Positions 1 to 64,000 of a stretch of 64,000 nt of DNA are shown here, piece by piece. Where the stretch lies: the NCBI GenBank assembly GCA_013314775.1, contig JABUFB010000008.1:558001-622000 (forward strand). The letters are read 5' to 3'. Made by a program: the position numbers and the translations under genes. Under the pieces are notes generated by a model, which ran no database searches, had not been told where the DNA came from, and worked only from the letters and a program-made list of their open reading frames with translations. Every line of letters begins with the position of its first letter. The first letter of the stretch is position 1. The stretch is from Armatimonadota bacterium (lineage in GTDB: Bacteria > Armatimonadota > Zipacnadia > Zipacnadales > JABUFB01).

Positions 1-1
1 C

Positions 2-1114
2 GGGCTGATCGCCACCGTCCCCGGTGATGGACGCGCGGCCTTCGAGTTCGGCGGGCGGACGTGGTACATCAATGAGGGCACGGTGGCCCACCTCGACCGG
101 ACGTTCGCGGAGACCAGCAAGCGGGGCATCATCGTCTCGGCCATCATCCTCCTGGCGCAGGGCCACAATGCCCCGGAAGGCGACTGGTCCCGCATCGTCG
201 CACACCCGGACGCGGACCCGGCAGGCATTTTCGTGATGCCCAACATGGACAGCGAGGAGGGCGTGCTCGCTTACGCGGCTGCCCTTGATTACCTGGTCAA
301 GCGCTACAGCCGGGAGGATAACAAGTACGGCCGCATCCACCACTTCATACTTCACAACGAGATCAACGCGGGCTGGGTGTGGACCAATGCGGGCGAGAAG
401 ACCGATGTCTTGTATATGGATCTATACCATCGGTCCATGCGCCTGGCCCATCTCATCCTGCGACAGCGCGATGCCAACGGGAAGGCCTTCATCTCCCTGG
501 AACACCACTGGAACATGAAGGGAGACCCGCACTTCTACACAGGAGCGGGCCTGCTGGACCTGCTCAATCAGTACTGCGCTGCCGAGGGCGATTTCGACTG
601 GGCGCTGGCATTTCACCCGTACCCCGATTCGCTCTTCAACCCGCGCACGTGGGAGGACAAACACGTCACATTCTCCCTGGATACGCCGAAGATCACCTTC
701 CGCAATCTCGAGGTACTCGAAGCCTGGGCGAAGCTGAAGTCCAACTGGTTCCGTGGCGAAACCCAGCGCACCGTGCATTGCACGGAACAGGGGCTCAATT
801 CCCCGGACTACTCGGAGAAGTCTCTGCGCGACCAGGCGGCAGGCCTGGCATACACCTGGAAGAAGTTGAAGCGGCTGGACAGCATCGAGGCATTCCAGTA
901 CCACGCGTGGCTGGACAACCGGCAGGAGTTCGGACTGCGCATCGGCCTGCGGAAATTCAGGGACGAACCCGGCGACCCCTGGGGACGCAAGCCGATCTGG
1001 TATGTTTTCGAGGCGATGGGCACGCCGCGCGAAGACGAGGTCTTCGAGCAATACAAGAGCGTGGTGGGCATAAAGGACTGGGACGATGTAATCTACAGTG
1101 GCCCCATCAGATAA
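2..1114 (+). CDS. Glycoside-hydrolase-like TIM-barrel protein (DUF5722-like), 5' end outside window
   Basis: The reading frame is open from the left edge, so the start codon and N-terminus (any signal peptide included) lie outside; about 370 residues are visible. The protein looks like a (beta/alpha)8 hydrolase. A glutamate in LHNEINAGW lies about 140 residues before another in HCTEQGLNS, the spacing expected for acid/base and nucleophile of clan A glycosidases. The segment FHPYPDSLFNPRTWED resembles DUF5722 proteins, which I recall as secreted glycosidase-like enzymes. No substrate can be named. The stop overlaps by 22 bp the 3' end of the converging minus-strand gene. The family assignment is from memory and moderately sure. 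Confidence 0.6.
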   Translation, partial: GLIATVPGDGRAAFEFGGRTWYINEGTVAHLDRTFAETSKRGIIVSAIILLAQGHNAPEGDWSRIVAHPDADPAGIFVMPNMDSEEGVLAYAAALDYLVKRYSREDNKYGRIHHFILHNEINAGWVWTNAGEKTDVLYMDLYHRSMRLAHLILRQRDANGKAFISLEHHWNMKGDPHFYTGAGLLDLLNQYCAAEGDFDWALAFHPYPDSLFNPRTWEDKHVTFSLDTPKITFRNLEVLEAWAKLKSNWFRGETQRTVHCTEQGLNSPDYSEKSLRDQAAGLAYTWKKLKRLDSIEAFQYHAWLDNRQEFGLRIGLRKFRDEPGDPWGRKPIWYVFEAMGTPREDEVFEQYKSVVGIKDWDDVIYSGPIR

Positions 1115-2589
1115 CCCGGGCCCGCCTCCTCAACTCGCGTCCAGTTCCGCAGCCTCAGCGCCACGATCTCGCCCTGTATGTCGTGAGCGTCCAGTCTGAT
1201 TGTGAGCAGCCCAGCCTCTGGCTGCCAGTCGGTGGCCTCCGCACGCACACCGGGGTTGTCCGTCTCTACAGCGACCGGTTCGGAGGCAAGCCTGATCCGC
1301 ACCGGTTGCGCTCCATACACCCGCATGTTCACCAGCATGCAGTCCCGGTGCATTGTGAGGCCCAGCACGCCGCAGGTCCCATCCCGGACAACCACAGGGG
1401 AAAGCGGTTGCGGACCGGTCTCGATGCGCAGCCGGTGAGTGCCCGGGGTTACGCCGCAAAGGCCCAGCAGTGCGTGGTGACCTGTTGCCCCGTACTGGGC
1501 TGGAACGGGCCCGTCGGTGATCACCCGCGACACGTGCTCGCCGGGCTTCAGTCTGAGCTTGAGCCAAAGCGGCCCGTCGCAGGCAATGTGCAGCAACTCA
1601 CTCGGAACACCGCTGGTATCCAGCACGACTTCCCCGTCTGATTGATCAACCCGCGCGAATGTATGCCAGACCCATTGCGAGAAGCACTCCGCCGAGCTGG
1701 CCGCGAGCATCATGTCGGACTGGGTGCCCACCGCGCGCAGGAACTCAACCCAGCGACTGACCGCGGCCGCGTTCTCATCCGGATCAGGCGACAGGATGTT
1801 GGGCCAGTGAATACCACAGATGCTGTTGCGCGTGAGTTCCACGGGCACCGTGTCGAAGACATTGTACGGGACCCCATTGCCCATTCGATCAATCACCAGC
1901 AGGCCGTGGTCCAGCGCGCCGTCAACTGCGATGAGTGGGCTGTGGGCGTGGAAGCCGCCCCCGAAAGGCGTGGAGCAGTACCGAACCTGTGCTTCCCGGA
2001 ACAGGGCTCCGGTGGAATGCGGGTCAGCGTCGTCGAGGTAGTAGTTGAAGGCGCACGGGACCCCGCTCAGCGGCAGGCTATGTCCGTCTGCCGGGCCCAG
2101 GCCATGCTGATCCAGGATCTCCCGGAACACGTGCAGATGTTCCAGCAAGTCTTCCCAGGGCCAGCGGAGGCCCTCCTGCGCTCCGTACCATTCGGCGCGC
2201 ACCCGCCGTCCGTTCAGCCAGTACTCGTGACCCACGCCGTGCATCGCCAGCTCGAGATGGGCCGCGCGTGTTCGAAATATGTCCGCCGCTTCGTCGGCCC
2301 AGGGCCCGATCGTACCCCGGTTATCCCAGTTCGCGCCGGACTGGGTGCAGGATGGGCACCGCGCGCACAGGTTCTCCCGGTCCCACTCGCAGAGCACCAT
2401 GACCGCCTGAGGACGCATGTTCAGCTCCGCCCCGATGTTGGCGATGGCAGCGTAGTCGCCGGGCTCCATCAGGCGATCCACCCCGGCGCGCCATGGCCCT
2501 CCCTCCGCATCCAGGGACCAGCCTTCACGCCAGCCGACATCATCAAGGACAAGCTGCACCGCGCGGGGAATGTTGAGGTCAGTAATCAT
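1093..2589 (-). CDS. Putative NodB/polysaccharide-deacetylase-fold hydrolase
   Basis: A 498-residue protein without signal peptide. The ATG at 2589 is chosen because GGAAGGAG stands about 8 bases upstream; the longer open frame to 2664 has no such site. The N-terminal part, with LVLDDVGW and later ELAMHGVGHEYW, resembles the metal-binding aspartate and histidine strands of polysaccharide-deacetylase (NodB-like) barrels. A CARCPSC cysteine cluster near residue 95 could bind a metal. The last 150 residues look beta-rich, perhaps a sugar-binding domain. It is divergent from the giant hydrolase gene at 2658, with 68 bp between the starts, so both may share control. The function is inferred from fold only. 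Confidence 0.5.
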   Translation of the reverse strand: MITDLNIPRAVQLVLDDVGWREGWSLDAEGGPWRAGVDRLMEPGDYAAIANIGAELNMRPQAVMVLCEWDRENLCARCPSCTQSGANWDNRGTIGPWADEAADIFRTRAAHLELAMHGVGHEYWLNGRRVRAEWYGAQEGLRWPWEDLLEHLHVFREILDQHGLGPADGHSLPLSGVPCAFNYYLDDADPHSTGALFREAQVRYCSTPFGGGFHAHSPLIAVDGALDHGLLVIDRMGNGVPYNVFDTVPVELTRNSICGIHWPNILSPDPDENAAAVSRWVEFLRAVGTQSDMMLAASSAECFSQWVWHTFARVDQSDGEVVLDTSGVPSELLHIACDGPLWLKLRLKPGEHVSRVITDGPVPAQYGATGHHALLGLCGVTPGTHRLRIETGPQPLSPVVVRDGTCGVLGLTMHRDCMLVNMRVYGAQPVRIRLASEPVAVETDNPGVRAEATDWQPEAGLLTIRLDAHDIQGEIVALRLRNWTRVEEAGPGYLMGPL

Positions 2590-2657
2590 ACACACACTCC
2601 TTCCGGCGCCTATTGCCACGGGAGTGACGCGGAATCCTTCTCGCGTGAGGTGTCGGC

Positions 2658-5600
2658 ATGCCAAGAGCGACCGTACTCGCAGCTATCATCCTGGTCTGTG
2701 GCTTCGCCCTCGCACAGAGCGACCAACTGCAGCTCCAGCCTGTGCAGGTGGAAGAGGTCCTGGCTCTCCCCGCCCAGGACTGGGTCACAACCGTCACTGC
2801 CCCCGAAGGCGAAGGGGTGGTTGTGCTTGGCCTTGATGCTCGCCTGCACGTTCCGGGCAGCAAAGGCGGCGGGTGCAACTGGGTGCTGAGGCTCTGGGTG
2901 AACGATCGCGTGGTCCGTGACTCTCAGGCACGTCCCAGGCTGCTGAACAAGCCTGCCTCCTTTGACTTCTCCGGCGGCCAGTACCATTTCACCTGGTACA
3001 ATCGCGACCACGACGCCTGGATGGTCATGTTCGCCGACAGCTACGATTTCAATACCGCGGGCACGGGGCAAGATTCCCGCTACCTGCTGGACCTCAGCAG
3101 CTTCGTCCGACCCGGCCAGACTTTCCAGCTCCGAGTCGCCTACGCTCAGCCCAATCTGCCGGCGGCCCTGAAACAGCAGGCGCCGCTGGCAGTACGCAAT
3201 GTGGGCGTGGGGCTCCTGGCCCCGGAGACAGTCGCCGCCATGCGTGACGCCGCGATTGCAGACGTGAAAAACCGACGCATCATTCAGATCCAGTCTGCGC
3301 CCGATTCTGACGAGCAACCGGGCGAGCCTCCATACGAGATCGCATGGGCGAAACGGCCCGAGAAGCCAACACCCCAGGTGACCTTCGAGCATCTCGATGG
3401 CTGGACCGCCGAAGCTCGCGGGGATGCGGAGGTAACCCTCGCAGCATCCCGGGCTCAGCGCATCTGGCGGGACCAGACGCTGCGGGTCCGGTTCGGCCAA
3501 GGGCGCGGGACTTCAGTGGTGATCACCCCGCCCGAACCTATCCAGGTCCCCGCGGACACCAATGCCGTCAATTTCTGGCTCCACAGCAACCACGGCCACA
3601 GTGCGACAGGTGCGCCGGTGCAAGTCACGGTGGCAGTCACCGACAAAAATGGCAACTCGACCGAACTGGACTGCGGGTCGCTGCGTGGTGACTACTGGGA
3701 GCTTCGCCAGGGCCTGATCGAGGAGCAGCTGCGCAGCGACCTGGAGCCTCCGCTGAGCTTCCACAGCATCACTCTCTCGTGCAGCCGCGTGGACAAGCCG
3801 ATCACCATGTACCTGGAGTCTCTGGCTTTCCACAAGCGCGAACGCAAGCCATACGCCGCACTGGGGAGGCTCACCGATCCGCCTTTCCCGACCAGCGAGG
3901 ACAACATGCTCCCGCCGCCACCGGCGGGCTGCGAGGTCTCGGTCCAACGACTGGACGACGGCTCCGGCGTGCGTTTCGTGTCGCGCACCGGTTCCTCGAA
4001 CGTAACCTACATCGTCCGACCGGTCGAAGGTGGCTTCGGTGGAATCACGGCCAGGCTCAACGACGGCGCTGAGTTCCAGCCCATGGCCGATGCGGCCATT
4101 GAGTTGATCACGCCAAAGGGCCCCGTATCGGCGAAACACGCACAACTCACCTGCGAGGGCTGGGAGCTTGAGGGGACTGGAATGACCCAGCGCTGGCGCA
4201 TTGAGGCCGGCGAATCCACGGTCCGGTACACGGTGAGCCACGAACTGCGCGGACGGGCCCTGATGGTTGAGGTCGACTGCCCCGGCGGGGTTGCGACCGC
4301 TCTGGACCTGGGCAAGGTGCGTGGGCCCGGTGATCTTCGCGGCATAGAGATCCCCTACCTCATGTTCCGCAGCGCTCCCGGGCCCTGTGTCGCAATGGGC
4401 GCTGGAGCGTTCACGTCGGTACTGCCGGACTGGTATCATTCCGCCAGCAGCAGGCTAGACAGCACCGGGGCCCGCACCGAGCCGGACGACGACGGATTGC
4501 GGATCGCCGGACACACGCGGTACATGAAACTGACCGACGGCACGCTCAATGACTTGCACGAGCGCATACTCGTTACGGTTTCGGATGACATCCATGACGT
4601 GCTCCCCTCAATAGCCACGCCCCGCTCGCCAAAGCTTGAGGAACTCGCGCCGGACATGTACGTGATGAGTTCCGTGTTCACTCCCGGCTACTACCAGACC
4701 CTGAAACGGTACGGGCTGGACCATATCATCAGCGTGACCTTCGCCCAGATCTGGTGGCAGCGCGTTGGCGAAGGCTTTGCAATGCGCTGGCGGCCGAGAC
4801 CCGATCTCAGCATAGATCAGGTCGCCCGCTATCGGGAGCAGATCAAGAGTCTGGGATACAAGTGGGGGATGATCGTCAACTATGACTGCTACTTGCCGAT
4901 CAACGAGTTCTGGGACGAGGGCAAGGTCTGCCTGAATAGTGACGGGAGCCTGGCGGACGGCTGGTTCGGTCACTACTGGACCAAGAACAACGCAATGGCC
5001 GGCATCGCCCGCGAAGTCGGCCGGCGGATCAGAGAGCATTACCCAACAGACTGCGTATATCTGGATGTCCACACCAACATCGGCCCTGATGCCCAGGATT
5101 TCGAGGCAGGCGTCGAGGGTGCGGGGACGGCACGGGCCACGGTTCTCGGGAACGCCGAATGCATCCGCGAAGTCCACGTCCAGCAGGGCTCCCTGTGCAG
5201 CGAGGGCATCTGCCGCTGGATGTACGCTGGTCTTGCGGACATGGACTATGCGCAATGGGCTGGTGTCACCAAACCGGATGTCAAGCCGCTGCTGCCTGAC
5301 TTCGACCTCCTGCGCATCCACCCAAAGCAGATCGGGACGGCTATGGGTTACCTGCCCACCTGCTTCTTCGGCACGGAAGCCCTTGCCGAGTTCAACAAGG
5401 ACCCGGGAAAGGGTACGGACCATCAGCCGTTCTATCACTGGCTTGCGGCGACCATCGCCCACGGACATTCGGCGATGATCGGGTACGGGTACTTCCCATC
5501 GTTAGCCCGAACCATACACTACTATAGCCTGCTGTCCGGGCCGCAACGAGAGTACCTGCCGGACACCGTGGCCGGCATCCAGTGGTACTCGGAGGCGGCC

Positions 5601-6209
5601 TCCTCGTACGTCAGCACCAGCGAGGCGCTACGAAGCGGCGTTCGCGACCAGGGCAGATTGCGCGTAACCTACTCAAGGGGCCTTACGGTCTACGTGAACT
5701 ATAATCGCGAGCAGCCCTGGAAACTGAGCGTCGGGGGTCGTGAACACGTCCTGCCGCCCTTCGGCTGGGTCATGCACAAGCCCGGGGAGATCCTCGCCTA
5801 CAGCGCCCTGGTGGACGGACGTCGCGTGGACTACGTTGACTGCCCGGAGTACACCTACCTCAATTCCGGCGTCGGTCCCGTCACCGAAGGTCCCGTCACA
5901 GTGGACGGTGCGGTGCTCATCCGCAAAGGACGTCCCCTGCGGGTCATCCCCTGTGGCGATCTTGGCAGTTGGAGGGCGCTGAAGAGTGAGGAGTACCCGA
6001 TCTTCAACGACCAAGTTCTTGCCGGGCCGCCGGTTGATCGGGGTGTGAAGCAGCTTCGACTGAACCTTCCGGGTCTTTTGAACAGGACCGAAGGTATCAC
6101 TTTGAGGACTCGCGATGAAGAGGGAGATCAGACACCAGGAATCGCGCTACATGAGGCCGACGTGGAGCTGACGCCTTCGGCCGACGTGACCGAGTGGCTC
6201 ATCGAATAA
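2658..6209 (+). CDS. Large secreted glycosidase-like protein with central TIM barrel
   Basis: A 1183-residue protein. Residues 1-19 form a signal peptide (hydrophobic AAIILVCGFALAQ). Beta-sandwich domains fill roughly residues 20-640. A TIM-barrel-like region spans about 650-960, with VYLDVHTN near residue 800 and LADMDYAQW near 860. The end is beta-rich and resembles the C-terminal sandwich of clan-D-like glycosidases. An Asp in YLDVHTN is the best nucleophile candidate. GTGAGG precedes the ATG. The gene stands alone on the plus strand and is followed by a short hairpin at 6247. The overall plan recalls GH101/GH129 or DUF5696/DUF6259 proteins, but I cannot assign a family. Confidence 0.6.
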   Translation: MPRATVLAAIILVCGFALAQSDQLQLQPVQVEEVLALPAQDWVTTVTAPEGEGVVVLGLDARLHVPGSKGGGCNWVLRLWVNDRVVRDSQARPRLLNKPASFDFSGGQYHFTWYNRDHDAWMVMFADSYDFNTAGTGQDSRYLLDLSSFVRPGQTFQLRVAYAQPNLPAALKQQAPLAVRNVGVGLLAPETVAAMRDAAIADVKNRRIIQIQSAPDSDEQPGEPPYEIAWAKRPEKPTPQVTFEHLDGWTAEARGDAEVTLAASRAQRIWRDQTLRVRFGQGRGTSVVITPPEPIQVPADTNAVNFWLHSNHGHSATGAPVQVTVAVTDKNGNSTELDCGSLRGDYWELRQGLIEEQLRSDLEPPLSFHSITLSCSRVDKPITMYLESLAFHKRERKPYAALGRLTDPPFPTSEDNMLPPPPAGCEVSVQRLDDGSGVRFVSRTGSSNVTYIVRPVEGGFGGITARLNDGAEFQPMADAAIELITPKGPVSAKHAQLTCEGWELEGTGMTQRWRIEAGESTVRYTVSHELRGRALMVEVDCPGGVATALDLGKVRGPGDLRGIEIPYLMFRSAPGPCVAMGAGAFTSVLPDWYHSASSRLDSTGARTEPDDDGLRIAGHTRYMKLTDGTLNDLHERILVTVSDDIHDVLPSIATPRSPKLEELAPDMYVMSSVFTPGYYQTLKRYGLDHIISVTFAQIWWQRVGEGFAMRWRPRPDLSIDQVARYREQIKSLGYKWGMIVNYDCYLPINEFWDEGKVCLNSDGSLADGWFGHYWTKNNAMAGIAREVGRRIREHYPTDCVYLDVHTNIGPDAQDFEAGVEGAGTARATVLGNAECIREVHVQQGSLCSEGICRWMYAGLADMDYAQWAGVTKPDVKPLLPDFDLLRIHPKQIGTAMGYLPTCFFGTEALAEFNKDPGKGTDHQPFYHWLAATIAHGHSAMIGYGYFPSLARTIHYYSLLSGPQREYLPDTVAGIQWYSEAASSYVSTSEALRSGVRDQGRLRVTYSRGLTVYVNYNREQPWKLSVGGREHVLPPFGWVMHKPGEILAYSALVDGRRVDYVDCPEYTYLNSGVGPVTEGPVTVDGAVLIRKGRPLRVIPCGDLGSWRALKSEEYPIFNDQVLAGPPVDRGVKQLRLNLPGLLNRTEGITLRTRDEEGDQTPGIALHEADVELTPSADVTEWLIE

Positions 6210-6246
6210 CACCAGAACGCAAGAAAAAGGTCGTCAGTGCGCTTCT

Positions 6247-6266
6247 CACTACCATAGGTAGTGTTT
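6247..6266 (+). terminator. Weak hairpin terminator after the giant hydrolase gene
   Basis: CACTACC, a three-base loop, GGTAGTG and TTT form a perfect 7-bp stem 37 bp after the stop at 6209. The short T-run makes this only a plausible terminator. It lies just upstream of the csp promoter. Confidence 0.4.
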
Positions 6267-6275
6267 CGAGGGCAC

Positions 6276-6305
6276 TTGACAGCCGGGGACTGTCGGTGTT
6301 ATGGT
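6276..6305 (+). promoter_or_regulatory. Sigma-70-type promoter of the cold-shock gene
   Basis: A consensus -35 TTGACA at 6276 is followed 18 bp later by TATGGT at 6300-6305. Transcription would begin near 6312, giving a leader of about 160 nt before the GTG at 6475. A GACAG/CTGTC dyad (6278-6282, 6290-6294) overlaps the -35 and spacer and could be an operator. Confidence 0.55.
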
Positions 6306-6474
6306 GTATGTAGCATGAACAGTATCCCCAGTAAGAACTGCTCGGGGTGCCGGGATTGCTTATTCGTGCGCCTTGAAATGTCGGGACGATCCCCACGGGC
6401 TCTGATGGCAATGGCACGTTGGTCTTGCCGGAAAGAGACAGGCGCTGGTCTAAAAGAAAGGAGGTAAGAGACGG

Positions 6475-6684
6475 GTGGAAACCGGCAAGGTCAAGTGGTT
6501 CAATGATCAGAAGGGTTACGGATTCATTGAGCGTGATGCTGGTGGAGAGGACGTTTTCGTCCATTACTCCGGCATCGATGCCGAAGGCTACAGGTCCCTC
6601 GAGGAAGGCGCGCTTGTGGAGTTCGAGGTTGTGACTGACGCAAAGGGGCCGCGGGCCGACAAGGTCAGGGTCATCGGCGCGTAA
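6475..6684 (+). CDS. Cold-shock protein, CspA family
   Basis: A 69-residue single cold-shock domain, the usual family length. It carries RNP1 (KGYGFI, residues 14-19) and RNP2 (VFVHY, residues 28-32), the aromatic RNA/ssDNA-binding strands. The family melts RNA structure as a chaperone or acts as an antiterminator. Translation starts at a GTG, decided by a near-perfect AAAGGAGGT at 6457-6465, 9 bases upstream. The gene is monocistronic, with its own promoter at 6276 and a strong terminator at 6717. The predicted leader of about 160 nt matches the long regulatory leaders of known cspA-type genes, so thermosensing at the RNA level is plausible but not shown. Confidence 0.95.
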
Positions 6685-6716
6685 GTACGTCAATTGACCC
6701 CGCCGTCTGTTACGGC

Positions 6717-6746
6717 CCCCCGGCGCCGAAGCCGGGGGTTCTTTTT
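6717..6746 (+). terminator. Rho-independent terminator of the csp gene
   Basis: An 8-bp GC stem (CCCCCGGC at 6717-6724 with GCCGGGGG at 6731-6738) and a 6-base loop are followed by TTCTTTTT. It lies 33 bp after the stop codon. This is the cleanest intrinsic terminator in the window. Confidence 0.85.
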
Positions 6747-6816
6747 GCCCCCCGACAGCCCGACCTCGGCGCATGCTCGGTCCGTTCGCATCGCTCTTGC
6801 CATTACCCTCCGCCGT

Positions 6817-9800
6817 TCATTTCCGCATCACCACTACCGGCCTTTGCATACGCTGGTAATCAAGTTCTGCAAAACCCGGCACCCCCGTCACCTTGTCCTC
6901 AGCATTGTGCAGGATGTACGCAACCGTTGCCCCCGCTTGCTGCCGCGGGTTGAACCCCACTCCCGCCCAACTGCCTGCATCCCAGTAGGTCAGGCTCTCG
7001 TGCGGCGTGACCGCGACGCAGGACAGCGCCCACTCCGCCGGTTCACCCTCCTTCCCCTGTTCCGGCTCAGGCCAGGTCGCGTACCACCGCGGGTTCGGAT
7101 TCTTTCCGGCCACGTCCTCCGCGTCCCCTTTGCCGTCGATGATTGACTTGTTACCCTTGTCGTCCTCGAAAAGACAGCGGGTCACGTAGTAGGCCCGACT
7201 CGGAATGCCGAAACGTTCCGCCGACAGCATAGTCACCGTGAAATGACTTCGGTACAATGTGTAGAGCTTGTCGTACGAGTGGTTCCCACGCAGTTTCTTC
7301 TTCACGCGGATCTGTGTGAATACCGGGCCGTCCTGCACCACTTCGAAGCTCTCCACCTCCCCCACCTCATCTACCCAGCCCGTGTCCGCCGAAGAGACAC
7401 CGAGATTGCCGATGATTTTCACGAAGGGGTACTGGCTCTCCACGCCGCGGATGTAGCCTTCCTTGAACCGCACCACCATACGCGGGCTATGGAACACATC
7501 TTCTTGTGGCTTCCACCAGCTCGCCGAGAGCGGCTGGTGCCGAGCCTTGCCCGCATCGTCGAGCAGGATCTCGCAACGCACCTTCTGGCCCGGCTCAAAA
7601 CGGCCCAGCATCTCGAAGGACAGTTCCTTCGCCTGCGCGTCATACTGGCACGGGAACAGTCGCAGGTAAGGTGACTCCTCGCCTTCCTTCATGACCCGTA
7701 TCGCGCCCGGATCAGCTCTGCCCTCTTTGCCGAGGGCCTTCCATTCCGCTTCCAGGTCGAAGGGCATTTTCGCGATGGGCAGCCACCTGGGCAGGTCGCC
7801 CATGTCCACGGTCACGCTCAGTTTGCCGTCCCACAGTGCGAGGTCGGGCTCAATCTTGAATCCACACTCGGCGGTGTTATCCCGCTCGCACAGCTCGGGC
7901 ACTGCATTGCCGTCGTCCACCTGGAACCAGAATGTCGTGGGGCCGTCGTAACGCTCGCTCGGGAAGGTGAACTCCACCACGGCAGCGCGGCCCGCGGGCA
8001 CTGAAACGCTCTTAGCACCGAGCCGGGTCGTTTCGCCGATCCTGCCGAGATAAGCAGCAATCGAGACTTCGCCGGAATCCTTTCCCCCCTGGTTTTCCAC
8101 CGTCAACGCCACCGTGAGCGGATCGCCCTGCTTCGGACGCTCCGGGTCATCCGGCGACTTGCGAGTGCCCGTGATGGACAGTTCGGTCATCTGCGCGAGC
8201 TCCGCCGGTCCGATGAGCATTACCGATCCGACCAGCATCCCGGTGGGCAGCATGAGCATGTCATTCTGGGTCTTCACGGTATCGCCGATTTTCACCGGGT
8301 CCCCGGCGTCATCCAGCGCAACGATGCGCCAGGCTCCTTCTCCCGCATCCGGACAGAGCGCCCGCCAGTTCACCCGGACCCACTTCGACATCGGCGCGCT
8401 GATCCTGATTCGCGCTGGACCATCGCGCCGGGCAGTCACCGGAGACCCGAGGAAGGACTCCACCAGCCCGGGCACGTCGCCCTCCACAAAGAGATATCCA
8501 TCCTTTCGGATACAGGTCACTCGATTGGCAGTTGCAACTCCGCCAATGTGCCCAGCTTCTTCATCCAGTCCTTTGTAGTCCGCAGCCGCCCAGACGCGGT
8601 TGACCCGATACTGCTCGATCTTCGGGCCCTTTACATAGAAGCCGAACTGCGGAATCTCCCAGCTCTGGCCGCCTGACTCCAAAGTCCAGGGCTTCTCACC
8701 GAAGTTCACCCACACATTGGTGCCGTCCCCGAAGACAGTGTGCTGCACTGCACGGTCTTTGGTGACGAACTCGTGGCTCACCAGTTCCTCGAACCCGATG
8801 ACTTCATGGAGCTTGCAGGTGTTGCGGTAGCTCTCCAGAAGGCGTTCGCGGGTCTCGGGCACATCCCACCTATAGCTGTAGTCCTGGGCGACCCAGTAAA
8901 GCGGTACGGTACCGTAGAGAATGTTGAAGGCGTCTTTCTTGTAGCCCAACTCCGGCGCGGCACGGCGCAGGTGCCCGGTGCTGTCACCCCAGTACCACGT
9001 AGATACGACGCAGTCGTGAAACACAAGCTCCCACAGGGGATAGCGGTTGGCCTCTCCCAGCCCCCACTCGAGATACTGGCGACCGATCTCTTCTCTTGTC
9101 TGCGGAATGTCCAGTCCCACGTATCCAGCGGGCCAAGAGTAAAAGCCGCCGCTCTGCATGCCCTCCCAGTAGTTGTAGATGTCGGCCCCCCACCATCGTC
9201 CATGCTCGCCTCCGAGCACCAGGTTCAACTCGTTTCCTTGGTAGGCAGCCAGCGCGCGCTTCACCCGGCGGTCATCACTGCGGGTGAGCGGATGCTTTTC
9301 ATGGAAGCATTCGCGCAGGCCGGTTGCGGTGGTGACGTCGATGAACCGCGCGTTATACGGATACTGCTCAAGCTCCTTGGGAACCCAGCGACGCGACACC
9401 GCCTCGTGTAACGCCGAGCAACGCTTCATGAACTGCTTTGGCTTGTCGCCCTTGGTCAGCCAGGCCTTCATGCGTGACCCGTCTGCGTTGATCACCACGT
9501 CGTCCGCTTCCACGAAATCTCCGTACTTGCCGGGGTCGCCTTCGAAGGCATCCTCGTAGTTATCGTAGACGCCCATGAGATAGCCGAGGGCCTCAGTTTT
9601 CTTCATGTCATCCCATGGCTGGGGCGAGTTCACCAGCATCCGGTCGATTCCGGCAGCTTTCGCCTCGCGGCAAAACTTCAGATCGCTGCGTCCCCAGATA
9701 TCCGGCGCCCCGAGGAGGCGTTCCAGATGGGGCTTGGCCTTCATCTTCTCATACTGGGTGACCAAGAACCCGTTCTCCCTTGCGTAATCTCGATACCGCT

Positions 9801-11157
9801 TGCAGATTGCCACGTGCCCGCCGGCGGAGCAGAAGGAATACCGGATACTGCGGGGCTCCGCGAAGATGCCCTTGATGGGGTAGTGATTAGCGGAGGGCGC
9901 GAGCAAGTCTTTCCCGCCAACCGGAGCGCGTTCCAGGATTGCCGATCCGTTATCGCAGGATACCGGAAGCTCCCAGAGAAGCATGTAACCGATGTCGCCG
10001 TCAGTAACCCCGACCCAGGGCATATCGATGCTCCAGGTGTACCACTGCCTGCCGCGCCAGGACATGTCATCCGTGGGCACGCCTATACCGTTGCAGTAGG
10101 CGGCCGCCAGAATACGGCCGCCGGGCTTGTCGAGAACCAGCGGGTGCAACACCGAGAAGCGTCCCACTGTGCGTGAACGGTCGTCAGTGTCAAGGTCGAT
10201 CCACAGGTTGGGAGCATCACCCTCCAGCCGGAAGGTGATGCTTACCGGGAATCGACTGCTGCCCTCACCCGCCGTGCCCTGAAAGACGAGGCGGTTGCCC
10301 TGCGTAGGCGAGTCGTCTCGGTAGGTCAGCACGGGCTCACGGCTCGGAGCGGCCACCGGCTCTTTCCCGCTCTCGTCGGCCAGGGTGAACCGCGCGAAAG
10401 TGTCGGGGTTCGAGTGCGCCCAACCACGGGGGTAGTACAACTGGCCCTGCCGGCCGTCCTCGCCGTCGCAGTCGTTGACGCCAATGGCGAATCGGAATGC
10501 GGCTCCAGGGCCCTTCGCGATGGCGTCTCCAAGCAGCTCTGCTGGAAGTACGAACTCCAGAGTGTACCCGGTCGGCGACGCTTTGAAGGCCGCTCTTTGG
10601 CCGTGCGGCATGGCTCCCCGGGACCAGAAGTTGGATCCCCATGAGCCGAAGCGCACGGCGTACTGCTCCGCACCGATCCAGAACTCCACGCTGTCGCGGT
10701 ACCACCATTCGTTCTCATCCGCCGATGGGGGCATGAGCCGGTCGTCACGCATCGTGCCGCACAGGAAGAGCCCCTGCGGCGTCCAGCCAATTCTCCACGT
10801 GCCGGACAAGTCCGCCGGGCCGTCCACAGTGCGGGCATCGGCAAGCATGTCCGGAGTGAAAGGAATAGCGGCCCCGCGATCGCCCCAGTCCGAGGGATCA
10901 CCATCGATGACGGGCGCGGAGGGCAGCCTGGGTATGCTCGGCGCCACGGTCTGCACCGCACCCGCATCCGGCCCGCGCCAGAGATAGCCGGAGACCTTGT
11001 CCAGCACCGAGAATCGACCGGCGTCCGCATCGACGCGAACCTGCAGGGCACCGTTCTCGAGGACCCAGCTTTCACCGTCCCAGCGCGAGACGGGCTCAGC
11101 AAGGGCCGCTGCACACCAGAGGCTGACCAGCAGGATGACCAGGGACCGCGCGGACAT
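6817..11157 (-). CDS. Giant secreted glycosidase-like protein with CBM9-like and CARDB domains
   Basis: A 1446-residue protein. The ATG at 11157 is preceded by GGAGGT with 7-base spacing; the open frame begins five codons earlier at a TTG without a site. A signal peptide ends near residue 21 (ALA). About residues 80-230 hold a CBM9/DOMON-like insertion (PVIDGDPSDWGD, DSVEFWIG). A sandwich and a TIM-barrel-like catalytic region follow (about 440-800). Residues about 990-1100 are a CARDB-like domain (TVALTVENQGG and later AVPELCERDN), and the C-terminal 300 residues are beta-rich. The layout suggests a cell-surface or secreted carbohydrate hydrolase. I cannot name the catalytic residues or substrate. 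Confidence 0.6.
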   Translation of the reverse strand: MSARSLVILLVSLWCAAALAEPVSRWDGESWVLENGALQVRVDADAGRFSVLDKVSGYLWRGPDAGAVQTVAPSIPRLPSAPVIDGDPSDWGDRGAAIPFTPDMLADARTVDGPADLSGTWRIGWTPQGLFLCGTMRDDRLMPPSADENEWWYRDSVEFWIGAEQYAVRFGSWGSNFWSRGAMPHGQRAAFKASPTGYTLEFVLPAELLGDAIAKGPGAAFRFAIGVNDCDGEDGRQGQLYYPRGWAHSNPDTFARFTLADESGKEPVAAPSREPVLTYRDDSPTQGNRLVFQGTAGEGSSRFPVSITFRLEGDAPNLWIDLDTDDRSRTVGRFSVLHPLVLDKPGGRILAAAYCNGIGVPTDDMSWRGRQWYTWSIDMPWVGVTDGDIGYMLLWELPVSCDNGSAILERAPVGGKDLLAPSANHYPIKGIFAEPRSIRYSFCSAGGHVAICKRYRDYARENGFLVTQYEKMKAKPHLERLLGAPDIWGRSDLKFCREAKAAGIDRMLVNSPQPWDDMKKTEALGYLMGVYDNYEDAFEGDPGKYGDFVEADDVVINADGSRMKAWLTKGDKPKQFMKRCSALHEAVSRRWVPKELEQYPYNARFIDVTTATGLRECFHEKHPLTRSDDRRVKRALAAYQGNELNLVLGGEHGRWWGADIYNYWEGMQSGGFYSWPAGYVGLDIPQTREEIGRQYLEWGLGEANRYPLWELVFHDCVVSTWYWGDSTGHLRRAAPELGYKKDAFNILYGTVPLYWVAQDYSYRWDVPETRERLLESYRNTCKLHEVIGFEELVSHEFVTKDRAVQHTVFGDGTNVWVNFGEKPWTLESGGQSWEIPQFGFYVKGPKIEQYRVNRVWAAADYKGLDEEAGHIGGVATANRVTCIRKDGYLFVEGDVPGLVESFLGSPVTARRDGPARIRISAPMSKWVRVNWRALCPDAGEGAWRIVALDDAGDPVKIGDTVKTQNDMLMLPTGMLVGSVMLIGPAELAQMTELSITGTRKSPDDPERPKQGDPLTVALTVENQGGKDSGEVSIAAYLGRIGETTRLGAKSVSVPAGRAAVVEFTFPSERYDGPTTFWFQVDDGNAVPELCERDNTAECGFKIEPDLALWDGKLSVTVDMGDLPRWLPIAKMPFDLEAEWKALGKEGRADPGAIRVMKEGEESPYLRLFPCQYDAQAKELSFEMLGRFEPGQKVRCEILLDDAGKARHQPLSASWWKPQEDVFHSPRMVVRFKEGYIRGVESQYPFVKIIGNLGVSSADTGWVDEVGEVESFEVVQDGPVFTQIRVKKKLRGNHSYDKLYTLYRSHFTVTMLSAERFGIPSRAYYVTRCLFEDDKGNKSIIDGKGDAEDVAGKNPNPRWYATWPEPEQGKEGEPAEWALSCVAVTPHESLTYWDAGSWAGVGFNPRQQAGATVAYILHNAEDKVTGVPGFAELDYQRMQRPVVVMRK

Positions 11158-11362
11158 GGCGACTACCTCCAACGCAATGATTGGGCGCTCTGTTCGACGT
11201 CAAAGGGAAGAGCACCTGCCGAGAGACCGGGGGCGAGGACGGCATCGAGCGGGACGCTCGACCTACGCGCAAGCGCGGGGCGGCCCATGCAAGGTCTCCG
11301 TCCCATCCCCGGCGAATTGCTCTGTCCGCACACTCATTCGCCACTCCGCAGGGTGAGGAACC

Positions 11363-12313
11363 ATGTCTGAGCGCCTGGTCTACATCAACGGCGAATACTT
11401 CGCCGAGCCCGACGCGAAGATCTCTATCTTCGACTCCGCCGTGCAATTGGGCGACACCGCCACCGAGTCAACGCGCACCTTCCTGCAGAAGCCTTTCAAG
11501 CTCGAGGAGCACGTGACGCGGCTCTATGATTCACTGAAGATCATGCGAATCGACCCGGGCATGACAGCGGACGAAATGGTCCGGGTTACCCTTGAGGTCG
11601 CCGAGCGGAATTTCCCCGCATACGGTCCCGACGAGGACATCTGGATTGTCCATAACGTCTCGCGGGGCGGGTACTTCCCATCGGGTGACCCATCTGCCAG
11701 GCGCACGGCGACTATCATCATACACACCGCTCCCATGAACTTGGACTACTGGGCCGAGTTCTTCGTGCGGGGGTGCCACGCAGTCACGCCGATGTCTCGC
11801 ATGACCCCCGCCCAGTCTCTGGACCCCAAGATCAAGAACCGCAGCCGCCTGCCGTATACTCTGGCCGAACTCGAAGTCAAACTGGTGGACCCAAGAGCTC
11901 AGGGCATCATTCTGGACGTGGACGGGTTCCTCTGCGAGAACAAGGGGGGGAACTTCTTCGTCGCCAAGGACGGTATTGTGCGCACTCCGCCGCCGTGGAA
12001 CGCCCTGGACGGCATCACCCGGCGCACCACTATCGACATCGCCCGCAGCAAAGGCATTCCCGTCGAAGTCTGCCCTTTGCAGCCTTATGATGTGTACGTG
12101 GCTGATGAAGCGTTCTTCACCAGCACGCCATATTGCATCATGCCCGCCACCCGGTTCAATGGTCTGCCAGTGGGCGATGGCAAGGTCGGGCCGATCGCGA
12201 AGGCGCTTCTGGACGGCTGGAGCGAGATCGCGGGGTTCGACATCGTAGACAAGGCCCTGCGGAATCTCGAGCCCCCGTTGCGGGACGAACTGCTTGCCGA
12301 ACGGGGCCGGTGA
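11363..12313 (+). CDS. Class IV aminotransferase (branched-chain/D-amino-acid/ADC-lyase fold)
   Basis: A 316-residue PLP-dependent enzyme of fold type IV, close to the usual family size. The N-terminal VYINGEYF and the later FDSAVQLGDTATESTRTF are typical. The PLP-binding lysine is most likely K158 in DPKIKNRSRL. ENKGGNFFVAKDG and GITRRTTIDIA match the cofactor phosphate-binding region. GTGAGG lies just before the ATG. It is the first gene of a co-directional run and ends 6 bp before mtnA. Members of this family can transaminate 4-methylthio-2-oxobutyrate to methionine, the last step of methionine salvage, so a link with mtnA is reasonable. The exact substrate is not readable from sequence. 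Confidence 0.8.
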   Translation: MSERLVYINGEYFAEPDAKISIFDSAVQLGDTATESTRTFLQKPFKLEEHVTRLYDSLKIMRIDPGMTADEMVRVTLEVAERNFPAYGPDEDIWIVHNVSRGGYFPSGDPSARRTATIIIHTAPMNLDYWAEFFVRGCHAVTPMSRMTPAQSLDPKIKNRSRLPYTLAELEVKLVDPRAQGIILDVDGFLCENKGGNFFVAKDGIVRTPPPWNALDGITRRTTIDIARSKGIPVEVCPLQPYDVYVADEAFFTSTPYCIMPATRFNGLPVGDGKVGPIAKALLDGWSEIAGFDIVDKALRNLEPPLRDELLAERGR

Positions 12314-12319
12314 TCCGCG

Positions 12320-13384
12320 ATGATCCCAACCATTGAGTGGGTGGAATTACCCGGCGGCCCGGCCGTGCGCATGATCGACCAGACCTTGCTGCCCGGCGAA
12401 GAGAAGATCATCGATTGCACGGAACTGGGCCAGGTCTGCGAGGCAATCCGGAACCTGCGAGTGCGAGGCGCGCCGGCAATCGGCTGCGCGGCGGCGATGG
12501 GCATGGCGCTTGTCGCCTGCCGCTCAACCGCTTCCTGCATTGAGGAACTCCGGGCGGAACTGGGTGCTGCGCGCACGGCCCTGGCAGCTACTCGCCCCAC
12601 GGCGGTCAATCTCTTCTGGGCGCTGGAGCGCATGGCTCAGGCCAGTGCAGGCGCGAGCACCGTAGCTGAGATGCGCGAAGTCCTGCCCGCTGAGGCCGTG
12701 CGCATTGCCCGCGATGACCTGGAGCGCTGCAAGGCCATCGGGCGCAATGGCGCCGAGGTAATCCCACCGAGCGCGAACGTGCTCACCCACTGCAATGCGG
12801 GTGCCCTCGCCACGGCGGGTTACGGAACCGCGCTGGGGGTCATCCGCGCGGCATGGGAGGCCCACGGAGACCTCCATGTCTGGGCCGATGAGACCCGGCC
12901 GCTGCTGCAGGGCGCACGCCTGACGAGCTGGGAACTGCACCAGGATGGCATCCCCTGCACGGTCATTTGCGACAACATGGCAGGCTATGTCATGCAGCAG
13001 GGGCGGGTTGACGTTTGCGTTGTGGGGGCCGACCGGATCGCGGCCAACGGGGACGCCGCAAACAAGATAGGCACTTACTCCGTGGCGGTTCTGGCGCATT
13101 ACCACGGCATTCCCTTCTACGTGGCCGCCCCGCTGTCGACGGTGGATTACGACCTGCCGGATGGTGCCGGGATACCCATCGAAGAGCGCGATCCTAAAGA
13201 AGTGTCGCATCTCGCCGGGCTGGCCTGCAGATCGGCAACGCCCGAAGATGTTCACATTTATAGTCCTGCATTCGACGTGACTCCCGCGGAGCTCATCACA
13301 GGAATTATCACGGAAGCTGGGATCGCTCGGCCACCCTTCCGCGAGTCGCTCGGAGCCTGGCGTGACCTGCAAGATGGAGCCTGA
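12320..13384 (+). CDS. mtnA: S-methyl-5-thioribose-1-phosphate isomerase
   Basis: A 354-residue protein of normal length for the MtnA/eIF2B-like family. It converts 5-methylthioribose-1-phosphate to 5-methylthioribulose-1-phosphate in the cytosol. The catalytic pair is intact: Cys158 in THCNAGALAT and Asp238 in GADRIAANGDAANKIGTY, matching Cys160/Asp240 of the Bacillus enzyme. RVRGAPAIG near residue 50 is also diagnostic. It starts 6 bp after the aminotransferase and lacks a strong ribosome binding site, so translational coupling is likely. No mtnK, mtnB or mtnD is present here. Relatives act on ribose-1,5-bisphosphate or 5-deoxyribose phosphates, so another sugar phosphate is possible. Confidence 0.92.
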   Translation: MIPTIEWVELPGGPAVRMIDQTLLPGEEKIIDCTELGQVCEAIRNLRVRGAPAIGCAAAMGMALVACRSTASCIEELRAELGAARTALAATRPTAVNLFWALERMAQASAGASTVAEMREVLPAEAVRIARDDLERCKAIGRNGAEVIPPSANVLTHCNAGALATAGYGTALGVIRAAWEAHGDLHVWADETRPLLQGARLTSWELHQDGIPCTVICDNMAGYVMQQGRVDVCVVGADRIAANGDAANKIGTYSVAVLAHYHGIPFYVAAPLSTVDYDLPDGAGIPIEERDPKEVSHLAGLACRSATPEDVHIYSPAFDVTPAELITGIITEAGIARPPFRESLGAWRDLQDGA

Positions 13385-13414
13385 CGTACCCCGCCGCGTC
13401 TGGAGGAAGCGCGT

Positions 13415-15844
13415 GTGAAGACCGCCGTGGCAATGATGGTCGCAATCACAGCTGCGGTCTCGGCCCAACATGTCGAGATCCGCTTCGAGGACTGCCCACT
13501 GGACGGCCGGGTAGTGGTCATCGACAATGGCCTCGTTCAGGCGGCAGTCGCGCCCCAGCTCGGGGGCCGGCTCATGCGCCTGCAACGGTCTCAGGGACAG
13601 CCGGTCATCACCTTCGAAGCCGACTGGCGCCAGACGAAGGAGAGCGTCTGGAGTTCCGAAGGCTCCGCGGGACTATCTGGAGGCCAGGCGCAGGCGTGGA
13701 CGGCTACGGCTGCAGACCAGACGGCGGCAATCCGATGGGAGCACTCCGCGCAGATCAAGGGCCTGCCGGTTCGGGTCACCAGGGAGCTTGCGGTTGCTCG
13801 CGGCTTGCCCGCCGTTTTTCTGAGAGTGACGGTTCACAACGAGGGTGACCGCGTCCTGCCTGGCGCGGGATATACCATTGCTCCACACTTTTACAACCGG
13901 CCGGAGAACGTCCTGCGTGGTGACAAGTCGCTGGATGCCCCAGGGCTTGTGGACACGGCAACTCGCGTCACCTTCCCCGCCGTGCATCTTGCGGTCGGCG
14001 ACACCGAGGTCATTCCTCGCTTCGGCCCCGGTGAGTTCGCCATCATCGGCGAAAGCTACATGTTCCGGGTCACCCACAACCTTCGGATTGGCGACATTGC
14101 GCCGGGGCAGTCAGGCACAGCGCAGGGACTGTGGTGGCTGCTTCCTGCGGGTACGGAGCCGCCGGAACAAGTGCAACCCGACTGGGCGTCCCTCAGCGAA
14201 TGGACCGCTGTGAGCCCTCTGATGGTGCGAGACACGCCTCCAGATGACCTGCCCAAGACCCCGGTTCTCGAAACCACGACTCCCTGGGGCATCTGCGGCC
14301 ATGCAGGGCCGGAGTATATGCCTCTGTGGCAGGCTGCTGGGGTCAGGTGGGCACGCAAAGGCTTCGGCTGGGCCGCTGGGGAGCGCGAGCAGAACACGTA
14401 TGATTTCAGCGCCATGGACGCCACCGTAGTAGCGGCCGAGCAGGCCGGCATCCAGTTGATCGGCTTGTTTCTCAGCAATCCTCCCTGGGCCACGGTGGAC
14501 GGCGCAACCATATCGCCTCCGAAAGACCTTGCCGCCTGGGAGCGGTATGTTGAGACCGTGGCCCGGCGCTACGCCGGCCGGGTGCATGTCTGGGAGATCT
14601 GGAACGAGCCGGACATCAGCCAGTTCTGGACGGGCACCGTGGAAGACTATACAGCCCTGCTGGCCGCCGCTTACCGGGGAGCGAAACGGGGCAATCCTGA
14701 CTGTTTAGTGATGACAGCGGGGCTGGACGGTCACGGCGAGCGCTACCTGATGGAAATGGCGCGTACCGGAGCCTTCGAGTTCTGCGACCTGGTGGGCTTC
14801 CACCCTTATGCAGGCAACCCAAGACTGGCCGAAGATCGCGTGCGTGCGGCCTGGCGGGTGCTCAACCATTTCGGCGTCCGCAAGCCCATCTGGATCACCG
14901 AAGTTGGGTGGCAATCGGGCGGCTGGAAGGGCGGCCCGGGCGTGGTTGACAGCGAGGCCACGAAGGCCGCATATCTCGCCGAAATCTACCCGCGCCTCGA
15001 ACCCCTGGCCGAAGTCACCTGCTGGTACGTGGACAGCGAAGCCGGCGACATGTACGGTCTCATCCGTCCGAAAGATGGGGGTATCGTGCTCAACGAGGCC
15101 TTCCACCGGTTCCGCGAGGGCTCCGGCGCAGCGCAGGACAACCGGCTCACCATCCGCGGGCCTGAGAGTGTCTCCGTCAAGGCCGGGCAGCCGAACATCG
15201 CCCAGTTCCTTGTGAGGAACCAGTCGGATCAGCCGCTGGCGATCGAGGGCTTCTTCTATGCGCCGGCGCCCTGGGCATCGGTGCACGTGGCCGACGAGAC
15301 GCTCCGGCCGGGAGCCGAGACCACTCTCGAACTGCACACAGAGCCGCCGGTCTACGCCGTGGCACGCAAAATGCCCTGCGTTATGGTGGCCCGAGCACCG
15401 CGGGGCCCTGCGTGTCTCATGCCCTTCACCCTCGATCTGATCAACGAGGGCGAGTCGGTGGACATCAGCATGGCCGCCCAGTGGCCAATCCAGGCGGATG
15501 CTGAGGGCAAGCAGGTGGGCAAGTGGACGCCGGCTCAGAGCCTCGTCACGCCGCCCGGAGGGTTCCGCATCCACCCCTTCAAGATCACCAACCACGGAAA
15601 TGCCCCCCACACTTTCCGCGTGCACCTTGAGGGCCCGGCGGCAGAGTGGGCGAAGCCCGTTGCCGAGACGGTCACGATCCGACCCGGCGAAACCGCCTGG
15701 GTAGGCGTGCATCTGGCCATCCCGCGCGATGCTGAGCAGGGAACACGCATACTGCGCCTGCGCATCGTTTCGACGAAGTACCCGGAAGTCAACGCGAGCG
15801 ACGATACCCCGGTGCGCGTCGGCGCCCAGGAGGAGCAGCCATGA
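13415..15844 (+). CDS. Secreted clan GH-A glycoside hydrolase (GH39/GH5-like)
   Basis: An 809-residue protein with a GTG start backed by GGAGGAA at 13402. Residues 1-17 are a signal peptide. A beta-sandwich spans about 20-280, a TIM barrel about 285-555, and two NEW3/NPCBM-like sandwich domains finish the chain. The catalytic pair is clear: acid/base Glu398 in WEIWNEP and nucleophile Glu496 in WITEVGW, 98 residues apart as in GH39 and related retaining enzymes. A substrate such as a xyloside or other glycoside cannot be chosen. It lies 30 bp after mtnA, and its TGA overlaps the next ATG (ATGA), implying one transcript with the UroD-like gene. Confidence 0.8.
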   Translation: MKTAVAMMVAITAAVSAQHVEIRFEDCPLDGRVVVIDNGLVQAAVAPQLGGRLMRLQRSQGQPVITFEADWRQTKESVWSSEGSAGLSGGQAQAWTATAADQTAAIRWEHSAQIKGLPVRVTRELAVARGLPAVFLRVTVHNEGDRVLPGAGYTIAPHFYNRPENVLRGDKSLDAPGLVDTATRVTFPAVHLAVGDTEVIPRFGPGEFAIIGESYMFRVTHNLRIGDIAPGQSGTAQGLWWLLPAGTEPPEQVQPDWASLSEWTAVSPLMVRDTPPDDLPKTPVLETTTPWGICGHAGPEYMPLWQAAGVRWARKGFGWAAGEREQNTYDFSAMDATVVAAEQAGIQLIGLFLSNPPWATVDGATISPPKDLAAWERYVETVARRYAGRVHVWEIWNEPDISQFWTGTVEDYTALLAAAYRGAKRGNPDCLVMTAGLDGHGERYLMEMARTGAFEFCDLVGFHPYAGNPRLAEDRVRAAWRVLNHFGVRKPIWITEVGWQSGGWKGGPGVVDSEATKAAYLAEIYPRLEPLAEVTCWYVDSEAGDMYGLIRPKDGGIVLNEAFHRFREGSGAAQDNRLTIRGPESVSVKAGQPNIAQFLVRNQSDQPLAIEGFFYAPAPWASVHVADETLRPGAETTLELHTEPPVYAVARKMPCVMVARAPRGPACLMPFTLDLINEGESVDISMAAQWPIQADAEGKQVGKWTPAQSLVTPPGGFRIHPFKITNHGNAPHTFRVHLEGPAAEWAKPVAETVTIRPGETAWVGVHLAIPRDAEQGTRILRLRIVSTKYPEVNASDDTPVRVGAQEEQP

Positions 15845-17085
15845 CATCCCGTGAGCGCGTGCTTGCTGCTATTGCCCACCAGCCCACCGACCGCGTGCCC
15901 ATCGACTTCGGTGGAATGAGGTCTACGGGGATCATGTCCGTAGCCTACAACCGCCTCAAGGACCACCTCGGGCTGGAGCACGACACCCTTCAATATGACG
16001 TGGTGCAGGGGCTTGCCCTGCCCCATGAGACGATACTCGACCTGTTCGGTGTGGACGTGGTGGACCTCACCCGCGCCTGGTTCACCCGCCCCGATGACTG
16101 GCATGACTGGACCCTCGTGGACGGTTCGTTGGCGAAGGTCCCCGCGTGGTTCCAGCCTGAACCCGACGGTGCGGGCGGCTGGCTCTGGAGGGGCGACTTC
16201 GAGCAGGTCGTGGGCGTCATGCCTGCCGGGCAACCGTACATCAGCCAGTGCTACTGGCCCATGGCCGACGACTGCGCCGGGCTGAGCGCGGCATCCCTGG
16301 CCGAGCTGCCTACCCACATGCGGCAGGTAACCTGGAGCTGTCTGGGCTGTGCGCCGTGGCATCCTGGGTTCGATGAGAGCCGCTGGGCGGAGATCCGCAA
16401 GACCGCATTGGCCTTCCGGGCGCAGACAGATCGCGCCATCATGTGCGCTTTCGGAGGGAATCTGCTGGAATGGTCTCAGTTCCTGCGGGGATTCGGGCGC
16501 TTTCTGCAGGATCTCGCCGAACGCCCCTCGGACGTGCACATGCTGCTGGACGCCATCACCGAGCATCACTTGCGCAACCTGGACAAGTTCATCGAGGCAG
16601 TGGGCGACGTTATCGACATCATCCAGCTCGGAGACGATCTCGGCACCCAGCACGGGCCGCAGATTTCGCCGGCCATGTACCGCGAGTTCTTCCTGCCCAG
16701 GCACCAGGCCATCTACCGGAGGGTGCGGGAGCGTTCCGGCATGAAGGTCTTTCTGCACAGTTGCGGCGGGCTGTATGAGTTGCTACCTTCTCTCATCGAG
16801 GCGGGTGTGGAGATCATCAACCCTGTCCAGACGGCAGCGCGGGGCATGGAGCCCGAACGCCTGAAGCGGGAGTTTGGCAAAGACCTCACTTTTTGGGGCG
16901 GCGGCGCCGAGACGCAAAGCACCCTCATCTACGGATCGCCCGACGCAGTGGAGAGGGAAGTAACCCAGCGCGTGCGCGTCTTCGGAGAAGGTGGCGGCTA
17001 CGTGTTCAACCAGGTGCATAATGTACTGAATGACGTGCCGCCGGAGAACGTCGTGGCGATGTTCGAAGCGGCGCAGAGAGCTTGA
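15841..17085 (+). CDS. Uroporphyrinogen-decarboxylase-fold protein, MtaA/CmuA-like methyltransferase candidate
   Basis: A 414-residue cytosolic protein with a UroD-type barrel. It opens with a typical TSRERVLAAIAHQPTDRVP and carries FGGMRSTG and ISPAMYREFFLP. It has HSCG (His306, Cys308), the start of the HxC...C zinc motif of corrinoid methyltransferases such as MtaA and CmuA, rather than a plain heme-pathway signature. No later cysteine follows; a histidine in the terminal VHNV could serve instead. It is translationally coupled to the upstream secreted glycosidase (ATGA). True heme biosynthesis is unlikely. Demethylation of a methylated compound is a guess, since no corrinoid protein is adjacent. 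Confidence 0.8.
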   Translation: MTSRERVLAAIAHQPTDRVPIDFGGMRSTGIMSVAYNRLKDHLGLEHDTLQYDVVQGLALPHETILDLFGVDVVDLTRAWFTRPDDWHDWTLVDGSLAKVPAWFQPEPDGAGGWLWRGDFEQVVGVMPAGQPYISQCYWPMADDCAGLSAASLAELPTHMRQVTWSCLGCAPWHPGFDESRWAEIRKTALAFRAQTDRAIMCAFGGNLLEWSQFLRGFGRFLQDLAERPSDVHMLLDAITEHHLRNLDKFIEAVGDVIDIIQLGDDLGTQHGPQISPAMYREFFLPRHQAIYRRVRERSGMKVFLHSCGGLYELLPSLIEAGVEIINPVQTAARGMEPERLKREFGKDLTFWGGGAETQSTLIYGSPDAVEREVTQRVRVFGEGGGYVFNQVHNVLNDVPPENVVAMFEAAQRA

Positions 17086-17135
17086 CCTGCGTGACAGCCG
17101 AAATCTGATCCGACAGTCGTCAGGAGGTCCACAAC

Positions 17136-19097
17136 GTGCGCAGACTCATTATCATCGGAATGGCCCTGGTGGCCGCGGCGAATCTTCACGCGCAGCTTCT
17201 CGACGACTTCTCGGGCGATGTAAGCGCGTGGCAACCGGAAATGCAGTATGGTGAGGTCAGCGGCTGCGCAGTAAAGCCGGGGCCAGGCAACGGCGGCGGA
17301 CAGAGCCTGCAGATCGACTACGTCTTCGCCGATTCGGGCACAAATCACATCATCTACGCTCGCCCGGTGGAACTCGACCTCTCGTGGACCCGCGGCCTGT
17401 GCTTCGACCTGCGCGGGACCGGAGACCCGGTGAGTGTCTTCCTGTTCCTGTGGGACGCCGATGGCCGATTTGTGAACTACGGCCCCCACGGCACGAACCT
17501 GGACTTTCACACCGGGCACCCGGAGTGGACTACGGTCAGTATGGCATTCCGGACTGACTCATCCGTGCAGGGCGGCGGCGCGGACCTGTCCAGAATCCGC
17601 CGCATCGGCTTCATGCTCAACCAGGTCGGCAAGCGCAAGGGAACAGTATGGATCGACAACCTGCGTGGAACCGGCGACGCCGAAGCGTGGCTGAGTGTGA
17701 GCCCGGCGGTGATCAGCCCCAATGGCGACGGAGTGAACGACGAGGTGATGATCAACGTCGGCGCCCTGCGGGACAGCGAGATGACCGTGGATATCCTCGA
17801 CGCGAAGGGCAATGTGCTGGCGGTTCTCACCAATGCCTGGCCCACTGAGAAGCACGAAGTTGACCTCACCTGGAGCGGCAAAGTCCAGGGGAAGATTGCG
17901 CCGGACGGCGACTACACGGTACGCGTCCGTTTCAGCGGCGACCACGAGCGCGAATTCACCGCGGCGGTGGCGGTGAACACTGAGTACCGGTGGCCGCCTG
18001 TCAGCTACCAAGTGGAGCCATTCTTCCCGGTGGGAGTATGGTTCGAGGGTTCACCAGCGATGGCCGGGTATCCGGATGACCCCGCCGGTGCACACGCCTA
18101 CTTCCTACGCTGCTTCAGGGATATGGCCACTCACGGCTTCAACTGCGCGGCTGTCCCCAACTGTCCGGAGGCGCTCTGGGAAACGCTCCTGCAAGCTGCC
18201 GATCAGGCTGGGATACGAATCGTCCTCGAGGTCGGGCCGCTGGTGCGCCTGGTCAGCCAGACCACGCCGGTGAGTGAAGCCGAGGTATTTGACGCGGTAT
18301 CAGCAGTCGTCGGCAAGATCGGCAAGTATGACTCGCTCCTGCGCTACCAGATCCGGGATGAGCCACCCCGGGAACTGATCGGCAACTGGATCTTGGTCCA
18401 GCGCGCCCTGGCGGCTCTTGACCCGAAACGTCCGGCATTCTCGTGTTTCTGCCACCCCGACTCCTTGGCCCGGGTCTCGCGGGAGACCGTGCTCAGTGAA
18501 GCCGTCTTTGACATCTACCCGCACCACAAAGGGACGCCCCTCAACACCCTGGGCGGGTTCGAGAGCGGGATGCGCACCTTCACCCAGGCATCCGGCGATA
18601 ACCCGCGCTGGGTTGTGCTCCAGGCTTTCGGGGTGCCGGGGGACAGCCACTGGCGGTACCCGACGCCCGAGGAGTTGAGGGCAATGACCTGGCTATCACT
18701 CGCCGGCGGTGTCCGCGGGGTCTTCTACTTCATCTACCAGTACATGCCAACATACCTGCACGGCATGGTGGAGTACGACGGCACACCGCGGCCGATCTAC
18801 GAGCCCTGCGCAGATCTCGCCAGTAAGCTCACGAAGCTTTCGCCCCTGCTCATGTCCCTGACGCCCGGACGGCCCGTGAATATCGAAGGTGACGCACGCA
18901 TTGGCAGTTTCCGCGATGCAAGCAAAAAGCCGGTGCTCATCGTCGCGAGCGTCCGCCCAGATGCAGAAGTCACCGTCACACTCAAGACCGGCGGACCATG
19001 GGTGGACGCCCTCACCGGCGATAGGCTTACTGGCGGCAAGGATGGACTCACGCTGACTCTTCCGCCCGGTGAGGGGAAGGTTCTCGTGAAGCCGTGA
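17136..19097 (+). CDS. Secreted glycosidase-like protein with FlgD/CHU_C-like Ig domain
   Basis: A 653-residue protein with a GTG start after AGGAGGT. A signal peptide covers residues 1-20. Residues about 20-180 form a jelly-roll carbohydrate-binding-like domain (DDFSGDVSAW). Residues about 185-290 hold an Ig-like domain opened by ISPNGDGVND, as in FlgD and gliding-motility C-terminal domains. A TIM barrel (about 295-570) follows, with Glu409 in YQIRDEP as candidate acid/base, then a small C-terminal sandwich. It belongs to the 11363-20176 run (50 bp after the UroD-like gene). Its barrel resembles those of the proteins at 35874 and 40990. The substrate is unknown. Confidence 0.65.
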   Translation: MRRLIIIGMALVAAANLHAQLLDDFSGDVSAWQPEMQYGEVSGCAVKPGPGNGGGQSLQIDYVFADSGTNHIIYARPVELDLSWTRGLCFDLRGTGDPVSVFLFLWDADGRFVNYGPHGTNLDFHTGHPEWTTVSMAFRTDSSVQGGGADLSRIRRIGFMLNQVGKRKGTVWIDNLRGTGDAEAWLSVSPAVISPNGDGVNDEVMINVGALRDSEMTVDILDAKGNVLAVLTNAWPTEKHEVDLTWSGKVQGKIAPDGDYTVRVRFSGDHEREFTAAVAVNTEYRWPPVSYQVEPFFPVGVWFEGSPAMAGYPDDPAGAHAYFLRCFRDMATHGFNCAAVPNCPEALWETLLQAADQAGIRIVLEVGPLVRLVSQTTPVSEAEVFDAVSAVVGKIGKYDSLLRYQIRDEPPRELIGNWILVQRALAALDPKRPAFSCFCHPDSLARVSRETVLSEAVFDIYPHHKGTPLNTLGGFESGMRTFTQASGDNPRWVVLQAFGVPGDSHWRYPTPEELRAMTWLSLAGGVRGVFYFIYQYMPTYLHGMVEYDGTPRPIYEPCADLASKLTKLSPLLMSLTPGRPVNIEGDARIGSFRDASKKPVLIVASVRPDAEVTVTLKTGGPWVDALTGDRLTGGKDGLTLTLPPGEGKVLVKP

Positions 19098-19174
19098 CGC
19101 ATCCGTGCTTTCCGCGCCGGGACCTGCGCGGTTCCCACGAAGGCACCGGCGTCCTCTAGAGATGGAGGCAATCC

Positions 19175-20176
19175 ATGGAATACCGCAACCTGGGCAAGGC
19201 AGGCGTGAAGGTCTCTCAGCTTTGCCTCGGCACCATGATGTTCGGCGACCCCACGCCTGAAGCGGAATCAGTGGCGATCATCCGCGCCGCTCTGGATGCT
19301 GGGATCAACTTCATCGACACCGCCGACAAGTACAATGCCGGTGAATCCGAGCGAGTTGTGGGCCGGGCGATCAGGCCGGTGCGCGACCAGGTGGTTCTGG
19401 CGACCAAAGTCCACCTGCCCATGGGCGATGGTCCCAATGACAGAGGCAGTAGCCGCCTGCACATCCTGCGCGCCGTTGAGGCCAGCCTTGAGCGTCTCGG
19501 GCTGGACTGTGTGGACCTGCTCTACCTGCACGCCCCGGACCCGGAGACGCCCATAGAGGAGTCGCTGCGGGCTCTGGAGGACCTGGTGCGCGCCGGCAAG
19601 GCGCTGTATGTGGGCTGCTCCAATTTCCGGGCCTGGCAGACAGCTCACGCCCTGGGGATTCAGGCGGCTCGGGGATGGGACTGCTTCGCGGCGATTCAGC
19701 CCCTGTACAACCTGGCGAATCGTGATTGTGAAGTCGAAATCCTTCCAATGGCGCGGGAACTGGGCTTGGGCGTAGTCCCGTACAGCCCCCTTGCCCGGGG
19801 CGTGCTCACCGGCAAGTACTCGCCGGGGCAGGAGCCCCCACCCGACTCTCGTGCCGGCCGTGGCAATGTTCGAATGCTCCAGACCGAGTTCCGGCAAGCT
19901 AATCTTGAACTCGCAGCAGCATTGGGACCCGTGGCTACAGAGGTCGGTTGCACACTGTCGCAGCTCGCACTTGCCTGGGTAATGGCGAACCCGCTGGTAA
20001 CTGCTCCTATCATCGGCCCGCGCACTATGGACCAGCTGAAGGACAACCTGGGAGCGTTGGATGTGACGATCACACCCGAAGTCGAGGCGCGCATTGACCA
20101 GCTGGTGCCCCCTGGAGAGCACTGCGGCAGGGGCTATCAGGACCCGTCCTTCCCCGTAACAGGCCGGCCCACCTGA
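19175..20176 (+). CDS. Aldo/keto reductase
   Basis: A 333-residue NAD(P)H-dependent oxidoreductase of the AKR superfamily, usual length, cytosolic. The catalytic tetrad is intact: Asp48 and Tyr53 (IDTADKYNAGESE), Lys78 (LATKVH) and His119 (LYLHAPD). The later VPYSPLARGVLTGKY is the standard cofactor-loop neighbourhood. GGAGG precedes the ATG. It is the last gene of the plus-strand run and is followed by a strong hairpin at 20193. The AKR11/YghZ-like group reduces carbonyls of small sugars and aldehydes; a role in handling sugars released by the neighbouring glycosidases is an inference. Confidence 0.93.
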   Translation: MEYRNLGKAGVKVSQLCLGTMMFGDPTPEAESVAIIRAALDAGINFIDTADKYNAGESERVVGRAIRPVRDQVVLATKVHLPMGDGPNDRGSSRLHILRAVEASLERLGLDCVDLLYLHAPDPETPIEESLRALEDLVRAGKALYVGCSNFRAWQTAHALGIQAARGWDCFAAIQPLYNLANRDCEVEILPMARELGLGVVPYSPLARGVLTGKYSPGQEPPPDSRAGRGNVRMLQTEFRQANLELAAALGPVATEVGCTLSQLALAWVMANPLVTAPIIGPRTMDQLKDNLGALDVTITPEVEARIDQLVPPGEHCGRGYQDPSFPVTGRPT

Positions 20177-20192
20177 CAGCGCAAGGACCCCG

Positions 20193-20230
20193 GCATGCGG
20201 CCCTGAAGCGCCGGATTCAGGGCCGTATGC
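20193..20230 (+). terminator. Long hairpin after the aldo/keto reductase
   Basis: A 14-bp stem with one G-T wobble (20193-20206 with 20217-20230) and a 10-base loop lies 16 bp after the stop. There is no T-run, so it may act with Rho or protect the 3' end. It separates the operon from the phosphate-regulated promoter. Confidence 0.55.
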
Positions 20231-20260
20231 GTGCCTGCGCGCATCCGTCCGGATCTACGC

Positions 20261-20327
20261 CTTAACCAATGGCTTAATTCTCTCTTAACGACTGCTTCAG
20301 CCCTTCTTAACTGGGCCCATAGATACT
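20261..20327 (+). promoter_or_regulatory. PHO-box-like direct-repeat array and promoter of the porin-pst unit
   Basis: CTTAAC, CTTAAT, CTTAAC, CTTCAG and CTTAAC occur at 20261, 20273, 20284, 20295 and 20306, that is at 12, 11, 11 and 11 bp spacing. Tandem hexamers on one helical face, ending about 10 bp upstream of a -10-like GATACT (20322-20327), are how PhoB/PhoP response regulators replace a -35 element. The downstream genes are a phosphate porin and pstSCAB, as expected for such control. The leader to the porin ATG is about 110 nt. The regulator itself is not in the window. Confidence 0.65.
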
Positions 20328-20439
20328 TCTGCCATGTGAGCCCCATCGCGACGGATCTCCGACCAAGTGGGGAAGTGACCCGCGTCTGGCGGGCACACAA
20401 GACCAGTCGCGTCATCGCACACATCCCAGGAGGGAAACC

Positions 20440-21705
20440 ATGAGGACCGCAGTATTGCTGTTCGCCGTCGTCGCCGTGGCCGCACTGTGCACGGTGTCCT
20501 GGGCGGGAGAGCCCACGCCGTCGCCGGATCGCGCGTACGTCGATGCCGTGATCGATGCCATGGTGGCGTCGGGCCTTATCTCCGCGGAGAAGGCCGCGGA
20601 GTTCAAGGCACAGGGTATGAAGGCTGCAGCCGCCGTGGCCGATGAGCTTGCCGCTGCCGCCGCCGCAAAGCCGAAGAAGAAGCAGTGGTACGACACCATC
20701 AAGCTGGGCGGCTATATACAGGCTCGCGGTCTGTACTATCCGGATGCTGAAGAGAAAGAAGTCGATCTCGCGTCCGTCTCGCTCAAGAAGGACAGCGAAT
20801 TCCTGGTTCGGCGCGCTCGGATCAAGCTTTCCGCCAAGCCGGCTGACGGCGTCGAAGTGGTCATCCAGCCGGACTTTGGCGAGGGCGACGTCACCATCAA
20901 GGATGCCTACGTGGACAAGAAGTTCGGCAACGAGATGACATCCATGATTCGCTTCGGCCAGCACAAGGTCCCCTTCGGTTTCGAGGGCCCGCAGTCGAGT
21001 TCATCCCGCCTGCCGCTGGAACGCAACTGGGTTGCTCGCCGGACCATCGCGGGCGAGCGCGACACGGGTATCGCCTACTACTACACCGATCCAGAGGATG
21101 CCAAGCTGTTCAACCTTGCGAAGAATGAGCATTTCGGCACCGGTGACTTCGGCAACATCGCAGTGGCCTTCTTCAACGGCCAGGGCATCGAGGACGGCGC
21201 CGAGCTCAATAGCGACAAGCACATCGTCCTGCGCGGCTGCAAGCCCATGCTCATCAAGGGCTTCAACTCTGACAGCGAAGAGCCTGACCAGTACCTGGAG
21301 TTTGGCGCCAGCTACTATGCCGGGGATTACGTCTCCAAGGGTCTTGGCCAGGAAGTCAGTGAGGACTTGATCGGTATCCACGGTTACCTGGCCCCGCAGC
21401 CTTTCGGCCTGCAGGCTGAGTATTTCACCGGCGAGACCGAAGGCGCTGACATCGACGGCTTCTACGTCATGGCCCTGTACCGCCCGGAAGACGGTGATGG
21501 CACTTTCTACGCCCGCTACGATGAGCTCGACGGCCGCCGCAAAGGCCGCGGCGCCAAGGACTACACCCGCGACCGGTGGACCATCGGCTACGCTCACGAG
21601 CTTGAGGACGGCAAGAACCGCGTGACGGTGGAGTACTCCGAGGACACACCCGAGGGTGGCGACAGCTGGGGCGAGTTCGGCATCCAACTCATGACCCATT
21701 ACTGA
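20440..21705 (+). CDS. Phosphate-selective porin (OprO/OprP family)
   Basis: A 421-residue outer-membrane beta-barrel. Residues 1-22 form a signal peptide ending at WAG. An Ala/Lys-rich helical linker to about residue 82 may be a periplasmic coiled coil. The barrel then begins with KLGGYIQARG and continues with alternating amphipathic strands. RRARIKLSA, MIRFGQHKVPFG and the ...RDTGIAYYY strands are typical of phosphate-selective porin O and P. AGGAGG precedes the ATG. It is the first gene under the PHO-box promoter and is followed by pstS, so its role in phosphate or polyphosphate uptake across the outer membrane is well supported by context. It also shows that the host is diderm. Confidence 0.88.
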   Translation: MRTAVLLFAVVAVAALCTVSWAGEPTPSPDRAYVDAVIDAMVASGLISAEKAAEFKAQGMKAAAAVADELAAAAAAKPKKKQWYDTIKLGGYIQARGLYYPDAEEKEVDLASVSLKKDSEFLVRRARIKLSAKPADGVEVVIQPDFGEGDVTIKDAYVDKKFGNEMTSMIRFGQHKVPFGFEGPQSSSSRLPLERNWVARRTIAGERDTGIAYYYTDPEDAKLFNLAKNEHFGTGDFGNIAVAFFNGQGIEDGAELNSDKHIVLRGCKPMLIKGFNSDSEEPDQYLEFGASYYAGDYVSKGLGQEVSEDLIGIHGYLAPQPFGLQAEYFTGETEGADIDGFYVMALYRPEDGDGTFYARYDELDGRRKGRGAKDYTRDRWTIGYAHELEDGKNRVTVEYSEDTPEGGDSWGEFGIQLMTHY

Positions 21706-21715
21706 GACAAAGAAA

Positions 21716-21745
21716 GGGGGCTCCTCCATGGCCCGGAGCAGCCCC
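21716..21745 (+). terminator. Intercistronic hairpin between porin and pstS
   Basis: GGGG plus GCTCC pairs with GGAGC plus CCCC, with a two-base bulge and a 10-base loop, 11 bp after the porin stop. There is no T-run. It is more likely a partial attenuator or mRNA-stability element than a full stop, because pstS follows within 60 bp. Confidence 0.4.
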
Positions 21746-21805
21746 GCTACGACAGTCACAACGGCCGCCGTTGGCGGTCGCTAACCAAACGGAGGATAGC
21801 ACACA

Positions 21806-22822
21806 ATGCGCAGTGCAAGCAAGTCTCTCGTGACGATGATGCTGTGCGCGGTGTTCGCGATCAGCACCATGGCCGCTTCCGCGGCGACCCTGAACGGCAG
21901 CGGCGCGAGCTTCCCGTTCCCGTATTACACGAAGACCTTTGCAGAGTTCAAGAACCGCACGGGTATTCAAGTCAACTACCAGGCCACCGGCAGCGGGGCC
22001 GGAATCGACGCGATTACCAAGAAGACTGTGGACTTCGCCGGCAGTGACGCTGCGCTGTCCGACGCGAAGCTCAAGTCCCTCCCCGGCAAGCTCTTCCAGA
22101 TCCCGACCTGCGGCGGCGCGGTCGCCATCGTCTACAATGTGCCCGGCGCCTCCCGCGACCTCAAGCTCAGCGCCAGCAGCGTGGCCGGCATTTTCCTGGG
22201 TCAGATCAAGCGATGGAACGATCCCAAGCTGGTTGCCGAAAATGCCGAACTGCGCAACAAGAACCTTCCGATCACCGTCTGCCACCGCAGCGACGGCAGC
22301 GGAACCACCGACATCTTCACCACCTATCTGTGCGCGATAAGCCCGACGTGGAAGTCCAAGGTCGGCAAGGGTACCGCAGTCAAGTGGCCCACCGGCAAGG
22401 GTGGCGCAAAGAATGCGGGAGTCGCCGCTCTGGTGAAGCAGATCCCCGGTGCGATCGGCTATGTCGAGCTTGCCTATGCAAAGCAGAACAACATTGCTAC
22501 CGCACGCGTGAAGAACCGCAGCGGCTACTACATCAAGCCCTCACTTTCCAGCACCAGCGCCTGCATTGAGGGTGCTCTGAGCGTGCTCAAGAACGACCTG
22601 CGCGCTGACATCGTCAACTCTCCCGGCCGCGATGCTTACCCGATCGTTGGCCTGACCTTCATCTTCGTCTACGAGAACTCCGCCCAGCCTGCGGAACTCA
22701 AGCGCCTATTGGGCTGGCTCATGTCCGACGAGTCGATGGCCATCGCAAAGAGCCTTGAGTATGCTCCGCTACCCAATTCCGTGCGCGCCATCTGCAAGGA
22801 AATGATCGCGAAGCTGAAGTAG
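21806..22822 (+). CDS. pstS: Phosphate ABC transporter substrate-binding protein PstS
   Basis: A 338-residue periplasmic binding protein with a signal peptide of about 26 residues ending ASA. The phosphate-binding loops are present: NGSGASFPFP at the mature N-terminus, ATGSGAGIDA, FAGSDAALSD and HRSDGSGTTDIFT. GGAGGATAG precedes the ATG. There is no lipobox, so the protein is soluble in the periplasm, consistent with an outer membrane. It lies 100 bp after the porin and 113 bp before pstC, with hairpins in both gaps, which would allow PstS to be made in excess over the membrane subunits. Confidence 0.96.
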   Translation: MRSASKSLVTMMLCAVFAISTMAASAATLNGSGASFPFPYYTKTFAEFKNRTGIQVNYQATGSGAGIDAITKKTVDFAGSDAALSDAKLKSLPGKLFQIPTCGGAVAIVYNVPGASRDLKLSASSVAGIFLGQIKRWNDPKLVAENAELRNKNLPITVCHRSDGSGTTDIFTTYLCAISPTWKSKVGKGTAVKWPTGKGGAKNAGVAALVKQIPGAIGYVELAYAKQNNIATARVKNRSGYYIKPSLSSTSACIEGALSVLKNDLRADIVNSPGRDAYPIVGLTFIFVYENSAQPAELKRLLGWLMSDESMAIAKSLEYAPLPNSVRAICKEMIAKLK

Positions 22823-22875
22823 TCCCGCTCCACTGATCTCTCCCTCCAGGCGAAGCACAGCGCCTGGGCCTGCGC

Positions 22876-22904
22876 GGGGCGCCTCTTCCCATGGGAGGCG
22901 CCCC
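22876..22904 (+). terminator. Attenuator-like hairpin between pstS and pstC
   Basis: A perfect 10-bp stem (GGGGCGCCTC with GAGGCGCCCC) and a 9-base loop are followed only by ACTTTAC. A smaller CAGGCG/CGCCTG hairpin precedes it. Such elements commonly follow binding-protein genes in ABC operons and set stoichiometry. Confidence 0.5.
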
Positions 22905-22935
22905 ACTTTACGACAGCCGGTGAGGAGCCCGCATA

Positions 22936-23892
22936 ATGGCTGCTGAAATCGCACCCGGAGCACGCCCAGAGGCTAGCCTATGCATCAGCGACCGGGCATT
23001 CAACGCCATCTTGTATGGCGCCAGTGGTGTTGTGCTCGCGCTTGTCGTCACTCTCGGGTACACGCTCGCGAAGAACTCGGCCGCGTCTTTAGATCACTTT
23101 GGACTTCGGTTCCTAATCAGTAGTGACTGGGACCCTGTGCATGAGCAATTTGGTGCACTCCCCTTCATCTGGGGCACGCTCGTAACGTCCTTCATCGCTC
23201 TTCTACTTGCGGTGCCTGTGGGCATCGGAACTGCCATCTTCCTCGCAGAACTCGCCCCAACGGCTATCTCACGCCCTGTGTCTTTCCTGGTGGAGTTGCT
23301 CGCAGCAGTTCCCAGCGTCATCTTCGGACTGTGGGGTATCTTCGTCGCTGCGCCGATCATCCAGAGGTTCGAGCTGTTCGTTGGGGAGCGCTGGGGCCAC
23401 ATCCCGCTTTTCTCGGGCCCCCCCATGGGCATCGGGGTGCTGGCAGCTGGGATCATCCTCGCGGTGATGGTGTTGCCCTTCGTCGCGTCTATCTCCACAG
23501 ACGCGATACGAGCCGTCCCCCGCGCCCAGTCCGAAGCGGGGCTCGCTCTGGGAACCACACACTGGGAGACCCTCCGCGGACCGGTGCTACGCTATGCAAA
23601 GAAGGGCATCCTTGGCGCTGTCATCCTCGCCCTGGGGCGCGCGCTTGGCGAGACAATGGCCGTCACCATGCTCATCGGCAATACTCCGACCATCTCCATT
23701 TCCCTTTTCGAGTCCGGCTACTCCATGGCGTCGGTCATTGCCAATGAATTCGCCGAAGCCATGGGCAAACTGCACGCCGCGGCCATGTCAGAGATCGCGC
23801 TGCTGCTGCTCCTGCTCACCGTCGCGGTGAATGCCATTGCGCGGCTGCTGATCTGGGGAAGCACCGGGATGCAGGGAGGCGACAGACGATGA
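22936..23892 (+). CDS. pstC: Phosphate ABC transporter permease PstC
   Basis: A 318-residue inner-membrane permease with about six hydrophobic segments, the first near residues 28-50. The cytoplasmic EAA-type loop is readable as AVPRAQSEAGLALGTTHWET, the site that contacts the ATPase. PSVIFGLWGIFV is a PstC family signature. GTGAGGAG precedes the ATG. Its TGA overlaps the pstA ATG by 4 bp. It forms the channel with PstA for high-affinity phosphate import. Confidence 0.96.
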   Translation: MAAEIAPGARPEASLCISDRAFNAILYGASGVVLALVVTLGYTLAKNSAASLDHFGLRFLISSDWDPVHEQFGALPFIWGTLVTSFIALLLAVPVGIGTAIFLAELAPTAISRPVSFLVELLAAVPSVIFGLWGIFVAAPIIQRFELFVGERWGHIPLFSGPPMGIGVLAAGIILAVMVLPFVASISTDAIRAVPRAQSEAGLALGTTHWETLRGPVLRYAKKGILGAVILALGRALGETMAVTMLIGNTPTISISLFESGYSMASVIANEFAEAMGKLHAAAMSEIALLLLLLTVAVNAIARLLIWGSTGMQGGDRR

Positions 23893-24740
23893 CCTGGGAT
23901 CGGCAGAGCTATCGGCGGCTCAAGAATGCCTTCGCGTTGACTGTCTGCACGCTCATGGCTGTCGCTGCCGTGCTGCCACTGTTCGCCGTCCTGTTCCATG
24001 TGGCACGACTGGGCATCACCCATATCGACCTGGATTTCTTCACGAAACTGCCTGCTCCTGTGGGCGAGGAAGGCGGCGGGCTTGCGAACGCCGTGGTTGG
24101 GACACTGGTGCTCGTGGGGCTTGCTTCCTGCATCGGTGTCCCGGTGGGCGTGCTGGCGGGTGTGCTCCTTGCCCGAGCCAGCGGTTGGCGCTGGTCATTC
24201 TGGGTGCGCTACGCGGCGGACGTGCTCAGCGGAGTGCCGTCGATCGTGGTCGGCGTCGTCGTGTATGAACTCGTGGTGGTCAAAGCGCAGACCTTCAGCG
24301 CCTATAGCGGCGGGATCGCTCTGGCGATGATCATGATCCCCACAGTGGTGCGCACTACCGAAGAGATGATCCGCATGGTCCCATACACGCTCTATGAGGC
24401 AGCGCTGGCGCTCGGGGTGCCCGAATGGCGGGCCACAGTTGCTGTCCTCGTGCGTGGCGCCAGCGCCGGGATCATCACGGGGATCATGCTGGCCGCGGCG
24501 CGAGTCGCCGGAGAGACTGCCCCCCTGCTGTTCACCGCATTCAACAACAACTACTGGTCGAAAAGCCTGTCAGAGCCCATCGCGTCGCTGCCCCTGGCCA
24601 TCTACAACTATGCCCTGTCGCCCTATGAGACCTGGCACGCCATGGCCTGGGCCGCGTCACTCGTCCTGGTAAGCCTAGTGCTTGGCATGAGCATCCTTAC
24701 CCGTGTCGTCACGCGTGGGAAGTACGAGATCATCCAGTAG
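23889..24740 (+). CDS. pstA: Phosphate ABC transporter permease PstA
   Basis: A 283-residue inner-membrane permease with about six hydrophobic segments. [16 protein letters not shown] parallels the PstA channel motif, and [18 protein letters not shown] is its EAA loop. It begins within the pstC stop (ATGA), so the two permease subunits are translationally coupled. It ends 10 bp before pstB. Length and order pstS-pstC-pstA-pstB are standard. Confidence 0.96.
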
Positions 24741-24750
24741 TGGAGGGACT

Positions 24751-25620
<870 letters not shown>

Positions 25621-25635
25621 CCCACGCCAAACCGC

Positions 25636-25667
25636 GGGGACGGGCGCCAAACTCAGTGCCCGTCCCC
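25636..25667. terminator. Bidirectional hairpin between pstB and the RGL-like gene
   Basis: A perfect 10-bp stem (GGGGACGGGC with GCCCGTCCCC, 12-base loop) lies 15 bp beyond each of the two converging stop codons. It lacks T-runs on either strand. It may insulate the two transcription units. Confidence 0.5.
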
Positions 25668-25682
25668 GACAGCGACAAACCG

Positions 25683-28600
25683 TCAGTCTCTGACCAGCAC
25701 TATGAAATCCAGCCCCATACCATCTCCCAGGTTCGTCATGCGCAAGCGGTGTTTCCCGGCGCTGAGGGGAACTTGCACGTCCTGCCCCGCTCCATCCTTC
25801 AGCCACTGGTACTTCCAGTCGGAAGCAGCGGACGCATACCCTCCGGTGAGGGGGAAGGTGACTGACTCCGCCGCTTCCGTGGGCAGTCTGCCGTCAATTT
25901 CCACCCTCCGCCGAGGCGCGTTCTCACTGCCGCTGGCGTACCGGAAACAGATGCGGTATTCAGCCGCCTGCGGCACTTCAAACTCCCATTCCAGCCAGTG
26001 CCCGATGTCCGCGTGCCATTGGGTGATCATTGTCCCCCAGCAGCCCTGCCGGTCGTCTTTCTCGGCCACCTCTCCCCCGCCCTGGCCTGTGAACTTCTCG
26101 GCCTGAAGCACGATGCGCTGCTTTTCAGACAAGGCCGCCAGCCAGTCGGGGGCCTTGAACTCTGCCTTGGGGACGGTCATCCGTTCCGCGAGGGTCAGGC
26201 CGCAGGCTGCAAGATCCGCCAGCACTCGGGGAGCGCAGCGGTAGTACATGCTGAAGCTCTTGCCGTAACCGCTGCCGCCTGCACCCAGAGACAAGGCGGT
26301 GGTAATTGGGTCCAGCAGCACCGGGTCGCGTGTCCACAGGTACGCCCTTGCTATCCCCTCGACCATCAGCGGGGAGGCACCGGGCACGTAGCGGGTCTTC
26401 GGGCAGGACGTGTAGCGGAACCCGTGGACCTCTTCGGAGTAGGTCTCCTCGATCAGATTGCGCGCGCCCAGGATGATCGCCTGCTTTACCGCCGGATCTT
26501 CCGTTACGTCGTGGTAGTATTTGAGACCAGACAGGAGCACCGCCACCATGAAGCCGGCATTGCCCTGGTGCCGGGGCTCACACTCGCAGTGGCCCGGAAC
26601 CATCATCCGCGACCAGCCACCAAGCTGGTGAGTGCGTCCGGGCTCCTGTTGGTACTCGGGCAGTGGTCGCGGCACCGTATCCTGGGTCTCGAGTACCCGG
26701 TCGACGATGACCCGCGACGCGTTCAGGTAATACGGGTCATTGGTTGCAGCCAGCGCAGCGGCGTTCATGATGAGATGCCACCCGGGATCGCGGCAGCTTG
26801 CGAAGTCATACGGCCGGCCCAGGGATTTGTCGGCGAAGAAGTCAGTGACCGCGATACCCGTCTCTCGCGAGCGCGGGTCCCCGGTGAGGAAATAGTGGTC
26901 GAAGTGCCCCTCGCTCCAGGCGTGGCTTACGGTGTAACCCGCCCGGGGTATGCCCAGAGTGCCAGGCACCGATTCCGTGTAATAGCCGCCGACGTGGCCC
27001 ATCTGGTGGACGTAGACGCCCCCCACCATCTTCCTGTCCGGGGCCCACTGGATGGTATCTACGTCGCGGTTGTGCAGTTCGTGGCAGTGCCCCAGGAAGA
27101 AGGCGTCGGGGTTGCCGGAGCGGACGTACTCCATCAGGAAGGCGTGCTGGGTGTCGTACTCCTCGTTGCCCCAGTTAGCGCCGCGCTCTCCGTACCAGTC
27201 GCCGTAGTTCATCATGCCAAAGTCATGCTGGCGCTCCATGCCCTTGATGTACTCTGCAATATTCTTGTCCACGGCGTTCTCGTAGGCTTTGAACAAGGTC
27301 TCGTTGCGTGGAGCCACGTCATAGAAGGCCCGGCTGGAGCAGTACCACTCGGGCGGGGCTGTGAGGAGCGGCGGACGCTGGAAGGCCTGGCAGAGCGCCT
27401 TCCGGGTCTCCGCCGGGGCCGGGCACAGGAGCAGTTCGTGGGTCTTCGCCATGCCCTGCCGGAGCTTGTAGCGCCCATTCAGCAGGTAGTAGTAGAGATG
27501 GTGCCCTTCCTTCTCGAAGGGGAACGCGTCGTAAAGGCCAGGCTCGAAGTCTGGGCACAGATCGATCTGAAGCATGCCCGCGTTGGCTGAAAGCGCCTTG
27601 GGGTACTGCTGCCACATGTCGCGCAGGGAGACCGCGCAAGCGGCATCGCCGTCGGGAAGAACCGTCCCGCTGAGCCGTCCCTTCATCACCGCGTTCCCCG
27701 CTGTGTACTCGCCGTCAAAGCGCTGTTGGAGCTTGCCTGACACTCCGATCGGCTTTCCGTCCGCCAAGAGGGCCTGCCACTGTGCCGAGACGGGAACCGT
27801 GAGCGACATGCTCTCGACCTCGGTCCATTCCTGGCCCACATCGTTGATAAAGGTGTGATGGATGACCACCAGTGGCGATCCGCGCCAGGCTTCAATACGC
27901 TGTTCGACACGGAAGCAGTCGCCACCATCCTCGGCCAGCATGTCGCGCGAAGTGAAGATCACCGTCCGCAGAGGGCCGTTCTCTTCGATGACGATCTGCG
28001 CGGGTGCATCGCCCGCGCTCGTCGAGAAAACCCCACCCTGGCTTGTGGTCATCGAGGTCGTGCAGGCGCCGTCAAATCCGCGACCTTCCGGGGTTCTCAG
28101 GTTCGCAACCTGCCCGCGCGCATCGACTTCAAATCGCACCGCGCCGGTGTCCACGATGACCAATTGGTCGTCCTGTCTCGCCAGCACCCCGCCTGCGGAG
28201 GCTCGCCTGACATCCCGCCCAAACTCGAGGTCGTAGGTCGTCTCGCCCGAGGCCGGGAGATCCGCGAGAAGAGTGACCAGCACCCACTTCACGCTGCCGT
28301 CGGGCCAGGTTCCGGTGGGTTTTATCTGGGCGGGCACCTCAGCGCCGCCCCGTAGAATGCGCACGTTGTCTGCGCTACCCAGCACGCCGCGCGGGAAGGG
28401 AACGCCGGCAGTGGTCGGCCAGCCGGCGAGCGCGAAGTCGTATGGGTTGCGCACGGTCAGAGGCACCCGGGCAGTCTCCGCCTGGGTCTCCGGCGGGACG
28501 ATTCCCTTCGCGTCGAAAATGATGTCCGGGCCGTAATACGGGCTGCCGTCCCGGGCGAAACCAACAGCGCGCCCGTGATAGGTGGCGTTTGGGTCAAGGC

Positions 28601-29903
28601 CGGACAGCCGAGCTTTGTGGACGATGCGGTAGCAATCCTCCTCGGCCACCTGCCCGTATTCTGTGGTGGTCCCGTACTCGAAGCGGCTGCGGCTCGGCCA
28701 GGTAGTGGTCCAGGAGATGTTCACGCGGCCGGGCTCATTGACGACCCCCGCCCAGAGAGTGTTTTCCACCTTGTTCTCCACCACCCGCGTCTCCGGTGCG
28801 CGGGGGAAGAAAAGCACGTTGCAGATCCCATGCAGCCCCGACGGCCCCAGTGCAACCAGGGTGACGTCGTCTCCCTCGGAAATGTCCACTGGATCGCTGA
28901 GATAGAAGAGCCAGTCCTGGTTGTTGTCATTTCGGGCCAGCGCGAGACCGGCCAGTTCGCCCTTCAGGTAAATGGCCACCCGCTCATCATTGCCGTCGTC
29001 GTACATCATGAACCCGACATAGTACTTCCCGGACCTGGGTGCGCGGGCCGTGACCTTGCCCCCCAGGGCTTTCCGGGACACATGCCCGAAGCGGCGCTGG
29101 GTTTGAATGTCCACCGCGTACCCGTCGCACTCAAGCTGGTCGTAGCGCACCTGCACGGTGTCCGGATCAGCCAGCAATGCGCGCAAGATGTCCAGCCCGT
29201 GGGTTGCGGTAACCCGCCAATTCTCCGTGCGGTCCTCGGGGCGCATGATCTTCTCCCGGTCAAGAGTCGGCTGCCCGGTAACCAGCTTCTTGGGCACCGA
29301 ATCATCCATCTTCGGCTTCTCACCCGGCTGCGTTACATCGTGGCAGAGCACGTACAGACCGAAGCGGATGCCCTGATCGTCGCGGGACAGGTCAAGGTCC
29401 GATGAGATATACACACTGTTGCCCTGGGCTGCGAAAGACATGGATGGGGCATCGGAGCGAGTGCCGTCGGCCCCGAAATGCGCCGGGTTCGCGCCACCTC
29501 CAACCACGCTGAGCATATAGTCGGTGCCGGTGACATAGCCCTTCGCAGGACCAGGGCGGCCGGTGGCCTCGTCACAGTCTGCGTCAAGGTACAGATGCAG
29601 GACGGTGCTGACCAGTTCTGGCGGCGCGGCGAAATTGACCTTCCACAGGTACCGGTTCTCCGCGACGTGCCCGAACTCCACGCTCTGCACGTCCTTTGCC
29701 GCATTGTAGCCCTCGGCCGCGAGTCGGGCAGCAGGTTCCGCCGCGTCCTCAAGCACCAGCTGCAGTGTCTCCGGGAGCAGGGGGTTGGTTCCCAGGGTCT
29801 TTTCGATAGAATCCGAGATTCCGTCTTGATCTGCGTCCTGGGCGATACAGACTGCCGGCAGGAAGAGAACTGCGAGTATAAGCGGAGCAAGTGATGTGCG
29901 CAT
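25683..29903 (-). CDS. Secreted exo-rhamnogalacturonan-lyase-like protein (PcRGLX/YetA family) with CBM
   Basis: A 1406-residue protein. The ATG at 29903 is chosen because GGAGG lies 5-6 bases upstream; it begins a signal peptide (residues 1-22). DADQDGISD just after it is a calcium-binding thrombospondin-3/EF-hand-like element. A fibronectin-III-like stretch spans about 405-475. From about residue 485, VPFPRGVL and WPDGSVKWVLV mark the RIFT-barrel N-domain of PcRGLX/YetA-like lyases. A central sandwich and an alpha/alpha toroid (about 800-1230) follow, and the last 150 residues are a CBM6/35-like domain (LQAEKF...HRLRMTNLGDGMGLDF). The family cleaves rhamnogalacturonan I backbone. It is the last gene of a three-gene minus-strand unit. 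Confidence 0.75.
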   Translation of the reverse strand: MRTSLAPLILAVLFLPAVCIAQDADQDGISDSIEKTLGTNPLLPETLQLVLEDAAEPAARLAAEGYNAAKDVQSVEFGHVAENRYLWKVNFAAPPELVSTVLHLYLDADCDEATGRPGPAKGYVTGTDYMLSVVGGGANPAHFGADGTRSDAPSMSFAAQGNSVYISSDLDLSRDDQGIRFGLYVLCHDVTQPGEKPKMDDSVPKKLVTGQPTLDREKIMRPEDRTENWRVTATHGLDILRALLADPDTVQVRYDQLECDGYAVDIQTQRRFGHVSRKALGGKVTARAPRSGKYYVGFMMYDDGNDERVAIYLKGELAGLALARNDNNQDWLFYLSDPVDISEGDDVTLVALGPSGLHGICNVLFFPRAPETRVVENKVENTLWAGVVNEPGRVNISWTTTWPSRSRFEYGTTTEYGQVAEEDCYRIVHKARLSGLDPNATYHGRAVGFARDGSPYYGPDIIFDAKGIVPPETQAETARVPLTVRNPYDFALAGWPTTAGVPFPRGVLGSADNVRILRGGAEVPAQIKPTGTWPDGSVKWVLVTLLADLPASGETTYDLEFGRDVRRASAGGVLARQDDQLVIVDTGAVRFEVDARGQVANLRTPEGRGFDGACTTSMTTSQGGVFSTSAGDAPAQIVIEENGPLRTVIFTSRDMLAEDGGDCFRVEQRIEAWRGSPLVVIHHTFINDVGQEWTEVESMSLTVPVSAQWQALLADGKPIGVSGKLQQRFDGEYTAGNAVMKGRLSGTVLPDGDAACAVSLRDMWQQYPKALSANAGMLQIDLCPDFEPGLYDAFPFEKEGHHLYYYLLNGRYKLRQGMAKTHELLLCPAPAETRKALCQAFQRPPLLTAPPEWYCSSRAFYDVAPRNETLFKAYENAVDKNIAEYIKGMERQHDFGMMNYGDWYGERGANWGNEEYDTQHAFLMEYVRSGNPDAFFLGHCHELHNRDVDTIQWAPDRKMVGGVYVHQMGHVGGYYTESVPGTLGIPRAGYTVSHAWSEGHFDHYFLTGDPRSRETGIAVTDFFADKSLGRPYDFASCRDPGWHLIMNAAALAATNDPYYLNASRVIVDRVLETQDTVPRPLPEYQQEPGRTHQLGGWSRMMVPGHCECEPRHQGNAGFMVAVLLSGLKYYHDVTEDPAVKQAIILGARNLIEETYSEEVHGFRYTSCPKTRYVPGASPLMVEGIARAYLWTRDPVLLDPITTALSLGAGGSGYGKSFSMYYRCAPRVLADLAACGLTLAERMTVPKAEFKAPDWLAALSEKQRIVLQAEKFTGQGGGEVAEKDDRQGCWGTMITQWHADIGHWLEWEFEVPQAAEYRICFRYASGSENAPRRRVEIDGRLPTEAAESVTFPLTGGYASAASDWKYQWLKDGAGQDVQVPLSAGKHRLRMTNLGDGMGLDFIVLVRD

Positions 29904-29964
29904 CGGATCCTCCAGGGGCTGGCCGCCCTGCACGGGCAATGGCAAGTAGGAACTCACGCGTTTT

Positions 29965-30750
29965 CTAGTACCCCTGCGCGCGGAACCAGGCACGGTCCGC
30001 GGCCTGCTGTTCCTTGGGACTGAGGTCCTGGCGGCGAGACTCGTTCTCCGAGATTACCCAGCCGTCGTACCCGAGGGCTTCCAGCGTCTGCAGTGCACCG
30101 GTGTGGTCCACGACACCCTCACCCAACATGCACCAGCTCTCGCCCCCGTCCCAGTCCTTGAAGTGAACGTAGCCGATACGATCGAAGTACCTACTGAGCG
30201 TGGCGTTGAGGTCGTGGCCTTCGCGCACCATGATGCCCGAGTCCGGACACAGGAACCAGGTGCGCTTATCGGTTAGTTCCATCATGCGAGCGATCTCATC
30301 AGGTGACGACGCGATAGCCCCGTGGTGGAGGTGATAACATGCCTTCACGCCGAAATCGTCGAGCACCCTTGCGCCCAGTTCGCTGTAATGGTCGCAGACG
30401 GTCCGGAATTCGTCGGGATCATCTGTAGCCTTGCCGCCGCCAACCATCATACGGTCCGAACCCATCGCACGCAGGAATTCGGCGGCGCGCAGCGCGTCGT
30501 CGATCTCCTGCCTCGCGGCGGTGGACTCGGCGCTTCCCGCCCCAAAGAACAGGGCCGAGAGAACCACCCCGGATTGTCGCAGCAGGTCCGCAAACTCCCG
30601 ACGTCGGTCGCCCCACTGGTTGATCATCCGCCAGTTGGTCTCAATGCCCTGAAAGCCGATCTCGCCTGCCTCACGCACGGCAATGACCAATTCCTCGCCG
30701 AGAGTGCCCAACGGCCAACAGTTGAGTTGTGCGCCGATCCTGATCGACAT
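29965..30750 (-). CDS. Sugar phosphate isomerase/epimerase (xylose-isomerase-like TIM barrel)
   Basis: A 261-residue cytosolic protein of the AP-endonuclease-2/xylose-isomerase-like barrel family, normal length. The ATG at 30750 follows AAAGGAAG. Metal-ligand candidates fit the family: Glu in GIETNW, His in YHLHHG, Asp in CPDSG, His in YVHFKDWDGG and Glu in VISENES. IolE-type inosose dehydratases and L-ribulose-type epimerases share this pattern. It lies 38 bp after the GH16 gene and 61 bp before the RGL-like gene, so it probably processes a sugar freed by those enzymes. The exact reaction is unknown. Confidence 0.82.
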   Translation of the reverse strand: MSIRIGAQLNCWPLGTLGEELVIAVREAGEIGFQGIETNWRMINQWGDRRREFADLLRQSGVVLSALFFGAGSAESTAARQEIDDALRAAEFLRAMGSDRMMVGGGKATDDPDEFRTVCDHYSELGARVLDDFGVKACYHLHHGAIASSPDEIARMMELTDKRTWFLCPDSGIMVREGHDLNATLSRYFDRIGYVHFKDWDGGESWCMLGEGVVDHTGALQTLEALGYDGWVISENESRRQDLSPKEQQAADRAWFRAQGY

Positions 30751-30788
30751 GACTGCTTCCTTTCGCGACAAGCATAAGGCCGCGGAGC

Positions 30789-31562
30789 TCACTCCGCGTC
30801 CACTAGGTCATAGACGCGAACATAGTCCACGAGGAACTGGTCAGGCAGTTCGGCGGTGGCGATATCCCCTGCCCACTTACCGATCTCGTCACTCACCTTG
30901 ATGAAAAGAGGCACGTGGCAGACGCCGCCGGCGCTGGTGCGCCACGTTTCCTTGCCGTCCACATAGAAGACATACTCGTCGGTTTTCCACCACAGGCTGA
31001 AGGTGTGGAAGCCCTCCATAACGCCGGGCACCTCCACCTTGTGGCCTGCCGACTTGTGATGTTCTCCGTAGCCGTCCCAGTGCAGGGCGTGTTGCACCGT
31101 GTCGTTGAGCCACGGCTTCTCAAAAATGTCGATCTCGGTTCCATCGCGCCCCTCATTGCCGACCTTCCCGACGCCGTCACCCATGAGCCAGAATGCAGAC
31201 CAGTGTCCGGGCTGTCTCTGGAGTTTCACGCGAATAGTGAAATACCCGAAGGCATGCTCGAACTTCCCGCGGGTGCGGATGCAACCGTCCAGGTACTTGT
31301 CTCCCTCTTTGACGGTGCTCATGACCAGATTGCCCTCTCCGTCGAGGTTCACTGTGCTGCGCATCCAGAATCCATCTCGGCGGGGGTTGTTGTCGAACAC
31401 CTGCCACTTGCTCTCATCAAGAACGGTCCCATTGAACTCATCGTTCCACGTGAGCTTCCAGGTCTTGCCCTCGGGAGGAACGGGAAGCTTCTCCTCCTGA
31501 GCGAAAGTGCATAGCGCCGTTAACAGCGCGAGAAGACAGGCAATGGGGAGCATGGTGGACAT
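30789..31562 (-). CDS. Secreted GH16 glycoside hydrolase (beta-glucanase-like)
   Basis: A 257-residue protein. The ATG at 31562 is backed by AAGGAGGA; another ATG three codons on is possible. A signal peptide (LPIACLLALLTALCTFAQ) is followed by one jelly-roll domain. The active-site ExDxxE is intact as Glu143-Ile-Asp145-Ile-Phe-Glu148 in TEIDIFEKP. LTWNDEFNG and the terminal FLVDYVRVYD are strongly typical. GH16 members are retaining endo-hydrolases of beta-1,3/1,4-glucans, agars or carrageenans; laminarinase or lichenase activity is most likely but not decided. It is the first gene of the GH16-isomerase-RGL unit and is divergent from glnA. Confidence 0.92.
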   Translation of the reverse strand: MSTMLPIACLLALLTALCTFAQEEKLPVPPEGKTWKLTWNDEFNGTVLDESKWQVFDNNPRRDGFWMRSTVNLDGEGNLVMSTVKEGDKYLDGCIRTRGKFEHAFGYFTIRVKLQRQPGHWSAFWLMGDGVGKVGNEGRDGTEIDIFEKPWLNDTVQHALHWDGYGEHHKSAGHKVEVPGVMEGFHTFSLWWKTDEYVFYVDGKETWRTSAGGVCHVPLFIKVSDEIGKWAGDIATAELPDQFLVDYVRVYDLVDAE

Positions 31563-31740
31563 CCCAGTCCTCCTTGGTTGCGGCGGGTGGTCCTGGTGGT
31601 ATTCGCCCCGGTGCGCCGATCGTCCTTCGGAGCGCGAGGGAGTTGATTCGCGCCCATGAAACAAATCGGAAACACGCCGGGCATAGTATCACGACCAACC
31701 GAGGGGCTGCGAGCCTAATGAAACCAGGAGGACGCTGACA

Positions 31741-33069
31741 ATGGACGACGCGAAGAAGTATGTGCTTGAGGCGGCGAAGGAACAGAATGTGAAGTTCATC
31801 CGCCTGTGGTTCACTGACATTCTGGGATACCTGAAGAGTTTCGCAATCACGGTGGAGGAGCTTGAGGGCGCTCTGGAGAACGGAATGGGCTTTGACGGGT
31901 CCTCCATCGAGGGCTTCGCGCGCATCGATGAGAGCGACATGGTGGCCATGCCGGACCCGTCCACCTGGCAGCTCATCCCCTGGCGTCCGACCGAGGGGGG
32001 CGCAGTGGCCCGCCTGTTCTGCGATGTGCTCAGACCCGAAGGCGACCCGTATGTGGGTGACCCCCGCTACGTCCTGCGCCGGAACCTGAAGAAGGCCGAA
32101 GAGCTGGGCTACATCTTCTACGTCGGGCCGGAGCTTGAGTACTTCTACTTTGCATCGGACAAGTACCCGGAGCCGCTGGACCACGCAGGCTATTTCGACC
32201 TGGTCCCATCCGACGTGTCCGCCGATCTGCGCCGCGAGACTGTGCTTGCGCTGGAGGCCATGGGTATCGACGTGGAATACAGCCACCACGAGGTCGCACC
32301 CAGCCAGCACGAGATCGACCTGCGGTACACCGACGCCCTGACCATGGCAGACAATGCCATGACCTACCGCCTGGTGGTCAAAGAAGTCGCTCGGATGCAC
32401 GGCGTCTACGCGACCTTCATGCCCAAGCCGATGTCCGGCGAGAACGGCAGTGGCATGCATACCCACCAGTCCCTGTTCACCGGCGACAAGAATGCTTTCT
32501 ACGACCCCAACGACCCAATGCACTTGTCCTGCGTCGCCAAGTGCTACATCGCGGGGATTATGAAATACGCGCCGGAGTTCTGCCTTGTCACCAACCAGTG
32601 GGTGAACTCCTACAAGCGTCTGGTTCCGGGCTTCGAGGCTCCGGTGTACCTGTCGTGGGCCCGCCGCAACCGGTCCGACATGATCCGCGTGCCTGAGTAC
32701 CAGCCCGGCAAGGAGAAGGCCACCCGCATCGAGCTGCGCTCGCCGGACCCGGCCTGCAACCCGTACCTTGCCTTCGCTGTCATGCTGGCCGCGGGGCTCA
32801 AGGGTATCGAAGAGGGGCAGGAGTGCTGCGCCGCTGTGGAGGAGAACGTGTACGAAATGACTCCTGAGGAACGTGAGGCCCGCGGAATCGGCAGCCTCCC
32901 CAGCAATCTGGCGCAGGCCATCGAGCTTGCCGAGCACAGTGCATTCCTGAAGGAATGCCTGGGTGACCACGTGCACGAGAAGCTCATCGAGAACAAGAAG
33001 ATCGAATGGGACAGGTATCGCACGGTCGTTCACCAGTACGAACTCGAGAGCTACCTGCCCAAGCTGTAA
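31741..33069 (+). CDS. glnA: Type I glutamine synthetase (GSI-alpha size)
   Basis: A 442-residue cytosolic enzyme making glutamine from glutamate, ammonia and ATP. FDGSSIEGF, PELEYF, HHEVAPSQHEIDLRY, NGSGMHTHQSLF and RIELRSPDPACNPYLAF are the substrate and metal sites in the correct order. The length and the region ENVYEMTPEEREARGI match the short Bacillus-type enzymes rather than the 469-residue adenylylated type. Control by adenylylation is therefore unlikely and feedback or repressor control more likely. AGGAGG precedes the ATG. It is monocistronic with its own terminator at 33094. Confidence 0.97.
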   Translation: MDDAKKYVLEAAKEQNVKFIRLWFTDILGYLKSFAITVEELEGALENGMGFDGSSIEGFARIDESDMVAMPDPSTWQLIPWRPTEGGAVARLFCDVLRPEGDPYVGDPRYVLRRNLKKAEELGYIFYVGPELEYFYFASDKYPEPLDHAGYFDLVPSDVSADLRRETVLALEAMGIDVEYSHHEVAPSQHEIDLRYTDALTMADNAMTYRLVVKEVARMHGVYATFMPKPMSGENGSGMHTHQSLFTGDKNAFYDPNDPMHLSCVAKCYIAGIMKYAPEFCLVTNQWVNSYKRLVPGFEAPVYLSWARRNRSDMIRVPEYQPGKEKATRIELRSPDPACNPYLAFAVMLAAGLKGIEEGQECCAAVEENVYEMTPEEREARGIGSLPSNLAQAIELAEHSAFLKECLGDHVHEKLIENKKIEWDRYRTVVHQYELESYLPKL

Positions 33070-33093
33070 ACCTCCCACGTCATGCACCGAACA

Positions 33094-33130
33094 CCGCCGC
33101 CGGGGCAATCCTGGCGGCGGCTTCGTCTTT
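33094..33130 (+). terminator. Terminator of glnA
   Basis: An 8-bp stem (CCGCCGCC with GGCGGCGG, 11-base loop) is followed by CTTCGTCTTT, starting 24 bp after the glnA stop. It is a reasonable intrinsic terminator. Confidence 0.7.
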
Positions 33131-33153
33131 CCGTGACGCGTCAGCGAGCTGCA

Positions 33154-33182
33154 GCCACAGTCACCGTGCGCTATGGTATAAT
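33154..33182 (+). promoter_or_regulatory. Extended -10 promoter for the radical SAM gene
   Basis: An exact TATAAT at 33177-33182 is preceded by TGG, giving an extended -10. A weak -35 (GCCACA) stands 17 bp upstream. Transcription would begin near 33189, leaving a leader of about 75 nt before the radical SAM start. Confidence 0.6.
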
Positions 33183-33262
33183 GCGGGCACGATGAGAAGT
33201 CCCTAGAAAGGCGGAAGCTCCGCGCGCGGCCCTTCTGCCAACCGCCCATATTGACCGAGCGC

Positions 33263-34843
33263 ATGACTGAACCGGACCGCGATACACTCCTGGCCGCCGA
33301 GACTCACCTGCTCCCCCAGATGCCGCAGGGCCGCGGCCGCGCGGTGGTGGTCTTCCCGAACACCTACGAGCCGGGCATGAGCAGCTTGTCGGTGCAGACC
33401 CTCTATTCGCTCCTCAACCAGCACGGAGTGGCGTGTGAGCGCGGTTTCATGCCCCCCAACCACCCTCTGGGCGAGGTGCGGTCCCTGGAGTCTCAGGCGC
33501 TGCTGTCCAGCTTCGACACTGTCCTTGTCACGTCTTCCTTCGAGCTTGACTGGCTGAACATCCCGGCGATGCTCACGGCCGGGGGCGTTCCTCCGCTACG
33601 GGAAGAGCGCGATGATCAGCATCCACTGGTGATCATCGGCGGACCTGCGGTGACGGCAAACCCCGAACCGCTGGCGGACTTCGCCGACGCTCTGTGGATC
33701 GGTGAACTGGAGCCCTTCGCCGGGGCTCTCGCAGACATCTGCCTCTTGCCCGAAGGGCGCCAGGCGAAGCTGGATCGACTGCGCGCAGAGGCGGCGCGTG
33801 TCTGCGGGGATGCGGGCCTCTACCTGCCCTGGCTGCCCGAACACGAACCGGCTCTGGGCGCAGACAGGCGACAGGTGGGCCGATTGTACGCGCCAGACCT
33901 GTCCGTGTTCTCCACAGAGTCGGCGATTCTGACGCCGTACACCACTTTCGCCGACCGGTTCCTGATCGAGATCTCACGGGGATGCGCACGGGGCTGCTCC
34001 TTCTGCCTTGCCAGGCGCATCTACCGGCCATGGCGCATCCGCCCGGCGGACATGCTTGTGAACCGGATCGGCCGGGTCATGGACAAGACGCCACGGGTGG
34101 GGCTCGTATCCACCGCGGTCTCAGACTACCCCGAGGGCGAAACGCTGTGGGCTGCCCTGTCAGCGATGGGTGCGGAGGTGTCGGTCTCTTCGGTCCGGGC
34201 AGAGACGGCATCCGATGGGCTTCTGACATTGCTCGGCAAGTCCGGCCAGCACCAACTGACGCTGGCTCCGGAGGCCGGAACTGAGGCCCTGCGCCGTCGC
34301 GTCGGCAAGCCGATGAGCGACGAAGAGCTTTTCGACTGCGTCGAACGCGGGGTTGCCGCGGGCATCCACAGGTTCAAGCTCTACTTCCTGCTGGGTCTGC
34401 CCGGGGAGACCGATGCGGACGCGCGAGCTATCGCGGGTCTTCTCTCGAGCCTGCGCAGTCGTGCGAGATCGGCGCGTTTCTCGGTGTCGATCAACCCGTT
34501 CGTTCCCAAGCCCCATACCGCATATGAAGGCGAGGCGTTTCTGACGGGGAGTGCCTTCCGCAGGCGGATCGGCGCGGCTTTGTCCGGGCTTCAGCGCGCC
34601 GGGATCCACGACGTGACCAGCGGCTCGGTGCGCTGGTCCGAAGCCCAGACCATCCTGAGTCGAGGCGGACGCGAGTTGTGCCGCCCAATATTGGAAGCGT
34701 CTCTGGCAGGTGCGGATTTCGGCGGATTCAAGGCGGCAGTGCGCGCCGCGGGGATCGACTGGAAAGCGTGCCTCGGCCCGATCGAGACCCATATTGAGAC
34801 CGCGCCGTGGAAGGTCGTCGCGGACGAGGGCTGCGCGCCGTAG
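33263..34843 (+). CDS. B12-binding-type radical SAM protein
   Basis: A 526-residue protein if the ATG at 33263 is used; an in-frame TTG at 33251 is an alternative, and neither has a clear ribosome binding site. The N-terminal 200 residues resemble a cobalamin-binding Rossmann domain (VVVFPNTYEPGMSSLSVQ, LVIIGGPAVTANPEPLADF). The CxxxCxxC cluster motif is Cys241, Cys245 and Cys248 in GCARGCSFC, followed by a radical SAM barrel with KLYFLLGLPGET. The TIGR03960-like group has no settled substrate in my knowledge. It has its own promoter at 33154 and is followed, 71 bp on, by a nucleic-acid methyltransferase, hinting at RNA modification. Confidence 0.85.
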   Translation: MTEPDRDTLLAAETHLLPQMPQGRGRAVVVFPNTYEPGMSSLSVQTLYSLLNQHGVACERGFMPPNHPLGEVRSLESQALLSSFDTVLVTSSFELDWLNIPAMLTAGGVPPLREERDDQHPLVIIGGPAVTANPEPLADFADALWIGELEPFAGALADICLLPEGRQAKLDRLRAEAARVCGDAGLYLPWLPEHEPALGADRRQVGRLYAPDLSVFSTESAILTPYTTFADRFLIEISRGCARGCSFCLARRIYRPWRIRPADMLVNRIGRVMDKTPRVGLVSTAVSDYPEGETLWAALSAMGAEVSVSSVRAETASDGLLTLLGKSGQHQLTLAPEAGTEALRRRVGKPMSDEELFDCVERGVAAGIHRFKLYFLLGLPGETDADARAIAGLLSSLRSRARSARFSVSINPFVPKPHTAYEGEAFLTGSAFRRRIGAALSGLQRAGIHDVTSGSVRWSEAQTILSRGGRELCRPILEASLAGADFGGFKAAVRAAGIDWKACLGPIETHIETAPWKVVADEGCAP

Positions 34844-34914
34844 ACTGGCTCTGCACCACGAACGGGCGCCGCAGTAATGACGCGGCGGTCACCATCTGAA
34901 GAGTCCGGGAGTAC

Positions 34915-35865
34915 ATGCCCTTCATCTACTTGCTTTCCACCGATGAGCAGGACGCGGAACTCGCACAGGCGGAGCTGCGGGCGCTAGCCGGCTGCCAGGC
35001 TGCGGGCCGCATCGGGATCGGCCCGGTCGCCTGCGACATCTCGCGCTCCGCGTACGTCCGGACTTGTGCGGAGATTGTCGCGCACGGCCGGTCGCTGGAC
35101 GAACTGTGCGCGGAGCTCGCCGGCCTCGGCCTGCGTTCCGACGGGTTTCGGATCGATCTGCACAAGCTCCCGCCCCGTCCTGACGAGCACGGGTTGGACA
35201 TCGCCCGGCGCATAGCGGACTGCATGAGCGGCTGGCCGGATCTGTCGCACCCGAGGGAACGTTTTGCGGTTATCTGCTGTCGGAATGACTGGTGGCTTGG
35301 GCGGACCGTCTCAAGGAGCAGCCGGGGAGACCTCGCTCAAAGAGGCCGACCGCGAAACCTGTCTCAGGCGCTGAGCGCACGGCATGCCAGGGCACTGGTG
35401 AACCTGGTGGCCGCGCCTGGCGATACGCTTCTAGATCCGTGTTGCGGCTGTGGGACGTGCCTGGTCGAGGCCAGGCACATGGGGATCCGGGCGTGGGGGA
35501 GCGACATTGCGCTCGCGAACGCCTTCGCTGCACGCGAAAACCTGCTGCATTTCGGGCTGCCACCCGCGGTGGCGGTGGCTGACGCGCGCACTGTTCGGGG
35601 ACAGTGGGATGCGGTGGTGATTGATTTCCCGTACGGTCACACCACCCATCCGAGCGAGGGCCTGTACGAGGATGTGCTGAACAATCTGGCCCCGCGGGCG
35701 TTGAGAATGGCAGTCATCCTCGGAGAACGCGGTGAGAGTCTCTTCGAGCGTTGCGGCCTGGAGGTCACCGATCTCGCCCGGGTACGCAGTAACACGCTGG
35801 TCAGGCATTTCTACGTTCTCAAGGGCAGGCGCACGCCTGCTCCCGTCTTGTCGCGTCAGGAGTGA
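34915..35865 (+). CDS. Trm11/TrmG10-like nucleic-acid methyltransferase
   Basis: A 316-residue protein. The first 130 residues resemble a small THUMP-like RNA-binding part. The C-terminal half is a SAM-dependent methyltransferase with LLDPCCGCGTCLVEA (about residue 173) as SAM-binding motif I. IDFPYG (about residue 235) stands as motif IV, where tRNA guanine-N2 methyltransferases normally have DPPYG. GGGAG lies only 3 bases before the ATG. Its stop is overlapped by a possible GTG of the next gene. tRNA G10 methylation is the natural guess, but the Phe in motif IV and short N-domain leave the substrate open. Confidence 0.75.
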   Translation: MPFIYLLSTDEQDAELAQAELRALAGCQAAGRIGIGPVACDISRSAYVRTCAEIVAHGRSLDELCAELAGLGLRSDGFRIDLHKLPPRPDEHGLDIARRIADCMSGWPDLSHPRERFAVICCRNDWWLGRTVSRSSRGDLAQRGRPRNLSQALSARHARALVNLVAAPGDTLLDPCCGCGTCLVEARHMGIRAWGSDIALANAFAARENLLHFGLPPAVAVADARTVRGQWDAVVIDFPYGHTTHPSEGLYEDVLNNLAPRALRMAVILGERGESLFERCGLEVTDLARVRSNTLVRHFYVLKGRRTPAPVLSRQE

Positions 35866-35873
35866 TTGCCCAC

Positions 35874-38114
35874 ATGATGTCGCCGCTTCGTAGCTTCCTG
35901 GTTGCCGCCGCGCTGGGCTTGTGCGGCCTGGCCTGGTCAGGCAATCTCGTGATGAACGGCGGATTCGAGGCTGTAGATGACAAGAACATGCCCGAAAACT
36001 GGGCGCCGAGATCGTGGACCGTGGCCACTCAGGGAACAGTCCAGGCCCGGCGTGGCGGCGCTTCCGGGCAGCGTTGCCTGGCAATCACCGTGGATGCCGG
36101 CAAGTCCGTCTACGGCGCTTTCTCGCGCCCGATTGACGTGACCGCAACCCCCGGCGACCGACTCATGGTGACCTGCAAGTACCGCACCGAGAACGACCCG
36201 CAGGCCCAGGTCATGCTGGTGTCTTTCGACCAGGACTTCCTGACCACCCAGTGGGAGACCCGTCCGCTGTGGGACGAAGCCCGTCCCCTGCGCCCTGTCT
36301 CAAACTGGAAGACCTCCAACTGGTTCGCCGAACTGGTGCCTGGAGCGAAGCAGGTTGTGCTTGTCTTCCAGGTGCTCGAGGCCGGGACGATCCTCATTGA
36401 TGACGTGTCGATCCGTCCCGTTCCCGACGGCGTGCAGGTGAGCAATGCCGACATCGGGCGCGTGGAACGCCTGCCCAACACGCGTGCCGCAAGCTTCGAG
36501 ATGGTCTGCGATGTTGCCGAGGGCCTCACGGTGGACCTGGCGCTGACCGCGTTCCGCGATGGTCGGAGAATCAGCCAGGTTCGGCGCAACTTTGCCCTGC
36601 GTCCTGGTACTCCTCAGCCGGTGAAACTCAACTACGTCGTGCCTGCCTGCGATCCCCATCAGGTGGAACTGGAGTTGCGCGATGCCTCGTCCGGGGACCT
36701 GCTGCTGCACGATGAGCGGGAGGTGCCGGGCCTCATCGATGCACGCCTGGTAAAACCCGCCTTCCGGGGCACGGTAACCAATAACCATCCGGTTCCCGAG
36801 ATCGTTGTGAACGGCAGGCTGTTTGGCGTCCCGTCTGTGATCCAGCAGTGCTCCCTTCGCGCCCGGCTCACCGGCACCGGAGCGACGGTTACCGAGAAGG
36901 AAGGCATCACCCGCAACCCGGACGGCACATTCCGGATCACGGTGCCCTCCGAAGGGCTTCTCATCGGCGAGCATCAGGTTCGAACGGAGGTACTGGCCGG
37001 CGGGAAGATTATCGGGGCGTTAGCGCTCCCGATCCAGCGCACAAAGCCGTACGCCAGCGAGGTCACCTTCGACGAGGAATGCCGTTTGCTCGTGAACGGT
37101 GCGCCTTACTTCCCCATCGGGCTCTATTACGTGATGAGTTCGGACGAACTGGATGCAGTGAAGGCGGCGGGGTACAACACTATCGTGGTTCCGTCGCCGA
37201 AAGCCAGCTACGAACTTGCTGAGGCCTGCGCGATCAAGGACCTGCATTTTCTGATCGAATCGCCCAGCGTACGCCGGGATTTCTGGGAGCTGCGACAGCA
37301 GAAGTTCGGAGACTTGCCCGCATTCATCGGCTGGCAGGTCGTGCAGCGTCCCGATGCGAAGCTCGTGCTGCCCGACGTCATGCTTGCACTCTACCAGATC
37401 ATCGCCGAAGTGTCGCCCAACCACCCGGTGATCACAGCGCTGCGCTACCCCGACACCATGGATGACTACGCCCGGGCAACGGACATCATCGTCCCATGGG
37501 AGCTTCCGGTACCCAGAATGCCCATCACGCGGCTGGCTGATGCGGTTGACAATGCGCGCCGGGCGACGGGTAACGCCAAACCGGTCTGGGCGCTGATCCA
37601 GGCCACCGGGAACTCCTGGGCCACCGACCGCTCGCTGGATGACCAGACCGAGGGCCGCCTGCCCACGGTGCAGGAGATTCGCGCACTGGTGTATCTAGCG
37701 ATCATTCACGGCGCGGATGGTCTGCTCTACTATGCAACCAATCTCATTTCGAGCGACAAGCAGCGGAACTTCAACCTGCGCCAGGATGCGCCCCACCTTT
37801 GGGAGGGCATTTCCGTGATCAACCAGGAGCTCATAGCCCTTGGAAGCGCGATTCACGGGAGATCCAGCCGGGTGCTCCTGCCTCCACTGGCGGACGGGCT
37901 GATACAGGTCGCCCAGTGCTCGGACGGCGAGCAGGCGTACCTTGTGGCGGTGAACACATCGGATACGGCCACGGTCACCACTTTCACCGCGCCGGGGTTC
38001 GAGGATACCCAGTTGCCGGTGATGTTCGAGGATCGCACCGTCTCGGGCACCGAGCCGGGCAAGTTCGGTGATGTCTTCCAGCCGTACCAGGTACACGTCT
38101 ACCGGCTGAAGTAG
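35874..38114 (+). CDS. Secreted glycosidase-like protein, probable pseudoenzyme
   Basis: A 746-residue protein from the ATG at 35874 (AGGAG 13 bases upstream; a GTG at 35862 overlaps the previous stop but is too close to that site). A signal peptide is followed by a CBM4/9-like jelly roll (NLVMNGGFE), Ig-like sandwiches, and a TIM barrel from about residue 400 (LLVNGAPYFPIGLYYV). In relatives in this window the fourth strand ends in a DEP triplet (WESIDEP, YQIRDEP). Here the same place reads WQVVQRP, with Arg492 where the catalytic Glu should be. A binding or structural role is therefore more likely than hydrolysis. This rests on my manual alignment. Confidence 0.6.
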   Translation: MMSPLRSFLVAAALGLCGLAWSGNLVMNGGFEAVDDKNMPENWAPRSWTVATQGTVQARRGGASGQRCLAITVDAGKSVYGAFSRPIDVTATPGDRLMVTCKYRTENDPQAQVMLVSFDQDFLTTQWETRPLWDEARPLRPVSNWKTSNWFAELVPGAKQVVLVFQVLEAGTILIDDVSIRPVPDGVQVSNADIGRVERLPNTRAASFEMVCDVAEGLTVDLALTAFRDGRRISQVRRNFALRPGTPQPVKLNYVVPACDPHQVELELRDASSGDLLLHDEREVPGLIDARLVKPAFRGTVTNNHPVPEIVVNGRLFGVPSVIQQCSLRARLTGTGATVTEKEGITRNPDGTFRITVPSEGLLIGEHQVRTEVLAGGKIIGALALPIQRTKPYASEVTFDEECRLLVNGAPYFPIGLYYVMSSDELDAVKAAGYNTIVVPSPKASYELAEACAIKDLHFLIESPSVRRDFWELRQQKFGDLPAFIGWQVVQRPDAKLVLPDVMLALYQIIAEVSPNHPVITALRYPDTMDDYARATDIIVPWELPVPRMPITRLADAVDNARRATGNAKPVWALIQATGNSWATDRSLDDQTEGRLPTVQEIRALVYLAIIHGADGLLYYATNLISSDKQRNFNLRQDAPHLWEGISVINQELIALGSAIHGRSSRVLLPPLADGLIQVAQCSDGEQAYLVAVNTSDTATVTTFTAPGFEDTQLPVMFEDRTVSGTEPGKFGDVFQPYQVHVYRLK

Positions 38115-38160
38115 CCGGGGGATGATGCGCTGGGATTGAGCCGGTGCCGCAGCCGTCAGG

Positions 38161-38190
38161 TTGACCCGAACCTCTTGCGGGTGTTACGAT
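38161..38190 (+). promoter_or_regulatory. Putative promoter of the beta-helix gene pair
   Basis: TTGACC at 38161 and TACGAT at 38185-38190 are 18 bp apart, about 115 bp upstream of the GTG at 38304. The -35 is near consensus. The rest of the 38115-38303 gap holds a GGCGC/GCGCC hairpin but no gene. Confidence 0.4.
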
Positions 38191-38303
38191 TAGCTCGCGG
38201 CGCACGGGCGCCGTCTCCGGGGACATTCCATCCCCTACAACCTCGCTCGCGCCGGTGCTCTGTCGTGCACAGCCTGCCGTTTGTGCTTCCGGAGGTGCAG
38301 TTC

Positions 38304-39593
38304 GTGACGCGTTGGCTCGGACACGCTGTCAGCACACTGCCCATCCTTCTTGGGATCCTTCTGATCATGGGTACGCTGGATGCCGCGACGATCACAGTCG
38401 GACAGCGCGATGGCGACCTGACGGGCAGCGACGACCGCGTTCTGCAACAGGCGGTGGACCGGGTCTTCGCAGAAGGTGGCGGCACGGTCTACATCAAGAG
38501 CGGGCGCTACGTCATGGCCAACTCCCTGTTCCTGCGCAGCGGAGTGAATGTCGTAGGCCTCGGACCCTCCCCCATCCTGCAACTCGCCGACGCCGTCAGC
38601 AGTCCCCTGGCCGAAGACGCCGGCTATGGCGTGGATCGCGTCCTGGTAACCAATCCCGCCGGTTTTCGCGCAGGCATGGGGGTGGCGATCAGCGACGACC
38701 GGCACAATACCGCGTGGTATGTCTGCACCCGGACGATCACCGCGGTCGAGGGCAGGACGATAGTGCTGGACCAGGAACTCGACCTTGACTACCTCGCATC
38801 CCGTAATGGCAAAGTCGAGGCCGTCGTGCCCGTCATCTTCGGCAAGCAAGTGGAGCGCGTGCGCCTGGAGAATCTCCTCGTCGACGGGAACCGCTCCAAC
38901 ACCCCTCCCCTCAATGGCTGTCGCGGCGGCGCGATCTACTTCTGGAAATCCCGCGACTGTGTGCTTGATAACTGCAAGGCCCGCAACTTCAATGGCGACG
39001 GAATCAGCTACCAGGTGAGTCCAGGCATTACCATTACCAGGTGCCGAGCGTACCGCAATGCCGGCCACGGTATCCACCCCGGTTCCGGATCCCACAGCAC
39101 CGACGTCAGCGAGTGTATGATCGAGGGCAATGGTGAGGTCGGGCTGTTCCTGTGCTGGCGCGTCGCCCGGTCGCGCTTCCAGGATAACACCATCATCGAC
39201 AACGGCCTGGACGGTATCTCCATCGGCCACAAGGACACGGACAACACGTTCGTGGGCAATACGGTGGAACTCAACGGCCGCCACGGCGTGCATTTCCGCC
39301 CTGAGACCGAGGCCAATGGTGGCCACCGGAACACCTTCGAGGATAATGTAATCCGCGATAATGGCCAGAAGCAGCCGGGCGATGGCGTACACATCGAGGG
39401 CATCACCCGCGACCTGGTGTTTACAGGCAATACCATCGAAGACACCCAGCGCGACGGTCGCGTCTCCCAGCGTTACGGCATATTCCTGGGCCCCGGCGTG
39501 GATGGGGTGAGGACCCGGGGGAACATCATTCATGGGCAGTCCGGACAGGCCATAGTTGACCGTTCCGGAAACGCCGGGAACTCCCTGCAGTAG
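38304..39593 (+). CDS. Secreted right-handed parallel beta-helix protein
   Basis: A 429-residue protein. The GTG at 38304 is chosen over upstream starts because GGAGGTG sits at 38291 and a signal peptide begins there (STLPILLGILLIMGTLDAA). The remainder is a parallel beta-helix of the pectate-lyase/NosD type with PbH1-like turns, for example NTIIDNGLDGISIG, NTVELNGRHGVHF, NVIRDNGQ and NTIEDTQRDG. Such folds act as polysaccharide lyases, hydrolases or epimerases. I see no safe catalytic triad. It precedes another beta-helix protein by 37 bp, and the two probably share a transcript. Confidence 0.75.
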   Translation: MTRWLGHAVSTLPILLGILLIMGTLDAATITVGQRDGDLTGSDDRVLQQAVDRVFAEGGGTVYIKSGRYVMANSLFLRSGVNVVGLGPSPILQLADAVSSPLAEDAGYGVDRVLVTNPAGFRAGMGVAISDDRHNTAWYVCTRTITAVEGRTIVLDQELDLDYLASRNGKVEAVVPVIFGKQVERVRLENLLVDGNRSNTPPLNGCRGGAIYFWKSRDCVLDNCKARNFNGDGISYQVSPGITITRCRAYRNAGHGIHPGSGSHSTDVSECMIEGNGEVGLFLCWRVARSRFQDNTIIDNGLDGISIGHKDTDNTFVGNTVELNGRHGVHFRPETEANGGHRNTFEDNVIRDNGQKQPGDGVHIEGITRDLVFTGNTIEDTQRDGRVSQRYGIFLGPGVDGVRTRGNIIHGQSGQAIVDRSGNAGNSLQ

Positions 39594-39630
39594 GGCGCAT
39601 CAATACACTCCTGAGAGGCTGGTGCCGGTC

Positions 39631-40899
39631 ATGCAGGTGGCGGCTCTGCTCGGTCTCGTTCTCATCGTGCTTCTCATCAGCTGCGCGGCGGGGTCTGAGT
39701 CAATGCCGGAGGGCGTGACCGGTGACGGCGAGACCGACGACACTGCCGCAATCCAGGCCGCACTGGACGCCGCCGGCCGGACAGGCGGAGAAGTACGCCT
39801 TCCGCCCGGAAAGTACCTGATCGAGGGGAACCTGCGGGTGCCCACCGGGGTCTGCCTGCGGGGAAGCTGGGAGATGCCCCACCACGGAGCGTGGGACAAG
39901 GGGTCCACACTCCTCATCACCGGTGGGCGCGAGCAGGAAGACGGACAGCCCACAATCCGCCTGGAGCAGAGCAGCGCGCTCAAGGGCTTTACATTCCTGT
40001 GGCCTGACCAGCAGTGGGACAACATCGTGGCCTACCCGTGGGCGATCCACGGTGAGGGCATGCACAACACCGTTGAGGACGTCACCTTCGTCAACGCCTA
40101 TCAGGGCATCTCCATCGGTGCGCCGGGTTGGAGCGAACTGCACCTGATCCGCAATGTCTTCGGCTGTGTCCTGCGCAAGGGCGTTCAGATCGACGGCTGC
40201 TCCGACATCGGCCGCGTCGAGAATGTGCATTTCAACCCGCATTACTGGCAGCGCAGCGGGCACCCGTCCATCCCCCAGGACGGCAAAGACCGGACCATGG
40301 ACACCGCCCGGTACATGATGGACAACCTCGAAGCATTCATCTTCGGCCGAACCGACTGGCAGTATTGCACCAACACCTTCGTGTTCGCGGCGAAGGTGGG
40401 GTACCACTTCGTGGCCACCAAATCGGGCGCGTGCAATGGCCAATTCTCGGGCATCGGCGCAGACGCAGCCCGGACCTGCGTGCTTGTCGAGGGCATCCAG
40501 CCCATCGGCCTGCAGGTTACCAACGGAGAGTTCACCAGCTTCGCGGGTGACCCGAATACAGCCATCGTCACCGGGCCCAAGGCAACAGGCGCGGCGCAGT
40601 TCGTGAACTGCAATTTCTGGGGCATCAAGGGCCGGCTTGCCCACCTGCAGGGGAAAATGGCCGTGGTCTTCAGCAACTGTCACTTCGTGGATGTCCCCGG
40701 CGAGACCGGCGCGATCCTGGCCGAAAACGGCCGATTGAGCGTACAGGGCTGCTTCTTCCACAAGCCCGGAGTGGCCATCGGGATCGAGCCCACGGTTCAG
40801 GCGGCGATCATCACCGGGAATCTGCAGCCGGGCGGCCTGAGTGTGCGCAATGGCATGGGTGCTCGGGCGCAGATCTCGCTCAACGAGGTGGCGCAATAG
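39631..40899 (+). CDS. Pectate-lyase-superfamily beta-helix lipoprotein
   Basis: A 422-residue protein from the ATG at 39631. The N-terminus LLGLVLIVLLISC carries a lipobox-like LISC, so a lipoprotein anchored by its cysteine is predicted. GVTGDGETDDTAAIQAALDA followed by GGEVRLPPGKYLIEGNLRVP is the classic opening of Pectate_lyase_3 (polygalacturonase-like) beta-helices. The later coils are less regular than in the previous gene. Whether it cleaves a uronate polymer or only binds one cannot be told. It is the only clear lipoprotein among the carbohydrate proteins here. Confidence 0.75.
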   Translation: MQVAALLGLVLIVLLISCAAGSESMPEGVTGDGETDDTAAIQAALDAAGRTGGEVRLPPGKYLIEGNLRVPTGVCLRGSWEMPHHGAWDKGSTLLITGGREQEDGQPTIRLEQSSALKGFTFLWPDQQWDNIVAYPWAIHGEGMHNTVEDVTFVNAYQGISIGAPGWSELHLIRNVFGCVLRKGVQIDGCSDIGRVENVHFNPHYWQRSGHPSIPQDGKDRTMDTARYMMDNLEAFIFGRTDWQYCTNTFVFAAKVGYHFVATKSGACNGQFSGIGADAARTCVLVEGIQPIGLQVTNGEFTSFAGDPNTAIVTGPKATGAAQFVNCNFWGIKGRLAHLQGKMAVVFSNCHFVDVPGETGAILAENGRLSVQGCFFHKPGVAIGIEPTVQAAIITGNLQPGGLSVRNGMGARAQISLNEVAQ

Positions 40900-40914
40900 G
40901 AGCAGAGAGCGGAC

Positions 40915-40952
40915 GGCGAGAAGGCGCAGGGGCGCTGCCCCTGCACCTCGCC
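40915..40952. terminator. Nested hairpin between converging genes
   Basis: GGCGAG pairs with CTCGCC around an inner perfect GCAGGGGC/GCCCCTGC stem with a 3-base loop. An AATAGGAGC/GCTCCTATT inverted repeat flanks the whole 90-bp gap. It probably stops transcription from both sides. Confidence 0.55.
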
Positions 40953-40989
40953 AGGGCCACTGGCCCCCGAACACTCCAATTGCGCGCTC

Positions 40990-43902
40990 CTATTCCGCCT
41001 TTCGCACCGCGATATCGTCGAACAGTACCGTACCCTTGCCACGGATCTGCAGGACCACATATGCCCTGCCCTGCGGGTCCGGGGTGGCAGTGAAGTCCAC
41101 CGTCAGCTCCTGCCAGTCACCGGTGCCTTTCACCCAAGGGCCCACCTTACCCGACCACACGTCCCCCTGGTTCCACTCCACGTAGATGCGGAACTCCGTA
41201 CCGACTTCGCCGGTCTTGCCCCAGCCGCTCAGACGGTACGCCCCGTCTTCCTCCAGAGGTACACCGTTCTGGATGAGCAGCGGCATGCTCTCATCCGAGT
41301 GATTGGTGAGCCGCGCCGCACGACTGCCGCTGTGAGCGTCGCCCTCCACAAGCTCCACCGAGAATGGTTCGCGGATGCCCCAGTGGTCGGGCAGTTGATC
41401 GTCATCGAGGTCGGCCTCCATCCCCGGGTTCACGATGGCGTTCCCGGCCTCGGTCAGGATCGGATCGATCTTCTCCGCCGGCGCGTCCTGCCACTCACGC
41501 GAGAAGTCCTTGCGTTTATCTGCGAAGGTCAAGTCATCACTCAGCACCGCCACACCATAGGCGTCCAGGTCGATCCGCACCACGCTATCCTCACCCACGT
41601 TCATACTCTGGCCCTCAAAGAGTCGCCGCACCTGCCGGGACTGGAGCGAGGGCACCTTCAAGCTCACGGTCCGGGATTCGGGGCTTTCGTTGACCACGAC
41701 CAGGAAGGTCTTGTCGCCAACGCTCTTGCGGATTGCTGACAGCCTTTCCGGCGTTTCTCCGTCTACGGCCGGGAGGATGCTCCTGGACGCCAGCACATCC
41801 TGCAAGCACGCAAGTTCGCTGATGAGCGACTTCAGCTCCGACCAGAACTGCGATGGCTTGCGAGTGTAATGCGTACCCCAGTAGAGGAGACCATTCGCGC
41901 CGTGGGTAATGGCATTGTAGGCCATGAACCGCGACTGCGCGAAGGTGGGCATTATCGCCTTCGGGCGGTCTTCCGGGTTCGTGGACAGCTCCCGCCAGCC
42001 AAAGCCCTGAAGCACCATGAAAATCGGCTTTTCGTCACAGACCGCTTGCCGGTTCTTGTCGGTCTCCGCGCCGGTGACGGCGATGGTCTTGTCCGGCAGG
42101 TTCGAGTGCGTCGCGGGTTCGGGCACCGGGTAGATATCAGCCCCCGCGATATCCGCCCCGCGGTTATAGTGGGCCAGCGTGGAGATGAGATTTCGAGGCG
42201 CGTGATTCATCCAGATCGGGCGGTTCGGGTCGAGGGTGCGCATCAGGCAGTACCCTTCGTAGAGACCTTCGGCGCTCTGGCTCCCCCATGCCGGCTCATC
42301 GATACTCTCCCAGCACAGAAGCGCGGGGTGATCGCCCAGGGCCTTCGCGTGCTTGCGCAGGCTCTCCCTCCGGTTCTCGGTGTCCGTTGACAGGTCGAGC
42401 ATGTGGCTGAGAGGGAGCCACATGTGCAGCCCGTGGGCCTGCGCGCGGTCCAGCACATGGCGCATGGCCCCGAGGCCGCCGCCGAGGATGCACAGGTTGA
42501 AACCGGCATCCGACAGGTTGCGCAAGGCTGCGTCGGACATGGGCCGCTCGTAGATTCCCAGCGGGAAGAACGGCCTGCCCTGCACCAGGAGCATGTTGTC
42601 ATCGCGCACCGAGACGATTGGCTCGGGCGCATCCGCTGCGCGGAGTTGCGGGAAACGGAGAGTGTCCTGGCAGACAACTTCGCCTGCGCCATTGGTGAGT
42701 TGCGCGAGGATCTCATACTGGCCCACGGGCAAGTCGCGGGTCGGGATGCGCAGCAGTCCCTCGGGCGCTTTCAACTTTCGGACGAAAGCCTCCGCGAGTA
42801 CCGTGTCCTGACCCAACCTTCGCAACTGCAGGGCGATGTCGTGCTCCACCAGTTCCTCCTCGGGCACCTGGACCTGGTAGCCAACTGTCACGTGGTCGCG
42901 GTAGTACGACTTGAAGACCGAGAAGGTGGCGCTCGAGGTCACGTCAATGCGCCGGCCGGCGGCGGCAACGGGCCGTCCGGTCTCCACATCCGTCACCGCG
43001 AGAGCCAGGTCGTGCGGCCCTTGCTGGAAGGCCTGGTAGGATATGGTGGCCGCCTTGGTTGCACCCGCCGGCAGGATGCCAATGGGATGAAACTCCTCGC
43101 GCCCAGCTTCGTCCGGAGGGGTGATTGCCAGCCGCAGGGACAGGTCGCGCTCCCGGCCCGAGCGGTTGGCGACCGAGTAAGAGAGCACATTGCGGCCCTG
43201 GATTCCCCGTCCCCAGTCGGCCACGGTCAGCTCGATCCGGTAGCGCTCCAGATCTGTGGGGATCTCCACAGTGCCGAAGCTCGCCGGGCGCGCGAAACGG
43301 TCTCCGGTCTGCGACCAGCAGGACAGTTCGCCGTCGACCTTGCGGTGGCGACAGATGTTGATGCCCCACGTCTCGCCGGCGTCGGTCAAAGGCAGCGTGG
43401 CGAAAGGAATTACCACTTCGGCTGACCAGTAATCGGGGCCGCGAGCAGTGCTCACGGACCACTCGCCGTCCCAGTCGGGCAGACCGCCCGCGGCATCACC
43501 CGAAGAGTCGAAGCGGGTGCCCAGCGGGTTGAAGGCCATCTGGACATAGTGGAACTGGTCACGCGCCGGGTCCAGGAAGATTTCGAGGCTATCGTCGGCG
43601 AAGACATTGGCGTCCCGGCCGACGACGGTTGCGGAGAGCTTCGGCATCTCGGCGTCCAACGCTTTGACGGCGATGTACAGGTTGTCGGCGTCATGGCCGA
43701 CCCATGCTTGCGTCTGGCTGCGCGCCGGGGCTTCGTCTCCCAGCACCACGAAATCCCGGATCGGAGCGGGTCCCTGCCAGCAGGCGTCGGCAAGCTGTCC
43801 GTCGATGACCGGCGGCTCCATGACCGCAATAGACTTCGCGCTCGGTGCGCCGAAACAGGCGGCGCAGAGCGTGAGGAGTGCAGCGACTGTTGTCCTTGGC
43901 AT
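40990..43902 (-). CDS. Secreted glycosidase-like protein with CBM9 domain
   Basis: A 970-residue protein. The ATG at 43902 has GGAGGG 9 bases upstream. After a signal peptide (AALLTLCAACFGA) comes a CBM9-like domain, about residues 20-215 (PPVIDGQLADACWQG, DDSLEIFLDPA). Sandwich domains follow, then a TIM barrel at about 460-735 starting with MLLVQGRPFFPLGIYE. Glu near residue 536 in CWESIDEPAW is the candidate acid/base. A C-terminal CBM4-like jelly roll (NPGMEADLDDDQLPDHWG) ends the chain. It lies 39 bp after the phosphodiesterase-like gene and is likely co-transcribed with it. The substrate is unknown. Confidence 0.7.
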   Translation of the reverse strand: MPRTTVAALLTLCAACFGAPSAKSIAVMEPPVIDGQLADACWQGPAPIRDFVVLGDEAPARSQTQAWVGHDADNLYIAVKALDAEMPKLSATVVGRDANVFADDSLEIFLDPARDQFHYVQMAFNPLGTRFDSSGDAAGGLPDWDGEWSVSTARGPDYWSAEVVIPFATLPLTDAGETWGINICRHRKVDGELSCWSQTGDRFARPASFGTVEIPTDLERYRIELTVADWGRGIQGRNVLSYSVANRSGRERDLSLRLAITPPDEAGREEFHPIGILPAGATKAATISYQAFQQGPHDLALAVTDVETGRPVAAAGRRIDVTSSATFSVFKSYYRDHVTVGYQVQVPEEELVEHDIALQLRRLGQDTVLAEAFVRKLKAPEGLLRIPTRDLPVGQYEILAQLTNGAGEVVCQDTLRFPQLRAADAPEPIVSVRDDNMLLVQGRPFFPLGIYERPMSDAALRNLSDAGFNLCILGGGLGAMRHVLDRAQAHGLHMWLPLSHMLDLSTDTENRRESLRKHAKALGDHPALLCWESIDEPAWGSQSAEGLYEGYCLMRTLDPNRPIWMNHAPRNLISTLAHYNRGADIAGADIYPVPEPATHSNLPDKTIAVTGAETDKNRQAVCDEKPIFMVLQGFGWRELSTNPEDRPKAIMPTFAQSRFMAYNAITHGANGLLYWGTHYTRKPSQFWSELKSLISELACLQDVLASRSILPAVDGETPERLSAIRKSVGDKTFLVVVNESPESRTVSLKVPSLQSRQVRRLFEGQSMNVGEDSVVRIDLDAYGVAVLSDDLTFADKRKDFSREWQDAPAEKIDPILTEAGNAIVNPGMEADLDDDQLPDHWGIREPFSVELVEGDAHSGSRAARLTNHSDESMPLLIQNGVPLEEDGAYRLSGWGKTGEVGTEFRIYVEWNQGDVWSGKVGPWVKGTGDWQELTVDFTATPDPQGRAYVVLQIRGKGTVLFDDIAVRKAE

Positions 43903-43941
43903 AGCTGTCAACCCTCCATTGGGCAGTTCCCGGAGAGACCG

Positions 43942-44724
43942 TCAGGGCGCGGCGATCCAGGTGCAGGGCACCAGGCAGTCTTCGTCGGAATCGGTGCCAT
44001 GACTGCCCATATGCGATGGATCGCCGGTCTCGTGCTGGCCGTGGTCGGCGAGAATGATGATGGCGTAGTCAAGCGCCGCGAGTTCGCCGCACAGCCTCTG
44101 CAGACGCTGGTCGGTCTCCTGCACTTTCGGGCGCGCGCCGTCTCTGGCCGGCCCGAAGCGGTGGAAATGATCGTCCGTGCCACCGATCTGGGTGATAATG
44201 AACTCCGGAAGGCTCTCGCGGGCGATGCGCAGCGTGATTTCTTCGGTCCCGGCGTCATCAGGCACACGCGCGACACCCTTGTGCTGCGCGCAACGGGCCA
44301 GAAGGTCGCCGCCGGTGTATCCCGGGCGGCCACAACCCGCGGCCGAAAACCCCTTCGCGGCGAGCACTTCGAACAACGTCTCGCAGGCGAAGTCCATCTC
44401 CTTGGATCGCACACCGTGGCCCGCAAGGTCGGCGCCCGTGATCATCGTTGCGAAGTTCACCGGCGTGATCGAGGGCATGACCGAACGCAGAACGACCATG
44501 CGGTGGGCGCAGAGTGCGGACAGGAAAGGCATGTCGTTAGCGAAGTGGCGGAGGCTGTGCAGCCCGAGGGCATCCGGCGCGAGAACGGCAATGTGTCGGG
44601 ACCCCGTCAGGTCGACGAGCATCTCTGGGATCGGTGCACCGGTCGCGCCCGACGGCACAGGAATGTTCAGGGCTGCTGCAACCGTTGGGCAGACGCAGGT
44701 CATGGAGTATTCGGGAACGGGCAT
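43942..44724 (-). CDS. Alkaline-phosphatase-superfamily phosphodiesterase/nucleotide pyrophosphatase-like enzyme
   Basis: A 260-residue protein from the ATG at 44724; the upstream AAGGG is weak. The layout fits type I phosphodiesterases: Asp in VLAPDALGLHSL, a nucleophile Thr in PSITPVNFATMITG, GADLAGHGV as in NPP enzymes, GGTDDHFHRFGP, and ILADHGQHE as the second metal site. There is no signal peptide, so it is cytosolic, unlike typical family members. It is short because the capping insertions are missing. It is divergent from the gene at 44892 and upstream of a secreted glycosidase. Phosphonate, phosphodiester or sulfate ester substrates are all possible. Confidence 0.75.
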   Translation of the reverse strand: MPVPEYSMTCVCPTVAAALNIPVPSGATGAPIPEMLVDLTGSRHIAVLAPDALGLHSLRHFANDMPFLSALCAHRMVVLRSVMPSITPVNFATMITGADLAGHGVRSKEMDFACETLFEVLAAKGFSAAGCGRPGYTGGDLLARCAQHKGVARVPDDAGTEEITLRIARESLPEFIITQIGGTDDHFHRFGPARDGARPKVQETDQRLQRLCGELAALDYAIIILADHGQHETGDPSHMGSHGTDSDEDCLVPCTWIAAP

Positions 44725-44891
44725 GATCGAGTGACCCTTCAATGGTTTCTTGAGGCGGCTGCCCTTCACCACAAGGCCCCCCGAGACCTTCTGCCAACCG
44801 GCGAACAGGTAAGAGCACGACATGAGGGGAAGCATTTCGAAGCGGCGTGGGGCTGCCGTATTGGGCGATCAACAAATGGAGGACGCGGGAG

Positions 44892-47800
44892 ATGCGCTGG
44901 CTCATCCCATTTTTCCTGGCACTGACCGCAACCACCTGTTTCGGGATAGACATGCCCGACGGGGACATGGAACTCCCGGAAACGGGTCCGTGGAGCGTAT
45001 ACGGCACCCCGAGCGTAGTCGAGAAGAGCGATTTCGCGCGGACCGGCGCACGGTCGCTGCGAGTGGTGACCGACAATGTCCAGACCATGGGCGGCAACTA
45101 CGAGGGCACGTCACGCGCGCTGGGACGGTTCGAGGCCGGCGACCTGCTTCGCGTGTCCTTCTGGTACTGGGTGCGCGAGGGCAAGCAGATGGTGGTGGGC
45201 ATCGGCCCCACGTACTTCATCGGACGCTGGGTGCTGCCGCCCAGCACCGACTGGACCCGCGCCGACCTGAGCCTGCGCATCCCTCAGCCCGGCAGCTACA
45301 CGATCTGGCTGAGCCAGACAGACGCAGCCACCGAGTTTTTCGTGGACGACTTCAGCGTGGAGCTTGTACGAAGACCGGAATTGGGCACGGCGCCAGTGGG
45401 CCGGCGGATCTCCCTGACCGGCGGGCCGCTGCGGGTCACATTCTGCCCGGATACCGGCGCCCTCGCGGGCATTGAAAACCTCGGGACCGGTGAGGTCTAT
45501 GCGGCAGTAGGAGAGCGCCGACCGCTCTTCTCACTTCAGGTGCTGGATGAGGAAGGACTGGGCTATCAAACACTCTCCTTCGAGCAGATGAAGCTGACGG
45601 GAATGTCCACGCAGGACCCGCAGCGCCTGGAGTTGAGCTTCAGGGCTCAGGAGTTGCCGGTGAGCGTGACGGTGACCGTCCGCCTCTCCAACGACGGGGC
45701 GGCCCATTTTGGAGGAAGGGTCACCAACGACTCCCATCGCCCGGTCATGGCCTTCGAGCTGCCCATGGTGTACGGCATCTGCCCGGCCCGAGACCCGGAG
45801 AAACTCACGCTGGTTCACCCCTATGTCTGCGGGCAGATCGTGCCCAATGCAATCAAGTCCACGGGCTGCCAGACCGCATGGCCCGGTCGCGGCGTCATGG
45901 GCTGGATGGACCTGTCCGGCGAACAGGGCGGGGTGTATCTCGCTACCCACGACCCGAGCATGACGGGGACGCGACTGATGGCGCTCCCCGCGCCGGGCCC
46001 CAGTTTCGACATGTCCCTCACTCGCGAGATCGTGGTCAAGCCCGGGGAGACCTGGGACTGTCCGGAATCCGTGCTGGCGGTTCACCAGGGAGACTGGCAT
46101 GCTTCCGCCGACCGCTACCGGGCCTACTCGCGAAGCTGGATGAAGCCCCCGGATGCCCCGCAGTGGATGCACGACGCCAACGGCTGGCTACTCATTGGCG
46201 TCCAGAACGGCGTTCCGTTCCACCGCATACCTGATGTTTACCGGACGGCCCAATGGATGGGCATCGAGTACCTCCATGTGCAGGGTCAGGGCATCGACAA
46301 CATGTGGTTCGACGAGGAAGGCAAACGACATTCCCACGCCCTGAGCTACCTGTACCCCAGCCCGAAGTTCGGCACGCCCGCGGAGCTGAAAGATGCTATC
46401 CGCAGAATCCACGACAACGATGGGCACGTCATGTTCTACTACCTCTATGAGCGCTGGACGCCGAGCCACGATGTATCGGATGACTTTGGGACTGGAACGC
46501 GCGCCGACGTGCCGGAGGAGTACCTGCCGCCGGGACCCGACTTCTACCCGCAGAATGCACTGATCGAGAACCCCGGCGGTGTCCCGGCCACCGAGCACCC
46601 CTTCATGGCCCAGCGGATGATGTGCCTGGGTGCCCCCGGTTGGCAGGAATGGATGCGCCGGTGGGCCATCGATATCTACCTGAAGGAGTATGGGGCGGAC
46701 GGCTTCTACTGGGATGTGATGGGGCGTGGCGGGCCCTTTCGGTGCTTTAATGAGCGGCATGGGCACCAGGGGCAGAATGACTGGGCCGGCGGCTGCGCCG
46801 AAGTTCTGGATACGGTGACACGCGAAGGCCGGGCGATCAACCCGGACTACTCCTCGGCCATCGAGGGCTGCTCGGACGTACTGGGGCAATGGGTCGGCTA
46901 CCACCTCATGTCCGGCGCCACCATGACCCCCAATGTCTTCCGCTACACCTTCCCCGACTACCTGCTGGTTGACGGGTTCGCGAACACCACCTGGAAGCTG
47001 ACCCACCCCGAGAAAGCTCACCGCGTGTTCCTGAATGGAGAGCGGTTCGATATCACTGGCTACGACGCCCGCGTCAAACGCATCATCAATCTGCGGCGGC
47101 GCATCAAGCCCTTCATCGACTGGCCCGCGGTGTTCAAGGACACCGTTGGACTGGAGCTATCAGACCCGCGGGTGCAGGCCCGGGCATTCTGGCGCACCGA
47201 CGGCCGGAATCGGGTGATCGCGGTCACGATGATGAACGAAGAGGGCGTAGAGGGCGCGCAGGTTACCGTGGACCTGTCACCCATCGGCGCGCCCAAGACG
47301 GTGCACGTTTTCGGTCTGGACGGCCGGGTGGAACCGATCCGGGATGCCGATGCCACCGGTACCGCACCCGATGACTTCTGCGTACTGAATGTCCCCACAG
47401 ACCCCGTCTCGGCTGCGGTGATCGCAGCGGATGTCGAACCCAAACTGCGGGTAGTGCCCTGGCTGGAACAGATTATGCGGCCCGGCGAGGACGGGATGGA
47501 ATTGAGCCTGTTCTGCCCCATGGGATGGCTTGGATCATGCGATGTTGACGGCAAATTCCCGCCCGGCGAACTCGACATCGAGTCTCAGGGTGTGGCGCCT
47601 GTGTCCACCTGTCTACGCCGCGCAAGACTCCTGGACCGTGGCCATCTGAGGGGGCTCACCCGGTGGTCGAAGATCAGACTGGACGTTACCTGGGATACGG
47701 GCACCGCGGGAACCTGGTGTGTGCTCGCCCCGCCGCTTGTGAACGGGGACTTCGAGGAGGTCGAGGATGGGCGACTGGTCTACTGGGGCGCGCCGCCGTG

Positions 47801-48161
47801 CGAGGAGGACCCGGGTGAGGGCAAATGGTGCATCCGCCTGGACCGCGACACCGCGCCGCTGAAACACGTCTCATCCCTCACGCCGCTGAAGCCCAATACG
47901 CGGTACCGCTTCCGCTGCATGATCAGGCGCAGCCCCAATGCGACGCAGTGGGCCGGTGCGCATGTGGTGGAGTATCTCGAAGGCAGCACATTCGAGCGTT
48001 CCGCGGTCCTGAACAGCACCCGCCTCGGAGAGTGGGAAACCCTCGAGACGGTCTTCACCAGTCACCCGGATCCGCGCAGTTCCGCGATCTACCTGTACAA
48101 CTTCGACGAGAACGAGCCCGCGTGGTTTGACGGTTTGGAGCTGACAGAGGTGCGGGAATAA
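44892..48161 (+). CDS. Very large secreted glycosidase-like protein (DUF6259-like)
   Basis: A 1089-residue protein from the ATG at 44892, with GGAGG 9 bases upstream. A signal peptide (IPFFLALTATTCFG) is followed by a jelly-roll domain, a GH-type sandwich at about 170-430 and a TIM barrel at about 435-740. The barrel carries EYLHVQGQGIDNMWFDEEG and YGADGFYWDVMGRGG, where the Asp in FYWDV is a nucleophile candidate as in clan-D-like enzymes. A C-terminal jelly roll (about 960-1089) ends with a strand motif AWFDGLELTEV. I recall DUF6259 proteins of this design, but the family call is tentative and the substrate unknown. Confidence 0.6.
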   Translation: MRWLIPFFLALTATTCFGIDMPDGDMELPETGPWSVYGTPSVVEKSDFARTGARSLRVVTDNVQTMGGNYEGTSRALGRFEAGDLLRVSFWYWVREGKQMVVGIGPTYFIGRWVLPPSTDWTRADLSLRIPQPGSYTIWLSQTDAATEFFVDDFSVELVRRPELGTAPVGRRISLTGGPLRVTFCPDTGALAGIENLGTGEVYAAVGERRPLFSLQVLDEEGLGYQTLSFEQMKLTGMSTQDPQRLELSFRAQELPVSVTVTVRLSNDGAAHFGGRVTNDSHRPVMAFELPMVYGICPARDPEKLTLVHPYVCGQIVPNAIKSTGCQTAWPGRGVMGWMDLSGEQGGVYLATHDPSMTGTRLMALPAPGPSFDMSLTREIVVKPGETWDCPESVLAVHQGDWHASADRYRAYSRSWMKPPDAPQWMHDANGWLLIGVQNGVPFHRIPDVYRTAQWMGIEYLHVQGQGIDNMWFDEEGKRHSHALSYLYPSPKFGTPAELKDAIRRIHDNDGHVMFYYLYERWTPSHDVSDDFGTGTRADVPEEYLPPGPDFYPQNALIENPGGVPATEHPFMAQRMMCLGAPGWQEWMRRWAIDIYLKEYGADGFYWDVMGRGGPFRCFNERHGHQGQNDWAGGCAEVLDTVTREGRAINPDYSSAIEGCSDVLGQWVGYHLMSGATMTPNVFRYTFPDYLLVDGFANTTWKLTHPEKAHRVFLNGERFDITGYDARVKRIINLRRRIKPFIDWPAVFKDTVGLELSDPRVQARAFWRTDGRNRVIAVTMMNEEGVEGAQVTVDLSPIGAPKTVHVFGLDGRVEPIRDADATGTAPDDFCVLNVPTDPVSAAVIAADVEPKLRVVPWLEQIMRPGEDGMELSLFCPMGWLGSCDVDGKFPPGELDIESQGVAPVSTCLRRARLLDRGHLRGLTRWSKIRLDVTWDTGTAGTWCVLAPPLVNGDFEEVEDGRLVYWGAPPCEEDPGEGKWCIRLDRDTAPLKHVSSLTPLKPNTRYRFRCMIRRSPNATQWAGAHVVEYLEGSTFERSAVLNSTRLGEWETLETVFTSHPDPRSSAIYLYNFDENEPAWFDGLELTEVRE

Positions 48162-48185
48162 CAGGCCATCCTTGTTGCGCTTTCC

Positions 48186-48215
48186 TTGAGAAAATCAGGT
48201 GCAATTCGGTGTAAG
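48186..48215 (+). promoter_or_regulatory. Weak promoter candidate for the Flp pilin
   Basis: TTGAGA at 48186 and TGTAAG at 48210-48215 are 18 bp apart in the 107-bp gap before the pilin gene. Both boxes are imperfect, so this is a low-confidence call. Confidence 0.3.
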
Positions 48216-48268
48216 AGCCCTGCAAACGGGGTATACCGAGCTTGGTCTAATCAAGGAGAGATCAAGAG

Positions 48269-48445
48269 ATGATCAACCCTATCCGGCGTCTCTGGCATGA
48301 CGAAGACGGCAATACATCGGTCGAGTATGCGCTGTTACTGGTTGTTATTGTCGTGGGTTGCCTTCCCGCCTGGACAGCATTGCGCAACAGCCTGGTCTCC
48401 GCTCTTGAGGACGTGGAGCAGGCGATGGGCCAGTCGACCGGATAG
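48269..48445 (+). CDS. Flp-type (type IVb) pilin, orphan
   Basis: A 58-residue protein. The short basic N-terminus ends in a DEDG leader peptide. Cleavage after Gly14 would expose NTSVEYALL with Glu at +5, the prepilin-peptidase rule for Flp pilins. A hydrophobic helix LLLVVIVVGCLPAW then forms the membrane and assembly segment, and a short acidic tail follows. AGGAGAG precedes the ATG by about 9 bases. None of the Tad secretion genes (tadV/cpaA, cpaC, cpaF, tadB, tadC) lies in the window, so assembly must rely on genes elsewhere. It is squeezed between two glycosidase genes, with 13 bp to the converging stop. Confidence 0.85.
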   Translation: MINPIRRLWHDEDGNTSVEYALLLVVIVVGCLPAWTALRNSLVSALEDVEQAMGQSTG

Positions 48446-48458
48446 CGTCCGCTCAGGA

Positions 48459-51400
48459 TCAGCGCGGCACTGCAAGAAAAACCTGGGACGTGCCCTGAGC
48501 GATGACTCGGCCTTTCTCGTCGACTAACCGCGGGGTAATGCGAGCGCGGTCGGAAAACTGAAGCGGGATTTCGAGTTCACTCCCCGGACGCGCGGAGATG
48601 CTGTGCGTCCGGGTCCCTCTTGCGTCACTGACCTCCACGATCACCGTACATCGCGACCTGTCCACCGCCCCCATGTTCACAGACACAGGCATCTCAACCA
48701 CATCTCCACTGGATACCAAGCCACTCACAGGCTGCACATCCATAGGCGGGGGTGTGGTTACCGGTACGTGAGCTTTACCCGTGACCCTGTCCCCCACTCC
48801 CCACGAGACCGGGATGGTGTGGGGGCCTTCGGTCCGCAGGTCAAGGTTGACCAGCGCCAGCCGGGTGCACAGGCCCGGGTCAAGCGTAAACTTCCCCGTC
48901 CTTTGGCCAGCAACCTCCACGAAGCCCACCAGGGGACGATCTGTCAGGTTGCGTACATTCGTGCGGACGATCCCCTTGCCGTAAAGCGAAGGCAGCTCAA
49001 GTTGGGTAAGTGCCACGGGCGGCTCCTGGAGAAGGGCCGTGCCGAAACGTTCGGGAACGTGGAATCCCCCGTAGGTGGGTGACCAGGCGGTATGGGGAGC
49101 GGTTGAGCCCTGTGCGAAGCGGTTCCGGCAGAAGTTCACAAACATCATGGACTTGCGCGAGACACCCCCAGCTTCCAGATCTCGCCACGGGATGGACAGC
49201 TCCGCGAACCAGGCGTCATCGCGCTTTGCGACCGCGGACTCCACGTCAGGATTCCAGGTGGGGTCCTGGCCGATCTCATCGTACAGCGAGTTGTTGGTGT
49301 TCAGGATGAAGTGGGCGTACGGAGTGCGGCCGGGCCCGGCGATGAAGAACTCAATCCCGTCATCCACCCAGACCATCGGGGTATCGTGCCCGGTCTGCTT
49401 CGCCACAATACTGTCCATCGCTGGCTCCGGACACTTGAATGCGACGTATAGCGCCGCGTCATCGTAGGTGATCCAGGCCGCGGTATCGAGACCAGTCTTC
49501 CCGCCGGTGGAGGCGTCACGAAATCCGTCGGCCACTGCCGACTGCTTCCAGGCCTCATCATCCAGCATTCCGTCAATCACCGGTGCGACGGGGCAAGCCC
49601 TCGGCAAGACCACGGGCGATGAGCCCCTCCGCCCGCTACCGCGACGGGTGACGGCGACCTTGACCGTGGCAGTCGTGTCCCGTCCGTCGAGGCTCGCCTG
49701 TCTGCCGGCCAGGGCGTTCTCGAGCCCCACGATCAGATCGGCAATGGCGCGGCGCACCTGGTGCATTTTCCGGGTCTCGAAAGCCACGCCACCCATGGGA
49801 TTGGCCCACGGGATCGCGTCCACCAGCGCGTTCATCGATTCTCGCGCGTTCCCGGCGAGCGCTCGCACCTTGGGGTCCGGGCTTTCCAGTGCTCGAGCGA
49901 TGGTTCGCTCAAGGGTGAACAGATAGCGGTAGTCATCGACGCCCTCGCGCATGCCGTCCCAGGCCAGGGTGGGGATTGCGCCCTGGTAGGTGCTCCAATC
50001 ATTGGGCTTCAGCAGGTGCGGGTAGGTAGTTGCCTGTTCTTTGGGCTCGGCGGAGTTCGCGATACTTCCATCGAAGTCGTTGAAAACGTCCTCATGCGGC
50101 CGGCAGAAAGTCCAGGCAACCGAGGCCTTCGCGCCGGTCTTCCAGAAGAAGAACCCCGCGCCGTAGCGGTTGTGAAAGAGGTAGCCTTCCTGGGGGAAGG
50201 GGTTCACATAGCAACCGGTGCCGTACCACCAGAACTCAGCGCCGGTCTGTTCGCAGGCTTCGCGGGCCTTACGCGCAGTGCCCTCAGCGGCAACGAGGCC
50301 CGTCACGAAACATGGTGCGTCGAGGTACTCCGAAGCTTTCTCCAGGAAGTCAAGGCGGTAGAAAGTGGCGTAGGTATTGGCTCCGCCGGCATGCCAGGCC
50401 TGGTACTCCTGAATCGCGTAGGTATTGTCGCCCCCCGGCTCATCCACACCGTAGAAGTACCAGGTGGCAGGCGCGTCCTTCGTGGCCTCGCAGGCTGCCC
50501 GAGCAACGGCCTCCACGCCGCGCCTAATCTCCCCGGGCCAGACGTCCGCATTCAGATCCGCCTGAATCCCCAGAATGTCCTTGATCCGCGGCGCCATGCC
50601 GCCATACGAGCAGACGTGGGGGCCCGGCAAGCCGGCTTCAATGCACTGTGCCGCCAGCTTGTTGTAAGCCGACGGGTCGAACTTCGCCTTTCCGTCCTTG
50701 ATCTCGGACAGGTCGACGCTACCCAGAGGCATCTCGACGAGGCCGGTCACGCCGTGCCGTGCGAAGTCCTTCAGTTCGTCGAGCACCTGCGCATCGCTCA
50801 TGTTTCGCCACCGACCAGTGTCGGCGTACAGCAGCCAGAACTTGTCATCAGGCTTGTCCAGCTTGAAAGGCAGGACTTCCACATCCAGCGGGAGCTCAAG
50901 GGCCGGCTTTCCCTCAGCCTGGATGCGCACGTTGAGGCGGTGGGTGCCCGGCGTGGCCTCCGGGGCGGCATGCAAGTCGAACCAAAGCACTGCGCAGCTT
51001 GCGGCGGGAACATCGAAGTCTTCCTCTTTGAGCACTCCGTGGTGGTCCGGCACGGTGCGCTTACCGTCTGCACAGGGCAAGAGCAGTTCCGGTGTGATAT
51101 ACCACTGCCGAGACCGCCAGCCGGTGCGCTGGGGCCAGAAGTGGGCATGGCGGATTTCAGCGGTGATTGGCGCCTGTCCAACGTCGACGGTGCAGGTGAG
51201 CTTGCTGAGGTCCTCCAGCGCCCAGACGCTGACCCAGACGGGCTCAAACTCGTCCGGGGTGACGAACGCGGACAGGCGATCCACGCGCTCCTCGGGCTTC
51301 GGTGCGCGATCGGGGCGATTATCGCCGGGATCGCCGGTCACGAAGGGGATCATGCCCGCTGCGGATTCAGCGGGGACAGGATCGGGCGGCGCCCAATTCT

Positions 51401-51542
51401 GAACAGTGAGTCTCGCCTGAGTGAAGGGCTCGCCGGGGTCCACCCGGTCGTACGTCACCCCACCGATGGTGACGGGGCCCTCCTGGCACAGGGCAGGGAT
51501 TGTGAAAATGGCAGCAATACACAGCAAGACGAAAGTTCTCAT
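48459..51542 (-). CDS. Secreted DUF4091/GH123-like glycosidase with CBM9
   Basis: A 1027-residue protein with ATG after GGAGG. A signal peptide (VLLCIAAIFTIPALC) is followed by N-terminal sandwiches, where LPLDVEVLPFKL ends the linker typical of GH123-like proteins. A TIM barrel has Glu368 in YFYGVDEPGG, and WDGMREGVDDYRYLFTLE is the DUF4091 signature. Residues about 650-830 are a CBM9-like domain (PVIDGMLDDEAWKQSA, VDDGIEFFIAG). A beta-rich tail remains. GH123 members act on N-acetylgalactosaminides through substrate assistance with a neighbouring Asp-Glu pair, which VDEP could be. It is the last gene of a minus-strand run after GH106. Confidence 0.75.
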   Translation of the reverse strand: MRTFVLLCIAAIFTIPALCQEGPVTIGGVTYDRVDPGEPFTQARLTVQNWAPPDPVPAESAAGMIPFVTGDPGDNRPDRAPKPEERVDRLSAFVTPDEFEPVWVSVWALEDLSKLTCTVDVGQAPITAEIRHAHFWPQRTGWRSRQWYITPELLLPCADGKRTVPDHHGVLKEEDFDVPAASCAVLWFDLHAAPEATPGTHRLNVRIQAEGKPALELPLDVEVLPFKLDKPDDKFWLLYADTGRWRNMSDAQVLDELKDFARHGVTGLVEMPLGSVDLSEIKDGKAKFDPSAYNKLAAQCIEAGLPGPHVCSYGGMAPRIKDILGIQADLNADVWPGEIRRGVEAVARAACEATKDAPATWYFYGVDEPGGDNTYAIQEYQAWHAGGANTYATFYRLDFLEKASEYLDAPCFVTGLVAAEGTARKAREACEQTGAEFWWYGTGCYVNPFPQEGYLFHNRYGAGFFFWKTGAKASVAWTFCRPHEDVFNDFDGSIANSAEPKEQATTYPHLLKPNDWSTYQGAIPTLAWDGMREGVDDYRYLFTLERTIARALESPDPKVRALAGNARESMNALVDAIPWANPMGGVAFETRKMHQVRRAIADLIVGLENALAGRQASLDGRDTTATVKVAVTRRGSGRRGSSPVVLPRACPVAPVIDGMLDDEAWKQSAVADGFRDASTGGKTGLDTAAWITYDDAALYVAFKCPEPAMDSIVAKQTGHDTPMVWVDDGIEFFIAGPGRTPYAHFILNTNNSLYDEIGQDPTWNPDVESAVAKRDDAWFAELSIPWRDLEAGGVSRKSMMFVNFCRNRFAQGSTAPHTAWSPTYGGFHVPERFGTALLQEPPVALTQLELPSLYGKGIVRTNVRNLTDRPLVGFVEVAGQRTGKFTLDPGLCTRLALVNLDLRTEGPHTIPVSWGVGDRVTGKAHVPVTTPPPMDVQPVSGLVSSGDVVEMPVSVNMGAVDRSRCTVIVEVSDARGTRTHSISARPGSELEIPLQFSDRARITPRLVDEKGRVIAQGTSQVFLAVPR

Positions 51543-51686
51543 GGTCTCTACCTCCGTCGGTCATCTCGCGACTGACTCGAATTGATAGTTCTGCAGCCCA
51601 GTCGGCGCACTGGAGCCGCACTTGGCAGCTGCCGGCACAGGCTCGGGGTACGCATCGGAATCGGATGCCTGAACCCCGCCGTGCGG

Positions 51687-54600
51687 CTAAGGGGTCCTCG
51701 ATACCGGCACCACTATCCCCGCCTGCAGTGTGACCGGACCGATCAGGCCAGATTCCAGCAGCGGCGAGTCTTTGTGCCAGTGCTTGTAGGTTGCGAAGGC
51801 AATGCGTCCCGTGGCCGGTCTCGGCTGGCCCTGGGCAAGCCACTCCGGGATCGCTTTGAGCGGGCCGCCCCCAGCCCATTCCGCGTCTTCCGGGAACTGC
51901 TCGTCGCCGATCAGGCGATTGGGCCACAGGTTCGTGACGCTGATTTCCAGCAAATTGTCGCCGGGTTTCAGCACATCGGTCACGTCCACTTCGAAAGGCG
52001 GCTTCCAGAAGATGCCCAACGGAGTGCCATTCACGCTCACGCGGGCGATTTCGCGGACCTGCCCAAGTTCCAGCTTCACCCGGCGGTCTGCGCCCAGAAA
52101 TCCGGCCGGAACATTGACTGTGCGGGTGTAGGTCGCGGTGCCGGAGAAGTACTTGATGCCCGGCACATCACTCTCGGGCCATGAGATGAGCTTGTCGAAG
52201 GTGGCGGACTCCGGAGCGCCAAGATTGGGCGGAAATCGCACCTGCCACGGGCCGGTGACTTGGAGGGGTTCCGGGACTTCCGCAACCGATTCTTGTGCGG
52301 TCTGTCCGGTATCCAGGGCGATCTCATAGTCGCCGTTCTGCCAGGCAGTCAACGTAACATCCCCGTCGGGGCTCACGGCCAGTTCGGCCGGAGTGACGTC
52401 GAGACGGGTGGCCTCGGATTCCGTGCCCTCGGGCAGGCTGATGGTCTGGTTCTCTGAGTAGGTGCGGGAGTAGGGTTTGCCATCCAACGAGTAGTCCACC
52501 CGGAGTTGCTTGACGATCAGGGGCGCCGGGTCTCCCGCAAGCTGGTTGCCCGCGACCACGCTGAGAGTGTTATCCTTGACCATCCCGGCGAGGACTTCGG
52601 TAACGTCGACGGTCGCGGGCTTGGGCTCGGGCGCGCCTTCCGGCGGCAGGATGCCGTACAGGGCACGCTTTATCTCAAGTTTTCCTTCCTGCCCCTCAAC
52701 CGCCTCGCCCGGGCGGGGCAACCGCACGGTCTCGTTCTCTTCAACCGTAATCGTTCCCGGTTTTCCGTTGTACACATATTGCACCCGCATCTGCTTGACC
52801 ACGTTCTGCGCGGGGTCGCCGGCGAGGGCATTGGTAGCGGCAACGGTCAGCGTCCCATTGCGCACCAGCGCGGCGACCTGCTGCGTCACATCCACCATGT
52901 CCTGCTGCGGCATGGATAGCACACCGTAGACAGCGCGCCGGATCTCGAGATTGGGCAGGTTCGCGGTGCGCCAGGAGACCAGCGGGCGGCCGTCGAGAGT
53001 GGCTGAGACCGCGTGAGGAGGCGTCGCTGATTCGGGTGGGAACACGACGAAAATCGAATCCGCCGGACCAAAGCGCAGGCTGACCACCGTGCGCCCGTGA
53101 TCTTCGCGCCACAGCGGAGCGGGCTTCATGCTGCCTGTGACCGCATCCCACAGTTGCGGAGCGCGTCCGGTAATGCGGAAGGAGCAGTCCACAGCCTCCA
53201 CTCGCCGGCTCTGGCTGGAGACGAAGTAGATGTCGTGCCCCGCAATGACGCGGTGTATGTATGGAATGCGTACATCACCGCGCAGAGGCGTGTACTGGAA
53301 ATCGGGCGGGACGTTCATTTCTGCCAGAACATCCTCCAGCGGCTTGCCCCAGATGATTCGGCCCTTGCCCACGCGGTTTTCGGTGACCGTCTGCCCATCG
53401 CACGGGCCCCACAGTTGGGCGGCCAGGGCCCGAACCCGTACGTCGGCATCAGGGTAACCCGAGAGACCCGGAGCGCCTGTGGGCGGCCTTCCCATGACGG
53501 TGGCCCCATCGCGCACCAGCGATGCGATCTTCTCCAGAATGGGCAGCGACATGGTGTCGCGATCGGGGAGAATGAGCATCCGGTAGTTCATCCCGTCCGG
53601 CAGGACGAGGTGTCCGTCCTTGACCGACATGCGGTTGAGGAGCACCTCGGAACTGCAGCCGTCGTAGTCATATCCCGGGGGCGGGACAGGACGCAGGCCG
53701 CTGCGACCTGGCAGTCCCGCCGGGGCGCCCTCACCCTGGTAGTAGCACAGATCGGCGTAGAACAGGCCCTCTTGCAGGAGATACTGGCAACGGGCGAGGT
53801 AGGTCAGCCATGCGGGACTCTCATTCCACCAGGTGTTCGTGCGCTCGAAGTGGAAGCCCCAGGGTCCCATAGTCATCCCGGGCCGCACCGTCTCCCAGGG
53901 CTGCTGCGCGTAACGGTGGAAGATGAAACGGTTGACCCCGCCGCAGTAGATGAAGTCGCCCAGTTGTTTGAGCGAAAACGGGTGATTCTGCCAGCGCCCG
54001 TTCTCAGGGCTGGCAGTGAAGGCCTCGGCACCCACAAACTTCCGGCCATTGGTGTGGGCGATGGAGGAGGCCATCTTCCCGCCGCTGTGGTCCGCTCCCC
54101 ACCCCACCCAGAATTCGGTCATCGGAATGTCGCCGCGTGCGCCGGAGATCAGCTCATTGAAGCCCGCATTGCCGTAGGGCTCCACGGACAGCATCATCCC
54201 GTGGCGGTGGGCCAGCTCGGCGTAATGCCCGAAGTAGCAGTCGGCGAACAGGTCGCCGATGGTCTGGCGGTAGTCCCACAGGAAGCGCTCCGACTGCTCC
54301 AGACTGTCCACCACGCGGCCCGTTAGCGCCGGCAGGAAGGGCCACAGAGCGTACCCGCGCCGGGCCTGGAACTCCTCGGGCATCTTCTGGGTCCAGTTCT
54401 GGCAATCCACCTCGTAACTGTCGATAAGGATATTATTCAGCACCTTGCCCGCAAGCGGCCCGATCTCCTGGATCACCTTACCCAGCATCCCATTGAAATG
54501 AGCTTCCGCTGCCTCCTTGCTCATCTTGTCGCATTCCAGGCCGCGCCCGGAATCTGAAGCCGGGTGGTTCTCCTTGCCCGTGAGGGTGTAGCCCATGCGC

Positions 54601-55703
54601 AGGAGGGTCCAGTTACCCTCAGGGGCGTTCCAGGTCACCCTGCCTTCAGGGTCCATGCTGGCGCTGATGTCCCGGATGTCTTCGGAGGCAATGATCGCTT
54701 CCCGGCCGAGATCAACCGTGTCAAAGGGCGGGTTGTGGCTCACGTTGAAGCCGGCTTTGCCTGCCCAGTTGCTGATGCGGTAACCGGCGCTCAGCGCAAT
54801 TTCCCCCAAAGCCACCGATCTCGATGCGCCGGGGAACACGATTCGGAAGAGGCGGCCTGTGACCGGCGCGAAACCCACACACGACGGCGCGCGCAACAGG
54901 CCGGGGTCGCCGATGCCCAGCCGAGTGACAGGCCTGAAAGCTCCGTCCTCGTCAGCCACCTGCAGCTCAACGGTCAGTCCCGCACGTCCTGGCGCTGCCC
55001 AGACAGTGAGTGACCGCGCTGTGAAGGGCTCGGGGTACTCAAAGATGATGCCCTTCTGATCGCCCCCTTGGCGCAAGTTCAAGCTCGCGACTGAACCGGG
55101 GTTGCCGTCAACGAGGCGGTCACCCTGGAAACCCTCCTGGTCGGCGCTGATCGTGGGCTTGAGGGAGGCCATCGCAGCTTCGGCCGGGGGAGTCGGGTAG
55201 GCCAAAAGGGCGATATCCCTGTAGAACCCGCGCCGGGTCTCCGGCTGCTTCATTTGCACCTGGACCTGCCCAGGTCCCTGCACGGCAGCGTCGGTGAAGA
55301 CCAGCATTTTCATGGCATGCTCAGGGGTCACCCACGGGCCGCCGCTGCTGGACCAGCCGGCGCAGTTGTGGATGCACAGCTCCATTCCCACCCGGTCCGC
55401 TTCAGTGACTGCGTGTTTGACGAGAGCGCGCCACTCGGGGGTGTTGTACTCCACCGGCCCCGGCGGAATACCGTGGCTGACCTCAAACATCTGAGCACCG
55501 CCCACGCCGACCCGCGCCATCTCCTCGAGGTCACGGGTGATGCCGGTCTTCGTGGCATTCCCGTGCATCCAGTGCCACCAGGTGTGAGGCTTTGCAGAGT
55601 TGGGCGGGTGCACAAACCCCGCGGTGAGCTCCGCGGGAGTTGGGTCTCCCCAGGCGCAGATGCAGACCAGCAATGCGAGCAGCATGGCGCAGGTTCGAGA
55701 CAC
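51687..55703 (-). CDS. GH106 family alpha-L-rhamnosidase-like secreted enzyme
   Basis: A 1338-residue protein with a GTG start at 55703 after GAGGTG; a signal peptide (MLLALLVCICAWG) follows. The opening HPPNSAKPHTWWHWMHGN and ITRDLEEMARVGVGGAQMFE is the hallmark of GH106. ILIDSYEVDCQNW and MLSVEPYGNAGFNE carry acidic residues suited to catalysis. The C-terminal part holds two copies of a 90-residue module (about residues 918-1099) and ends with a GH2-like sugar-binding jelly roll (VKLELGQVREIARVSVNG). GH106 enzymes release L-rhamnose from rhamnogalacturonans and related glycans. It lies between a heparinase-type lyase and a GH123-like gene on the same strand. Confidence 0.9.
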   Translation of the reverse strand: MSRTCAMLLALLVCICAWGDPTPAELTAGFVHPPNSAKPHTWWHWMHGNATKTGITRDLEEMARVGVGGAQMFEVSHGIPPGPVEYNTPEWRALVKHAVTEADRVGMELCIHNCAGWSSSGGPWVTPEHAMKMLVFTDAAVQGPGQVQVQMKQPETRRGFYRDIALLAYPTPPAEAAMASLKPTISADQEGFQGDRLVDGNPGSVASLNLRQGGDQKGIIFEYPEPFTARSLTVWAAPGRAGLTVELQVADEDGAFRPVTRLGIGDPGLLRAPSCVGFAPVTGRLFRIVFPGASRSVALGEIALSAGYRISNWAGKAGFNVSHNPPFDTVDLGREAIIASEDIRDISASMDPEGRVTWNAPEGNWTLLRMGYTLTGKENHPASDSGRGLECDKMSKEAAEAHFNGMLGKVIQEIGPLAGKVLNNILIDSYEVDCQNWTQKMPEEFQARRGYALWPFLPALTGRVVDSLEQSERFLWDYRQTIGDLFADCYFGHYAELAHRHGMMLSVEPYGNAGFNELISGARGDIPMTEFWVGWGADHSGGKMASSIAHTNGRKFVGAEAFTASPENGRWQNHPFSLKQLGDFIYCGGVNRFIFHRYAQQPWETVRPGMTMGPWGFHFERTNTWWNESPAWLTYLARCQYLLQEGLFYADLCYYQGEGAPAGLPGRSGLRPVPPPGYDYDGCSSEVLLNRMSVKDGHLVLPDGMNYRMLILPDRDTMSLPILEKIASLVRDGATVMGRPPTGAPGLSGYPDADVRVRALAAQLWGPCDGQTVTENRVGKGRIIWGKPLEDVLAEMNVPPDFQYTPLRGDVRIPYIHRVIAGHDIYFVSSQSRRVEAVDCSFRITGRAPQLWDAVTGSMKPAPLWREDHGRTVVSLRFGPADSIFVVFPPESATPPHAVSATLDGRPLVSWRTANLPNLEIRRAVYGVLSMPQQDMVDVTQQVAALVRNGTLTVAATNALAGDPAQNVVKQMRVQYVYNGKPGTITVEENETVRLPRPGEAVEGQEGKLEIKRALYGILPPEGAPEPKPATVDVTEVLAGMVKDNTLSVVAGNQLAGDPAPLIVKQLRVDYSLDGKPYSRTYSENQTISLPEGTESEATRLDVTPAELAVSPDGDVTLTAWQNGDYEIALDTGQTAQESVAEVPEPLQVTGPWQVRFPPNLGAPESATFDKLISWPESDVPGIKYFSGTATYTRTVNVPAGFLGADRRVKLELGQVREIARVSVNGTPLGIFWKPPFEVDVTDVLKPGDNLLEISVTNLWPNRLIGDEQFPEDAEWAGGGPLKAIPEWLAQGQPRPATGRIAFATYKHWHKDSPLLESGLIGPVTLQAGIVVPVSRTP
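52407..52952 (-). repeat. Tandem 90-residue protein repeat inside the GH106 gene
   Basis: Two consecutive units (52683-52952 and 52407-52682) encode matching segments. Both begin L-E-I-[RK]-R-A-[VL]-Y-G, then have V-D-V-T-x-x-[VL], N-x-L-A-G-D-P-A, V-K-Q-[ML]-R-V and E-N-[EQ]-T-[VI]-x-L-P. The DNA copies have diverged, so the duplication is old. Confidence 0.85.
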
Positions 55704-55950
55704 AGTGGTTTCACCTCGGTGATAGGCCCGTGAAGGCACGTGGTCAGAGGCGGACGAACGAGACGCAACAGCCGATCCGAAAGGCGGACAGGCAAATCGC
55801 CTGCTGTTCCGACGGCGAACAGCCGGCGCGGCCGTTGGCCTTCAGCCGCGTGGGGCGGGCGAAACTCCCGCTCCATGCCATACAGCCCGCCCTGTGCAAT
55901 GAGACCGTGAAAGGGCACAACGCCGGGTTTTGCCCCTTCGTCCACGCACA

Positions 55951-58900
55951 TCAGGGCAGCTCGGCCGTGAACGAGAGCCTTTGCGTGACGCCCCCATCCG
56001 CATTGCGAATGACAATGGTCATCTCATCCCGCGTCTCAATGCCCGCGACATTCACCGGCTCGCCCGGCTCGTCGCGCTGGATAATAAGAATGCTGCGGCT
56101 GTCCCCCAGGGAGATCTCCAAGGCGGCAAAGCCGGCATTGGAAGGCAACATTTTCGCGCTCGTAACTCTTGGTTCCTCCCCGGCCGCGATCGGCTCCAGG
56201 ACGAAGGCCATCCGCACCGTTCCGGAACCGCCGGTCTTGTAGATCGCCGTCGGGATAGCCCGCCACGGTCCATTCGCCCATCCCTGCACTGGCGGGTCCT
56301 GCTTGCCTTTCACGATCTCCAGATCAAGCACGGGCGCCGGGGTGATCTGCAGATTGCTCTGGCCTTCGTTGAGGGTGCGAACGACACCCGCTTCGAGAAC
56401 CTGCGCATCCTCAGTGTCCAGGTGGAAAAGCGCTTCGTATGTGTGCTCCCCCTCGTCCGCCGGGTCGAGGGCATCGAGGACCACGAACAGGTCCAGCTTC
56501 TTCAGGTACAGAACGCGGCGGGTGTGGGTGACGTCGATGGCGTTCTTCTCGCCGTAGCCGTCGGAATATATGCCGGCGGCGAAGTCATACTCGGGCGTGG
56601 AGGCCCAGCGCGCGTCATTCTCCGGTGGCGCGTCTCCCCGCCAGGGCTTCGGCCACCAGTACGTCTCGCGCTTTGCCCCGCGGTTCTGATTCTCCCCGTC
56701 TACCATCACCGTATTGTGCCCGTAAGTCTCCAGCACATATCGCCGCCAGCGGGAGCGGTCATACGAGAAGTTTCCGGGGTCCAGGAGATGCTGGCGGCCC
56801 TTGGCCCACAACACGAAATGCAGTTTGTCCTCATGCTGGTGTCCCATGCCGTACGGGCCTGCATCGAACAGGAGGAAGGTGGCATCGGCGTCCCAGCCGG
56901 AGCGCATCACATAATGGCCGCTCCACGGGAATGCGTAGGAAGTCTGCTCGGGTGTCTCGCCCCAGGCGCCGGCGGTGGCGACGAACCGGAAGTCCTCGCG
57001 CTCGGGGAAGAGCTTATAGCCGGTTGTGAGCAGGCCGCGCACGTCGCTATTGCCGGAGTCATTCAGCCCGGGGATCGCGCCGTTGGGCATGGACGCAAAG
57101 AGCAGATAATTGAACATTTTCTCCAGCTTGTCCTGGTAGTCGGCGGGCAGTTCTCCCCGCAGGCCATTCATCTCGGCCATCTCCAAGATATGCGCGAACT
57201 CGGTTACAACCCAGTTGTTGTAACCCGCGGCGAGTTCATACTCCATCCCGTCGGGGTAGACCTCGTCGTCAAGCTGCTTGTAGAGGCGGTCGATGGCGAT
57301 ACGCCGCCAGTCGGCGGCTTCCTTGAACTCGGGGAAGAGCATTCCCGCGGTAAACAGCCCGTTGGACTCGGCGGTGAGCCAGTTCCCGCTGCTGGGCCAT
57401 TTCACGAGATGCCGAGCCTGCTCGCGCACGGATTTCATGATTTCCGCCAGCAGATTCGCGTCGAATGCGGGCGAGCCCATGCACCGGTAGAGCGCCTGCG
57501 GCCAGGTGTCCGCGAGGCGGATCCCGGTGGTCAGCGTCTGCCAGGCGTAGTGCCCCACGCTGTTGCCACTGGACAGCATCGGTCGCGGCATCGCGCTGGT
57601 CCAGTCCAGGATCTGTCGCGCGATCTCCTCGGCATACTTCTCCTGCCCCGTGTTCCAATAGGCTTCGGACAATTGCCGGAAATGGAAGTGCCGGTTGAGC
57701 GCCTCATTCCACAGGTGGGTCCGCGCTTCACCTTCGGTGGGATTAGCGGTCCAGTCGATGCGGTCGCCGAAGGTGATCGTGCCGTGCTCACCGGGCCCCT
57801 TGGTGTAGTCGAACTCGCGCCTGAGTGCTTTTTCGGCGGAGGTCACCTGCGATGGCACGTCCGAGTCCAGCACGACCACAATGCGCGAGCCTGTCGGCTT
57901 CTCGGAGTAAACCCACATTTCCAGCGCATCGTAGTCAGTCCAGTCGTGGGGGATTTTCGTGTTCTTGATGCCAGTGGTCAGCACCTGGTTACTCCACTTG
58001 CCGGAGGCCTCCCCGGACTTGGCACGCTCCGTGGATGCTTCCAGCCCGGACCAGTCATCCGCGCCGGACTCGAAATCGCTCACAACGGTGGTCTTCTCCT
58101 TGCCCACAAGTCGCACGTCGTCGAAGTAGAGGACCGTCCCTGGATCCGGCGTGAGGCCCCAGCCCTTGGCGTTCATGGCGATGTATTGAATCCAGTGCCA
58201 GCCGATGGGCTGCTTACCCTTCCAACCCTCTCCTTCCACCATGGCACGCGGAGTGAGGTCCGCCTTGTCCAGCCGAATCAGCTTCCAGCCTTCCCAGTCC
58301 ACGGTGATGAATGCTGAGTAGTAGTCCCACTGGTCGGGCGCCTTGTCCTCCTCGGGACCGGGCACTTTGACGCCGCGCATCGGGGCGTCGCGCCAGTCGA
58401 AAGTCCAGCGCGGAGTAGTGCGGTTGCGCAGGTGTTCGGCGAGCGCTTCCTTCGCCGCCGCATAGTCCCCGGCCATCACCGACGCCTTCACAGCGGCCAG
58501 CTCCGGGCGCTCCAGATCCAGGCTATCAAACAGGCTCTCATCCGACGGCGGCCACAGGGCCGCGCCGGCTTCCACCGGTTCGACGCCATCCACCACAAGC
58601 ACCGTCTCCGGGTTCACCGTCTGTCCCCAGCCGGAAGCGGTGAGAACGATGCTGTCAATCTTGTTCCAGCCCACCGGCTCCCGTGACCGGCCAAGCTCAT
58701 GCACCGGAAGAACAAGTTCCTTCCAACCGTCCCAATCCACGGTGATCTTGGCCGCGAAGTAATCGGCCCCTTCGCTGGCGGGGTTCTCGGAATTGGCGAT
58801 GACCATGAAGGTGGAGTTGTTCGGTGCTGCCGAGTGCACCCACAGTCGCAGGGCGCCCTTCCCGCTCCAGTCGGCAGGAGGATCGAATGCGCACTGGATG

Positions 58901-59529
58901 CTGGAGGAGACGCGGTGGTCCCAGCGGACTGCGAAGGGCCAGATCTTGCGCGTCTGGTCATCAAGGGTTCCGCCGGTCCAGGCGGTCGCGGGGCCGAACT
59001 CACCCGGGTCCATGACCTGAAGTCTGACATCATCCACGAAACAGGTGACAGCGGCCGTGGAGAAGCTGTGAAGCCAGACGCCCACGCCGGCAGCGCCTTC
59101 CGGGATTGTTGCCGATGCCTGCGCAAACACCCACTCGCCCTGCTTCATGGTAGGGCGCTGGATGGCTGCTTCCGATGGCTGGTTCAAGCGCTTTCCGGCG
59201 GCATCGGTGAAATTGTAGTAGACCCCCAGTCCGTTGGGTTCACCGGTTTCGAGACGCAGCCAGAGGGTCAGGCGCGCGATCTGGCCGGGCCTCGCGGGGA
59301 TCGAGACGGAACGCGCGCTTGAGCCCACTTTCTCATCGGGATCGGTCACTTTCAGGCTCGCGGAACCCGAATGGAACTGATCGGTGACGATGTGTGAAAC
59401 GCCATTATCGGTGAGCGCCCAGAAGTTCGCGGGCTCATCCGGTTCGAATCCGGAAGTGAACTCCTGCGCGGCGAGACAGGGCAGTGTGAGGAGCGGCAGA
59501 AGCAGCAGTGTCAGGGGTTTGGCGAGCAT
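55951..59529 (-). CDS. Secreted heparinase II/III-family polysaccharide lyase
   Basis: A 1192-residue protein with ATG after GGAGG; the signal peptide is PLTLLLLPLLTLPCLAA. Three jelly-roll CBM-like domains (about 25-190, 200-350 and 400-530) precede an alpha/alpha toroid (about 580-840: WNEALNRHFHFRQLSEAYW, YAWQTLTTGIRLADTW). The C-terminal antiparallel sandwich is typical of heparinase II/III (GHYVMRSGWDADATFLLFD, HQHEDKLHFVLWAKG, DPGNFSYDRSRWRRYVLETY and HNTVMVDGENQ). These enzymes eliminate uronate glycans (heparin, alginate, chondroitin) using Tyr and His in the groove; both candidates are visible. Three CBMs are unusual. It is first in the run leading to GH106 and the GH123-like gene. 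Confidence 0.85.
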   Translation of the reverse strand: MLAKPLTLLLLPLLTLPCLAAQEFTSGFEPDEPANFWALTDNGVSHIVTDQFHSGSASLKVTDPDEKVGSSARSVSIPARPGQIARLTLWLRLETGEPNGLGVYYNFTDAAGKRLNQPSEAAIQRPTMKQGEWVFAQASATIPEGAAGVGVWLHSFSTAAVTCFVDDVRLQVMDPGEFGPATAWTGGTLDDQTRKIWPFAVRWDHRVSSSIQCAFDPPADWSGKGALRLWVHSAAPNNSTFMVIANSENPASEGADYFAAKITVDWDGWKELVLPVHELGRSREPVGWNKIDSIVLTASGWGQTVNPETVLVVDGVEPVEAGAALWPPSDESLFDSLDLERPELAAVKASVMAGDYAAAKEALAEHLRNRTTPRWTFDWRDAPMRGVKVPGPEEDKAPDQWDYYSAFITVDWEGWKLIRLDKADLTPRAMVEGEGWKGKQPIGWHWIQYIAMNAKGWGLTPDPGTVLYFDDVRLVGKEKTTVVSDFESGADDWSGLEASTERAKSGEASGKWSNQVLTTGIKNTKIPHDWTDYDALEMWVYSEKPTGSRIVVVLDSDVPSQVTSAEKALRREFDYTKGPGEHGTITFGDRIDWTANPTEGEARTHLWNEALNRHFHFRQLSEAYWNTGQEKYAEEIARQILDWTSAMPRPMLSSGNSVGHYAWQTLTTGIRLADTWPQALYRCMGSPAFDANLLAEIMKSVREQARHLVKWPSSGNWLTAESNGLFTAGMLFPEFKEAADWRRIAIDRLYKQLDDEVYPDGMEYELAAGYNNWVVTEFAHILEMAEMNGLRGELPADYQDKLEKMFNYLLFASMPNGAIPGLNDSGNSDVRGLLTTGYKLFPEREDFRFVATAGAWGETPEQTSYAFPWSGHYVMRSGWDADATFLLFDAGPYGMGHQHEDKLHFVLWAKGRQHLLDPGNFSYDRSRWRRYVLETYGHNTVMVDGENQNRGAKRETYWWPKPWRGDAPPENDARWASTPEYDFAAGIYSDGYGEKNAIDVTHTRRVLYLKKLDLFVVLDALDPADEGEHTYEALFHLDTEDAQVLEAGVVRTLNEGQSNLQITPAPVLDLEIVKGKQDPPVQGWANGPWRAIPTAIYKTGGSGTVRMAFVLEPIAAGEEPRVTSAKMLPSNAGFAALEISLGDSRSILIIQRDEPGEPVNVAGIETRDEMTIVIRNADGGVTQRLSFTAELP

Positions 59530-59706
59530 AGGCGGGGGCCTCCATGAACGAACGTGCTTACTGTCTATGTTCACCGAGCAGGCCGCCAATCCCTGCCATC
59601 AGATGTAGGCGAGGCAAAGAACCCAGGAGAAGGAATGGTTCGATGTACGGCGAAGGCGGCAGCGAGTAATTGCCGCAGACTTGGCCGCAATTGAGGAGGC
59701 ACCCTC

Positions 59707-61038
59707 ATGTCTGTTCTGACATATAGGACCGAAGGACTGCCCGAGATCACCGCAGGCGTCGGCCGGAGCGTCATCACCCCGCCCATCGGCACTTCGCTGG
59801 CAGGGTATTTTCACGACCGAGTCAGCGAGACGGTTCGCGATGATCTCTACTGCAATGCAATCATCTTCCAGGCCGGCGGAGAACGCATTGCTCTGGTATC
59901 GTGCGATCTGATCTCCCTCAACAGGGACATCACCGACCCGGCTAAGGCGCTGATCGAGAAGGCGACGGGACTCAAACCCGAACAGGTGCTCATCTGCTGC
60001 ACCCACACCCATACCGGCCCGGAGACTCGCCGGGGCCGGGTTGTGCCGTGGAACGAGGACTACCTTCAGCGCCTGCCGCAGCTCATCGCCGACGCGGTGA
60101 TTTCGGCCAATGCAGACTACTTCGACGCGGTGCTCTACCCCGGCAGACAGTGCGAGCCTGACCTGGGCAGCATCCGCCTGGGGCGCAAGAAGGACGGGTC
60201 TGAGGTCTTCAGCAAGAGCGAGGTCCTCGGGCCGACGAGTTCGGTGGACCCTGAGGTCATCAGCGTCTTCGTGCGCGACCGTGAGAACCAGGTGCGCGCG
60301 GTGCTGGTCAACTACGCGAACCATGGGGACGTCATCGGCGGCGGTGGTGCGAAGCATATCTCTGCGGACTGGTTCGGCGAAATCTACAGGGTGATTTCTG
60401 CGGTCTATGGAGAGAACGTAATCACGGTGTTCCTCAACGGTGCGTGCGGGGACATCAACCACCACACGTGGAACGCCACGCGCCTGCCCATCTCGGGCGT
60501 GGAGAAGACGGTACAACTCGGGCGAGCCGTTGCCGGGCTTGCAATGAACGCCGGAGAGAAAGCCGAACCCATGGAAGCGGGCGCGTGCGGCCACTTGCTG
60601 AAAGTGGCGAAGATCCCCTACTACACCCGCGAAGAGAAGATGCGGGCAGAAGTTGCGGAACTTCGCACTCGCGAGGAATTGGGGGCTTTCGAGGACTATG
60701 TGGTCCGGGCGTTCGATGACTGGCCCTTCGACAACCAGATCGCGGACGTGACGCTTCAAGTGCTCCGGTTGGGTGACCTGGCATTCGTGGGCCTGCCGGG
60801 TGAGATCTTCACGGACTGGGGCAAGGAAATCAAGAGGTGGTCACCGGCAAGATTCACGCTGATCTGCGAGCTTGCCAATGACTGGTTCGGTTACGTGCCC
60901 ACCACCGACCAGGCCCAGCGCGGCGCGTACGGGGCCAAACCGATCCTTTCGCGCCGTCTGGACGCCGACGGCGGCAGGCAGATGGCCGACCACATCCAGG
61001 TGATGCTGCACGAACTGTGGGATGCGACCAGCGCCTGA
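59707..61038 (+). CDS. Neutral/alkaline ceramidase-like hydrolase
   Basis: A 443-residue protein resembling the N-terminal catalytic domain of neutral ceramidases. It has ITAGVGRSVITPPIGTSLAGY, CTHTHTGPE (zinc-binding His region), NYANHGDVIGG and LNGACGDINHH. GAGGAGG precedes the ATG. There is no signal peptide, and the C-terminal immunoglobulin-like domain of true ceramidases is missing. The protein is therefore probably a cytosolic amide or ester hydrolase of the same fold rather than a secreted ceramidase. Similar genes often accompany carbohydrate genes in Armatimonadota/Planctomycetota-type genomes, by my recollection. It is divergent from the heparinase gene (177 bp apart), where a GCGGCA/TGCCGC dyad lies near the start. 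Confidence 0.8.
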   Translation: MSVLTYRTEGLPEITAGVGRSVITPPIGTSLAGYFHDRVSETVRDDLYCNAIIFQAGGERIALVSCDLISLNRDITDPAKALIEKATGLKPEQVLICCTHTHTGPETRRGRVVPWNEDYLQRLPQLIADAVISANADYFDAVLYPGRQCEPDLGSIRLGRKKDGSEVFSKSEVLGPTSSVDPEVISVFVRDRENQVRAVLVNYANHGDVIGGGGAKHISADWFGEIYRVISAVYGENVITVFLNGACGDINHHTWNATRLPISGVEKTVQLGRAVAGLAMNAGEKAEPMEAGACGHLLKVAKIPYYTREEKMRAEVAELRTREELGAFEDYVVRAFDDWPFDNQIADVTLQVLRLGDLAFVGLPGEIFTDWGKEIKRWSPARFTLICELANDWFGYVPTTDQAQRGAYGAKPILSRRLDADGGRQMADHIQVMLHELWDATSA

Positions 61039-61054
61039 CAACGGGCAGCGGTAA

Positions 61055-61186
61055 CGGCGACACAGGCCGAGGATCGTCGCCCATGAGTCGGCGAAGCGCG
61101 ACGGCGAACGCATGAGCATACCCGACTTCGGCATGCCGCCGGAGAACTGGGCGACGCTGGACGAGACCTTCCCGCTGCAGCCGTGA
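61055..61186 (+). pseudogene. Possible 3' remnant of a Gfo/Idh/MocA-type oxidoreductase
   Basis: After an in-frame stop at 61052, 43 codons run open to the TGA at 61184-61186. They read IVAHESAKRDGERMSIPDFG and then PPENWATLDETFPLQP. The first half resembles the C-terminal helix and strand of Gfo/Idh/MocA dehydrogenases (A-x-E-S-A-R/K-x-G). The rest of such a gene is absent. A 24-codon free-standing ORF from the ATG at 61112 is the alternative. Low confidence. Confidence 0.35.
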
Positions 61187-61194
61187 CGTGGGGC

Positions 61195-61217
61195 CACACC
61201 AGGCCGCGCCTGGTGTG
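61195..61217. terminator. Perfect hairpin between the remnant and the GH2 gene
   Basis: CACACCAGGC and GCCTGGTGTG form a perfect 10-bp stem with a 3-base loop, 8 bp after the remnant stop and 19 bp beyond the GH2 stop on the other strand. There is no T-run. It may serve both directions. Confidence 0.5.
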
Positions 61218-61236
61218 CTCCGAAGCGAGTGCTGGT

Positions 61237-63789
61237 TCAGCGCCCGATCACCAGTTCGTTCCCCACCGCGACTACTTTCGGCTCGCCGAGTTCCGGCGAC
61301 CATGCCATGGTGCGCTCGATCCCGGGCAGCAGGTCGAAGCAGTTGTCCGGCAGCGGGGCTTCCCCATTCAGATCCAGGCACACGCCCCACGCGAACACAT
61401 CCGACCGGAACGTTACCGTCAGCCCGTCTTCGGCCAGCGACACCTCAATCTCAGGCCGCGCCAATGCAAGGTCCTTGAAGCGTTCCAGGAGCAGACGGTG
61501 CTGGGCGATGACGCGGCCATCGGCCAGAAGCGCCGCGAATGCCCCGCTTTCTGCAAAGCCCTGCTGTTCCCAATCCGCGCGGCTGATCTGCGCAAGTGGA
61601 GTGGAGGCATTGGCCGGAAGCGTCACGGGGCGCGAATCATCCAGCGGCAGACCGCCGTCGAAGCGGAACACGCCGAAGCGCAGGTCACCGGTCCAGTCAT
61701 CCGGCGAGTCATTCACCCCGAACACCGTCACCATGCCCTCGTCTTCGGCAACGACCACGCTCACCGGCTGGAAAGCGCGGCGCACCGGGTGGAAAGCGAG
61801 TTTCCGGCGCAGGTAGTAGTCCACGATGGTCCAGCCGTGGGTCGCGGGCCATGAATCGTTGTACATCCAGAAGATCGCCGAGGAGCTGCTGAACATGCGC
61901 CGGCGATAGTTGCAGATGTACTCGGAGAGCCCTTCAGCCTGCAGTAGCGCGCTGGCGAAGCAGTAGTCGGCAAGTTCCATCCGACTGGCCTCCAGGCCTA
62001 ACCAGTCCAGCACCGCCCTGTACGTCACTCCCTCATCAGCACGCCAGAAATTGGCGGCGTTGTCGTGATGCTCCCAGGCGAAGGACCGGAAGCTGAACTG
62101 GTCGCCCAGGCACTGGGCCAGGGTGGCCGGTGAACTCGCGCCGAGTACGCCGCCCTCATTGGGAAAGCGGTCCACGAAGTTGCGGTAGGCCCAGAAGTCG
62201 GTGCCATACTGGCCGAGGGTCACATCCCACGGATGTTGGTCTCCGGTAGTGGGCTCGTTGGGGAACCGGTGGCCTTCAGAGTACGGCGAACTGGGCCAGT
62301 ATGGGCGCGAGGTGTCCTCTTCCTGCAGAATAACGGGGATCACGTGGTGGAATAGGCTGTAGTCGGGCAGCGACTTGCCGGACCGGTCATAGCCCCACGC
62401 CCAGACGCCCCACTCCAGTTCGTTGTTCCCGCACCAGATCGCGAGCGATGGGTGATTCGCCATATGGCGCACATTCCACCGGATCTCGCGGCGCACTTCT
62501 GCGAGGAACGCAGGATCATCCGCCGGGTACTTGGAGCAGGCGAAAGCGAGATCATGCCACACCAGCACTCCCTTTTCGTCGCAGCAGTCCAGCAGGCGGT
62601 CGCCCACGTAGTACCCACCGCCCCAGATGCGCAGGAGATTGCAGTTCGATTCCACCGCAAGGTCCACCAGCGCACGGCACCGTGCATCCATGTCCTCCGC
62701 GAGGCCACCGGCTTCGGAATCTCCCTGAGGCGCGAGCATATCCGGCGGGACCCAGTTGCCGCCCTTGCAGAAGATGGGGCGACCGTTGACCTTGATGATG
62801 AAGTAGTCGCCCACCTGAGGATGCGGGCTGCGGTCGATTTCCACCGTGCGGATTCCGGTGCGCGTCTTGCGCTCGTAAATGGTTTCGCTGCCCGCCTTGA
62901 GGCACGCCGAGACCGCATACAAGCTCTGCGCGCCATGCCCCACAGGCCACCACAGGTCCGGGGAGTCGATGGGCAACTGCACCTCGGCGACGCTCTCCCC
63001 CACCCCGGCGGCAAAATCAGCTGATTCGCTGGCCACTGTGTTGCCGCCGGGATCATCGGCGGACGCCAACAGACGCAGTTGCACGGGCTCACCGGTGGGG
63101 TTGGTCACATGAGCCCGCACACGGAGCGTCGCCGAACGATGATCCGGCGCGAGTTCCGGCAGAACCACGAGGTCTTCGATCCACGGCGCGGTGGACCACT
63201 CCAACCTGACGCTGCCCACGATGCCCACATTGATAAGCCGCGGGTTCCAATCCCACCCAGCCTGGTACTGAGCCTTGCGCATCCAGTGACGCTTGTTCAG
63301 GAGCGTTTCGGGAGCCTGGTTGTATGCAGCGCCCTCGCGGTCCGCCACGTCATACAGCCCGCTCTCCAGGACGACCACGAGCGTGTTCTCGCCGGGCTTC
63401 AGCTTGCCGGTCACGTCGACATGGCAGGGCCGGTGGACGTTTCCGTGCCTGCCGATCTCTTCGCCATTCAGGAAGATCACTGCATTGAGGTCCAGACCTT
63501 CGAAGCAGAGCCGGCACGGGGAACTCGCCGCCTTCGGGGGCGCATTGAAAACCCGGCGATAGACCCACACCTGCTCCTCAACCCAGCGAGCCTTGAGACT
63601 GTTCAGGCCGATGTTCGGATCATCAAGGATCCCCGCTCGCTGCAGTTCCCGGTGTATTTCTCCGGGCACGGCGATGGGGATGTAACGCTGCCCGTCGAGC
63701 TCCGGCGCGACACCGTGCTCCCACCGGCCGTGAAGACCTTCGGTCCAGGTGACTTGCCAGGTGCCATTGAGACAGAGTGTGTTGACCAT
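61237..63789 (-). CDS. GH2 family beta-mannosidase-like enzyme
   Basis: An 850-residue protein from the ATG at 63789 (GAGGT 7 bases upstream; the frame stays open far beyond but without a site). There is no signal peptide, so it is probably cytosolic. The order is GH2 sugar-binding jelly roll (residues about 1-190, FEGLDLNAVIFLNGEEIG), Ig-like domain, TIM barrel (about 290-610) and C-terminal sandwiches. The acid/base is Glu457 in WCGNNELEWG; the nucleophile is most likely Glu545 in RFPNEGGVLG, in place of the usual SEFG. VGIVGSVRLEW and KGGNWVPPDM are typical of beta-mannosidases. It would hydrolyse imported mannosides. It stands alone on its strand. Confidence 0.9.
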   Translation of the reverse strand: MVNTLCLNGTWQVTWTEGLHGRWEHGVAPELDGQRYIPIAVPGEIHRELQRAGILDDPNIGLNSLKARWVEEQVWVYRRVFNAPPKAASSPCRLCFEGLDLNAVIFLNGEEIGRHGNVHRPCHVDVTGKLKPGENTLVVVLESGLYDVADREGAAYNQAPETLLNKRHWMRKAQYQAGWDWNPRLINVGIVGSVRLEWSTAPWIEDLVVLPELAPDHRSATLRVRAHVTNPTGEPVQLRLLASADDPGGNTVASESADFAAGVGESVAEVQLPIDSPDLWWPVGHGAQSLYAVSACLKAGSETIYERKTRTGIRTVEIDRSPHPQVGDYFIIKVNGRPIFCKGGNWVPPDMLAPQGDSEAGGLAEDMDARCRALVDLAVESNCNLLRIWGGGYYVGDRLLDCCDEKGVLVWHDLAFACSKYPADDPAFLAEVRREIRWNVRHMANHPSLAIWCGNNELEWGVWAWGYDRSGKSLPDYSLFHHVIPVILQEEDTSRPYWPSSPYSEGHRFPNEPTTGDQHPWDVTLGQYGTDFWAYRNFVDRFPNEGGVLGASSPATLAQCLGDQFSFRSFAWEHHDNAANFWRADEGVTYRAVLDWLGLEASRMELADYCFASALLQAEGLSEYICNYRRRMFSSSSAIFWMYNDSWPATHGWTIVDYYLRRKLAFHPVRRAFQPVSVVVAEDEGMVTVFGVNDSPDDWTGDLRFGVFRFDGGLPLDDSRPVTLPANASTPLAQISRADWEQQGFAESGAFAALLADGRVIAQHRLLLERFKDLALARPEIEVSLAEDGLTVTFRSDVFAWGVCLDLNGEAPLPDNCFDLLPGIERTMAWSPELGEPKVVAVGNELVIGR

Positions 63790-63958
63790 CGCGGTAACCT
63801 CGAGGGACAGTTGGGGTGGCGGCGCGCGAGGCGCCAGGACAGGAGACGGTTCGTGGAGAGGCGCCGGGAATCCTGCCGGTGCGTGGAAGTCAGGACTCCG
63901 TTGGCTTGCGTCGACTCCATTGCCGGCCAGGGGCGAGTGACCACGCGAACGCGAACCC

Positions 63959-63990
63959 GGCAGGAGCGTCCCCGCCCCCACGCTCCTGCC
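63959..63990. terminator. Perfect 11-bp hairpin near the right edge
   Basis: GGCAGGAGCGT at 63959-63969 pairs fully with ACGCTCCTGCC at 63980-63990 around a C-rich 10-base loop. It probably ends a transcript from a gene beyond the right edge or insulates the GH2 gene. No T-run is seen. The rest of 63790-64000 shows no gene. Confidence 0.5.
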
Positions 63991-64000
63991 GTATCCACGT

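Follow-up and report, generated by a model that had tools for sequence, protein, structure and literature searches.

A five-unit CTTAAY repeat array upstream of a porin-pstSCAB operon in Armatimonadota as a probable PHO box, with a putative link to prepilin-like DUF1559 genes

Direct repeats at helical spacing are found in front of a phosphate-selective porin gene and a pstSCAB cluster in a bacterium of the phylum Armatimonadota, and the question raised by this locus is whether they are the operator of a Pho regulon. The window, which is the whole 64-kb stretch analysed (C8:558001-622000 of a host genome of 6.1 Mb that is 98% complete), carries on its forward strand the hexamers CTTAAC (unit 1, 20261-20266), CTTAAT (unit 2, 20273-20278), CTTAAC (unit 3, 20284-20289), the degenerate CTTCAG (unit 4, 20295-20300) and the promoter-proximal CTTAAC (unit 5, 20306-20311). 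Agreement with CTTAAY is thus 6, 6, 6, 4 and 6 of 6, and the five units at 12/11/11/11-bp spacing described in the initial annotation are exact to the base, as is its -10-like hexamer GATACT (20322-20327), placed at about 10 bp and found exactly 10 bp past unit 5. GATACT itself does not conform to TANNNT. No -35-like hexamer was read 16-18 bp upstream of it, AGCCCT being the sequence at 17 bp. CTTAAY occurs four times on the forward strand of the window and never on the reverse strand, and all four occurrences lie within the array, which is also the only three-unit array in the window at up to three mismatches (expected 0.00 from 100 dinucleotide shuffles). The profile match that begins at unit 2 (C8:578273-578327, E 2.1e-5) is not independent, the focal site being one of the 16 sites from which the model was built, and the same holds for the other promoters in the model. 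No match to the focal promoter was found in the plasmid collection searched.

The genes behind the array, all on the forward strand, bear out its placement upstream of a phosphate porin and pstSCAB. The porin O/P gene (20440-21705; PF07396, 4.6e-16) is followed by pstS (21806-22822; TIGR00975, 330 bits, above cut-off), a pstC-type permease gene (22936-23892; PF00528, 6.7e-16, with a 37% match to the pstC2 region of a second pst operon), a pstA-type permease gene (23889-24740; PF00528, 4.3e-17) and pstB (24703-25620 as the longest open reading frame; TIGR00972, 363 bits, above cut-off), whose real start is probably the ATG at 24751. Curated cut-offs were passed by PhoU, PstB and PstS. Two PhoU domains are also encoded by another gene, a 371-aa open frame lying apart from the pst operons (G000:C24:7235-7798, reverse strand).

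Elsewhere in the host genome the three-unit CTTAAY pattern had 11 matches at up to three mismatches, against 4 for the reversed pattern, and strong arrays were found at three places only: the focal promoter, C8:81964 and C8:84637, the latter two on the reverse strand. The array at C8:81964 directly precedes pstS2-pstC2-pstA2-pstB2-phoU and starts on the phoR stop codon, the TAA lying inside its first CTTAAC (L012:7987-7992, reverse strand), while that at C8:84637 directly precedes phoB-phoR (about C8:82.0-84.6 kb) and is followed by its best -10 at a distance of 11 rather than 10 bp. The genome scan proposed with the initial annotation returned porin-pst, pstS2 and phoB as its best sites, and unrelated genes were not equally hit. 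One further match, at C1:209984, is not followed by a convincing gene start and was taken as chance. In the sister genome (G001) arrays are present at the same three places. At the porin promoter of the sister genome hardly any change has occurred in the array, unit 1 included, or in GATACT, although the flank is in large part variable.

The pattern is not confined to these two genomes. With up to two mismatches it was present in 27 of 61 genomes of relatives, in which reversed-pattern controls were rare, and in about 18 of the 61 an array of three to six units precedes pst or porin-pst genes. Numerous genera of the order have such arrays before pstS or porin-pstS, and beyond the order but within the phylum they precede pstS1 in two genomes (G049 and G052). 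The in-register promoters are strikingly uniform, usually with four units, a distance of 10 bp and a TATNNT-like -10; among 25 array promoters of the host and relatives, a set that includes some DUF1559 promoters, the gap between the final unit and TANNNT measures exactly 10 bp in 20 cases and 11 bp in 2. Arrays typically comprise four in-register units and reach six or more at other sites; the 12-bp-spaced fifth unit of the focal promoter is an extra one. In several of the 61 relatives the array was not found at the stringency used, and such absence is weak evidence because many of the assemblies are fragmentary. Conservation of the array ahead of pst and porin orthologs thus extends from the sister genome to many genera of the phylum.

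The focal repeat matches that of the Pho box of the cyanobacterial regulator SphR. In Synechocystis PCC 6803 this box consists of at least three direct repeats of consensus CTTAACCT, 8 bp with a 3-bp linker and hence an 11-bp period, close variants of which occur across the cyanobacteria, and it lies upstream of pst, sphX and phoA (PMC1906773), as the focal array lies upstream of pst. The SphR site listed for pstS2 (PMC1906773), CTTAATTCtatCTTAATTTcgaCTTAATCA, is nearly interchangeable with the focal array. Unlike the SphR box, Armatimonadota arrays usually have four in-register units, with five at the focal promoter, and only the hexamer is clearly conserved in them; the focal promoter also differs in driving a porin O/P gene and in belonging to another phylum. 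The E. coli PhoB Pho box shares the 11-bp direct repeats that end 10 bp before the -10 (PMC1906773), whereas its repeat is of the CTGTCAT type (PMC4415409). A survey of 80 loci that surround PhoB relatives, the Armatimonadetes genome contributing one of them, also found arrays of CTTAAY type at 11-bp steps in four loci of Chloroflexota/Dehalococcoidia (L070, L071, L074 and L075). These have from 4 to at least 6 units, some being longer than the focal array; a TAT-type -10 follows the array after about 10 bp in L071, L074 and L075, and long CTTAAC arrays of about six units (at least six in L074) lie near phoB at L074:7230-7310 and L075:10460-10520. A single literature search found no paper describing the Dehalococcoidia arrays. 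The published SphR box and the Dehalococcoidia arrays together make the focal array a probable further instance of a known operator type.

We consider the array to be a PHO-box operator through which the porin-pstSCAB promoter is activated in the manner of PhoB, with a probability of about 0.94, and infer the regulator, its binding and the response to phosphate from sequence. The 11-bp direct repeats, the -10 about 10 bp downstream without a -35, a context of phosphate-uptake and regulatory genes with few others, conservation in relatives and the fit of the repeat to the characterised SphR consensus are all features expected of a PHO box. The same reading in the initial annotation is supported, since neither a lack of conservation upstream of pst or porin orthologs nor an equal frequency of arrays at unrelated genes was found. 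Its further proposal of a PHO-box consensus for this lineage stands as to the PHO box, but not as to a restriction to the lineage, since the SphR box is published and Chloroflexota pho loci share the repeat. The CTTAAC form of the box is now seen in Cyanobacteria (published), Chloroflexota and Armatimonadota, and a usable PHO-box model is gained for a phylum that has seen few molecular studies.

The likeliest regulator of the array is the PhoB-like protein of the phoB-phoR operon. Its gene (L012:9774-10592, reverse strand) lies beside phoR, pstS2CAB and phoU, and the protein is 98% identical to that of an Armatimonadetes metagenome-assembled genome, its closest named relative. The DNA-binding domain matches that of E. 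coli PhoB in the DNA complex 1GXP (7e-12), and the best full-length PDB match is RegX3. At 221 bits the protein falls below the 296-bit cut-off of the NCBIfam PhoB equivalog TIGR02154, the PhoR protein is likewise below its NCBIfam equivalog cut-off, and the host genome encodes 12 OmpR-type regulator domains. The assignment as PhoB consequently draws on gene position and context.

These last observations leave some room for an operator of another OmpR/PhoB-family regulator, for example of WalR/YycF, MtrA or RpaB type, that also uses 11-bp repeats and has phosphate genes among its targets incidentally. The regulator next to pstS2 does score about equally for the YycF, MtrA and PhoB models, below every equivalog cut-off, and, as noted, the genome encodes 12 OmpR-type domains. 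However, the strongest arrays stand at phoB, which is the regulator's own gene, at pstS2 and at porin-pst, the repeat is that of the SphR/PhoB box, and PhoB loci in Dehalococcoidia have the same arrays, so that we regard another regulator as unlikely. A functionless chance repeat or simple-sequence artefact, which the degenerate fourth unit and the first step of 12 instead of 11 bp could bring to mind, is hardly credible: shuffles expect no such array, both irregularities are retained in the sister genome, where unit 4 is identical, and the promoter geometry is uniform across genera.

Direct observation covers the array with its geometry, the extent to which it is conserved and the genes it precedes, and the PHO-box reading would connect these as follows. 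Upon phosphate limitation a PhoB-type response regulator would bind the 11-bp direct repeats head-to-tail along one face of the helix and activate a promoter in which a -10 is not accompanied by a -35, thereby turning on porin-pstSCAB. The same regulator would act on its own phoBR operon and on pstS2CAB-phoU and, through weaker arrays, on prepilin-like DUF1559 genes. Five units would be compatible with two dimers and one additional site, although the number of bound monomers is something we infer.

The inclusion of DUF1559 genes in this scheme derives from the arrays that lie away from pst and porin genes, 10 of about 31 of which precede genes for DUF1559 (PF07596) proteins that have a prepilin N-terminus. 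Copies of DUF1559 number 36-117 per genome in the Armatimonadota examined, or some 1-2% of genes if about one gene per kilobase is assumed, and at a 2% share the chance of such a placement is about 3e-10. DUF1559 genes in 40 regions picked irrespective of arrays all had array-matrix scores below -7, against 12.5 to 52.8 for the linked ones. Three weaker arrays precede DUF1559 genes in the host. Those at C6:35969 (G000:C6:35969-36016, reverse strand) and C9:149534 (G000:C9:149534-149580, forward strand; kept at G001:C666:3265) have in-register -10-like hexamers and stand before other, unrelated members of the family, while the third, at C2:176863, belongs to the host copy of a distinct subfamily (G000:C2:176863-177867, or L014:3864-4874, forward strand). 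PHO-type arrays before genes of this subfamily, which encode proteins of about 300 aa, were also found at L218, L159, L157, L165, L176, L274, L287 and L293.

Six linked proteins (from G000 C2, G003, G004, G014, G016 and G045) form one supported clade (99/95), in which the other five share 53-77% identity with the host protein; beyond the N-terminus they are little related to other DUF1559 proteins. With a profile of the C-terminal part the subfamily was found in 78 of 251 Armatimonadota genomes. An array score of at least 10 was obtained upstream of 17 of the 28 members with upstream DNA and in 0 of 2,800 shuffles, in which 2-mers were moved as blocks rather than by exact dinucleotide shuffling. 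Because arrays had served to discover the DUF1559 link, a test is provided by the held-out members alone, and with the six discovery genomes excluded an array is present in 12 of 22. Subfamily genes lie beside phoB, phoR, pstS or porin genes in six genomes (G003, G004, G011, G014, G027 and G043), and in G004 and G014 the subfamily gene immediately precedes that of the porin, both genes having an array of their own. The host copy has a degenerate array (score 9.1), and the link to the Pho regulon is therefore weaker in the host than in its relatives. These associations make the subfamily a likely member of the Armatimonadota Pho regulon. No published statement linking DUF1559 to phosphate or Pho was found in the literature consulted on DUF1559, the Armatimonadetes Pho regulon and pseudopilins with PhoB.

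As to the protein itself, the prepilin-type N-terminal cleavage/methylation motif (GFxxxE) is present, with TIGR02532 above cut-off, and in a sequence search of the PDB only the N-terminal pilin segment matched, to pilins. An AlphaFold model from 28 sequences (pLDDT 92.6, against 33 with 6 sequences) shows a long helix at the N-terminus followed by a globular head. Foldseek gave no match below E 0.001 for this model against the PDB; the weak fold matches are all to pilins or pseudopilins, the best being PilA4 of Thermus (Z 4.7 over 115 residues), with PulG at 4.2. The model agrees with a pilin-like protein whose head is enlarged, but this does not imply a function. It is conceivable, at slightly less than even odds in our estimation, that the subfamily belongs to the core of the Pho regulon and forms or caps a pseudopilus or surface filament under phosphate starvation, aiding phosphatase secretion or phosphate capture near the outer-membrane porin. 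If true, a physiological trigger would be known for one branch of this large orphan family. DUF1559 is expanded in Planctomycetes, with 74 genes in Rhodopirellula baltica (PMC2754498), as well as in Armatimonadota. The family is annotated only as of unknown function or putative solute binding, and the PHO-box model, used as a probe, would tie its prepilin-like subfamily to phosphate starvation and give one branch a testable role.

Triplet repeats of TTTAAC/CTTAAT were also observed upstream of aquaporin-like MIP genes (L155:2940-2967, reverse strand; L036:1501-1528, forward strand) in two genera of one family. These arrays (in G046 and G060) have no in-register -10 and for this reason were not counted as clear PHO boxes; they are perhaps the operator of another regulator.
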